A DNA stretch of 43,840 bases, taken from positions 1 through 43,840 of the forward strand of contig JAICJC010000012.1 of assembly GCA_025928655.1 (NCBI GenBank). Reading direction: 5' to 3'. Below the pieces are notes generated by a model. The model made no database searches, was not told the origin of the DNA, and worked only from the letters and a program-made list of their open reading frames with translations. This DNA comes from Thermoleophilia bacterium (GTDB lineage Bacteria > Actinomycetota > Thermoleophilia > Gaiellales > JAICJC01). The translations under genes were made by a program, and so were the position numbers. The first letter of the stretch is position 1; each line of letters opens with the position of its first letter. Positions 1 to 43,840 of the stretch are shown one piece after another.

Positions 1-2
1 AT

Positions 3-82
3 TGTCAACTCGACGCTTCGCAACGTCGGCTTGGGCGGAGTCGCTCAGGACTGGCTGGGCACGCCGCAGTGGGCGCTCTCTC
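3..82 (+). CDS. Partial sugar ABC transporter permease fragment (MalF/UgpA-like), running off the window edge and broken at the G/C-rich tract
   Basis: Translation IVNSTLRNVGLGGVAQDWLGTPQWAL resembles the N-S-L-L-x-x-x-G-L...DWLGTPxxAL segment of carbohydrate ABC permeases. Confidence 0.4.
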
Positions 83-83
83 C

Positions 84-122
84 GGGGGGCCGGGGGCCGG
101 GGGGCGGCCCCCCCCCCCCCCC
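84..122. repeat. G-run/C-run low-complexity tract with a 15-nt C homopolymer (108-122)
   Basis: Direct reading: GGGGGGCCGGGGGCCGGGGGGCGG followed by C15. Confidence 0.95.
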
Positions 123-138
123 ACGGCCATGGCGCGTC

Positions 139-1542
139 CTAGTTGCCGGCCGCCCAGGACGTGTAGTTCTGCAGGTCCGACGAGTGCAGCTTGCGCCACT
201 TCTCGATCACACTCTGGTACGTCTGTGCCGCTTGATCGACCGTCATGTCGCCACCCAGCAGGCCCTGGAACACGACGAAGTTACCGTTCACGTCGAGATC
301 GGTGGGGTAGTAGTTGGCGGGGTAGTTGACGTTCTTCTGCGCCAGCCAACCGAGCATCTCCTTGTCGGTCTCGGACGTGACGTGGGAGCCGCTCCAGCGG
401 TCGTCCGCGGGGAAGATGCCCGTCATCGCGTAGAGCGAGTCGAGGTTCTTGGGCTCGTGCATGAAGGCCATGAAGTTGCCCGCAACCTCCGGGTGGGCGG
501 ACCACCGTGTGACCTGGAAGCCGTTACCGGTGTTGACGAGGGAGTCGGCGTAGGCGGCGGTGCCAAACACCGGCGGCTTCATCACGCCCACGCTGGCGCC
601 GGCCTTGTCCATCGCGATGATCGTCTGCTGCACGCCCGGCGTCCCGAAGACCATCGCCGCCTTCCCGGCCTGGAACTTTGCGAGACCGTCCCCGAAGTTC
701 AGGGAGTTGACGTCGTTGTTGACGTAGGGCTTGAGCTCGGCCGCCTTCTCGATCCATGACTTCCACAACTGGCCTGTGAAGTCGCCGTTCGGAGTCATCT
801 TGATCAGGTCGTTGTAGTTCGAGAACACCTGCTTCTGGAACGTGGCCGAGCCGAGGATCTCACCGCCGAACCCGTCCTTCAGTCCGAGCTCGATCGGCTG
901 GATCCCGGCCGCCTGGAGCTTCTTGCAGGCCGCGATGAAGGCCGTCCAGGTGGTCGGCGGGTTCGACGGATCAAGGCCGGCCTGCGTGAACAACTTCTTG
1001 TTGAAGACCAGCGGGTAGACAAACCGGTAGAGCGGATAGTCCCAGGACTTGCCCTGCCACTCGGTCTCCGACACGTTCGGCACGTGGCCGATGTCGGCGG
1101 TCGACAGCACTGCCTGGTTGGGGACGGTGCAGCCGCCCCAGGCCTGCTCCAGTGACCAGGTTCCCGACCAGTTGTACCAGAGGTCTGGGCCCGACTGTCC
1201 CTTGCACGCGATCGACTGGGTCTGGGTCCAGTTGGCTGTCGACTGGACCACCTGCTTGACGGTCACGTTGGGGTGAAGCGTCTGGTAGTCGGCGATAATC
1301 TTCTTCATCCAGGCCTGGATGCCCGGCACCTCCTGATCGCCCAGCCACCACATCGTGATGGTGACGTTCCCGGCCTTGGATACGGCGTAGTCGCTGCCGA
1401 GGGCCGACGACCCCGAGCCGCCGCCCCCGCCTGCCGTGCCGCTGCTCGATCCGGAACTGCCGCCGCACCCGGCACCCAGGAGGGCGAGCGTGAGCACACC
1501 CACCACCAGCGCCGGAAGCATCACCGTCTTGAACCGCGTCAT
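139..1542 (-). CDS. Carbohydrate ABC transporter substrate-binding lipoprotein (family 1)
   Basis: 467 aa ORF; lipobox LLGAGCGG; ITMWWLGDQEVPGIQAWMKKIIADYQTLHPNVTVK typical of sugar-binding proteins; GGGAGGG Shine-Dalgarno upstream. Confidence 0.9.
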   Translation of the reverse strand: MTRFKTVMLPALVVGVLTLALLGAGCGGSSGSSSGTAGGGGGSGSSALGSDYAVSKAGNVTITMWWLGDQEVPGIQAWMKKIIADYQTLHPNVTVKQVVQSTANWTQTQSIACKGQSGPDLWYNWSGTWSLEQAWGGCTVPNQAVLSTADIGHVPNVSETEWQGKSWDYPLYRFVYPLVFNKKLFTQAGLDPSNPPTTWTAFIAACKKLQAAGIQPIELGLKDGFGGEILGSATFQKQVFSNYNDLIKMTPNGDFTGQLWKSWIEKAAELKPYVNNDVNSLNFGDGLAKFQAGKAAMVFGTPGVQQTIIAMDKAGASVGVMKPPVFGTAAYADSLVNTGNGFQVTRWSAHPEVAGNFMAFMHEPKNLDSLYAMTGIFPADDRWSGSHVTSETDKEMLGWLAQKNVNYPANYYPTDLDVNGNFVVFQGLLGGDMTVDQAAQTYQSVIEKWRKLHSSDLQNYTSWAAGN

Positions 1543-1700
1543 CTTGTCCCTCCCGGGTCCCGGGCGCGCCCGCGCCTGGTAGGCTCGTCATCGCGCTCAT
1601 CAACCGTTTGACTTTCACAGTGTGAAAACTGATTTGTCCCTGTGATAGTCCTATCACGAAGGCTCCAAACCGGTCAAGAGTCGCGGCCGCCTTCCCCGCC

Positions 1701-1979
1701 ATGGAATTTCTCGTCACCATCCACGTGAACATTCCGCCCGACATGCCGGACGGGCAGAGGCGGGAGCTGGTCGAGGCCGAGGCCGTCCGGGGCCGGGAGT
1801 TGATCGAGCAAGGGCGGCTCGTCAGGATCTGGCGGCTCCCCGGGCGACTGGCGAACATCTCCCTCTACCGCTGCCGGGACGCGACCGAACTGCACGACCT
1901 CATCACCTCGCTGCCGATGCATCCGTGGTTCGAGGTCGCGGTCGAGGCGCTCGCGATCCATCCGCTCGAGGGCCCCTAG
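1701..1979 (+). CDS. Muconolactone delta-isomerase-like protein
   Basis: MEFLVTIHVNIPPDMP...E...RGRELIEQGRLVRIWRLPGRLANISLYRCRDATELHDLITSLPMHPWFEVAVEALAIHP matches the CatC family. Confidence 0.85.
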   Translation: MEFLVTIHVNIPPDMPDGQRRELVEAEAVRGRELIEQGRLVRIWRLPGRLANISLYRCRDATELHDLITSLPMHPWFEVAVEALAIHPLEGP

Positions 1980-2000
1980 TCAATCGAGGCCCTACTGAAG

Positions 2001-2768
2001 ATGGCGACAGCACCCGGCGAAGGCGGCCCACTGTTTGGTGATCCGGCGGACGATCTGACCACTGCGTCATGGCCTCATCTGGCCCGCCTCCTCCAGCCGC
2101 TCTCCTGGTTCGCGTTCGTCATGGGATTCGTGCTCATCGCCATCGCGATCGTCGGGCCGGTCTACGAGCCATGGGAAGCCCCGCCGCAGGAGCCGCTCAC
2201 CGGGTACTTCAACGGCCAGCAGTGGCTCGAGAACTGGTTTCTCGCGATCATGTACGCCGGTACCGGTGTGGGGGCGATCCTCCTGCCCTTCGCGTTGCTC
2301 CGCAACACGTTCAGCGAGGCTCGCGGAGTACTTCGCGTGATCGGGGTGTGCTGGCTGGTGACCGGTGCCATCTGGGCCGGATTCGGGACGCTCAACTACT
2401 TCACGCACATCGGGCTGACGATCAACACCTACAACGCCTCGACGAGCCAGGGCGGGAATCCTGCAGCTTCCGGCGGCACGCGTGCGGAGGCGTCGTCTGC
2501 CCTCGACACCAGTCATGACACGATCAGCCCTAGGCGGAAGGCCTGTCGGCATAGGGGCGCCAGAACGGCATCCCAGGGGGATCTCGGCGGGCGTGTCGCG
2601 GTCCCGTCCGGCAACGGTGACGGGTCGGCTGGGCTGCGTTCGCTCACGCAACCCTTTACGCGGGTTGAGTGTCGTGGTCGCATATCTCGTCGGGGCATGC
2701 GCAAGTCCTCGGCTTCGCTTCGCGTCGTTGTGGGGATGGGTCGATTGCTCGATCCGATGCGGGGTTGA
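2001..2768 (+). CDS. Hypothetical membrane protein, several TM helices; C-terminal third low-complexity and possibly decayed
   Basis: Hydrophobic segments in the first ~150 codons; the tail after ~2460 is Arg/Ser-rich and not membrane-like. Confidence 0.55.
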   Translation: MATAPGEGGPLFGDPADDLTTASWPHLARLLQPLSWFAFVMGFVLIAIAIVGPVYEPWEAPPQEPLTGYFNGQQWLENWFLAIMYAGTGVGAILLPFALLRNTFSEARGVLRVIGVCWLVTGAIWAGFGTLNYFTHIGLTINTYNASTSQGGNPAASGGTRAEASSALDTSHDTISPRRKACRHRGARTASQGDLGGRVAVPSGNGDGSAGLRSLTQPFTRVECRGRISRRGMRKSSASLRVVVGMGRLLDPMRG

Positions 2769-2816
2769 TGCACCGGACAGGTCACGGGGATCCATTCGTC
2801 GCGAACGCCACCAAGT

Positions 2817-3278
2817 ATGATCACGACCGTGGGAGGAGACCGAAATGAGGGAGGACCGGTCGTCATCGCCACTGACGGCTCCGAATCCGCCGACCAGGCT
2901 GTTGCCGCCGGCATGAGGGTGGCGCGCACGCTCGGAAGCAAAGCTGTCCTCGTGTAGGTGCGGCCCTCGATCGGACCACTCGGCGAGCCGTACTACCAGG
3001 AGAAGCTGAGTGAGCAGCTGGCCTATGCCCGGGACGCTCTCGACCGGGCACAGGGCTTCGCCGGCCAGGCGAACTGTGAAGCGGATGAGGAGATCCTGGA
3101 GGGGCATGCCCCAGACCAGGTTGTCGAGCTTGCTCGTGCCCGAAACGCTCAATTGATCGTGGTCGGGTCGAGGGGACTCGGCGCCGTCACGGGCGCGTTG
3201 CTCGGCTCCGTCTCGAGCGCGATCATCCATCGGTCCGATCGCCCCGTGCTCGTCGTGCCGAGTGCCGCCGGGACGTAG
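2817..3278 (+). pseudogene. Universal stress protein (UspA family) interrupted by an in-frame TAG at 2955-2957
   Basis: PVVIATDGSESADQAVAAGMRVARTLGSKAVLV*VRPSIG...RNAQLIVVGSRGLGAVTGALLGSVSSAIIHRSDRPVLVVP; same frame on both sides of the stop. Confidence 0.85.
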
Positions 3279-3547
3279 CGGCTCTGCGTCGGCATGGCGA
3301 GAATCGCCTGACCGGAGACGGGCAGACGTCCTCCTCGACGTCCTCGGTGGCACGAACGAGCTCTCCATCGGGCGGAGTACGCGGCAGGGTCGGCCCGCCC
3401 GTCGTAGGCCTCGCTACGGACTCCCTCCCATGCGATTGGTGAGGTCGTCGATCGTCACGCCATGTCGCTCGTCGTCCGGGTGCTTCGGAATGCGGGGCTA
3501 CGGCGGCTTGCCGAACGAGCGTAGGGCCGCGAGGCTTTTGCGTTCCC

Positions 3548-4351
3548 TCAGGCGGTGAGGACGACGGCCGCGTCAGCCGTCGCGACCTGGAAGCTGAAGC
3601 TCTCCTCGAGGTAGAGGTTCACCGCATCGGTGTCGTGTCGTTCGTAGCCGATGGAAATATCTTGGCCGGCGTCGAACAGGAAGTCGCCGCCGCGCATGGT
3701 GACGACGATGGCCCCCTCAACACCGGGGGCCCATACGAGGGGGCCGCTGGCGATCGCCCGGAGGTGGTCGAGCAGCGGGTAGCCGCCGTGCTCGCTCGTC
3801 TCGAGGACGCGCGTGTGCGCGTCGGGGCCGAGAGCGATGCCGTAGGGGCCGCCGATTCCGGCGCATAGCAGGAGCTCGACGGCCTTGGCGACGTGGCGCG
3901 GGTAGCGTGTGCAGTCCGCGCCCAGCGTGATCGGTTCGTGGGTCGATGCTTCGGCAATGCCGGTCATCCCGGCTTCTGCCCACCCGTGGAGGACGGCGCG
4001 GTTCTCGGCCACCGCGAGGCGATGTGCGGCCGCGTCGAGCTCGCTCAGGTCGGCGTCGCGCGCGCCGCGCTCCGCATCGCGCAACTCGTCACGCGCGACT
4101 GTGAACGGCACGCGCAGCTCCGCGACTGCCAGAACACGGCGTCGCACCGCCTCGACGCCCTCGGCGGGCGCCTCGGGGATCGGCTGTGTGCGGCCGAGGT
4201 TCGTGGCGGAGTGCTCCCAGCCGTGCGGTCCGGCGAAGTCGACCAACCTCCGCGCTGCAAGCGCCGGCTCGAGGCGCTGGCGCGCCTCGTCGTCGATCAG
4301 CTTCCAGCCCGCGTCACTGATGGGCGCGTGCTCGCGCAGCAGGTGGCTCAT
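3548..4351 (-). CDS. Family 1 encapsulin shell protein (linocin M18/CFP29-like)
   Basis: MSHLLREHAPISDAGWKLIDDEARQRLEPALAARRLVDFAGPHGWEHSATNLGR...; start overlaps the upstream EncFtn stop (ATGA). Confidence 0.95.
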   Translation of the reverse strand: MSHLLREHAPISDAGWKLIDDEARQRLEPALAARRLVDFAGPHGWEHSATNLGRTQPIPEAPAEGVEAVRRRVLAVAELRVPFTVARDELRDAERGARDADLSELDAAAHRLAVAENRAVLHGWAEAGMTGIAEASTHEPITLGADCTRYPRHVAKAVELLLCAGIGGPYGIALGPDAHTRVLETSEHGGYPLLDHLRAIASGPLVWAPGVEGAIVVTMRGGDFLFDAGQDISIGYERHDTDAVNLYLEESFSFQVATADAAVVLTA

Positions 4352-4749
4352 GCGACCTCCTCGCGCAAGCTGCCGATGCCGAGGGAGACACCGCCCGTGA
4401 TCCGCTCGCCGCGGGCGGCGGCTCCCGCGACGGCGTCCTCCTCCGCCTTCTCGCCGTGCTCGACGATGTCGCCCTCCTGGAAGAGGATGCCGATCGCGAT
4501 CTCGCGCCAGAGCGGCGTCCGCCGAAGGAGGAACTCGAGGTCCATGCAGAAATGTTTGAACTCCTCACCCTGGGCGTCGCGCATGATGGCGCGCGCGGTG
4601 GCGTCGGGCTCCAGCGCAAGGCGCTGCTCGTACCAGCCGATCGCCTCCGCCTCCTCGGTGAGGGACGCACAAAGGCGGGCGAAGGTACGCGTCTCGGATG
4701 GCAGTTCGCTAGCCGGCTCGTGGTACTGGTCGAACCCCATGGCCGTCAT
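4348..4749 (-). CDS. Encapsulated ferritin-like cargo protein (EncFtn) with C-terminal encapsulin-targeting peptide
   Basis: EEAEAIGWYEQRLALEPDATARAIMRDAQGEEFKHFCMDLEFLLRR diiron motif; C-terminus GGVSLGIGSLREEVA matches the cargo-loading peptide LGIGSLR. Confidence 0.93.
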   Translation of the reverse strand: MTAMGFDQYHEPASELPSETRTFARLCASLTEEAEAIGWYEQRLALEPDATARAIMRDAQGEEFKHFCMDLEFLLRRTPLWREIAIGILFQEGDIVEHGEKAEEDAVAGAAARGERITGGVSLGIGSLREEVA

Positions 4750-4793
4750 CATCGCACGTAGAGGGTATTGCCGCCGCCTGCTAGCGTCCTGGA

Positions 4794-5714
4794 ATGTCCG
4801 CCGACTGGCCGGCCTTCTCCTATGAGGATTGGAGCGCGACCGCGGACACCGTCCACGCCCATGCACAGGCGCTGGGCAAGGTGGCGTTGGCCCTCGCGCC
4901 ACCCGAGCCGCAGCTTCAGCATTCTGCGCTGTTCCTGAGCGCACGGGGGATCGAGACAGCGCCGCTCCCGGCCGCCGATGGCTCTGGTGCTCTGGCCGTG
5001 GTGCTCGACCTGCGGGCCCACGAGACGCTGGTTGAACACAGCGACGGCCGTGCGGAGCGCGTGGGGCTGACACCGAACCGCGCGGTCGGCGACGTCACAC
5101 GGAACGTGTTGGAAGCGGTCCGGCGACTCGGTGGCGACGTCGAGATCAACCTGATCCCGCAGGAGGTCGCCTGGAGCATCCCGCTCGACCAGGACGATGA
5201 GCATCGCCGGTACGACCCCGTCCAGGTCGGTGCGTACTTCGCGGCTGCGACCCAGGCGGCGCTTGTGCTGGCGGAGGTTCGAGCCGCCTATCGGGGTCGA
5301 AAGACTCCCGTCAACGCGTGGTGGGGCTCGTTCGACCTCGCGGTCAACTTCTTCTCCGGCCGCTCGGCCGCCCCGCCCTCGGAAGCGTTCATTCCGCGCA
5401 ACTCGATGGATGCCGAGGAGATCGCAGTCGGATGGTGGCCCGGCGACCCGCGCCACCGCGGCGCCGCCTTTTACGCCTACGCCCACCCGGCACCAGCCGG
5501 ATTCGCGTCGGCCACCCTCGAGCCCGACATCGCCCGCTGGGACGGCGACCTCGGCGAGTTCATCCTCGAGTGGGACGACCTCCGCACCACCCCGGACCCG
5601 CGCCAAGCTGCCGTCGACTTCGCCTTCTCGGCGTTCCGTCACGCCTGCGATGCGTGCGGATGGGATCCGTCCCTCGCCGCAACCGCCGAGGGAAGGCCGC
5701 CGCCCGTCGCATGA
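4794..5714 (+). CDS. DUF5996 family protein
   Basis: WPAFSYEDWSATADTVHAHAQALGKVALALAPPEPQ...RVGLTPNRAVGDVTRNVL; TAGCGT -10-like hexamer 6 nt before ATG. Confidence 0.8.
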   Translation: MSADWPAFSYEDWSATADTVHAHAQALGKVALALAPPEPQLQHSALFLSARGIETAPLPAADGSGALAVVLDLRAHETLVEHSDGRAERVGLTPNRAVGDVTRNVLEAVRRLGGDVEINLIPQEVAWSIPLDQDDEHRRYDPVQVGAYFAAATQAALVLAEVRAAYRGRKTPVNAWWGSFDLAVNFFSGRSAAPPSEAFIPRNSMDAEEIAVGWWPGDPRHRGAAFYAYAHPAPAGFASATLEPDIARWDGDLGEFILEWDDLRTTPDPRQAAVDFAFSAFRHACDACGWDPSLAATAEGRPPPVA

Positions 5715-5854
5715 GTGCTCGAGCGATGACCGGATGTACTCCTCGGCAATCGCACCGTTCCGCCATCCGGCCACGGTCACCATGCGTTCGCCGTTCGCGA
5801 GCGCGCCGCCGACGCACGTCGACGCGCGCCCACCACACCGACGAGCGTCCGAGC

Positions 5855-5870
5855 GTCCCGCCGGCGGGAC
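5855..5870. repeat. 16-bp perfect palindrome GTCCCGCCGGCGGGAC, copy 1
   Basis: Direct reading; identical to 14406-14421. Confidence 0.9.
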
Positions 5871-6096
5871 ACTCGCGTCCGTCGCGGTCACCGACCGGCC
5901 GGCGCCAGCGCAGCCGCATCGTGGCCTCGTCGATGCGGCTGGAGCGCGTCGTGCGCGGGCACTGCGGGCAGCTGGTAGGGCAGTGGATGTCGAACGGTGC
6001 CGGACGACCAGGTGATCATCGCCGACGGCGGTGTTCGGCTGTCGGCGACGCCGTTGGTGTCGGGCTCATCGCCCGAGGACTTCGTCCACCTCGGGC

Positions 6097-7070
6097 TTAC
6101 AACCAGCCGACCCGCTTGAGGTGCCACCACAGGCCGAATACGACGGCGATCATCAGCGCGAGCGCGAGCGGATAGCCGATCACCCAGCCGAGCTCGGGCA
6201 TGTGCCGGAAGTTCATCCCGTAGATGCCGGTGATGATCGTCGGCACGACCGCGATCGCCGCCCACCCGGACAGCTTTCTGGACGACCACGTTCTGGCGCA
6301 CGGAGACGGCGGCCAGGTTGGCATTCAGGAGCGCGTCCAGGACCTGGCCGAGCTGGACGGCTTCCTCGTACAACCGGTGGACGTGGTCGCCGATGTCGCG
6401 GAAGAGCGGCCTCAGCTGCTCCGGTACGGGGGTTGAGGTACCCTGCTCGAGCTCGTCTGTGGGGCCGAGCAGCGGGTACAGCGCCCGCGCCAGCCGCACA
6501 ACTTCGCGCCGCATCAGGTAGATGCGCTGACCCTGCTCGGACTCGCCCCCGAAGAGTGTCTGCTCGACGTTCTCGAGGGCGTCCTCGAGCCGGTCGAACG
6601 CCGGCTCGTAGGCATCGACGACCTCGTCGAGAACAGCCCATGCAACCGCAAACGGCCCCAACCGGGCGGTGTCGGGATGCGGCATCCAGGCGCTCCCGCG
6701 CGGCGGCCAGCGCAGCCGGTGCCTGCCAGCCGGTCACGACGGCATGCCGCTCGCCCAGGAAGATGTCGAGCTCTCCGAACTCGACCGCCGATCGGCCCTC
6801 GTCCTGAGTGACTGTCTTGACCACGAGGAAGCTGTCGTCGCCGTACTGCTCGAGCTTCGGGCGCTGGTGCCCCTCCTGCGCGTCCTCGACCGCCGGAGCC
6901 GGCAGGTCGAACGCCGTCCGCGCCTGCTCGAGTTCCTCCGCGCTCGGGTCAGCCAGAGACATCCACACGTACCCGGGACCCTCTTGTGCGCGGCGCCGCG
7001 CCTCATCGAGGTTCAGCGGGTCATCATCCTGGCGCGCTCCGTCCACGTAGTGGGCGCTGTCGGCGATCAA
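6097..7070 (-). pseudogene. CorA-like magnesium/cobalt transporter split over three frames
   Basis: N-terminal frame MIADSAHYVDGARQ...ARERLDA, middle frame PHPDTARLGPFAVAWAVLDEVVDAYEP...VSVRQNVVVQK, last frame LSGWAAIAVVPTIITGIYGMNFRHMPELGW...; GMN motif present; breaks near 6684 and 6276. Confidence 0.9.
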
Positions 7071-7144
7071 TGAAGGCGCCTTGCAGCCAAGGGGCCATTG
7101 TCGTCCGGGCGCCGGACAGAATCGGCGCGGCCGCCGGGACCCGG

Positions 7145-7726
7145 TTACGTCTCGTCAGGGCTCGTGCACACGGCGGAAATGTCGGCGCCTATCCGAACCT
7201 CGTCGGCGACGGTCACTCCGCCAGACTCCAGGAAGCGCTGCCAGCGGAGCGCGAAGTCGCTTCGGCTGACCGTACCCCGCACCTCGAGTCCGACCCGAGC
7301 CGTGCCGCTCGGATCCTCGATGACGCCGTGCACCGTCACCTCGAGCGTCACGGGTCGCGTCTCGCCGTGCATCGAGAGGTTGCCGGTAACCCGGTAGTCC
7401 CCGCGGTCGACGTGCTCGATTCGCGTGGACTCGAAGTCGATCGTTGGGTTGTGCTCGGCGTCGAAGAAGTCAGCGGAGCGGAGGTGAGCGTCGCGCCGCG
7501 GCTCGTTGGTGTCGATCGACGCTGTCTTCACCGAGCCCCGTACCTTCGAGTCGTGGTAGTCGGGCGACGCCTCGATTGTGCCCTCGAACTCGTCGAAGTG
7601 GCCGCGGACCGTCGAGACCATCATGTGCTTGACGCGGAACTCCACCGACGAGTGCGCTGGGTCGATACTCCATATGCCTGTCGGCACTCTGATGATGCCC
7701 TGGTCGGTCGCGATCTGCGTCGCCAT
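7145..7726 (-). CDS. YceI family protein
   Basis: GIWSIDPAHSSVEFRVKHMMVSTVRGHFDEFEGTIE...YRVTGNLSMHGETRPVTLEV. Confidence 0.95.
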   Translation of the reverse strand: MATQIATDQGIIRVPTGIWSIDPAHSSVEFRVKHMMVSTVRGHFDEFEGTIEASPDYHDSKVRGSVKTASIDTNEPRRDAHLRSADFFDAEHNPTIDFESTRIEHVDRGDYRVTGNLSMHGETRPVTLEVTVHGVIEDPSGTARVGLEVRGTVSRSDFALRWQRFLESGGVTVADEVRIGADISAVCTSPDET

Positions 7727-7769
7727 CGGTCTCCCTCCCGGGTGAGCAGGTGCTCTGAGATGTATGACT

Positions 7770-9020
7770 CTACCCGGCGGGTCGGTCCCTCGGCCGACGC
7801 ACCGCTACGGCAGGCTGGCGGTAGACCTCTCCGGCGCGCATCACGAAGTCGACCTGGGCGGTGGCGGCGATGTCGTCGAGCGGGTTGCCCGGCATGGCGA
7901 CGATATCCGCGCAGGCGCCGGCTTTGATGACGCCGATGTCGTCACGGGCGAGGAGCCGGGCGGCGACGGAGGTGCCGGCCATGAGGGCTCGGAGCGGGCT
8001 CAGGCCGGCGTCGACCATCGCTTGGAACTCGAGGATGCCGTGGCTGAAGGGGAACATGCCGCAGTCGGTGCCGAAGGCGACGCTCGCGTCGCTGGCCGCG
8101 ACGAGCCGTTGCGACTCGACGATCTGCTTGTTGTCCCGGCTGAACTTCCAGATCGCTTGACACGGCAGGGTGCCCGCCTGGAGCTCGCCGAGATCCTCCT
8201 GGGTCATCTGCATGGTGGGAACGATGAAGGTGTCGCGGCCCGTCGCCATGTCGACGGCCTCCTCGTCGATCAGATAGGCGTGCTCGAGGCTGCGGGCGCC
8301 GAAGCGAATCGCCTGCTTGCACGCATCAGCGGCGCCGGTATGCACCGCGACCGGCATTCCGAGCAGTTTGGCGGTCGAACAGAGCGCCTCCATCTCGTCG
8401 TCGAACCACGTAGGACGCGCAGGATCGTCGCCGACGCTGAAATAGCCGCCGGCGTTGGCGGTCTTGATCCAGTCAGATCCGAAGGCGTGCTCACGGCGCA
8501 CCAGCCTGCGGATTTCCGCGACGCTGTCCGCCAGCGCCGACACCGGAAGATCCCAGCGTGGGGCATAGAACCCTCGCAGATCGCCGTGGCCGGCCGAGGC
8601 GCTGATGATGTGTGCGGCGACGATCAGCCGCGGCCCCAACATCAGCCCGGCGTTGAGAGCATTCCGCAGGTCAACCGTCGGGAACTCCGGGTCCATGCTG
8701 CCGAGATCGCGCAGAGTCGTGAATCCGTACCCCAGGTACTCGCGTGCGAGGCTGAGCCCTTTCAACGCCTTCGCAGCGGTGGACGCGAGCGTCTGTCGGG
8801 CGAGGTCGGAGGCGTCCATCGTGAGGTGTACGTGCGTGTCGATGAACCCGGGGCTGACCGTTCGCCCGGACAGGTCGATCACGTCGGCATCCGCAGGGCG
8901 CTGCACCGAGCGGCCGACCTCGGCGATCGCGCCGTCGCGGACCAGAATCTCAGTCCGACCGGCGAGCTCCTCGGAAACGCCGTCGAACAGAGCTCCGCCC
9001 ACCAGCAGCGACGCGGCCAC
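7770..9020 (-). CDS. Amidohydrolase family protein (imidazolonepropionase/prolidase-like)
   Basis: VSPGFIDTHVHLTMD...GFTTLRDLGS...VAVHTGAADACKQAIRFGARSLEHA...AFGTDCG...ACADIVAMPGNPLDD. Confidence 0.92.
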   Translation of the reverse strand: MAASLLVGGALFDGVSEELAGRTEILVRDGAIAEVGRSVQRPADADVIDLSGRTVSPGFIDTHVHLTMDASDLARQTLASTAAKALKGLSLAREYLGYGFTTLRDLGSMDPEFPTVDLRNALNAGLMLGPRLIVAAHIISASAGHGDLRGFYAPRWDLPVSALADSVAEIRRLVRREHAFGSDWIKTANAGGYFSVGDDPARPTWFDDEMEALCSTAKLLGMPVAVHTGAADACKQAIRFGARSLEHAYLIDEEAVDMATGRDTFIVPTMQMTQEDLGELQAGTLPCQAIWKFSRDNKQIVESQRLVAASDASVAFGTDCGMFPFSHGILEFQAMVDAGLSPLRALMAGTSVAARLLARDDIGVIKAGACADIVAMPGNPLDDIAATAQVDFVMRAGEVYRQPAVAVRRPRDRPAG

Positions 9021-9029
9021 GGACCAGAA

Positions 9030-9378
9030 GCTAGCACCCGGCGCTTCGAGGCGAACTCGTCGTCGCCGAGGGAGGACTGCTGGGTGCCGGCGGCCACGGT
9101 CAGGGTGTCGTACGGAACCGTCGACTCTCGTCACCGTGCGCGCGTCGAGATCGACGTCCATGACATCGTCGAGCATGACCGTGGCATTGCGCCGTTGGCG
9201 AAGGACCACCGCGGATCGGCGGCGCGATCGCGCCCTCCGAGGATCCCTTCCGCGACCTGGTAACAAGCGGCTGGAACAAGTGGTACGGGTTGCGATCTAC
9301 GACCGCGACGGCGACCGGTGCGCCCGGCCGGAGTTGCTTCGCGGTGACCAACACGCCGAAGCCCGCGCCCGGCGTCGA
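9030..9378 (-). pseudogene. N-terminal remnant of type II NADH dehydrogenase (NDH-2)-like FAD oxidoreductase, in three frames
   Basis: GAGFGVLVTAKQLR...VVDRNPYHLFQPL, then SEGAIAPPIR, then LRQRRNATVMLDDVMDVDLDARTVTR, then VPYDTLTVAAGTQQSSLGDDEF; no downstream domain. Confidence 0.75.
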
Positions 9379-9388
9379 GCGACTGCTC

Positions 9389-10021
9389 TCAGCCGCCCGA
9401 TCGGTGCTCCGGGGGTGCAGCAGCGATCGCGGCCTCGGCGGCGCGATCCAGGGCGCTTGCGATCCACTCGACGAGCGGTGTTCCGGCCGTCTCAGCGGCG
9501 GTGGTCCAGCGGAGTATCTGTTCTCGACGGGCAGCGAGAGCCACGGCTACAGATGCGTGATCTGGGCCCGCACCGAACGCATGTCGTAGCTCGTGCCGCA
9601 ATTTCCGACGCGACCAGTGCTCACCCGCACATCGCGCTAGCCAGGCGTCGGCCTCCTCGTCAGGAAGTGACGCGAGTTCGGCGTGGTGTCCGAAACTCAC
9701 ACGATCGTCACGCCGAGACGGAGCGAACCGCGACGCGATCCAGGCGTAGTTGCGCAAGGTCTGGTAGTCGAGCCCCGTCATCGCCAATGCGGCCTTATAC
9801 CGCCCCGGGTAGAAGCGTCGGCCGAAGGCTAACCAGTCGCCGATCCACCACGCAGCCGAATCCGTGATCGTGGCGATCCGGCGGCCGATCTCCGCCCACT
9901 CCTCGAACTCCAGCCCGCGGCGGAGGTAGAGCGCGTTGCGTTGAGCCCGACTGTTGCAGCCGGCTGGCAACGGCACTCCGGCCGTCGTATCGACCTGGTG
10001 CGCGGCTCCGATCGTCGTCAT
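9389..10021 (-). CDS. LmbU-like transcriptional regulator
   Basis: WWIGDWLAFGRRFYPGRYKAALAMTGLDYQTLRNYAWIASRFAPSRRDDRVSFGHHAELASLPDEEADAWLARCAGEHWSRRKLRHELR. Confidence 0.78.
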   Translation of the reverse strand: MTTIGAAHQVDTTAGVPLPAGCNSRAQRNALYLRRGLEFEEWAEIGRRIATITDSAAWWIGDWLAFGRRFYPGRYKAALAMTGLDYQTLRNYAWIASRFAPSRRDDRVSFGHHAELASLPDEEADAWLARCAGEHWSRRKLRHELRHAFGAGPDHASVAVALAARREQILRWTTAAETAGTPLVEWIASALDRAAEAAIAAAPPEHRSGG

Positions 10022-10146
10022 GGCGAGGCCCCCCCGGAGATCCGCAATCGATCCCTCCCAAGTGCCCATCCTTGCCACACAGGAATCGAGATCGCAACAC
10101 AAACTTCGCAAATTGCGCCGTTTTTCCTCGGTGTTAGCGAGAATTT

Positions 10147-10588
10147 GACCATTTCTCGGTTGAAGCAGCGGCTGCCTTCCTGCCGGCTGATGCCCAAGTC
10201 ACGATCCTGCACGTCGCGCAAGAGGCGGTCGCTCGCGGTGCTCGTCATGGGCTGCTGGGACGGAGGCATCCATCCACGGTCAAGCAGTTGCGCAACGCAT
10301 CGTCGCAAGCGTCCCTTGCGTTGCTGGCTGCTGCACGGACGTTGTTCGGACGAGCGGTCGAGGTCGAAGCACGCGCCGGTCGGGTTGAACACGAGGTCAT
10401 CGCGGCTGCAGAACACCTGGACGTTCTCATAGCCGGGCGTGATGGTGAGAAGGCGCCGCCCGGGCCCACGGAGCACCAGCCCCACGACGCGCTTCATCAT
10501 CGACCACGCGCCGTGTGCGGTCCTGCTTGTCTGGCCTGAATCGGCCGTGTGCCGTGCGGCCGGCGACGCGCGCGCTCGCGCCGGGTAG
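10147..10588 (+). pseudogene. Second UspA-like remnant: 5' truncated and frameshifted near 10450
   Basis: DHFSVEAAAAFLPADAQVTILHVAQEA...RVEHEVIAAAEHLDVLIAGRDGEK then, one frame over, RRPGPRSTSPTTRFIIDHAPCAVLLVWPE. Confidence 0.75.
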
Positions 10589-10649
10589 GTTGTCTATCTG
10601 ACGGGGAGGTACGCTCAGGACCGCTGCAAGGGAGGCCACCCAGGAGAGT

Positions 10650-11055
10650 GCGGGCAATGAAGGCGGCGAGACGATTAAGGGCAACCCCGAAGCGTTCAAG
10701 AACATTGGCTTCCGTCCGGTGGTGGGCGTTGAGATCCAGCCCGAGCGCGACATGGCGACGAGCGTGCTTGGCCAGGACATCTCGCTGCCAGTCGTAATTT
10801 CCCCGGCTGCAGCTCAGGCCATCCACCCGGACGGCGAGGTCGCGGTGGCGGAAGGCGCAGCACGTGCCGGTACCGCGATCGGCCAGAGCAACTTCGCGTC
10901 TTCGGACTTCAAGGATGTCGCCGCTGCGAATCCGAAAGCGTTCTTCCAGCTTTACTGGTCCGGGTCGCGCGACGTCATCCAGGCTCGGGTCGGGCGCATG
11001 CGGAGCTATGGCGCCAAGGGCCTGACCCTGACCTTGGACGCCACGATGACCCCTC
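10650..11055 (+). pseudogene. Truncated FMN-dependent alpha-hydroxy-acid oxidizing protein (lactate 2-monooxygenase-like)
   Basis: GNPEAFKNIGFRPVVGVEIQPERDMATSVLGQDISLPVVISPAAAQAIHPDGEVAVAEGAARAGTAIGQSN...FFQLYWSGSRDV...GAKGLTLTLDA, ending abruptly. Confidence 0.75.
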
Positions 11056-11433
11056 GGTCGACGCGAGGTCGACGATCTCGACGCCATGCTCCGCGAGCCA
11101 CGCTTCGCCTCCCTGGAAGTTGACGGACTCGCCGATCACCACCCTCGGGATTCCGAACTGGCGCACGAGCCCGCTGCAGAACCTGCAGGGAGCGAGGGTC
11201 GTGACCATGACAGTGTCGCGATAGCTCCGCCGGCGGCCGGCGTTGCGGAAGGCATCCGTCTCGCCGTGAGCGGAGGGGTCGTCCTGCTGCACGCGGCGGT
11301 TCCGACCGCTGCCGAGCAAGGTTCCGTCGGATCGGAAAAGCGCCGCTCCGATCGGGATGCCGCCCTCAGCGAGGCCGCTTCGCGCCTCGGTGATCGCCAC
11401 CCCGAGCATCTCCCGATCGGTCACGGGTTCAGA
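11055..11433 (-). pseudogene. Cytosine/CMP-type nucleoside deaminase, 3' truncated
   Basis: GGIPIGAALFRSDGTLLGSGRNRRVQQDDPSAHGETDAFRNAGR...TTLAPCRFCSGLVRQFGIPRVVIGESVNFQGGEAWLAEHGVEIVDLAS; HxE and PCxxC zinc motifs; native C-terminus missing. Confidence 0.75.
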
Positions 11434-12059
11434 GCTAGCAGGACTGGGCTGCGGGCCTGGCCTCATACGAGCGGGAGATACCGGCGGACGTCCTCAGCGT
11501 GCGCGGTCCGCCGCGCCGGCTTCGCGGATCGCGGTGGGTGCCTTCGCCATAGGGCGGGAACGGCGTCGCTGCGGCTCTTTCGTGAGCGCCGGGTCGTTCT
11601 GGCTGCGGACCGTCCTTCGCCGCCCAACCGAGTTAGCGGCCCGAGGACGCACAGGTACACGGACGGGATCCGCGCCGTCGGATGATCAGCGAAACTCATC
11701 CTGTTCCTGCCGTCGCAGGCGCTTTCCTGATCCCGGGTGCGCGAAGAACGCCAGCGACCGGGTCTCGCGTTTTCGGCGGCAGCCGTTTCACGGGGGAACG
11801 CGACGACATTGGACCGCGGTCGGCGCGATCGGGTCGCGAGCTGGTGCGTGTGCTTGACTGTGGCCATGCGTGCCCTTCCGTCCGCGTGGCCCTGGAGCGT
11901 GCCTCCTGAGTGGTGGCGGTTTGGATGTGGAGGAGCTCGCGTCGGAGATCGTGCGGCTGAACCGAACCGCTAAGCCTCTGGCGGCATTTCTCGACGCCCG
12001 CATCGCCCTCGGCCGGGGGCCACGGTCGCTGCCTCGGCTCGACGCTGCGGATTGGGACG

Positions 12060-12644
12060 ATGCGCAGTACAACCTGCAGGTGCCTCCGAGATGAGGACGG
12101 TCACCCTCGGCGCTACGCCGAGGCGTCGGCCGCGTCACTCCGGACTTCTCGGTCGGCGATCGCCGTTGCGCCGACTGCGGCGCCAGCGACCACCGGTCCG
12201 GCGACTGTCAGCATCGACACCCGAAACGCGTCGGTGGACGCGTCGCGAAGGGCGGGCGCGGTCTACTGGTCTCATATCTTCCATCGGCGGGTCGAAGCGC
12301 CCCCGGTCTGCCTTGTTGCGCTCGAAGGAGAGCACGACCTGTCGACGAGGCCGGATCTCGACAACGTCCTCACGGAGGCCCTAGCGGGTGGCGACCCAGT
12401 GATCGTGGACCTCCGACGCGCGACTTTCGCCGACGCGTCGATCCTCAGCGCGATCATCACGGCCAAGAACGCGGCGGGCCGACGCGGGCTCGCGGTGGTG
12501 CTGCCGAGTGAGGGCGAAGTCCGGATGCTGTTCGAGCTCGTTGATGCGCGGGCGGTGCTCTTGACATTCCCGACCCCGGACCTTGCGGTTGAGTGGTGCT
12601 ATCCAATGGCGCCGGTGCGGCAGCGGAGCGAGAGGCTGGAGTAG
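12060..12644 (+). CDS. STAS-domain protein (anti-sigma factor antagonist-like); start uncertain
   Basis: CLVALEGEHDLSTRPDLDNVLTEALAGGDPVIVDLRRATFADASILSAIITAKNAAGRRGLAVVLP. Confidence 0.7.
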   Translation: MRSTTCRCLRDEDGHPRRYAEASAASLRTSRSAIAVAPTAAPATTGPATVSIDTRNASVDASRRAGAVYWSHIFHRRVEAPPVCLVALEGEHDLSTRPDLDNVLTEALAGGDPVIVDLRRATFADASILSAIITAKNAAGRRGLAVVLPSEGEVRMLFELVDARAVLLTFPTPDLAVEWCYPMAPVRQRSERLE

Positions 12645-13390
12645 CTCAGCCTCGTCAGGCGGCAATTGAGCGGAGCTCAAGCAGCCACCGCTGCGCGTAT
12701 AGATCCCGTCCAGGGCGCCAACACAGATTCCCGGGGGGCCGTCGTTGTAGTGTCTTGCGGGACGGATCGCTGTGGCACGGGCCGGCGGGTGGCTCGTCTC
12801 GCCCTCCCGCACCTTGCCCACCACCGACGACGTGGCGAGGGCCGTTGGGTGCCTCCGACGACGACCGGGCGCATGACGAGCGTCCTCGGCTGCCTCTCTG
12901 AGCGGACACGTCATCCTGGCCGGAACGGCGATGGGAGCACGCGTCGCGTCTGGCATCACGAGGCCCGGCGCCACCAACTACGGTGGATACCGCGCCCCAA
13001 CGGGCCAATCAACAAGGGATGATGGCGAGCAGGACCCGAGAACGAGCTCCATCCCAGGCCAGGTCGAGCTCGAAGGTGACGAGTCCACATTCGAGGACGC
13101 CGAAATCACGCAAAGTCGGTCTGGCAGTGGGGAACAGGCGATGGCGTCCTGGGCGCTCATGGCTCGTTGGTACCAGGTTTCCGGCCGACGCACGGGGAAT
13201 CTCGCGATTTGTCCCGACGACTCGGTGCCTCGTCTCTCCTCACTGATCTCCAACGGGTTTCTCAACCGGGTGGGGTGAGACGATCTGCCCCCAGGGCAGC
13301 CGGGCCAACCGCTCACGACGCAGCGACCCGTCAAACCGGTGAAGCGAGCCACGCGCAGGGCAGGGCAGTGGGGCGCCCTCCCATCGGGGC

Positions 13391-13984
13391 TCAGGTATGC
13401 GGCAGCAAACCATCAGCAGGGGCCGGATAGCAGGGTAGACCGTCTTCGGCGACGACCATGAAGTCGGTCGCGCGGTGGGCCGCCTCGCGACCGCCGGGCA
13501 TCAGGTGACGCACATCCCATCCGCGCAGCACGAGCAAGTCGGCGAGGACGCGACGGTGACAGCGCCACCACTGAGCCTCGGCGCACATGATGGCAACCCG
13601 TCTGCGGGACGCCAGCTGCTCAAGCCGCGCCGCCCCGCCGGCGAACTCGGGCGACCGCAGATGATCGGCGTAGCCGCGGAACCCGGCGATCCGCCAGCCG
13701 TCGTTGCACGATCCCGTGAGCGCCTTTCGCCGCCCGCCGAGCGCGCCGATGTGCTCGTAGTCAAGTCCCTGTTCGGCGAGCGCCGCCGTCAACGGGCGGG
13801 CGCCGTATTGCGGTTGGCGTCGCGACTCCGGAAACCGGCGCACGTCGACCACCTGCTCTACCCCGGCAGCGCAGACCAGCTCCAGGAAGGTCTCGATCGG
13901 ATGCGTCGAATGCCCGACCGTACGAATCGGCGGCCCGGGCGACGGCGCAGACTGGCCGAGCATGTCTCTGAGCGTAGATCGCAC
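13391..13984 (-). CDS. DUF488 family protein
   Basis: IRTVGHSTHPIETFLELVCAAGVEQVVDVRRFPESRRQPQY...CAEAQWWRCHRRVLADLLVLRGWDVRHL. Confidence 0.93.
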   Translation of the reverse strand: MRSTLRDMLGQSAPSPGPPIRTVGHSTHPIETFLELVCAAGVEQVVDVRRFPESRRQPQYGARPLTAALAEQGLDYEHIGALGGRRKALTGSCNDGWRIAGFRGYADHLRSPEFAGGAARLEQLASRRRVAIMCAEAQWWRCHRRVLADLLVLRGWDVRHLMPGGREAAHRATDFMVVAEDGLPCYPAPADGLLPHT

Positions 13985-14405
13985 GCACCGGGGACGAGCC
14001 GGGTCGAACCTGGCCGACGCCGAAACCAGCCGCCGATGCTCGTCGGCGACCTCGGTGCGATCCGCCGCCTCGTGCAGTGCGTCGCGGGGGGAGACCCTCG
14101 GCGGCCCGCGTCTGTCGTCGGGCGTTAGGTGTAAGGCTGCGGGTGTAAGGCGTCCCGACGGTCATGCGCCGAGACGCTCGGTGGAGTCCCCGGGCGGGTT
14201 TACGCAGTGCCCGACCAGCAGGGCGAACGCGCCAGGGCCGTGACGATCGCCGGCGCCGGCTGCGCATCTCCGACGCCCCGGAGGGCTCTGGGTCGTGCGC
14301 CCATGGGTCCGTATGGTGACGACGACGACTCGAGCTCGCATCCGTGAACATACTGGTCCCGGGTGCCAACAATGCCACCAGATGTGCACTGTACGCAACG
14401 CGGGT

Positions 14406-14421
14406 GTCCCGCCGGCGGGAC
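14406..14421. repeat. 16-bp perfect palindrome GTCCCGCCGGCGGGAC, copy 2
   Basis: Direct reading; identical to 5855-5870. Confidence 0.9.
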
Positions 14422-14742
14422 AAGCTCAGCGGGAGAGAACACCTTGTGAAGTGATGCTCGACCGGATCCATCGGTCGTCGACAGCTTTCCGACCGACCAC
14501 CCTCCGCCAACATGAGGTGGTGAATCCGTGCATGCGGAACTTGAGTCCAATTCCGCCCTTTGGCGTGGATCCTCAAGGGGATCGTCGGTCAACTCGTGGT
14601 TGGTGTCCTCCTTTTGGGTCGACGGCGGTCGGCGCTCCGTCGGAGAGTCGGCCGGCCGGCGTCGACGAGCGCGTCCCCCGATGGCCGACCCCGAATCACC
14701 GAGCGTCTCTACACCACGTTACGGGACTCGTCATCGGCGCTC

Positions 14743-14771
14743 TTGACAGGGCGGATGCCGTGGGCTACGGT
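14743..14771 (+). promoter_or_regulatory. Sigma70-like promoter TTGACA-N17-TACGGT upstream of the sugar dehydrogenase
   Basis: Consensus -35 at 14743-14748, 17-nt spacer, -10-like TACGGT at 14766-14771. Confidence 0.5.
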
Positions 14772-14981
14772 CGAGGCTTCCATCGGCGGTTGTCCCACCA
14801 GCACCGTCGGAGATGCGTACCCGGCTCGGGATTCGCCGCTGCGATCGCTAGCGGTTCCGGCGGCATCGGCAGGATTTGGGCCTGACAACTGGTGGGCGTC
14901 GGTGAGACTCTGACTCGAGCGGCCGTTGGGCTGCGGGTCGACGGCTGTTCGGGTGTCCTTCACTAGGTAGGGAGGTTCGCC

Positions 14982-16358
14982 ATGCGTAAGCTGCTCGCGT
15001 ACGCGCTGCTCGCCGCATTGCCGTGCGTCGGCGCTGTCTTGCCAACGAGTGGCGCCGCGGGGGCGGCGCTCGCGGACGCGGGCGCCCCCGGGCCCAGCCC
15101 GATCGGGGCTCAGGAGGCCATCGGCCTCAAGCAAGTCGCCACCGGGCTTGTATCTCCGGTGCAGCTCGTGCAGGCGCCGCACGGACGGCGATTCATCGTC
15201 GATCAGATCGGGGTGATCCGGACGCTCACGCGGTCCGGGCACCTGCTGCCTCGCCCGTTCCTCGACCTTAGGAGCAATATCGTTCCGCTCGACCCGGGGT
15301 ACGACGAGCGTGGTCTGCTGGGGCTGGCGTTCGACCCCGGATTTGCACGAAACGGCCGCTTTTTTGTCTTCTACAACGCACCGCTGCGCCATGGGGCGCC
15401 GGCCGGGTACGACAACACGGTCACGATCGCGGAGTACCGCGCCCGCGGGCGGCACCACTTGCGTGCGGATCCCACGTCGGAGCGCATCATCCTGCAGGTC
15501 GACCATCCGCAGGTCAACCACAACGGCGGCACCTTGGCATTTGGGCCGGACGGCTATCTCTATATCTCCATCGGCGACGGCGGCGGTGCCAACGACGACG
15601 AACTCGGCCATGTCCAAGACTGGTATCACCGGAACGCCGGCGGCAACGGCCAGGACATCACCCACAACCTGCTCGGCAACATCCTTCGCATCGACGTGAG
15701 CCATGGCCGTCCGTACGCGATCCCGCCAGACAACCCCTTCGTGAACAAGCCGGGCCTCGACGAGATCTGGGCGTACGGCCTCCGCAATCCCTACCGGTTC
15801 TCGTTCGACATGGGCGGCCACCACGCCCTCCTTTCCCAGGACGCTGGGCAGGAGCTCTGGGAGGAAGTCAGCCGCATCGTCAAGGGCGGGAACTACGCAT
15901 GGAACGTCAAGGAGGGCACCCACTGCTTCAGCACCGCGAACCCGAACGCCTCGCCGCTGAACTGTCCAAGCGTTGATCCCAGGAACGGTGAGCCGCTGCG
16001 TGACCCGGTGATCGAGTTCGCAAACGCCGGACAGACGGGCGGCCTTGCGTACACGGTCGTAGGCGGAAACGTGTACCGCGGCTCCGCGATGCCAAAGCTC
16101 GACGGGCGCTACATCTACGGTGGTGCCACGGCATCACTCCTCGCTCCCGAGGGGCGGCTCTTCGTCTCCACGCCGCGGGCGCACGGACTGTGGACACTTC
16201 ACGAGTTGCTCATAAACGGCACCGACCGCCTCAGCTACGTCGTCAAGGGCTTCGGCCAAGACAGCCACGGTGAGGTGTATGTCATGGCTTCGAAGATCCT
16301 CGGCCCGAGCGGCCGGACGGGCACGATCTTCAAGCTCGTGCCGCCGCACATGCAGTAG
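14982..16358 (+). CDS. Secreted PQQ-dependent sugar (glucose/sorbosone-type) dehydrogenase
   Basis: Signal peptide; LKQVATGLVSPVQLVQAPHGRRFIVDQIGVIRTL...DERGLLGLAFDPGFARNGRFFVFYNA...HNGGTLAFGPDGYLYISIGDGGG. Confidence 0.92.
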   Translation: MRKLLAYALLAALPCVGAVLPTSGAAGAALADAGAPGPSPIGAQEAIGLKQVATGLVSPVQLVQAPHGRRFIVDQIGVIRTLTRSGHLLPRPFLDLRSNIVPLDPGYDERGLLGLAFDPGFARNGRFFVFYNAPLRHGAPAGYDNTVTIAEYRARGRHHLRADPTSERIILQVDHPQVNHNGGTLAFGPDGYLYISIGDGGGANDDELGHVQDWYHRNAGGNGQDITHNLLGNILRIDVSHGRPYAIPPDNPFVNKPGLDEIWAYGLRNPYRFSFDMGGHHALLSQDAGQELWEEVSRIVKGGNYAWNVKEGTHCFSTANPNASPLNCPSVDPRNGEPLRDPVIEFANAGQTGGLAYTVVGGNVYRGSAMPKLDGRYIYGGATASLLAPEGRLFVSTPRAHGLWTLHELLINGTDRLSYVVKGFGQDSHGEVYVMASKILGPSGRTGTIFKLVPPHMQ

Positions 16359-16781
16359 GCGAGGTGCCGGGGGTGGCCGGGCTGAGCAAGAGCTCGGAAC
16401 GGCCGCCCCCGGAAGCACTACGCGCGGGCGCGGCGACGCGCGTCGGTTAAGCCCCCCAAACCCGCGGATGTGGCGAAGCCGGCGGATTGGGATTGGGCAC
16501 GGATGAACGGGCTGGAGAGCCCGCGGTCGAGTTTCGGTCACGAGCGGGTGCGACGTTCTCCGACATCGCACACGGGACGTGTCGCGGCCTCAGCTGATCG
16601 GGGTCGAGCGTGTTCCGAGATGATCGCGTTCAGATCCACAACCTCGCGCCGGACGGTGTCTGAGCGCGGCCCCTGTCCGATGGAGCAGCCATGCCCCATC
16701 GCGAAGGCATGCCTCCTCGAGCGTCACAGGGGCGGCGTCCCGAGGCTCGATAGCCATGGGCAAATGCGAATATCTTGTACT

Positions 16782-17288
16782 TCAGAGAACCGTATCGACG
16801 CCGCCGTCAGACCTTGAGGGCGAGCGACACGTCGGCGGCGGTCCTATGCCGTATCGGCCGGTACCGGCGGGCGAACGCTCGGACGCACGGCGTGGTGTGG
16901 ACCACCGCTCCGGGTTGCCGGGTTCCGTCGTTCGGCACCAGGCGGCTGCCGCCGTCCAGGTTTCGAAGACGGCCAGCACTCGGTCGGCTCGGGTCACCTG
17001 GAACACGCGGGCGACGACGGACTCGGCCGGCGCCACGACGGCGAACCGCCGCCCGGGGCTCGCGTCGGCATGGGCGTGCGTTTCGAGCAACGCCCCGAGA
17101 GTGCGCGCGTCGATGAACGTGACCGCGGAGAGGTCGGCGATGATTCCCGTGCCCAGGTCGAAGGCGGCGTTGATCTCCTCTCGCAGGGCGTCCACGGTCG
17201 ACAGGTCATGCTCGCCCCTGGCGGTGACGACCAAGACGGCCTCGCCGGCCTGCTCGGTGACGATGCGAGGCTCGGTCCGTGTGCTCAT
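16782..17288 (-). CDS. STAS-domain protein (anti-sigma factor antagonist-like)
   Basis: AVLVVTARGEHDLSTVDALREEINAAFDLGTGIIADLSAVTFIDARTLGALLETHAHA; similar to the 12060-12644 protein. Confidence 0.8.
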   Translation of the reverse strand: MSTRTEPRIVTEQAGEAVLVVTARGEHDLSTVDALREEINAAFDLGTGIIADLSAVTFIDARTLGALLETHAHADASPGRRFAVVAPAESVVARVFQVTRADRVLAVFETWTAAAAWCRTTEPGNPERWSTPRRASERSPAGTGRYGIGPPPTCRSPSRSDGGVDTVL

Positions 17289-17294
17289 CCCGGC

Positions 17295-18533
17295 TCAACT
17301 TCCGGCGGCGAGTTCGCCTGCCAGCGCTTCGAGCGGCGTGTCGGGATCGCGAAGCGCGCTCACGTCGACCGGTTGGCGGGTGCGGATCAGTGCCTCCACG
17401 TGCGCGTTGACGTCCCAGACGTTGACGTTCATCCCGGCGACGACGCGTTCGTCCTTGAGCCAGAAGGCAACGAACGCTCCAGCGTCCCGGTCGCCGCGGA
17501 AGACGATCTCGTCCCATTTCGGTGCGTGGCCGGAGTACTCCATGCCGACGTCGTACTGGTCGGAGTAGAAGTAGGGGATGCGGTCATAGCTGACGGGCTC
17601 GCCGAGCATCGCCTGTGCGGCGGCCGGGCCCTGGTGGAGCGCGTTCGCCCAGTGCTCGACGCGCATGCGCTGGGCGTAGAAGGGATGCCACCCTCGGGCC
17701 ACGTCGCCGGCGGCGAAGACGTTGGGCGCCGAGGTCTGTAGCTTCTCGTCGACCACGATGCCGTTGTCGACTTCCAGGCCGGCTTGTTGCGCTAGCGCGA
17801 CGCGCGGCGTGGCTCCGATGCCGACAACGGCAAAGTCGCACTCGATCTTTCGGCCGGCGCTGGTGCGCACGCGGGCGATCGACCCGTCGCCCTCGAACGC
17901 CTCCACGGCCTCGCCCAGGACAAGCTCGATCCCGTGCTGTGCGTGCACGTCGCGGTAGAACGTGCCGATCTCGGCGCCGAAGATCCGCTCGTTGGGCAGC
18001 GAGGCCGGATCGACGATCGTGACGTCGAGGCCGCGCTGGCGTGCGGAGGCGGCGAACTCGCTGCCGATCCACCCCGCCCCGACGACCACGACGTGGCCGC
18101 CGCTCTGGAGCCGGTCGCGGAGGATGTCGCAGTCGGCGAGTGTGCGCAGGTAGTGGATGCCGCCGAGATCCGCGCCGGGGACCCGGATTCGGCGTGCCTC
18201 TGCGCCGGTCGCAAGCAACAGCCGGTCGAAGCCGAGCTCGCGGCCGTCGGCGAGCGTCACCCGCGCCGCGGCGGGGTCGATCGCGGCCACGGTGGTGCCG
18301 GTTTCGAGCTCGATGTCGCTGTCCGCGTAGAAGCCGTCTTCGTGCACGTACGTCTTCTCGCGCGGAGATTCCTCACGCAGGTAGTCCTTGGTCAGCGGCG
18401 GCCGCTCGTAGGGGCGCTCGGTCTCGGCGCCGACCAGGACGAGCCGTCCATCGAACCCCCGATCGCGAAGCTCCTCGGCGGCCTTGGCGCTCGCCAGGCT
18501 CGCCCCCACGATCATGAATGTCCGCTCGCTCAT
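17295..18533 (-). CDS. FAD-dependent pyridine nucleotide-disulfide oxidoreductase, ferredoxin reductase-like
   Basis: FMIVGASLASAKAAEELRDRGFDGRLVLVGAETERPYERPPLTKDYLR...VVVVGAGWIGSEFAASARQRGLDVTIVDP. Confidence 0.95.
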   Translation of the reverse strand: MSERTFMIVGASLASAKAAEELRDRGFDGRLVLVGAETERPYERPPLTKDYLREESPREKTYVHEDGFYADSDIELETGTTVAAIDPAAARVTLADGRELGFDRLLLATGAEARRIRVPGADLGGIHYLRTLADCDILRDRLQSGGHVVVVGAGWIGSEFAASARQRGLDVTIVDPASLPNERIFGAEIGTFYRDVHAQHGIELVLGEAVEAFEGDGSIARVRTSAGRKIECDFAVVGIGATPRVALAQQAGLEVDNGIVVDEKLQTSAPNVFAAGDVARGWHPFYAQRMRVEHWANALHQGPAAAQAMLGEPVSYDRIPYFYSDQYDVGMEYSGHAPKWDEIVFRGDRDAGAFVAFWLKDERVVAGMNVNVWDVNAHVEALIRTRQPVDVSALRDPDTPLEALAGELAAGS

Positions 18534-19174
18534 CGCAATCTCCCTCCGGTCAGGCTCAGGAACTCCTGGCGTGTGCGGGGGTCGTCACGGACCAGCCCGT
18601 GCAACGCCGAAGTCACGGTCTTGGCGCCGGGCTTCTGCACGCCGCGCAGCGACATGCAGAAGTGCTCGGCCTCGAGCACCACCCCGACGCCCTTCGGCCT
18701 CAGCCGCTGCTGCAACCAGGCGGCGATCTGGACGGTCAGCCGCTCCTGCAGCTGGAGGTCTCTGGCGAACCGGTCGACCACCCGCGCGAGCTTTGAGAGT
18801 CCCAGGATGTGCTCCGCCGGCAGATAGGCCACGTGCGCGACGCCGTGGAACGGCAGCACGTGGTGCATGCACAGCGAGTGGAACGGAATGTCGCGCACGA
18901 CGACGAGCTCGTCGTAACCCTCGTCGTTTGGAAACGTCGTCAGGTTGAACGGCGCCGGAGTGAGCAGCTCCGCGTAGGCCTCCGCCATCCGGCGTGGCGT
19001 CTCGCGCAGGCCGTCGGCACCACCATCGGCGCCGAGCGCGACCAGCAAGTCACGGGCCGCCCGCTCGACGGTCGAGCGGTCTGGCGACCCGTGAACGTTC
19101 CGCCGGAGCTTGGCACGCGGATCGTCGTTCGCCTCGCTCCCTATCAGCTCGCCCGTCAATCGTGTCCGTCCCAT
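18530..19174 (-). CDS. folE: GTP cyclohydrolase I
   Basis: ETPRRMAEAYAELL...VVVRDIPFHSLCMHHVLPFHGVAHVAYLPAEHILGLSKLARVVDRFARDLQLQERLTVQIA...EAEHFCMSLRGVQKPGAKTVTSALHG. Confidence 0.95.
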   Translation of the reverse strand: MGRTRLTGELIGSEANDDPRAKLRRNVHGSPDRSTVERAARDLLVALGADGGADGLRETPRRMAEAYAELLTPAPFNLTTFPNDEGYDELVVVRDIPFHSLCMHHVLPFHGVAHVAYLPAEHILGLSKLARVVDRFARDLQLQERLTVQIAAWLQQRLRPKGVGVVLEAEHFCMSLRGVQKPGAKTVTSALHGLVRDDPRTRQEFLSLTGGRLR

Positions 19175-19317
19175 GCCTTCTAGCGTCTTTCTCGGCCGTT
19201 GTCTTACCCGGCGCGTGGTGGTCGCCCGCCTGTAAGAACCTCGTCTCACATCGGCTGGAGAAGGGCGCCTTTGTGCGACGCGCGCCATCGCAGCCACTTT
19301 CGAGCAGGGAGAACAGG

Positions 19318-19761
19318 ATGACGATCGCGCAGCGGCAGGCTCAGGTTCTTTGGGAGGGAACGCTCGCGAGTGGCGCCGGTACGATGTCGAGTTGGAGCGG
19401 CGCGCTCGAACCTCCCGTCACCTGGGCCGCGCGTACCGAGCAGCCGGACGGCAAGACCAGCCCAGAGGAGCTGATCCCCGCAGCCCACGCGAGCTGCTCC
19501 GCGATGGCTCTGGCGTTGGTGCTGGGCGAGGACCATGTGTCGTCCGAGCGGTTGACGGTGAACGCGCTCTGCACGCTCGACGAGGTCGACGGCGCACTGC
19601 GGATAACCGGCGTTGACCTCACCGTCCTCGCACGGGCGTCATCGCTCGACAAGCCGGGACTCGCACGCAGCGTGGGAACGCGGCGGAGCTCTGCCCCGTG
19701 TCGAACGCGCTGCGCGGTAACGTCGACATCACCGCGCACGACGAAGTCGACGAGGGCTGAC
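19318..19761 (+). pseudogene. OsmC family peroxiredoxin with a frameshift near 19675
   Basis: MTIAQRQAQVLWEGTLASGAGTMSSWSG...EQPDGKTSPEELIPAAHASCSAMALALVL... then, in another frame, NAAELCPVSNALRGNVDITAHDEVDEG*. Confidence 0.85.
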
Positions 19762-20051
19762 GCGTCAGAGGTCGCGACCTGGATGACAGCGCGCTCGCCG
19801 GGCACGTGCCGCGAGCCCGGGCCCCGTGTATCCGGGCCAGGGGCGACGCGTCGATCCGGGATCCGCGGCAACCGGCGCCTTCCTTGGGAACTTCCCGCAC
19901 GGACACAGCCACCCGGCGTTGATCAGCGCGGCGGTCGGGGTCGGCGACGCGACGGCGCGGGGAGCGTGTAGGGCGCTGTTGCGGGAGGGTTCGCCGGGAC
20001 GGTGGTCTCACGACCGCGCTGCGGGCGGAGAACCAGTTCAACCTCACACGC

Positions 20052-20363
20052 ATGGACCTTCCCTTGCTGCTCGGCACAGCGGTTACGAGCAACCGCACCC
20101 GTGCCAAGGCCCTCGAATATGTCCTTCGCTTTCTGATTGGCCTCGCGTTCGCGCTGATCTACTACGCCATGTTCCTCGCTCGCGCTCGCTGCGTTGACCT
20201 TCGGTCGGCTGGCGCTGGCAGTCGTGCCGGCCCGTCGGTCGGGAGCGCTCCCGCCGCTGCCTTGGTAGTGCTCTCGGCGCATCGGCCCGTCCCGGCAAGA
20301 TGGCGGGGCGAGCCGGCGCGCCGCTCGGGGTCAGGCCCGGGCGACCTTCGGCGTCATACCTAG
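20052..20363 (+). pseudogene. Decayed small membrane protein gene
   Basis: MDLPLLLGTAVTSNRTRAKALEYVLRFLIGLAFALIYYAMFLA looks membrane-like, then degenerates; apparent continuation in other frames. Confidence 0.4.
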
Positions 20364-20701
20364 CTAGACAGACCTCCGAAGGAGGAGAGCCGCAAATACG
20401 AAACGGAGCTGATCCGGGCCGCGATGCTTCTCACTCCTCGTCGGCAAGGGGCTGACCAGCTCCGCCAGATGATGAGCGTCGCCGCGTTTTCGGCGATGGC
20501 CTGGGCGGCACCCGGCCGTCTGAAGCGTTCACAGTGACGCCCGGCGGCATCTACCGCGACGCCGGACGGCTGTGGATCATCGAATCTGGCGCCGTGCTCG
20601 CCACGCGACGCGCAAGAAGGGACGTCTGGCGCGCCGGTGGCGACCGGTGCTGGATGACCTTGACGCCGTTCTTGAGATGCGCCGCGTCGTAAGCAGCGAA
20701 C

Positions 20702-20918
20702 GAGCGGTTCGATGAAGACGATCTGCGCAACTGGCGCCGACGCTGGTTCGACCTGGCAGCCGAAGGCGTGGGAATCGACACCACGCCGAAATCGGCTCGT
20801 CATGCGTTCGCGTCGGTTTCGGCCGCGGCCGGGATCAATGACGTCTTGACCGCCGCCGAGATGGGCCACTCCCTTAGCACAGGGCGAATTCGGGGGTCTC
20901 GGATTTGGCTCCAGTAAA
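20702..20918 (+). pseudogene. C-terminal remnant of a tyrosine recombinase/phage integrase
   Basis: RFDEDDLRNWRRRWFDLAAEGVGIDTTPKSARHAFASVSAAAGINDVLTAAEMGHS: RHxFAS...GHS architecture of integrase C-termini; adjacent to a tRNA 3' end. Confidence 0.6.
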
Positions 20919-20920
20919 GG

Positions 20921-20994
20921 TCGGGACGGCGAGATTCGAACTCGCGACCCCCTGCTCCCAAAGCAGGTGCGCTACCAGGCTGCGCCACGTCCCG
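20921..20994 (-). tRNA. tRNA-Pro (anticodon TGG), no encoded CCA
   Basis: Minus strand CGGGACGTGGCGCAGCCTGGTAGCGCACCTGCTTTGGGAGCAGGGGGTCGCGAGTTCGAATCTCGCCGTCCCG folds as a cloverleaf; loop TTTGGGA. Confidence 0.97.
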
Positions 20995-21042
20995 TCTGCG
21001 CGCCAGTGTACGTGACCGCCCTCGCGGCGGAGGCTCGCCCGG

Positions 21043-21453
21043 TCAGCCCGGCGGCCGGTCCAGCCTGGCCTCGTCCCGGGTCGGCTCGAAGAGCTCCACC
21101 GGGTTGCCGGACGGGTCCTCGACCAGGATCTGCTTGCCGCCCACGCCGGTGACGATCTCGTTGCGGAAGCGGGCGCCGGCCTTGCGCAGGCGCTCGACGG
21201 TCGCCTCGATGTCGGAGACCTCGAGCGAGAACCGGTTCCAGCCGCCCGGCTCGGGCACGGTGCCGTCGGGCATCGCCTGGCCGCCACCCGGCCCGCCGCC
21301 GGGCGCGCTCAGGACGAGGCGCAGGTCGCCGTGCGAGAGCATCGCGAACGCCGGAGCGGGATGCATGACCTCCTGGAACCCGAGCTCGCCGCAGTAGAAG
21401 CCGATCGCGGCGTCGACGTCGTGGACGATGTAGCGGACACTCACGGTCGCCAT
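21043..21453 (-). CDS. VOC family (glyoxalase/bleomycin resistance-like) protein
   Basis: VRYIVHDVDAAIGFYCGELGFQEVMHPAPAFAMLSHGDLRLVLS...GARFRNEIVTGVGGKQILVEDPSGNPVELFEP. Confidence 0.93.
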   Translation of the reverse strand: MATVSVRYIVHDVDAAIGFYCGELGFQEVMHPAPAFAMLSHGDLRLVLSAPGGGPGGGQAMPDGTVPEPGGWNRFSLEVSDIEATVERLRKAGARFRNEIVTGVGGKQILVEDPSGNPVELFEPTRDEARLDRPPG

Positions 21454-21478
21454 GTCGCGAACGATAGTCTGGCCGGAC

Positions 21479-22231
21479 GTGGGCGACCATCCGCGGCAGC
21501 TCGAGCGCATCAACTGGCACCCGTCGCCTCAGCACCCGCCCGACCTCATGCAGTGGCCGTTCGCGATCCCCGCGGTGGCCCAGCTGATCCAAGAGGGCGG
21601 GCTCGAGATCCCGCCCGGCGTCACCTTCCTGCTGGGCGAGAACGGCAGCGGCAAGAGCACGCTCGTCGAGGCGCTCGCGGCGATCTACCCGCGGCGGGGG
21701 TTCGAGACGCCCTTCGCGGACAAGCTGGGGCCGGGGGAGAGCGAGGAGGACTCGCCGCTGCGGTGGCACCTGCGCGCCCGCGTCCACCGCCGGGCCTCGC
21801 CGGCCGGCTTCTTCCTGCGCGCCGAGGCGATGCACGGGTACCTCGCCCGCATCGACGGCGATCCGCGGCAGGCCGGCGCCTGGGGCGGCGAGCAGCTCTC
21901 GACCCGGTCGCACGGTGAGTCGTTCCTGGCGGTGCTGCGGCACCGGTTCGGCGAGGTCGGCGTCTACTTCATGGACGAGCCGGAGGCGGCGCTCTCGTTC
22001 CGCTCGTGCCTCGCGCTCATGGCGCTCCTGGACGAGATGCGCGCGGAGGGCAGCCAGGTGATCGTGGCGACGCACTCGCCGCTCCTGGCGGCGCTTCCGG
22101 GCGCCGCCCTGCTCGAGCTGGGTGAGTGGGGTATCCGGGCGGCCGCCTACGACGACCTCGACCTGGTGCGGTCGTGGCGGATGTTCCTCGACGGGCCGGA
22201 GGCCTACCTCCGCCACCTGCTGGCGGAATAG
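21479..22231 (+). CDS. AAA family ATPase (ABC-ATPase-like), GTG start proposed
   Basis: Walker A LLGENGSGKSTLVE; signature-like STRSHGES; Walker B VGVYFMDEPEAALS; VIVATHSPLL. Confidence 0.85.
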   Translation: MGDHPRQLERINWHPSPQHPPDLMQWPFAIPAVAQLIQEGGLEIPPGVTFLLGENGSGKSTLVEALAAIYPRRGFETPFADKLGPGESEEDSPLRWHLRARVHRRASPAGFFLRAEAMHGYLARIDGDPRQAGAWGGEQLSTRSHGESFLAVLRHRFGEVGVYFMDEPEAALSFRSCLALMALLDEMRAEGSQVIVATHSPLLAALPGAALLELGEWGIRAAAYDDLDLVRSWRMFLDGPEAYLRHLLAE

Positions 22232-22233
22232 GC

Positions 22234-22995
22234 CTACGGGTGGATGACGACGGGCGTGCCCGGGCGCAGGGCGCGCTTGAGCACCCCGAGCGCGGACGCC
22301 GAGACGCGCAGGCAGCCGGCGGACGCCGGGGTGCCGATCGAGGCGGGGTCGTTCGTCCCGTGGATCGCGAGCTGGTCGCCGCCGCTCCAGCCCACGGGCA
22401 GATTGGGCTGGTGGCCGGAGAGCCCGAACGCGTACCAGCCGAACGGCCCCGACGGGTCGCCGGTCGAGATCGGATCGGTGACGCTGAAGCGGCCGATGGG
22501 CGTGGGCGAGGCCGGGGCGCCGATGGCGGCCGGGAACGAGCGCACGACGCGTGAGCCGTGCATGAGCATGACGCGCCGGCGTGACAGGTCGGCCTGGACC
22601 CAGGTCTCCGTGTGGACGACCCGGTGCCCGCGCAGCCTGACCCAGCCGGTGCGCCCGTTCGGGGGCCAGGGGAGGACGACCCGCGCCCAGCCGTCGTTGC
22701 GGCTGAAGCCGACCGCCCAGAGCCAGGTCGGGGTGCCGAGCGGCGTCCGTCCCGGGAGCGTTCCGAGCACGTGGCCCTTCGGCCGCGCCCGCACGGCGGT
22801 GCCGGCCGACTCGTCGACTAGCGTGAACCGATGCCTGGGAGCGTGCGTTCGCGGGGCGGGCGGCGTGTCGGCCCGGACGGCCGGCGCGGCGCCCCCGAGC
22901 GTCAGTGGCTGGAGGCCCATCGCGCCCGCAGCCGGTGCTGCGATGAGGCCGAAAATCGCTACGAGCAGGGAGATCGTGCGGCGCATGGACGACAC
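22234..22995 (-). CDS. L,D-transpeptidase (YkuD domain), exported
   Basis: N-terminal signal; SWVQADLSRRRVMLMHGSRVVRSFPAAIGAPASPTPIGRFSVTD...QLAIHGTNDPASIGTPASAGCLRVSASAL (HGT...SAGCLR catalytic motif). Confidence 0.93.
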   Translation of the reverse strand: MSSMRRTISLLVAIFGLIAAPAAGAMGLQPLTLGGAAPAVRADTPPAPRTHAPRHRFTLVDESAGTAVRARPKGHVLGTLPGRTPLGTPTWLWAVGFSRNDGWARVVLPWPPNGRTGWVRLRGHRVVHTETWVQADLSRRRVMLMHGSRVVRSFPAAIGAPASPTPIGRFSVTDPISTGDPSGPFGWYAFGLSGHQPNLPVGWSGGDQLAIHGTNDPASIGTPASAGCLRVSASALGVLKRALRPGTPVVIHP

Positions 22996-23104
22996 TCATC
23001 GGCACGCGCCGTCCGCTCCTTGACCCCCGGGTCGGGGCTACAGATCCGGGCCGCAGCGACCGATAAGGGGGAGTGACTCCCTGTCCCTCCCAAGGAGCAC
23101 TCTC

Positions 23105-23251
23105 GTGAAACGATCTTCGGGAATCGTCGGGCTGGCCGCCCTGGCCGCGCTTGCCGTCCCCGTCGCGCTCTCCGCTTACCGGCTGACGCGGCCCCGCAAC
23201 TACACGCAGACCCGCGAATTCCAGGCGCTTGCCCGTGGCTACCTCATCTAG
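23105..23251 (+). CDS. Small 48-aa protein with N-terminal hydrophobic helix
   Basis: GTG start after an AAGGAG Shine-Dalgarno; MKRSSGIVGLAALAALAVPVALSAYRLTRPRNYTQTREFQALARGYLI*; below the ORF-track length cutoff. Confidence 0.6.
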   Translation: MKRSSGIVGLAALAALAVPVALSAYRLTRPRNYTQTREFQALARGYLI

Positions 23252-23696
23252 CGGCCGCACGCCCGAGACGACGCGCGACGAGCTGCTCATGCGGCCCGCC
23301 GACGATCCGTCGATCGAGCAGGCCGAGAACCTGCTCCGGCGCCTCCCGGCCTGCGAGTCTCCCGAGGACGCAGCCCATCTCGCCGCGCACGAGCTGCCCG
23401 CGCTCGTCGGCGCCGACTGGGCCACGTTCACGCCTGCGTCCGTCTATGCGGGCGACCCCGCCGGCCAGCCTCACGGCCAGGTCGCCGCCGCCGCCCTGGC
23501 CGACCGCTGCGTCTACTCGCAAGGCGAGCCGCCGACCGTCGCCGCGGTGCCCGTCTGGGCTTGCGGCGCTCCCGCCGGCGTCATCCTGATGGGTCGCGCG
23601 GGGGGCCTGTGCATGCCGCAGCTGCGGATGGCCGCGCTCGTCGCCCAGCACGCCGGTGCGGTGGCCGAGAGCCTGCCGCTCGCGCGCACCGCCTGA
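23229..23696 (+). CDS. Hypothetical GAF-like domain protein
   Basis: LPALVGADWATFTPASVYAG...VAAVPVWACGAPAGVILMGRAGGLCMPQLRMAALVAQHAGAVAESL resembles a short GAF domain. Confidence 0.5.
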   Translation: MPVATSSSGRTPETTRDELLMRPADDPSIEQAENLLRRLPACESPEDAAHLAAHELPALVGADWATFTPASVYAGDPAGQPHGQVAAAALADRCVYSQGEPPTVAAVPVWACGAPAGVILMGRAGGLCMPQLRMAALVAQHAGAVAESLPLARTA

Positions 23697-23702
23697 GCCG
23701 AG

Positions 23703-24155
23703 CTAGCCCTCGGTCCCGCTCTCGGTCTGCGCCTGGCGCTCGAGGCCGCGCCGCAGCGCGCTGAGGAGATCCTGCGTCGTGCTCGGCTCGGCCGCCGGCT
23801 CCGGGGGGCCGATCGGGCGGCACGTCTGGCAGAAAGGGGACGTCAGGTCGCGACGCCGGTCGTCCGGCGTGGGGTAGCGGGTGAAGACCTCACCCGGCGG
23901 AATCGCCCGGCCGCAGCCGTGGCAGGAGACCGTCAGCGAGTCGAACACCTGCGGCTCGCCCGGGCGCACACCGGCACCGGTGACCCGCCCGACACGGTCG
24001 CTCACCGGAGCGAGGTGGCGTCGAGGATTCGACCGGTCGATGTGGTGCTCGTAGCCAGCCAACCTGTGCAGCGGGTCATGCCGCCCGGATGGGGCCGGGC
24101 GCTCGGACGAGGCTACACGGTCGGCCGGCCCCGTGCTGCCGCGACCGGCACGCAC
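23703..24155 (-). CDS. Hypothetical protein with zinc-ribbon-like CxxC pairs; start uncertain
   Basis: SLTVSCHGCGRAIPPGEVFTRYP...SPFCQTCRPIGPPEP: two CxxC pairs. Confidence 0.5.
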   Translation of the reverse strand: MRAGRGSTGPADRVASSERPAPSGRHDPLHRLAGYEHHIDRSNPRRHLAPVSDRVGRVTGAGVRPGEPQVFDSLTVSCHGCGRAIPPGEVFTRYPTPDDRRRDLTSPFCQTCRPIGPPEPAAEPSTTQDLLSALRRGLERQAQTESGTEG

Positions 24156-24182
24156 CAGACGGGGTCAGACCCCTTTTGGTGC
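24152..24182. repeat. Hairpin element copy 1 with core GGGGTCAGACCCC
   Basis: GCACCA-GAC-GGGGTC-A-GACCCC-TTT-TGGTGC; 24159-24179 is the exact reverse complement of 25153-25173. Confidence 0.85.
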
Positions 24183-24232
24183 AATGGGGGTAGAAGGAGG
24201 CCCACACGACCACGCCGACGAAGGGATCCGCC

Positions 24233-24646
24233 ATGCAGATCATGCGAAACGGGCTGGACACCGGGCCGGGCCCGGCAGACTGGTTCACGGGTGCCGTCTT
24301 CATCGACACGATCGCGGCGCCTGCGCAGGGCTCGCGGATCGGCGCCGCCTGCGTCCATTTCACCCCCGGCGCGCGGACGGCGTGGCACACGCACCCGCAC
24401 GGCCAGACGATCTGGGTGTCGGAGGGCGTCGGCCTGTGCCGGCGCCGGGGCGGCCCGATCGAGGTGATCCGCCCGGGCGACCGCGTCTTCTTCGAGCCCG
24501 GTGAGGGTCACTGGCACGGCGCTGCGCGAAACCGGCTGATGACCCACGTCGCGATGCAGCAGGCCGACGAGGAGGGCAACGTCGTGACCTGGGGCGATCA
24601 CGTCAGCGACGCGGAGTACGGCGAGGCGCCGTCGATCGCGGGCTGA
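24233..24646 (+). CDS. Cupin domain protein
   Basis: CVHFTPGARTAWHTHPHGQTIWVSEGVGLCRRRGGPIEVIRPGDRVFFEPGEGHWHGAA. Confidence 0.92.
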   Translation: MQIMRNGLDTGPGPADWFTGAVFIDTIAAPAQGSRIGAACVHFTPGARTAWHTHPHGQTIWVSEGVGLCRRRGGPIEVIRPGDRVFFEPGEGHWHGAARNRLMTHVAMQQADEEGNVVTWGDHVSDAEYGEAPSIAG

Positions 24647-24656
24647 AGGCGATCCG

Positions 24657-24944
24657 TCAGACCGCCGCGGGCGGGGCCGTCATCGGCCGCCGCCACCGCC
24701 AGAATCCCGAGCCGAGGGCGAGCATCGCGAAGACTGCGCTCGCCGCCCACAACAGCTCGGCGCGAAGCGGATGCAACTGGTAGGGCGAACCGAGTGACGG
24801 GCCCAGCGAGCAGGCCGTGTTCGGCGGGCAGGAAGGCAGCAGCACGGGCGTCGACATCATCCGCCACGTCACCACGCCCGCGACGAACAGCGCCACCGCG
24901 ATCAAGGACGCAAGCACGAGCACAACCGATGGACGTCTGACCAT
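24657..24944 (-). CDS. Small two-TM membrane protein
   Basis: VVLVLASLIAVALFVAGVVTWRMMS...ELLWAASAVFAMLALGSGFWRW; TACAGT -10-like hexamer 7 nt before ATG. Confidence 0.65.
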   Translation of the reverse strand: MVRRPSVVLVLASLIAVALFVAGVVTWRMMSTPVLLPSCPPNTACSLGPSLGSPYQLHPLRAELLWAASAVFAMLALGSGFWRWRRPMTAPPAAV

Positions 24945-25031
24945 TGGGAAGACTGTACCTCCCGTTGGGGGCGGTGGGGAGCTGTGCCCTGAACTCTCGG
25001 GGATAGGGTGTCTATGCGGGGGATTGGCGAG

Positions 25032-25104
25032 CGGGGGCGGCAGGATTCGAACCTGCGACCGTCAGCTTAGAAGGCTGCTGCTCTATCCCCTGAGCTACGC
25101 CCCC
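25032..25104 (-). tRNA. tRNA-Arg (anticodon TCT)
   Basis: Minus strand GGGGGCGTAGCTCAGGGGATAGAGCAGCAGCCTTCTAAGCTGACGGTCGCAGGTTCGAATCCTGCCGCCCCC cloverleaf. Confidence 0.96.
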
Positions 25105-25148
25105 TCGTCTTCCTCTCCCTGCAGTTTGCAGGAATCCTGGCCATCGCG

Positions 25149-25181
25149 CCCGCCAAAAGGGGTCTGACCCCGTTTGGCGGG
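25149..25181. repeat. Hairpin element copy 2 with core GGGGTCTGACCCC, just downstream of the response regulator stop; possible terminator
   Basis: CCGCCAAA-C-GGGGTC-A-GACCCC-T-TTTGGCGG on the minus strand; near-perfect palindrome. Confidence 0.85.
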
Positions 25182-25184
25182 TCC

Positions 25185-25835
25185 CTATTCGGCGTCGGGG
25201 TTGACCAGGCGCTCGCGGACGGCTTTCAGCGCCGCCTGGGTGCGGTCGGTGACGTCGAGCTTGCGCAGGACGGCGGAGACGTGCGCCTTCACCGTCTTCT
25301 CCGAGAGCGAGAGCCGCAGCGCGATCGCCTTGTTCGGCATGCCGCGGGCGATCAGCTCGAGCACCTCCCGCTCGCGCGCCGTCAGCTCCGCGGCGGCGGC
25401 CGGCGGGCGGCGCACCTCGCCCACGAGCCGCGCGGCGGCCGCGGGGTGAAGCGGCGAGCCGCCGGAATGCGCCGAGCGGATCGCGGCCAGCAGCTCGGCC
25501 GGCTGGGCGTCCTTGAGCAGGTAGCCGGCGGCGCCCGCCCGCATCGCCTCGACCACGCGGTCGTCGGCGGGGAAGCTCGTCAGCACGACGACGCGGGGCG
25601 TGCCGTCGCCGGACCCGATCCGGCGCAGCGCCTCGAGCCCGCCCCCGTCGGGCATCACCATGTCGAGCAGGACGACGTCCGGTGCCAGCCGCTCGGCCTG
25701 GGCGGCGGCGTCGATGCCGCTTCCGGCCTCGCCCGCGACCTCGATGTCCGGCTGCAGCTCGAGGTAGGTGCGCAGACCCTGGCGGACGACCGGGTGGTCG
25801 TCGGCGATCAGCACCCGGATCGGCCGGTCAGCCAC
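25185..25835 (-). CDS. NarL/LuxR-family response regulator
   Basis: IRVLIADDHPVVRQGLRTYLELQPDIEVAGEAGSG...ELTAREREVLELIARGMPNKAIALRLSLSEKTVKAHVSAVLRKL. Confidence 0.97.
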   Translation of the reverse strand: MADRPIRVLIADDHPVVRQGLRTYLELQPDIEVAGEAGSGIDAAAQAERLAPDVVLLDMVMPDGGGLEALRRIGSGDGTPRVVVLTSFPADDRVVEAMRAGAAGYLLKDAQPAELLAAIRSAHSGGSPLHPAAAARLVGEVRRPPAAAAELTAREREVLELIARGMPNKAIALRLSLSEKTVKAHVSAVLRKLDVTDRTQAALKAVRERLVNPDAE

Positions 25836-26985
25836 GGGCGACCTCGACCGCGACCGTCGTGCCCGCCCCCGGCGACGAGCGCAGGTCGAGCCGGCCGCCG
25901 ACGGCCCGCGCCCGCTCCGCCATCACCGTCACGCCCAGGTGCTGCGAGCGCACGCGCGGGTCGGAGGGATCGAACCCGGCGCCGTCGTCGATCACCGTGA
26001 GCCGCGTGCCGGCCGGGTCGAGGTCGAGCTCGACCCGGATGCGGCTCGCCCCCGCGTGCTTGAGCGCGTTCTGAAGCGCCTCCTGGGCGATCCGGAAGAG
26101 CTCGCGCTGGACGGCCGCGTCCGGCTCGCCGGACCCGCGCACCGCCAGCTCGACCCGGGCCGGGTGGACGCGGCCGAGCACCTCGACGTGCTTCTGCAGC
26201 GTGGCGAGGAGCCCGTCGGCCTCCAGGTCGGCCGGCCGCAGCTGGAAGACCAGCGAGCGCATCTCCGCACGCGCCTCGGCGGCCAGCCGCCGCACCTCGG
26301 CCAGCTGCGCGCGGGCGGCCTCCGTGTCGCGGTCGAGCAGCTCGGACGCCGCCTCGGCGGTGAGCGTGAGCGAGAAGAGCGTCTGCGAGACGGCGTCGTG
26401 CAGGTCGCGGGCGAGCCGGTTGCGCTCCTCGACCACCGACAGCTCGCGGCTACGCTCGTGCACGCGCGCCGTCGCGATCGCGACCGCGGCGTGGGCGGCG
26501 AAGAGCTCGATCAGCTCCTGGTCGCCGTCGGAGAACTCGTCCGCGCCGATCTTGTCGGTCAGGTAGAAGGCACCCACGACCTCGCCGGCGGAGAGCACGG
26601 GCACACCCAGGAACGAGCGCATGCGCGGGTGGGCGGCCGGCCACCACTCGAAGCGCGGATCCCTGGTGATGTCGGACGTGCGGTACGGCTCCGGCCGCTC
26701 GAGCATCGCGCTCAGCAGGCCGTGGGTGCGGGGGAGCCGGCCGATGGCCGCGATCAGCTCGTCGCTCATCCCGGCGGTGATGAAGTGCGAGAAGCCGCCG
26801 CTTCCGTCCGGCACGCCGACGGCGGCGTAGCGGCAGCTGGCGAGCGTGCGGGCCGCCCGCACGAGCCCCTGGAGGGTGGCCTCGAGCGAGGGCGCGACGG
26901 CCATCGCGGCGATCACCTCGCCGACCGCGCGCAGCGCCGCCCCGGAGGGCTCAGCGACGCTTGAGCCGCGCGCGGGCCGCGTCAT
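25828..26985 (-). CDS. GAF-domain sensor histidine kinase (HisKA_3 type)
   Basis: FLGVPVLSAGEVVGAFYLTDK...VVEERNRLARDLHDAVSQTLFSLTLTAEAA...ALKHAGASRIRVELDLD...GLGVTV-like ATPase region. Confidence 0.95.
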   Translation of the reverse strand: MTRPARGSSVAEPSGAALRAVGEVIAAMAVAPSLEATLQGLVRAARTLASCRYAAVGVPDGSGGFSHFITAGMSDELIAAIGRLPRTHGLLSAMLERPEPYRTSDITRDPRFEWWPAAHPRMRSFLGVPVLSAGEVVGAFYLTDKIGADEFSDGDQELIELFAAHAAVAIATARVHERSRELSVVEERNRLARDLHDAVSQTLFSLTLTAEAASELLDRDTEAARAQLAEVRRLAAEARAEMRSLVFQLRPADLEADGLLATLQKHVEVLGRVHPARVELAVRGSGEPDAAVQRELFRIAQEALQNALKHAGASRIRVELDLDPAGTRLTVIDDGAGFDPSDPRVRSQHLGVTVMAERARAVGGRLDLRSSPGAGTTVAVEVARG

Positions 26986-27079
26986 CGCCGCGGGCGAGCA
27001 GGAACCCCACGATGATCGCGAGGATCACCACGCCGAACACGGGCGCGAGGGTGATCAGTTCCGAGAACGAGACGTTCAT
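26951..27079 (-). CDS. 42-aa single-TM peptide overlapping the start of the histidine kinase
   Basis: MNVSFSELITLAPVFGVVILAIIVGFLLARGDDAARARLKRR*; TACCAT hexamer 8 nt before ATG; stop lies inside the kinase ORF. Confidence 0.65.
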   Translation of the reverse strand: MNVSFSELITLAPVFGVVILAIIVGFLLARGDDAARARLKRR

Positions 27080-27085
27080 ACACTC

Positions 27086-28297
27086 TCATGGTACGGGCGC
27101 CTCGGCGCGAGGCAAATCCAGGAGCCGGTGAAGCGCGATCCCGAACCGGTCGGTGCGAAGCGTCACGCCGGCCCGGCGGGCCTCGGCGAAGCGCAGCGAC
27201 ATCTCGAGCAGCTCCAGGCACACGATCACGCGGGCGGCGCCGGCCGGCTGATCGAGGCCGGCGAGCCAGCCGGGCGCCCGCTCGAGCGTGTCGGCGACGG
27301 CGCGCGGGGGCGGCAGCTTGCGCGCGTTCAGCGCCACCAGCAGGCCGTAATGGGCGGCGTCGATGCCGACGGGGACGCCGTCGCGGCTGCGCTCCCAGTC
27401 CCACACCACGAGCCGTCCCTCGAGCCGGCGCATGTTCCAGGGCGTCCAGTCGCCGTGGCCGCGCCCGAACCGCATGAGCGTGTCGCCCGACTCGGCCGCG
27501 ATGGCGTCGGCGGCCGCGTCGAGGTCGGCCCCGACGGCGGAGATGCGCGCCCGCACGTCCGCCCACCAGTCGCTCTCGGCGAGCGCCGAGCGCGTGACCA
27601 TCCCGCCCAGCGCCAGCTCGTGCGTGGCGTCGCGGGGCGGGTCGAACGCGGACACCGGCGCACCCCCGGTGAGCGGCTCGACGACGGTCACGGTGTTGCC
27701 CTGCCACTCGAGCGCGTGCAGCAGGCGTGAGACCCGGAAGGTGCGCGGCGGGTCGGGCCGCGCCGCGAAGCTCGCGAGCGCCTCGGCCTCCGCGGCGACC
27801 AGCGGTCGGGTGAGCTCGTTCCAGCCCACCTTCGCGTAGGCGAGCACGCGGCCGTTCGGCTCGCCCACCTGGACGACCGGCTTGCCGTTCGGCCGGGTGG
27901 CGCCGACGCGCACGACGAGCTCGACGTCCCGGCCGCCGAGGAGCGCCGCCAGGCGGTGGCGCAGCACGAGGTCGGGCAGCTCGGCGTCGGCGACGCCGGC
28001 CGCGACGTGCACGCCGACCCGATCGCGCCCCAGCCTCTGGGGCAGGCCGCTGCGCAGGGCCGCGACGGCAGCCTGGGTGGCCGCCGTCCCCTTTCGGCCG
28101 GGCATGAGCAGGTACTGGCGGGCGGCCGCGGCCGCCCCGCGGCGCGACTCGGGGGGGACGAGCATGCCGGGACGCCGCAGCGACGGGAGCACGACGTAGG
28201 AGTCGACGCGCCGGAATCCCGGGGGCGCCTGCGGGCCCACGTGGACGCGCTCGTCTGCGGCTGCGAGTCCGCGCATGCAGGCGTCTGCGTCCCTCAT
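27086..28297 (-). CDS. Phosphotransferase/aminoglycoside phosphotransferase-like (kinase-fold) protein
   Basis: GRGHGDWTPWNMRRLEGRLVVWDWERSRDGVPVGID: HGDxxxxN and D-x-E catalytic motif; TACGGT hexamer 7 nt before ATG 28297. Confidence 0.75.
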   Translation of the reverse strand: MRDADACMRGLAAADERVHVGPQAPPGFRRVDSYVVLPSLRRPGMLVPPESRRGAAAAARQYLLMPGRKGTAATQAAVAALRSGLPQRLGRDRVGVHVAAGVADAELPDLVLRHRLAALLGGRDVELVVRVGATRPNGKPVVQVGEPNGRVLAYAKVGWNELTRPLVAAEAEALASFAARPDPPRTFRVSRLLHALEWQGNTVTVVEPLTGGAPVSAFDPPRDATHELALGGMVTRSALAESDWWADVRARISAVGADLDAAADAIAAESGDTLMRFGRGHGDWTPWNMRRLEGRLVVWDWERSRDGVPVGIDAAHYGLLVALNARKLPPPRAVADTLERAPGWLAGLDQPAGAARVIVCLELLEMSLRFAEARRAGVTLRTDRFGIALHRLLDLPRAEAPVP

Positions 28298-28363
28298 GCC
28301 GAACACCGTACCCGTGCGCCGCCCGAGAATCCGTCAATCACGTGCTAATACTGCCCGTGTGCA

Positions 28364-28480
28364 GGGTTGACGCCAAACCGGTGCGGAGTACCATTGGTTG
28401 GGGAGGCCGGGTGTCCCTGGACGAATCCAGCACCCCCGCAGTAGACCGGCGTCCCCGCGCCGGGTGGAGCCGATAGGTGG
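28364..28480 (+). promoter_or_regulatory. Candidate structured leader RNA upstream of the glycan operon
   Basis: Nested pairings GACGCC(28369-28374)/GGCGTC(28448-28453), CCAAACC/GGTTGG, GGGTG(28409-28413)/CACCC(28431-28435), CTGGA-CGAA-TCCAG (28417-28430), with a competing CGGCG/CGCCG helix downstream. Confidence 0.4.
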
Positions 28481-28541
28481 CGGCCCCAGCCTGGCATAGC
28501 CGACCCTTCTAGGCACGCGAACGACCCGAGAGGATCTGGTA

Positions 28542-30197
28542 GTGGAAAACGGTTGGTATGAGTCGGTCTCGCTGAGCGACTACATCGGCGTCGTCTGGCG
28601 GCGCAAGTGGATCGCCCTCCTCGTGACCGTGATGGTCACCGCGGCCGCCATCGGGTTCTCCGAGCGCCAGCAGAAGCTCTACGCCGCCTCGTCGCAGCTC
28701 GTGAACACGACCGCCGCGGCCCAGTCCTCGAACGGGAAGAACACGACGACGAACGCGTGGTCGACCGCGCACGCGCCGCTCTTTGCGACGACCGCGGGCG
28801 CCAAGTGGATCGTCGATCAGGCGCACGTGAGCGGCATCAGCGCCCAGCAGCTCCTGAACGAGACCAAGGTGAGCGCCGATCCGGTCGTCGACGCCGTCGA
28901 CTTCACCGTCACCGATCCGAACGCCAAGACCGCGCAGCAGCTCGCCAACTACTGGGCGATCTACGGCGGCGGCTACTCGAACCATCTCGACCAGCAGCCG
29001 CTGCAGAGCGAGCTCACCAACTATCAGAACTCGCTCGACCAGGTCAACACCGACATCCAGAACTACCTGAACGCGAAGAATCGCGGCCAGACGCCGACGC
29101 CGAATCAGACCGCCACCTACAACCTGAATCTGGGGCTGAAGACCACCTATCAGGACAAGATCCTGAAGATCTCGTCGCAGCTGCAGAGCTCGGGTCTCCA
29201 GCTGGCGCCGAAGGGCGCGCAGACCGCCGCCCAGACCCAGCCGAAGACGGCGCGCAACGCCGGCATCGGCCTGGTCCTCGGCCTGATCCTCGGGATCATC
29301 CTGGCCTTCCTCCAGGATCTGCTCGACACGCGCGTCCGCACCGTGGCCGAGGTCGGCCGCCGGCTGCGGCTGCCGCTGCTCGCGAGCATCCCGGCCCGGC
29401 CGCGCGCGCTGCGCGAGTACGCCGTCGTGCTGCTCTCGCCGCAGGGCGCGGCCCAGATGCCGACCGCCGAGGCGTACCGCATCTTCAAGCTGAACCTGGC
29501 CACGACGCTGCGGCGCGGCATGAAGGTGATCATGTTCACGAGCGCCTCCGACGACGAGGGCACGTCGACCACGGTCGCGAACCTCGCCGTGGCGCTCACC
29601 CGCGCCGGCCAGCACGTCGTCGTGGTCGACGCGAACATGCGCCGGCCCGCGCTCGGCAGCTTCTTCGGCCTCGACGACCGGATGGGCGTGAGCGACATCC
29701 TGTCCGGCCACAGCCAGCTCGGCGACGCGCTCACGATCGTGGACGTCAGCCGTGAGCACCCGGTCGAGGTCGGCTCGAACGGCACCACCGCTACCAGCGG
29801 CGGCGGCCTGCTCGAGGTGCTGCCCGCCGGCCCGATCCCGGGCGATGCGGCCGAGCTCCTCGACAGCCGGGCGATGACCGAGCTCATGCGCGAGCTCCGC
29901 GGCCGGGCGGACGTCGTCCTGGTCGACGCCCCGCCGATGCTGCCCGTCACCGACGCCATGGTGCTCGGCACCAAGGTCGACGCCGTGGTCGCGGTCGCCC
30001 GCGCCCGGCTCGCCAGCCGGCCGCACCTGGTCGCCCTCGGCCGCGCGCTCGACGCGTGCGCCGCGCCCCGCCTCGGCTTCGTGTTCGTGGGCGGCGCCCC
30101 CGACGAGTCGCAGGAGTACGGCGGCTACCTCGGCGGGACGGGCCCCGCGGACGCCATGCTGCATCCGAGCCACACACGGGAGACCGAGCTCCTGTGA
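28542..30197 (+). CDS. Wzz/BY-kinase-like polysaccharide co-polymerase (chain-length determinant fused to CpsD/CapB-like ATPase), degenerate Walker A
   Basis: ESVSLSDYIGVVWRRKWIALLVTVMVTAAAIGF; second TM NAGIGLVLGLILGIILAFLQDLLDTRVRT; FTSASDDEGTSTTVANLAVALTRAGQHVVVVDANMRRPALG; DVVLVDAPPMLPVTDA. Confidence 0.9.
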   Translation: MENGWYESVSLSDYIGVVWRRKWIALLVTVMVTAAAIGFSERQQKLYAASSQLVNTTAAAQSSNGKNTTTNAWSTAHAPLFATTAGAKWIVDQAHVSGISAQQLLNETKVSADPVVDAVDFTVTDPNAKTAQQLANYWAIYGGGYSNHLDQQPLQSELTNYQNSLDQVNTDIQNYLNAKNRGQTPTPNQTATYNLNLGLKTTYQDKILKISSQLQSSGLQLAPKGAQTAAQTQPKTARNAGIGLVLGLILGIILAFLQDLLDTRVRTVAEVGRRLRLPLLASIPARPRALREYAVVLLSPQGAAQMPTAEAYRIFKLNLATTLRRGMKVIMFTSASDDEGTSTTVANLAVALTRAGQHVVVVDANMRRPALGSFFGLDDRMGVSDILSGHSQLGDALTIVDVSREHPVEVGSNGTTATSGGGLLEVLPAGPIPGDAAELLDSRAMTELMRELRGRADVVLVDAPPMLPVTDAMVLGTKVDAVVAVARARLASRPHLVALGRALDACAAPRLGFVFVGGAPDESQEYGGYLGGTGPADAMLHPSHTRETELL

Positions 30198-30643
30198 AGG
30201 TGATGCTCGTCTGCTCGTCCGGCGGCCACCTCATCCAGCTCCACCAACTCCAGCCCTGGTGGAGCAAGCATGAGCGCAAGTGGGTCACGTTCGACCTGCC
30301 GGACAGCCGCTCCCTGCTCGAGGGTGAGGACGTCGCCTGGGCGCACTTCCCGACGACGCGCAACCTGCGCAACACCGTCCGGAACCTGATCCTTGCCGCG
30401 CGCATGGTGCCGCGCTTCCGCCCGGACGTGGTGGTGTCGGACGGCGCCGGCGTCGCCTTCCCGTTCTTCATCGTGGCCCGGATCATGCGCGTGCCGACGG
30501 TCTACCTCGAGGTGTACGACCGCATCGACTCGCCCACGCTGACCGGCAAGCTGTGCCGGCCCTTCACGAGCCTGTTCGTGGTGCAGTGGGAGGAGCAGCG
30601 CAAGTTCTACCCCGGCGCGCGCGTGATCGGCGGCCTCTTCTGA
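30194..30643 (+). CDS. PssD/Alg14-like glycosyltransferase subunit
   Basis: VKVMLVCSSGGHLIQLHQLQPWWSKHERKWVTFD...RFRPDVVVSDGAGVAFPFFIVARIMRVPTVYLEVYDRIDSPTLTGKL. Confidence 0.9.
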   Translation: MKVMLVCSSGGHLIQLHQLQPWWSKHERKWVTFDLPDSRSLLEGEDVAWAHFPTTRNLRNTVRNLILAARMVPRFRPDVVVSDGAGVAFPFFIVARIMRVPTVYLEVYDRIDSPTLTGKLCRPFTSLFVVQWEEQRKFYPGARVIGGLF

Positions 30644-31218
30644 GCGCCCAGCTGCCACTCGTCTTCGTCTCCGTCGGCACGGACTTCCATCCGTTCGACC
30701 GGATGTCGCGCTGGGTCGACGCCTGGCTCGAGGGCGGCGGCTCCGAGGTCGCCCGCTGCTTCGTGCAGACCGGCACCTCCGCCGTGCCCCGCCTGGCCGA
30801 GCACCGCGACTACCTCGGCTACGAGGAGATGGAGGCGATGGTGCGCGAGGCGGCGGCCGTCGTCTGCCACGGCGGGCCGGGCACCATCATGCTCGCTTCG
30901 AACCTCGGCAAGCGCCCGATCGTGGTCCCGCGCCGGAAGAGCCTCGGGGAGCACGTCGACAACCACCAGTGCGCGTTCGCGGAGCGGATCGCCCGCGACG
31001 GGGCCATCCTGCTGGCCGGATCCGAGGAGGACCTGCGCTCGCACCTCGACGGCACGCTCGGCCTCGCCGGCGCAGCCGCCGAGATGCCGGTCGCGGGTGC
31101 CGGCCCCGGGCCCGCCGTCGAGATGTTCGAGCAGCTGATCGACGAGCTCCTCGACCGCACGCGGACGGCCAGACGGCGGGCGGTCGGCTCGGCCTCGGCG
31201 ACCCGGAGGCGGGCATGA
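30640..31218 (+). CDS. PssE/Alg13-like glycosyltransferase subunit (probable CTG or non-canonical start overlapping the upstream TGA)
   Basis: LPLVFVSVGTDFHPFDRMSRWVDAWLE...MVREAAAVVCHGGPGTIMLASNLGKRPIVVPRRKSLGEHVDNHQ. Confidence 0.88.
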   Translation: MSAQLPLVFVSVGTDFHPFDRMSRWVDAWLEGGGSEVARCFVQTGTSAVPRLAEHRDYLGYEEMEAMVREAAAVVCHGGPGTIMLASNLGKRPIVVPRRKSLGEHVDNHQCAFAERIARDGAILLAGSEEDLRSHLDGTLGLAGAAAEMPVAGAGPGPAVEMFEQLIDELLDRTRTARRRAVGSASATRRRA

Positions 31219-32156
31219 GCGACGTCCCCGTGCTCTACATCGGCGGGTGGGGGAGGAGCGGGTCGACCCTGCTCGCCCACGTCCTGGCCGAGGTGCCCGG
31301 CTTCGTCTCCGTCGGCGAGCTGCGCTACGTGTGGCAGGCGGGGCCGGAGAGCAACGAGCTCTGCGGTTGCGGCCTCGCGTTCGACGAGTGCCCGTTCTGG
31401 ACGGCGGTCGGCCAGGAGGCCTTCGGCGGGTGGGAGAACGTCGACGTTGGGGAGGTGCTCGAGCTCGAGAGCGCCGTCCTGCGCCACCGCAACGTGCCGC
31501 TGCTCCTGATGGGCCGGCTGGCGCCCGAGCACCGGCGCAAGGTCGAGCGCTACGCCGACCTCACCGCCAGCCTCTACCGGGCGATCCAGAAGGTTTCGGG
31601 GGCCGAGGTGGTCGTCGATTCCACCAAGAACCCGCCCTACGCCTACTTCCTGCGGGCCGCGCAGGCCGCGGGCCTGCGGCTGCGGGTGCTCCACCTCGTC
31701 CGTGACAGCCGCGGCGCCGCCCACTCGTGGGCGAAGCGCATGTCCCGGCCCGAGATCACGAACGGCGACGCCTTCTTCCAGGAGTTCTCCCCGCTGCGCG
31801 CCGGCGTCCGCTGGATGGAGTGCAACCTCGCGTTCGAGGTGCTGCGGCGGTTGCGCGTCCCGACCGTCGGCATGCGGTACGAGTCGCTCGCGACCGATCC
31901 GCGCGCGGAGCTCGAGCGCATGTTCGCCGAGTTGGGGGAGGCCGGCCGGCACGACCTCTCGGCCGTCGGCGACTCGGTCGAGGTGTCGGGGCAGCACAGC
32001 GTGCGCGGGAACCCGATGCGGTTCGCGCACGGCCGCCAGCAGGTGCGCGCCGACGAGGCCTGGCGCACCGGGATGGCGAGGAAGACGAGATCGATCGTCG
32101 TCCTGGTCACCTGGCCGCTTCTGCTCCGCTACGGCTACCTGCGCCAGCACGCATAA
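31215..32156 (+). CDS. Sulfotransferase family protein 1
   Basis: YIGGWGRSGSTLLAHVLAEVPGFVSVGELRYVW (PAPS 5'-phosphosulfate-binding loop); LHLVRDSRGAAHSWAKRM (3'-phosphate-binding region). Confidence 0.9.
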   Translation: MSDVPVLYIGGWGRSGSTLLAHVLAEVPGFVSVGELRYVWQAGPESNELCGCGLAFDECPFWTAVGQEAFGGWENVDVGEVLELESAVLRHRNVPLLLMGRLAPEHRRKVERYADLTASLYRAIQKVSGAEVVVDSTKNPPYAYFLRAAQAAGLRLRVLHLVRDSRGAAHSWAKRMSRPEITNGDAFFQEFSPLRAGVRWMECNLAFEVLRRLRVPTVGMRYESLATDPRAELERMFAELGEAGRHDLSAVGDSVEVSGQHSVRGNPMRFAHGRQQVRADEAWRTGMARKTRSIVVLVTWPLLLRYGYLRQHA

Positions 32157-32164
32157 CGAGAAGC

Positions 32165-33496
32165 ATGCGTCGGGTTCAGGCTGCACCGGTCAATCTCAAC
32201 CTGCCTCCGGGCTGGGTGCTCCCGAGAGGGTGGCAGGCCTACGCCATCTTCGGGCTGCTGCCGCTGTGGTGGCTGATCGGCCTCTCCGCGATCATGTGGG
32301 TGCTGATCGCGCTGCCGCTGGGCGTGTCGCTCGCGTGGCGGGGCGGCCTCAAGGCGCCGCGCCGGTTCGGGATCTGGCTGCTGCTCGTGATGTGGATCTG
32401 CGCGTCCGGGATGGAGCTCTCGAATCCGGGCCGGATGGTCGCCTGGAGCTGGCGGGCGTCGTTCTACATGGCGGGCACGGTGATCTTCCTCTACATCGTG
32501 AACGTCCCCGAGTGGCGGCTCTCGATCCGCTCGATCGTGAACGCGCTCGGGTTCTACTGGATCATGGTCGTCTTCGGCGGGTGGCTGGGGGTGCTCTTCC
32601 CCAACGTCAGCTTCCCGAGCCCGATGCAGATCGTGCTCCCGCACGGGCTCCTGCACAACACGTACGTCTACGAGCACGTGCACCTGCAGTTCGCGGAGGT
32701 GCAGCACTTCCTCGGCTACCCGGTCGGACGCCCGGAGACCTTCTTCGCCTACACCAACGCGTGGGGCTCGAGCTTCGCGATGCTGACGCCGTTCGCCATC
32801 TGCGCGATGAGCCAGGCCCGGTCGAGAGCGTGGAAGCGGACGCTCCAGATCACCATGGCGCTCTCGCTCGTCCCGGTCGTGTTCTCGCTCAACCGCGGCC
32901 TGTGGCTCAGCCTCGGCATCGGCATCGTGTACGCGACGATCCGGTTCGCGATGCGGGGCGACTTCCGCCAGGTCGGCCGCGTGGCGGCCGTGATCGTGAT
33001 CCTGGCGGGCGTCGTGACGCTCAGCCCGCTCGGCGACCTGGCCCAGGGGCGGTTCCAGCATAAGACCGGTGACGCCGGCCGCATCCAGCGCGACCAGGAG
33101 GCGCAGCAGCGGCTGCTCGACTCACCCGCCCTCGGGTTCGGTGCGCCGCTGCCGTCGACCGACCCGACCCAGAGCTCCGTCGGCACCGAGAGCGAGATCT
33201 TCCTGCTCGTGTTCTCGCACGGCATTCCCGGGCTGGGCCTGTGGATGCTGTGGTTCTTCTACACGCTCTTCCGCTCCGCCCGGTGGCGATCGCCATGGGC
33301 GTTCTGGGCGCACGTGACGCTCCTGATAGCCCTGATCCAGGTGCCCTACTACGAGATCACCGAGCGCCTCCCGCTCATGCTGGTGGCGGCGGCGATCACC
33401 TACCGTGCGATGATGCGGGAGCCGGAGGCGGACCCGGAGCCCGTGGAGAAACGGCGGCTTCGACCGGCGCGGCGGAAAGCGCTCGTCCCGGCATGA
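32165..33496 (+). CDS. O-antigen ligase/polymerase (Wzy/WaaL)-like membrane protein
   Basis: Polytopic membrane protein; SLNRGLWLSLGIGIVYATIRF and TESEIFLLVFSHGIPGLGLWMLWFFYTLF typical of the Wzy_C/WaaL fold. Confidence 0.82.
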   Translation: MRRVQAAPVNLNLPPGWVLPRGWQAYAIFGLLPLWWLIGLSAIMWVLIALPLGVSLAWRGGLKAPRRFGIWLLLVMWICASGMELSNPGRMVAWSWRASFYMAGTVIFLYIVNVPEWRLSIRSIVNALGFYWIMVVFGGWLGVLFPNVSFPSPMQIVLPHGLLHNTYVYEHVHLQFAEVQHFLGYPVGRPETFFAYTNAWGSSFAMLTPFAICAMSQARSRAWKRTLQITMALSLVPVVFSLNRGLWLSLGIGIVYATIRFAMRGDFRQVGRVAAVIVILAGVVTLSPLGDLAQGRFQHKTGDAGRIQRDQEAQQRLLDSPALGFGAPLPSTDPTQSSVGTESEIFLLVFSHGIPGLGLWMLWFFYTLFRSARWRSPWAFWAHVTLLIALIQVPYYEITERLPLMLVAAAITYRAMMREPEADPEPVEKRRLRPARRKALVPA

Positions 33497-34305
33497 CGAT
33501 GGACTGGAATGCGCACACGTTCGTGTTCGTCGGCGGTCTGCATCGCAGCGGGACGACGCTGCTCGCCCGCTGTCTGGCCGAGCACCCCGGCGTGAGCGGC
33601 TTCTCGGGCACGGGCGCCCGCGAGGACGAGGGCCAGCACCTGCAGACGGTGTACCGGCCGGGGCGCGTCTACGGCGGGCCCGGGCGGTTCGGCTTCGACC
33701 CCGAGGCGCACCTGACCGAGACCTCGCCGCTCGTGTCCGAGGACAGCCGCGACCGGCTACTGGAGGAGTGGGGGCGGCACTGGGACCTGTCGCGGCAGGT
33801 GCTCGTCGAGAAATCGCCGCCGAACCTGATCCGGATGCGGTTCCTGCAGGCGCTCTTCCCGGATTCCTTGATGGTGATGATGCTCCGCCATCCGATCGCC
33901 GTCGCCGCCGCGACCCGGCAGTTCGGGCGCGCCCGGCGGATGTGGAAGCGGATGACCTACTCGTCGCTGATCGAGCACTGGCTGCACTGCCACGAGCTCA
34001 TGCTCGAGGACGCCGCCTCGATCGACCACCTGCTCGTGATGCGCTACGAGGAGCTCGTCGCGAGCCCGGACGAGCGCCTGGCCGACGTGTTCCGGTTCGC
34101 CGGCGTCGAGCCGCGCCCGAGCGGCCTGCACGTCCGCACCGGCATCAACGACGGCTACTTCCGGCGCTGGTCGCTCGCGCATCACAACCCCGGCACCGGG
34201 TCCGACATCGAGCGGGCGATGGAGGAGCTGGAGGGGCGGGTCGCGCGCTTCGGCTACAGCCTGCAGCGGCCGCAGTCGCTGGCGCCGCTCGAGGAGGTCG
34301 GCTAG
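33493..34305 (+). CDS. Sulfotransferase family protein 2
   Basis: FVGGLHRSGTTLLARCLAEHPGVSGF; LVEKSPPNLIRMRFLQALFPDSLMVMMLRHPIAVAAAT. Confidence 0.9.
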   Translation: MTMDWNAHTFVFVGGLHRSGTTLLARCLAEHPGVSGFSGTGAREDEGQHLQTVYRPGRVYGGPGRFGFDPEAHLTETSPLVSEDSRDRLLEEWGRHWDLSRQVLVEKSPPNLIRMRFLQALFPDSLMVMMLRHPIAVAAATRQFGRARRMWKRMTYSSLIEHWLHCHELMLEDAASIDHLLVMRYEELVASPDERLADVFRFAGVEPRPSGLHVRTGINDGYFRRWSLAHHNPGTGSDIERAMEELEGRVARFGYSLQRPQSLAPLEEVG

Positions 34306-35228
34306 TGCCCCGCGAGCGCGGATCGAAGAACGACAACTACTCGCGCCTGCCGGCGCCCGTCATCACCGCCGGCCGCGAGGCCGTCACCGGCTGGAACATG
34401 CTCACGGCGGGGGGCCGGCCGCTCCCGGACTTCCTCATCATCGGCGCGCAGCGCAGCGGCACGACCTCGCTCTACCGCTACCTGCTCGAGCACCCGCAGG
34501 TGATGCCGGCGATCCCGAGCAAGGGCGTGCACTACTTCGATCTGCACCCGGAGCGCTCCCTGCGCTGGTACCGGGCGCACTTCCCGACGCAGCGGGCGCG
34601 GCGGGCGCGGGAGCGCCGCTTCGGCGGCCCGATCGTCACCGGCGAGGGCAGCCCCTACTACCTCTTCCACCCGCACGGCCCGGCCCGGGCGGCGGCCGCC
34701 GTGCCCCGTGCCCGCGTGATCGCGATGCTGCGCGACCCGGTGGAGCGGGCCTACTCGCACTACCGGCAGGAGTACGCGCGCGGGTTCGAGGACGCCGAGA
34801 CCTTCGAGGAGGCGCTCGACCTCGAGCCGTCCCGACTCGCCGGCGAGCGCGAGCGGATGCTGGCCGACCCGGGCTACTCGAGCCGCGCGGTGCAGCACCA
34901 CGCCTACGTCGCCCGGGGCGAGTACGTCGATCAGCTGACGGCCTGGCGGGAGCACTTCCCGGCGGAGCAGATGCACGTCATCTGTGCCGAGCGCTTCTTC
35001 GCCGACCCGGCGGCGGCCTACGCCGGCGTGCTGCGCTTCCTGGGCCTCCCCGACCCGCCGAAAACGCCCGGGTTCAAGGCCTACAATGCCCGTCCGGCCG
35101 CGGGCATGGCGGCCGGGACACGCGAGCGGCTCGAGGCGCACTACGCGGAGCCGAACCGGAGGCTGGAGGAGTTCCTGGGCATGCGGATGGGCTGGCCGAC
35201 CGCGGAGCGCGACAGGGCGGAACGGTGA
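34305..35228 (+). CDS. Sulfotransferase family protein 3 (N-deacetylase/sulfotransferase-domain-like)
   Basis: PDFLIIGAQRSGTTSLYRYLLEHPQVMPAIPSKGVHYFDLH...RVIAMLRDPVERAYSHYRQEYARGFEDAETFEEAL. Confidence 0.93.
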   Translation: MPRERGSKNDNYSRLPAPVITAGREAVTGWNMLTAGGRPLPDFLIIGAQRSGTTSLYRYLLEHPQVMPAIPSKGVHYFDLHPERSLRWYRAHFPTQRARRARERRFGGPIVTGEGSPYYLFHPHGPARAAAAVPRARVIAMLRDPVERAYSHYRQEYARGFEDAETFEEALDLEPSRLAGERERMLADPGYSSRAVQHHAYVARGEYVDQLTAWREHFPAEQMHVICAERFFADPAAAYAGVLRFLGLPDPPKTPGFKAYNARPAAGMAAGTRERLEAHYAEPNRRLEEFLGMRMGWPTAERDRAER

Positions 35229-36811
35229 CCGCCGTCGACGAGCCCGCTCCGGCGCTTCGCGACCGGGCGGACGACCTCAAGATGGTCGCCCGCGGCGGGT
35301 CGCTCAACTTCATCGGCGCCGTCGCGAACGGGCTCTTCCAGTTCGCGCTCGTGGTCGTCGTCACCCGCTCGCTGACGAAGAGCGCGTCGGGCGCCTTCTT
35401 CGAGGCGATCGCGCTCTTTCTGATCCTCTCGAACACGGCCGAGCTGGGCGCCGACACCGGCCTCACCCGCATGATCCCGAGCTACCGGGTCAGCGGCCGG
35501 GTCGCCGACGTGCGCCGTTCCCTGCGGGTGGGGCTCGTCCCCTCGTTCGCGGCCGGGGTGCTGCTCGCGGCCGTCTCGTTCGCGCTCGCCTCGCCGCTCG
35601 CGAGCATCTTCACCAACCACCGCCACGAGGACGCCGGCGCCGTCGCAACCTACATCCGCGTCCTGGCGGTGTTCCTGCCGCTCTCGTCCGCCTACACGGT
35701 GGCCGTCGCAGCCACGCGCGGCTTCGGCACGATGGTGCCCAACGCGCTCGTCGACCGGATCGGGAAGTCGGCCGCGCAGACGCTGGCCGTCGCGGTGGTG
35801 GTGCTCGCCGGCGGGGGCAGCTTCGCCGTCGCCGTCTCGTGGAGCCTGCCGATCGGCATCGCCTTCGTCGTCACCCTGCTCTGGCTGGGACGGCTCGTCC
35901 ACCGGGTGGAGCGGCGCGAGCAGGCCACGAAGCCGGCCACGGAGATCGGGAAGCTCTACCGTGAGTTCTGGATCTTCACGGCGCCGCGCGGGCTGACCGG
36001 TGTCTTCCAGGTGACGACCCTGTGGGTCGGCACGCTGCTCGTGGGGTCGCTCATGGACACGGCCCACGCCTCGATCTACACGGCATCGACCCGCTACCTG
36101 GTCGCCGGCAGCGTCGTCAACATGGCGGTCATCCAGGCGATCGGGCCCAAGCTCTCCGAGCTGCTCACGGCGGGCGCGCGCGAGCGGACGCAGGACGTGT
36201 ATCAGGTCGCCACCGCGTGGCTCATCACGATGGCGTGGCCGATGTACATCGGCCTGGCGGTGTTCGCCCCGTTGCTCCTGAAGGTGTTCAAGCCCCAGTA
36301 CGTGAGCGGCACCTCGTCGCTCGAGATCCTGGCCGTGACGATGCTGGTCGCGACGGGCGTGGGCCCGGTCGACATGGTGCTCCTGATGGGCGGGCGCAGC
36401 TTCTGGAACCTCTTCAACGTGATCGTCGCCCTGTCGGTGAACCTCGCGCTCAGCTTCCTGCTCATCCCGCGCATCGGCATCGCCGGCGCGGCGGTCGCCT
36501 GGGCCGCCAGCATCCTCGTGAACAACGTCGCCCCGCTCCTGGAGGTGCGGGCCTTCCTGAAGGTGCACCCGGTCGGGCGCGGCTTCCCGGTCGCGGCCGG
36601 CGCCGCGCTCGTGTGCTACGGCGTGCTCGGGATGCTGCTGCGGGTGACGATGGGGACCACGATCCCCGCGCTCGTCATCTGCATCGTCTTCGGGACCGCC
36701 GGGTACGCCTGGCTGCTCTGGAAGTTCCGCGACCGGGTCGAGCTGGTGCTGCTCGGCGGCACGCTCAAGTCGCGCCGGCGCCGCCGCGCGCAGCCCGTCG
36801 CGACGACCTGA
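35225..36811 (+). CDS. Wzx-like polysaccharide flippase (MVF/MATE-type)
   Basis: MVARGGSLNFIGAVANGLFQFALVVVVTRSLTKSASGAFFEAIALFLILSNTAELGADTGLTRMIPSYR; ~12 to 14 hydrophobic segments. Confidence 0.9.
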   Translation: MTAVDEPAPALRDRADDLKMVARGGSLNFIGAVANGLFQFALVVVVTRSLTKSASGAFFEAIALFLILSNTAELGADTGLTRMIPSYRVSGRVADVRRSLRVGLVPSFAAGVLLAAVSFALASPLASIFTNHRHEDAGAVATYIRVLAVFLPLSSAYTVAVAATRGFGTMVPNALVDRIGKSAAQTLAVAVVVLAGGGSFAVAVSWSLPIGIAFVVTLLWLGRLVHRVERREQATKPATEIGKLYREFWIFTAPRGLTGVFQVTTLWVGTLLVGSLMDTAHASIYTASTRYLVAGSVVNMAVIQAIGPKLSELLTAGARERTQDVYQVATAWLITMAWPMYIGLAVFAPLLLKVFKPQYVSGTSSLEILAVTMLVATGVGPVDMVLLMGGRSFWNLFNVIVALSVNLALSFLLIPRIGIAGAAVAWAASILVNNVAPLLEVRAFLKVHPVGRGFPVAAGAALVCYGVLGMLLRVTMGTTIPALVICIVFGTAGYAWLLWKFRDRVELVLLGGTLKSRRRRRAQPVATT

Positions 36812-37585
36812 TCACTCCTGGTCGAGGTCGCCGGCGCTGACGCCCACGACCCCCTCGACGTCGGTCAGGGCCGACACGAGGCCCGTGATCTCGCCGCTTC
36901 CCTGCACCGTCATCGCCACCTGGACGGTCGCCGGCCTGGTCGTCCCGGCCTCCGTGCGGTCGCGGCGCTGATCGCGGCCGCGTGACTCTTCCAGGTCGGC
37001 GCCGCGCGTGACCGCCAGGTCGCTGACCGTGAACCCGCGCGCGGTGCAGACCGTGAGCGCCTCGCGCAGGACGCCGCGCCCGTCGAGATAGTCGATCCGC
37101 AGGTGGGCCAGCGCCCAGCGCGCCCCCGGCAGCCGGTGCACGAGAGGGGTGTAGGCCAGGATGACGATGAAATAGCCGGCGGTGCCGGCGACGGCGAGCC
37201 GCGGCAGGCCCGAGCCGCAGGCCATCCCGATGGCCGCCGTGAGCCAGACCGCCGCGGCGGTCGTGAGCCCGCGGACGGCGTCGCGGCGGACGAAGATCAG
37301 GCCGCCGCCGATGAAGCCGATGCCGGTCACGATCTGGGCCGCGATCCGGCTCGGGTCGAGCACGACGGTGCGGGCCTCGAGGACGTCGCCGAAGCCGTAC
37401 TTGCTGACCAGCATGAAGAGGGCGGCGCCGAACCCGACCAGCGTGTAGGTGCGCAGGCCGGCGCTGCGCTGGCGGAACTCGCGCTCGAGCCCGATCAGGC
37501 TCGCGAGCGCAAACGCCAGCAGCAGATCGGCGAGCTGCTCCCACCCCTGGCCCGATACCTGGCTGAAGGCCGACCCGAGAACCAT
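36812..37585 (-). CDS. MgtC/SapB family membrane protein with C-terminal ACT-like region
   Basis: LLLAFALASLIGLEREFRQRSAGLRTYTLVGFGAALFMLVSKYGF...RIAAQIVTGIGFIGGGLIFVRRDAVRGLTTAAAVWLTAAIGMACG. Confidence 0.95.
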   Translation of the reverse strand: MVLGSAFSQVSGQGWEQLADLLLAFALASLIGLEREFRQRSAGLRTYTLVGFGAALFMLVSKYGFGDVLEARTVVLDPSRIAAQIVTGIGFIGGGLIFVRRDAVRGLTTAAAVWLTAAIGMACGSGLPRLAVAGTAGYFIVILAYTPLVHRLPGARWALAHLRIDYLDGRGVLREALTVCTARGFTVSDLAVTRGADLEESRGRDQRRDRTEAGTTRPATVQVAMTVQGSGEITGLVSALTDVEGVVGVSAGDLDQE

Positions 37586-37602
37586 CGACGGATGGTAGAT
37601 GT

Positions 37603-38865
37603 CTACTGCGAGGCGGCCGCGCGCATCGTCGCCGCGAGCTGCGAGGCCTCGGGCGTCAACGTGTCGTCGTCGTTCAGGAGCGCGAACCCGCCGCCCTTGG
37701 CGAGAAGCCACCGCGTCCAGCTGACGCCGTCCTTCGCGAAGAGCTGCAGCATCTGCGACTGGTACTCCTCGGCTCCCGGGTCGCCGGTGTGGATGCCCCA
37801 CTCGCCGACGAGCAGCGGGATGCCCCACTGGCGGGTGCGCTCCAGCGGCACCTGCAGCACCCGCGCCTGGGACGCCTCCGTGCCGGTGTACGCGGGGGTG
37901 TCCTGGTTGTGCGTGTCCGACCAGGACGGCACCCAGTTGTCGCCCGCCGAGTCGAGCCCGCCCGAGCCGCCGTTGAAGTAGTCGTGCCAGTCGAGGGCCA
38001 TGTGGTCGAGCGAGCCGAACGGCTTCAGGTCGGCGGTGCCGACCCCCTCGCCGCCGCCGCGGCACATGATGAACACGGTGCGGGTCGGGTCGACCTTCTG
38101 GATGGCCCGGCGCATCGGCGCCTGCCAGGCGAGCATCGTGTTCGTCGCCTCGGTCGAGTCGCCGAGCTTGCCCCCGTGGGGCTCGTTCATGAGCTCGTAG
38201 CCGATCACGTTCGGGGCGTTCGCGTAGCGGTCGGCGATCATCGTGACGAACGCCTTGTAGTAGGCCTGCGACCGGGGGGCCTCGCTCGTCCAGAACGCCG
38301 CCTCGGCATGCGCCCGGCCGCTGTGATTGTCCGGGAAGCGGCCGTTCGCGTAGTACCAGTCGGGCACGCCGCTCCCACGGCAGACCGTCTTGCCCGCCGA
38401 GCATGTGCCCTGGGCGAAGTACGGCGACCAGTGGAACTGGTGGAAGTCGATCAGCACGTTGATGTGGGCGGCCTGCAGGGCCGCGACGATGCGGTCGAGC
38501 TTGGAGAGCGTCTTGCTGTCCCAGCGGTAGTGGCCGTCCTTCGGCGCCTGCGGCTCGATCTGGTTCCAGCCCACGTAGACGCGGGCCATGTTCGCGCCCA
38601 TGCGCTGCGCGGTGGGGGCGAGGAACGACATCCCGACCGACATGTCGAACCCCTGCAGGACGACGGGCCGCCCGTTCTGGTCGACGAACTTGGCGCCGGA
38701 GGTCGTCACCCACGGCTTGACGATGTCCGTCGCCCTGGTCGTATGGACGGGCGGCGCGGGCGGCGGCAGCGGGCCGGTGCCGGCGAAGCTGCCGGGGTCG
38801 CCTCCGCCGCAGCCGGCGGTCAGGATCAGGGCGCAGGCGAGCGCCGCGAGCGCGCCGAGCCTCAC
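37603..38865 (-). CDS. Glycoside hydrolase family 5-like lipoprotein (cellulase superfamily)
   Basis: Lipobox ILTAGCGG; NVLIDFHQFHWSP; NVIGYELMNEPHGG (acid/base); IPLLVGEWGIHTGD (nucleophile). Confidence 0.92.
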   Translation of the reverse strand: MRLGALAALACALILTAGCGGGDPGSFAGTGPLPPPAPPVHTTRATDIVKPWVTTSGAKFVDQNGRPVVLQGFDMSVGMSFLAPTAQRMGANMARVYVGWNQIEPQAPKDGHYRWDSKTLSKLDRIVAALQAAHINVLIDFHQFHWSPYFAQGTCSAGKTVCRGSGVPDWYYANGRFPDNHSGRAHAEAAFWTSEAPRSQAYYKAFVTMIADRYANAPNVIGYELMNEPHGGKLGDSTEATNTMLAWQAPMRRAIQKVDPTRTVFIMCRGGGEGVGTADLKPFGSLDHMALDWHDYFNGGSGGLDSAGDNWVPSWSDTHNQDTPAYTGTEASQARVLQVPLERTRQWGIPLLVGEWGIHTGDPGAEEYQSQMLQLFAKDGVSWTRWLLAKGGGFALLNDDDTLTPEASQLAATMRAAASQ

Positions 38866-39896
38866 AGGCCGAACGCTCGCAGGAGGGCCTGGCCGGAAGG
38901 GCCGGCAGCGTGGCCGAGGCGCGGGACGCCCAGCAGTCGCTCCGTCGCGCCCAGCAGGCTGTAGTGGCTGAGCCGGGCCGGGGTGCGCGTGCCCGGCTTG
39001 ACGAACGGCGAAACGACGATCAGGGGCACCTGGCAGCTGCCGCCCGCGGGCCGGGCTGTGCAGTCGATCCGCAGCGGCTTCGCCGGCGCGCCCTGGTTCC
39101 AGGTGACGAAGATGGCCGTAGCGCCGGATTTGTAGGACGGCATCTTCGTGAGCGCCCCGATCCAGCGCCGCAGCCAGAAGTCGGCCCGGGCCAGGAAGAC
39201 GGCCCGCTTCAGCTTGCCGCCGCAGTGCTTGTTGAAGCCCGTGTCGTGGCAGCTGTCCGGCGCGATGAGGGTGAAGGGCGGGAGCGTGTTGCGCCCGATC
39301 AGCTGCCGGAGCGGTCCCTGGCTGGGCGACCCCAGCGGGAGGTCCGAAGTCGCGCAACGGGGCGCCGTCAGGTACGTCGGCGGATTCGAGAGCCTGGAGT
39401 AGTGGGACTGGAGCCCGTCGAGCTTCGCGCAGGCGCTGTGCATCCCGCCGATGAAGGCCCGCCAGCGCACCTGGGAGAGCAGGCTCGGCGCCGTCGTCGT
39501 GCAGGCGGTGTCGCAGGAGTTGTGCACGAGCCCGTGCGGGTCGCCCGCGAGCGCACCGACGTCGTTTGCGATCGCCGGATGGGTGATCGTCGAGTACCGC
39601 GTCGCCAGGCCGCACTCCTGCGCGAGCTGGTTCATGAACGGGGCCACCCGCGGCTTGCCGATCACGTGGCCGTAGCCCTGGGTGCCCATCCAGATCCAGA
39701 CGACGTGCGTGATCTTCGCCGTCTGCCCGTTTTTCGTGCCGCACGTCGGCGTCACCGTCGGCGTGTTCGACGTCGGGGGCTGCGTCACGACCGGCGGCGC
39801 GTGCGAGGCCGCATGCTCCGTCGGGCCGTTGCGGCTCGCGACGAACCCGATCAGGACCGCGACGACGACCGCGCCCGGGAGTACCCATCTCCACAT
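38862..39896 (-). CDS. Exported phosphoesterase family protein (acid phosphatase/phospholipase C-like)
   Basis: KITHVVWIWMGTQGYGHVIGKPRVAPFMNQLAQECGLATRYSTITHPAIANDVGALAG...GATAIFVTWNQG...QVPLIVVSPFVKPGTRTPARLSHYSLLGATERLLGVPRLGHA. Confidence 0.9.
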   Translation of the reverse strand: MWRWVLPGAVVVAVLIGFVASRNGPTEHAASHAPPVVTQPPTSNTPTVTPTCGTKNGQTAKITHVVWIWMGTQGYGHVIGKPRVAPFMNQLAQECGLATRYSTITHPAIANDVGALAGDPHGLVHNSCDTACTTTAPSLLSQVRWRAFIGGMHSACAKLDGLQSHYSRLSNPPTYLTAPRCATSDLPLGSPSQGPLRQLIGRNTLPPFTLIAPDSCHDTGFNKHCGGKLKRAVFLARADFWLRRWIGALTKMPSYKSGATAIFVTWNQGAPAKPLRIDCTARPAGGSCQVPLIVVSPFVKPGTRTPARLSHYSLLGATERLLGVPRLGHAAGPSGQALLRAFGL

Positions 39897-40041
39897 CACC
39901 CCAGTGTACGTGTGCCTGGTTGCAGTGGAATAGGCGAATTGCGATTCGCCCGGCCGCTTTGTGACGACTTGCGAATTTTGTTGAGAGCCTTTGTAAAGGG
40001 GATCGACGCACGGCGGCCGGGCCGCTAGCGTGGGATCCGAA

Positions 40042-40305
40042 GTGGATGGTCACGAGGACGTCGTGTTCGCGCAGGTGCGCTTCAACGTGTTCCGCCCCGA
40101 CCGGTGGGTGACCGTCGCGGCCGGCAGCTCGGAGGACGTCGTGCGCTCCGCATCCTCCGGCCTGTACGGCGCGGTCGTCTCGCCGATGGGCGACACGCCC
40201 TACCGCGTGCGCGTGCACACGCCGCAGGACGAGGGCGAGCGCGCGAAGGGAATGGCCGACATTGCGGTCACCTCCGCCTGGGGCAAGATGCCCGCCGCCC
40301 ACTGA
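40042..40305 (+). CDS. Hypothetical protein
   Basis: Short ORF, GTG start preceded by TAGCGT; no recognised domain. Confidence 0.4.
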   Translation: MDGHEDVVFAQVRFNVFRPDRWVTVAAGSSEDVVRSASSGLYGAVVSPMGDTPYRVRVHTPQDEGERAKGMADIAVTSAWGKMPAAH

Positions 40306-40434
40306 ACCGGTCGCCTCCACGACACCGTCACCGTAGGCGGCGACGGACAGGCTCCGGAATGTGCCGCGTAAGCGTTCGCCCGGGCCTTCGGTAAGGATTC
40401 GGAGAGGGACCGCGGCCACCGCTATCGTGGGCGC

Positions 40435-41115
40435 GTGAACGCCTCCGCGCAGCGCGTGCTCGTGGTCGAGGACGACCCTGCGATCGCGCGCGTGCTCGAG
40501 CTCGAGCTGGGGGAGGCCGGCTACCGGGTCGAGGTGGCGCCGGCCGGCTCGGAGGGCCTGGCCGCCATGGAGCGCGACCGCCCCGATCTGGTCGTGCTGG
40601 ACGTGCGGCTGCCCGACATGGACGGGCTGATCGTGTGCCGGCGGGCGCGCCGCTCCGGCCACGACATGCCGATCCTGATGCTGACCGCGCTCGACCGCGT
40701 CGGCGACCGGGTGGTGGGGCTCGACGCCGGCGCCGACGACTACCTGGCCAAGCCGTTTGCGATCGAGGAGCTGCTCGCCCGCCTGCGCGCCCTGAGCCGC
40801 CGCGCCGGCGGCGGCCAGACGACGCTCGAGGCCGGGCCCGTGCGGCTCGACCTGGAGTCGCGCGAGGTGAGCGTCGACGGCGCTCCGGTCGAGCTCACGG
40901 CCCGGGAGTTCGACCTGCTCGCCTTCCTCATGCACGCACCGGGCCGCGTGTTCACCCGCGAGCAGATCTACGAGGGCGTGTGGGGGTTCAGCTACCTGGG
41001 CGAGAGCAAGGTGATCGACTTCTTCGTCTCGGCGCTGCGGCGGAAGCTGGACACGTCCGCCGACGGGTCGATCATCCGCACGGTGCGCGGCGTCGGGTAC
41101 ACGATTCGCCGGTGA
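40435..41115 (+). CDS. OmpR/PhoB-family response regulator
   Basis: RVLVVEDDPAIARVLELELGEAGYRVEVA...LVVLDVRLPDMDGL...LTAREFDLLAFLMHAPGRVFTREQIYEGVWGF...IRTVRGVGYTIRR; TATCGT 6 nt before GTG. Confidence 0.97.
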   Translation: MNASAQRVLVVEDDPAIARVLELELGEAGYRVEVAPAGSEGLAAMERDRPDLVVLDVRLPDMDGLIVCRRARRSGHDMPILMLTALDRVGDRVVGLDAGADDYLAKPFAIEELLARLRALSRRAGGGQTTLEAGPVRLDLESREVSVDGAPVELTAREFDLLAFLMHAPGRVFTREQIYEGVWGFSYLGESKVIDFFVSALRRKLDTSADGSIIRTVRGVGYTIRR

Positions 41116-42404
41116 GCGTCCGCCTCCGCCTGGCGGCCTGGTTCATGCTCGTGATGGCGGTCCTGGTGGTGGCCACCTCGGCGATCACGTACGCCATCGT
41201 CCGCAACGACCTGCACGGCGAGGCGCACCGGTCGGCGAAGCGGCTGGCCCGCACGGCGGCCAGGGGCGAGCCCGACGAGCTGCGCCTCGACGGGCTGGCC
41301 GCCCCCGGCGACCGCATCTGGCTGACGCGGCCCAACGGCGTCGTCGTCAACTCGACCACCGGCGCCCCGGGACATACCATCGCCGGCGTACGGCGGGCGC
41401 TGCGGCGGGCGCCGTCGGGATCGACGATCGCACGGGTCACTCGCCAGGACGGCGGGCAGGCGATCGTGCTGCTCGCGAACCACGGCGTCGCCTCGACCCT
41501 CGACACGCTCCTGCGCACCCTCATCGCCGTCGGCATCGGCATCCTCGTCGCGGCGGGCGTGATGGGCGCCTTCCTCGCCCGCCGGGCGCTGCGACCCGTC
41601 GACCGGATGCGCCAGCAGGTCGACGACATCCCCGGCGACGCCCTCGACCGCCGCATCACCGAGGGGCGGCCGGACGAGCTGGGCCGCCTGGCGCGCGCGT
41701 TCAACCGGTTGCTGGAGCGGGCCGAGCACGCCGCGGAGCAGCAGCAGCGGTTCGTGGCCGACGCCTCGCACGAGCTGAAGACGCCGCTCACCGCCCTCCA
41801 GGGGCATGCGCGCATCCTGGCCCGCTCGGTCGATCGCGAGGAGTGGGCGCAGGCGCGGGAGTCGGCGACCGTCATCGGCCACGAGACCCGCCGCGTGGCG
41901 GCGACGGTGGCCGAGCTGCTCTCGCTGGCCGAGGCCGGCAGCCCGGCGCTGCGCGCGGTGCCCGTGCGCCTCGACGTCGTCGCCGCCGAGGCCTGCGAGG
42001 AGATGCGCGCGCTCGATCCCGACCGGCCGCTGGAGGAGTCGCTCGCACCGGCGACCGTCTCCGGCGACGAGCGCCGGCTGGGCGAGCTCGTGCGGGTGCT
42101 GGTCGACAACGCGCTCAAGTACAGCCCGCCCGGGTCGCCCGTCACGGTCTCGGTGAGCGACGTCGCCGGCCCGACGCTCACCGTCATGGATCGCGGCCGC
42201 GGGCTCACGCACCAGGACCGGGAGCGGGCGTTCGACCGCTTCTACCGCGGCTCGGCCTCGGGGGGCGTATCGGGCAGCGGCCTCGGCCTCGCCATCGCCC
42301 AGGCGATCTGCGAACGCCACCGCGCCGTCCTCACGCTCGAGCCCGCCACCGGGGGCGGCACCCTCGCCGCGGTGCGCTTCCCGCCCACGGCGTCCGCGGG
42401 CTGA
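41112..42404 (+). CDS. HAMP-domain sensor histidine kinase
   Basis: Two TM segments; ALRPVDRMRQQVDDIPGD HAMP; FVADASHELKTPLTALQGHARIL; DNALKYSPPGSPVTV; GSGLGLAIAQAICERH; GTG overlaps upstream TGA. Confidence 0.96.
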   Translation: MSVRLRLAAWFMLVMAVLVVATSAITYAIVRNDLHGEAHRSAKRLARTAARGEPDELRLDGLAAPGDRIWLTRPNGVVVNSTTGAPGHTIAGVRRALRRAPSGSTIARVTRQDGGQAIVLLANHGVASTLDTLLRTLIAVGIGILVAAGVMGAFLARRALRPVDRMRQQVDDIPGDALDRRITEGRPDELGRLARAFNRLLERAEHAAEQQQRFVADASHELKTPLTALQGHARILARSVDREEWAQARESATVIGHETRRVAATVAELLSLAEAGSPALRAVPVRLDVVAAEACEEMRALDPDRPLEESLAPATVSGDERRLGELVRVLVDNALKYSPPGSPVTVSVSDVAGPTLTVMDRGRGLTHQDRERAFDRFYRGSASGGVSGSGLGLAIAQAICERHRAVLTLEPATGGGTLAAVRFPPTASAG

Positions 42405-42407
42405 CGC

Positions 42408-42665
42408 TCAGGCGCCGGTCGCGGGGCCGCCGGCCGCGAGGCCCGCGACGAACCACACGATCAGCACGGCCGGGACGAGGATGAAGAGCCCGAACGGGCC
42501 GAGCAGAAAGACGCCGATGATCACGACGACCACCGCGATCGCGATGGCGACCCAGAGGAGCGCGCGGCCGGTGGTCTTCGCGGCACGGACGACGGGCTCG
42601 TCCTCGGCCTCGGCCGGGGGGTCGTTCTGGGGCTGGTCCTCGCGGGGGATTTGATCCTGAGTCAT
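42408..42665 (-). CDS. Small membrane protein (85 aa)
   Basis: ALLWVAIAIAVVVVIIGVFLLGPFGLFILVPAVLIVWFVAGLAAGG hydrophobic stretch. Confidence 0.6.
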   Translation of the reverse strand: MTQDQIPREDQPQNDPPAEAEDEPVVRAAKTTGRALLWVAIAIAVVVVIIGVFLLGPFGLFILVPAVLIVWFVAGLAAGGPATGA

Positions 42666-42775
42666 GGGGAGGCCCTACCCGGGCCTCGCGATCGCGAAAC
42701 CGCCGGTCATCTCGCGGCCAATCGGGGTGGTGGAGGCGGCCGGCCGCGAAACTGACGGTTTATTCGCGTCGAGCC

Positions 42776-43198
42776 GTGGGCACCGACGCGGAAGTGGGTG
42801 GCCCCACACAGACATTTTCAGAATCGGCCAGGTTCGAGCATCGGCTCCCATGCGAGCTCAGCAGCGTGCCGCGGTGCCGGGCACGCGTGCGCGAGTGGTG
42901 CCAGGCGCTGAGGCTGGGCCACGAGACCATCGCCGACATCCAGCTTGCGGTCACCGAGGCCGCGGCCAACGCGGTGCGCCACTCGGGCTGCGACGAGTTC
43001 GAGATCCGGGGTTGGGCCCGCGACCACAACCTGACCGTCTGCGTGTGGGATCAGGGGCGCGGCCTCCCCGACCCGGACTCCGGCACGGGGCTCGGCATCC
43101 GCATCATTCGCACGCTGGCCGAGTCGGTCGACTTCGAGGACACCCGGCCGGGCACGCGCGTCACGATGCGGTTCCGGGTCGGACCGGCCGGAAGGTAG
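42776..43198 (+). CDS. ATP-binding anti-sigma regulatory factor (RsbW/SpoIIAB-like HATPase)
   Basis: LGHETIADIQLAVTEAAANAVRHSGCDEFEIRGWARDHNLTVCVWDQGRGLPDPDSGTGLGIRIIRTLAESVDFEDTRPGTRVTMRF. Confidence 0.92.
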   Translation: MGTDAEVGGPTQTFSESARFEHRLPCELSSVPRCRARVREWCQALRLGHETIADIQLAVTEAAANAVRHSGCDEFEIRGWARDHNLTVCVWDQGRGLPDPDSGTGLGIRIIRTLAESVDFEDTRPGTRVTMRFRVGPAGR

Positions 43199-43231
43199 AC
43201 CGCCTCCGTCGGCGGGAGTAGCATCGCGACG

Positions 43232-43561
43232 ATGAGTTCCAACGGCCATCAGCGGCTGGCGCGGGCCGAGAAGAACGAGCAGGCGTACAAGGATCACAAC
43301 GAGCGCCGCGCCGCGCTGGACGAAGAGGGTGGGGTGCCGGAGGACGAGCCGGTGCCGTTCGCCTGTGAGTGCGACGATTCCTCCTGCGCCCGCGCGCTCG
43401 AGCTGCCGCTCGCCGAGTATGAGCGGGTGTCCGCGCCGGCCGACCAGTTCGTGGTGGTGCCCGGCCACGAGGATCCCGAGGTCGAGGTCGTCGTGGAAAC
43501 GCACGGGTCCTATCTGGTCGTGTCGAAGCCCGACCTGAAGCGGCCCGGCCGCTCCCGGTAG
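43232..43561 (+). CDS. Hypothetical protein (109 aa)
   Basis: LARAEKNEQAYKDHNERRAALDEEG...CECDDSSCARALELPLAEYERVSAPADQFVVVPGHEDPEVEVVVETHGSYLVVSKPD; TAGCAT 7 nt before ATG. Confidence 0.75.
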   Translation: MSSNGHQRLARAEKNEQAYKDHNERRAALDEEGGVPEDEPVPFACECDDSSCARALELPLAEYERVSAPADQFVVVPGHEDPEVEVVVETHGSYLVVSKPDLKRPGRSR

Positions 43562-43589
43562 TCAGCGCCCGGGAGCCCGGCGGAATTCC

Positions 43590-43796
43590 TCACGCCGCGC
43601 GCTCCCAGGCCTCGCGCAGCTGCTCGCGATAGAAGACCCAGAGTACTGCGCCGACCAGGAGCAGGACGATCTCGTCGAAGGGGCCCGGCACGGGCAGGAG
43701 CCCAGCCGCACCACCCCACCGAATCGGCCTCGGAATCCGGTCGTTGCGGATCACGATTCGCACCGCTCGGACAGCTCGCCGGACGAAGCCTCGCAT
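43590..43796 (-). CDS. Small hypothetical membrane-associated protein (68 aa)
   Basis: RNDRIPRPIRWGGAAGLLPVPGPFDEIVLLLVGAVLWVFYREQLREAWERA. Confidence 0.65.
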   Translation of the reverse strand: MRGFVRRAVRAVRIVIRNDRIPRPIRWGGAAGLLPVPGPFDEIVLLLVGAVLWVFYREQLREAWERAA

Positions 43797-43840
43797 TCCA
43801 TCCGATGATACTGAGCGCCGCCGCGACGCGAGCGCCCGAC

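Follow-up and report, generated by a model that had tools for sequence, protein, structure and literature searches.

The operon at positions 28542-36811 of the 43,840 nucleotide stretch of Thermoleophilia DNA analyzed here (the window), together with a divergent kinase gene beside it, very likely directs the synthesis of a sulfated surface polysaccharide through a Wzx/Wzy pathway, as a three-sulfotransferase (ST) variant of the wps-1-type cluster. The original prediction of a candidate sulfated surface polysaccharide system is supported by conserved PAPS motifs, a conserved neighborhood and the presence of Sat and CysC in the genome.

The interval 28542-36811 is filled by eight ORFs, all on the + strand; the original prediction correctly gave them as co-directional but counted seven genes, although its own list holds eight. 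The overlaps of 1-4 nt that it described are present at every junction but ST1-Wzy, where there is an 8-nt gap. Its boundaries hold for these genes but not at the left edge, where the divergent kinase gene at 27086-28306 was omitted; judged by gene content, the unit extends leftward to this gene, which is a core member in relatives. The features are:
27086-28306, - strand: APH-fold (small-molecule/sugar kinase-like) protein, WpsI homolog (synteny, fold, motifs)
28542-30197, + strand: Wzz-type chain-length protein with BY-kinase-like C-terminal domain (TIGR01007, 110.7 bits)
30194-30643, + strand: PssD/Alg14-like glycosyltransferase half (NF041549, 110.9 bits, cut-off 110; PF08660)
~30640-31218, + strand: PssE/Alg13-like glycosyltransferase half (PF04101, 47.5 bits; NF041548, 64.9 bits, below the cut-off of 120)
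31215-32156, + strand: ST1, WpsB homolog (PF13469, 36 bits)
32165-33496, + strand: Wzy-like polymerase/O-antigen ligase family protein, WpsJ homolog (PF04932, 31.9 bits, cut-off 31.7)
33493-34305, + strand: ST2, the extra sulfotransferase (PF13469, 93 bits)
34305-35228, + strand: ST3, WpsH homolog, heparan-sulfate 3-OST/NDST-like (PF13469, 63 bits; PF00685, 59 bits)
35225-36811, + strand: Wzx-like flippase, WpsG homolog (NCBIfam WZX_like, 21 bits, below cut-off)
37603-38865, - strand: GH5 glycoside hydrolase with a lipoprotein-type signal, LTAGC (PF00150, 107.7 bits)

Genes were called with a simple home-made caller, whose starts for minor ORFs are unreliable. The PssE gene probably starts at a CTG at 30640 inside a CTGA overlap that is conserved in three genomes, and ST3 starts at GTG 34305 or ATG 34398. 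A Pfam search of the operon proteins confirmed the Alg14, Glyco_tran_28_C and Wzy_C domains; the Wzx protein has no Pfam match and a weak NCBIfam WZX_like match, and its hydropathy profile displays many hydrophobic segments (TM counts are rough).

The neighborhood is conserved, a point on which the original prediction had been staked: the block, the kinase and the GH5 gene are syntenic in all three genus members, and PssD of the two relatives is 97% and 80% identical to that of the window. Among Actinomycetota outside Streptomyces, 79 loci with an ST1 homolog contain genes for ST3 (65), Wzx (64), Wzy (61), the kinase (59), Wzz (55) and PssD (55), as well as the supply and priming genes CysQ (49), PHPT (37), CysN (35) and CysD (33), and about 55 of the 79 have the order Wzy>kinase>ST3>Wzx. 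At least two STs are present in 52 of the 54 full-length loci, and 43 of the 54 have a PAPS-supply or recycling gene. Seeding loci with the kinase rather than ST1 recovers the same cluster. In the taxonomic family to which the Rhizocola locus belongs, 325 of 355 genomes encode a member of the kinase family, and all 12 loci examined there have ST3, Wzx, Wzy and Wzz; in the window's own class the kinase is patchy (7/399 genomes). By these comparisons a cluster whose core consists of homologs of the kinase, Wzx, Wzy, Wzz and two of the sulfotransferases occurs across Actinomycetota. PssD/PssE, not GT2/WecG, are also found in many other actinobacterial relatives, and relatives' clusters include a priming transferase as well as genes for PAPS supply, either CysD/N/Q or Sat-CysC.

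All three sulfotransferases exceed the Pfam cut-off, and their PAPS loops differ as originally quoted (GGWGRSGSTLL, GGLHRSGTTLL and GAQRSGTTSL); the proteins scarcely align beyond the P-loop. Across the whole genome PF13469 matches eight times, on six contigs (two of the matches lie in the single ST3 frame), so three such genes within 4 kb far exceed random placement. The PAPS-binding residues, whose loss was to count against the idea, are retained: the P-loop and the 3'-phosphate-binding Arg motifs are conserved on alignment, family-wide, and ST2 is without the typical Ser in the latter (RHPIAVAAATR). The ST1 family has the conserved motifs P-loop, VDS[ST]K, VRDxR..S and CxCG..F..C.xW, and its Foldseek matches are TPST and the CurM and Ols sulfotransferases. 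ST2, whose profile match is TPST2 (2.9e-7), lies between Wzy and ST3 in a slot held by the kinase in most relatives; it has homologs in two other wps-type clusters (51% identical in L094 and 46% in L118) and a 55% identical one on contig C175 of its own genome. By such matches ST1 and ST2 are no closer to sugar sulfotransferases than to tyrosyl-protein and polyketide ones.

That the STs sulfate something else, such as protein tyrosines or a lipid or secondary metabolite made beside the glycan operon, would agree with TPST and the CurM/Ols enzymes being the closest solved structures to ST1 and ST2. However, the ST genes are wedged among glycan genes by overlaps of 1-4 nt with neighbors that are fixed in dozens of loci, ST3 is of the heparan-sulfate type, PKS/NRPS or lipid genes are absent from the region examined, and the A. 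missouriensis wps mutants have a sporangium phenotype in common (PMC13390465). Small-molecule acceptors had been raised at the outset as a reason for doubt, and no small-molecule pathway is seen near the operon. Acceptors other than the glycan are thus quite improbable.

ST3 matches 3rnl (8.8e-40), 3-OST-3 (5.8e-33) and NDST1 (6.8e-28). The position of the catalytic Glu before HFFD in 3-OST is Gly in the ST3 family (KGVH[YFW]FD in 62 of 64 members, Glu in 1/64). This conserved Gly, the degenerate nature of the neighboring Wzz enzyme in most of its family, and the no more than mild phenotype of the wpsB mutant (PMC13390465) might indicate that the polymer is made but that some STs are inactive leftovers or glycan-binding helpers, leaving it unsulfated or singly sulfated. 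Yet the PAPS-site motifs are kept family-wide, relatives cluster PAPS genes with STs, and loss of wpsH or AMIS_7390 has severe effects (PMC13390465). In addition, dN/dS of ST1-3 is 0.13-0.27 against genome G121, by which measure all three appear to be under purifying selection. Inactivity of some STs is therefore unlikely, though of the alternatives considered here it has the best prospects.

The window has no genes for supplying PAPS, the donor in a sulfated-polysaccharide pathway. The original prediction had marked PAPS synthesis genes for a search, and Sat and CysC are encoded elsewhere in the genome, at a C89/C153 contig break; the genome also has CysH. A missing PAPS supply can thus be dismissed, as can the missing primer as an oddity. 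The statement that there is no priming transferase is true of the operon but not of the genome, which has three PHPT genes elsewhere. One of these shares 48% identity with the PHPT that G112 carries inside its cluster, but lies alone among metabolic genes. None of the clusters of the three genus members has a PAPS-supply gene, primer or GT2 in cis, and no close GT2 homolog was found in the genus. The window's genome is a draft, 82% complete.

The Wzz protein matches the CapA/CapB kinase 4jmp (2.9e-23), so its BY-kinase likeness was correctly recognized, but its Walker A is DDEGTSTT, with GTS for GKS in the window and in both genus relatives, and GKS is kept in only 2 of 47 aligned family members. 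An active BY-kinase is rejected since the Walker A Lys is missing; the protein is probably not a kinase. Its conserved chain-length type does fit a polymerase. This bears on whether the Wzy_C protein might instead be a ligase and the polymer an anchored glycan of teichoic-acid-like or capsule type: Wzy_C spans both O-antigen ligases and polymerases, and the match is borderline. Among the operon's genes no other candidate for an anchoring ligase was noticed, and a ligase role seems unlikely.

The divergent kinase, with orthologs at the same position in both genus relatives, has no Pfam match, and a sequence search of the PDB gave nothing. Its AF2 model (pLDDT 91) has Foldseek matches to fructosamine-3-kinase, homoserine kinase, APH(4), glucosamine kinase and maltokinase, and its family has invariant K159, E173, H284-G-D286, N291 and D303. 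The fold search thus favors APH-type small-molecule kinases over the protein kinase named in the wps-1 paper. The GH5 protein matches endoglycoceramidase II (1.1e-10); its gene lies at the same cluster end in both genus relatives, and it may act on the operon's product.

From the observed gene content, synteny, motifs, folds and PAPS and priming genes we infer the substrates, the order of steps and sulfation itself, as follows. A PHPT encoded elsewhere would load the first sugar onto undecaprenyl phosphate and PssD-PssE would add the next. The three STs, placed in the cytoplasm because no signal peptide is seen in them and PAPS is cytosolic, would then, before export, sulfate different positions of the lipid-linked repeat, drawing on PAPS from Sat and CysC, and the APH-fold kinase would phosphorylate a sugar, either in the repeat or in its precursor. 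Wzx would flip the unit and Wzy polymerize it, with the Wzz protein setting length without tyrosine-kinase activity; outside, the GH5 lipoprotein could trim or release the polymer. Counted against this scheme are the genus clusters' lack of a PAPS gene, primer or GT2, the Gly of ST3, the TPST/polyketide type of ST1 and ST2, the patchiness of the kinase in the class and the draft state of the genome.

One genome with a wps-1-like locus is presumably that of A. missouriensis 431. Its locus has the order GT2-ST1-WecG-DUF4262-GH26-MTase-Wzx-ST3-kinase-Wzy-Wzz, then Sat/APS kinase, in agreement with wps-1 (AMIS_7280-7380, WpsA-K), described in 2026, and the adjacent AMIS_7390 (PMC13390465). There, sporangium formation or spore release is impaired when either ST, the kinase, Wzx, Wzy, Wzz or AMIS_7390 is deleted, knockouts have distorted sporangia, and a sulfated glycan is predicted rather than chemically demonstrated (PMC13390465), as in every other carrier of the cluster. 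The window proteins are 43% (WpsB), 46% (WpsH), 37% (WpsG), 30% (WpsJ), 34% (WpsI) and 24% (WpsK) identical to their homologs, and both clusters have the Wzx/Wzy pathway, at least two STs, an APH-fold kinase and an outward glycoside hydrolase alongside. In the window the kinase is adjacent to the operon but divergent, and so still lies beside Wzx, Wzy and ST genes as in wps-1-type clusters. The window differs in its third ST, in PssD/PssE replacing GT2 (WpsA) and WecG (WpsC), in GH5 replacing GH26 (WpsE), in having no methyltransferase (WpsF) or DUF4262 (WpsD) in the block, in having no PAPS genes in cis, and in its Thermoleophilia host; wps-1 acts in sporangium formation. By homology the operon is a three-sulfotransferase variant of a cluster type previously described from one sporangium-forming actinomycete only.

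Bacterial sulfated polysaccharides are said to be known only from cyanobacteria, with wps-1 as a single case (PMC13390465); marine Gram-negatives are also reported to have them. The survey finds the wps-1 core in many actinobacterial families and Thermoleophilia, tied to PAPS supply, and the AMIS_7390 (Sat/APS kinase) defect left unexplained in PMC13390465 fits such a supply. There is about an even chance that much of Actinomycetota ordinarily bears PAPS-dependent sulfated polysaccharides on its surface, nearly throughout Micromonosporaceae and in scattered lineages as far as Thermoleophilia, with one conserved cluster adding sulfate (and phosphate) before export to a short repeat, perhaps a disaccharide, to give a regularly sulfated glycosaminoglycan-like polymer. 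Such a polymer would be unlike the post-polymerization sulfation patterns of animals. The A. missouriensis mutants already in hand make sulfation testable, and the operon offers three dissimilar candidates for bacterial carbohydrate sulfotransferases, one heparan-sulfate-like. ST3 resembles 3-OST and NDST in its profile matches but has Gly for the catalytic Glu, no TM anchor seen and a bacterial operon context, and in the proposed model would act before polymerization.

The xss (synechan) cluster of Synechocystis 6803 shares a Wzx/Wzy sulfated exopolysaccharide and two STs of distinct subfamilies, but has eight glycosyltransferases, its own regulators, a plasmid location and chemically shown sulfate; the parts of that report consulted mention no APH-fold kinase, and the comparison is one of described gene content and pathway (PMC8205485). 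The sulfated capsule locus of Vibrio sp. KMM 8419 shares STs and PAPS synthesis genes (cysNDC) but belongs to a Gram-negative with an ABC-transporter pathway and a solved polysaccharide structure; that study treats the joint presence of PAPS genes and STs in a polysaccharide locus as a hallmark of the making of sulfated polysaccharides (PMC11641403).

The operon at 28542-36811 holds eight co-directional genes, rather than the seven counted in the original prediction, which itself listed eight, and these are joined by 1-4 nt overlaps as it had stated for most, except at the junction of the first sulfotransferase gene with wzy (an 8-nt gap). Pfam and NCBIfam back the identities of the Wzz/BY-kinase-like protein, PssD, PssE and the three sulfotransferases (ST1, 31215-32156; ST2, 33493-34305; ST3, 34305-35228); the Wzy/WaaL-like assignment is consistent with a borderline Pfam match to Wzy_C, and that of Wzx with weak NCBIfam support plus homology. 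PssE may use a CTG start or be a frameshift fusion, judging from its sequence, since no ATG, GTG or TTG lies near its conserved N-terminus (30612-30712) and three genomes share a CTG that runs into the PssD stop (CTGA).

The neighborhood is conserved: in two genus relatives, G121 and G120, all eight genes are collinear with the flanking kinase (left) and GH5 (right) genes, with 77-97% and 51-80% identity to the window, respectively. The flanking genes in the window are:

27086-28306, minus strand, divergent APH-fold kinase
36812-37585, minus strand, MgtC-family gene, between wzx and GH5
37603-38865, minus strand, GH5 lipoprotein

No counterpart of the MgtC-family gene was called in the genus relatives. 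A phosphoesterase-family gene (38862-39899) overlaps the GH5 gene start, and a homolog of it also adjoins GH5 in G121. Simple NG86 estimates of dN/dS against G121 are 0.13 (ST1), 0.27 (ST2), 0.15 (ST3) and 0.14 (kinase).

An ST1 alignment scanned against genome contigs yielded 397 loci, the best 80 of which include Micromonospora, Nocardiopsis, Glycomyces, Actinomadura, Blastococcus and others. Their common gene set is PHPT (priming transferase), CysQ, CysD, CysN, ST1, GT2, PssD/PssE or WecG, Wzx, ST3, kinase, Wzy and Wzz, often with a GH26-like protein; the Cys assignments were checked by NCBIfam on one member each, with CysQ under the curated cut-off. In 79 loci from the best 80 of 397, every successive pair in the order Wzy>kinase>ST3>Wzx was seen 55-56 times, raw counts uncorrected for relatedness in which Micromonospora and Nocardiopsis predominate; these conservation figures were obtained with a crude gene caller and with tblastn, for loci chosen by ST1 similarity. 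A kinase-seeded search, independent of ST1, recovered the same cluster in other families. The kinase is patchily distributed (7/399 genomes of the class, 17/397 sampled from the phylum); it is present in 325/355 genomes of the Rhizocola hellebori family, which we take to be the Micromonosporaceae, though some hits are weak, with E about 1e-33, and could be paralogs. Of 12 loci fetched from this family, 8 have a Sat-CysC gene close to the cluster.

The three sulfotransferases are indeed distinct, sharing little beyond the P-loop in pairwise protein comparisons. The predicted ST1 fold (pLDDT 94) resembles TPST and CurM/Ols sulfotransferases, and a CxCG..F..C.xW motif is invariant in its family. 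ST3-family profiles match HS 3-OST and NDST, but the family has Gly at the position of the catalytic Glu of 3-OSTs; His76 is invariant and could be the catalytic base. ST2 is the extra enzyme, in the slot held by the kinase in most relatives; proteins resembling it are encoded in two Streptosporangiales wps-type clusters and at a further glycan locus of the window genome (contig C175, 1793-10163; 55% ST2 paralog, WecG, Wzy, GT4). In G121 (C43, 6280-14082), ST2-like and ST1-like genes lie near ComA/ComB-like (phosphosulfolactate synthase/phosphatase), ATP-grasp and methyltransferase genes. The window genome has another comA next to cysH, and four further Sulfotransfer_3 loci (C161, C78, C191, C42).

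The kinase model (pLDDT 91) matches APH-fold small-molecule kinases, and its catalytic residues are intact by alignment. The Wzz C-domain matches BY-kinases by sequence, but tyrosine-kinase activity is unlikely because the Walker-A Lys is replaced in the window, G121, G120 and most of the family. The Wzz-BYK of the C175 locus retains a GKS Walker A.

The window genome, a 193-contig draft (82% complete), contains PAPS-synthesis genes, Sat and a CysC split over contig ends, with CysH beside one part and Sat beside the other. The operon does lack a priming transferase, as noted originally, but the genome has three PHPTs; one, genus-conserved and standing alone, is the best match to the PHPT inside the cluster of genome G112. 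A search for a cluster-type GT2 found no close homolog; unless another glycosyltransferase takes part, the polymer repeat could therefore be as small as a disaccharide. We infer sulfation, sugar identity and the order of steps.

Tezuka and Ohnishi described wps-1 in Actinoplanes missouriensis (PMC13390465). One locus of genome G800 reads GT2, sulfotransferase, WecG, DUF4262, GH26, methyltransferase, Wzx, sulfotransferase, kinase, Wzy, Wzz and then a Sat/APS-kinase protein, the published order of WpsA-K plus AMIS_7390 (PMC13390465), and its kinase lies near 0.786 Mb, the place expected for AMIS_7360 from its gene number. The case for equating this locus with wps-1 and G800 with A. missouriensis 431 is strong, with gene order and kinase position among its grounds. 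Sporangia are severely defective in the mutants of wpsA, C, G, H, I, J, K and AMIS_7390 and mildly so in the wpsB mutant; the authors called the AMIS_7390 result unexpected, tying the enzyme to sulfur amino acids (PMC13390465). We propose that AMIS_7390 supplies PAPS to WpsB and WpsH, the homologs of ST1 and ST3.
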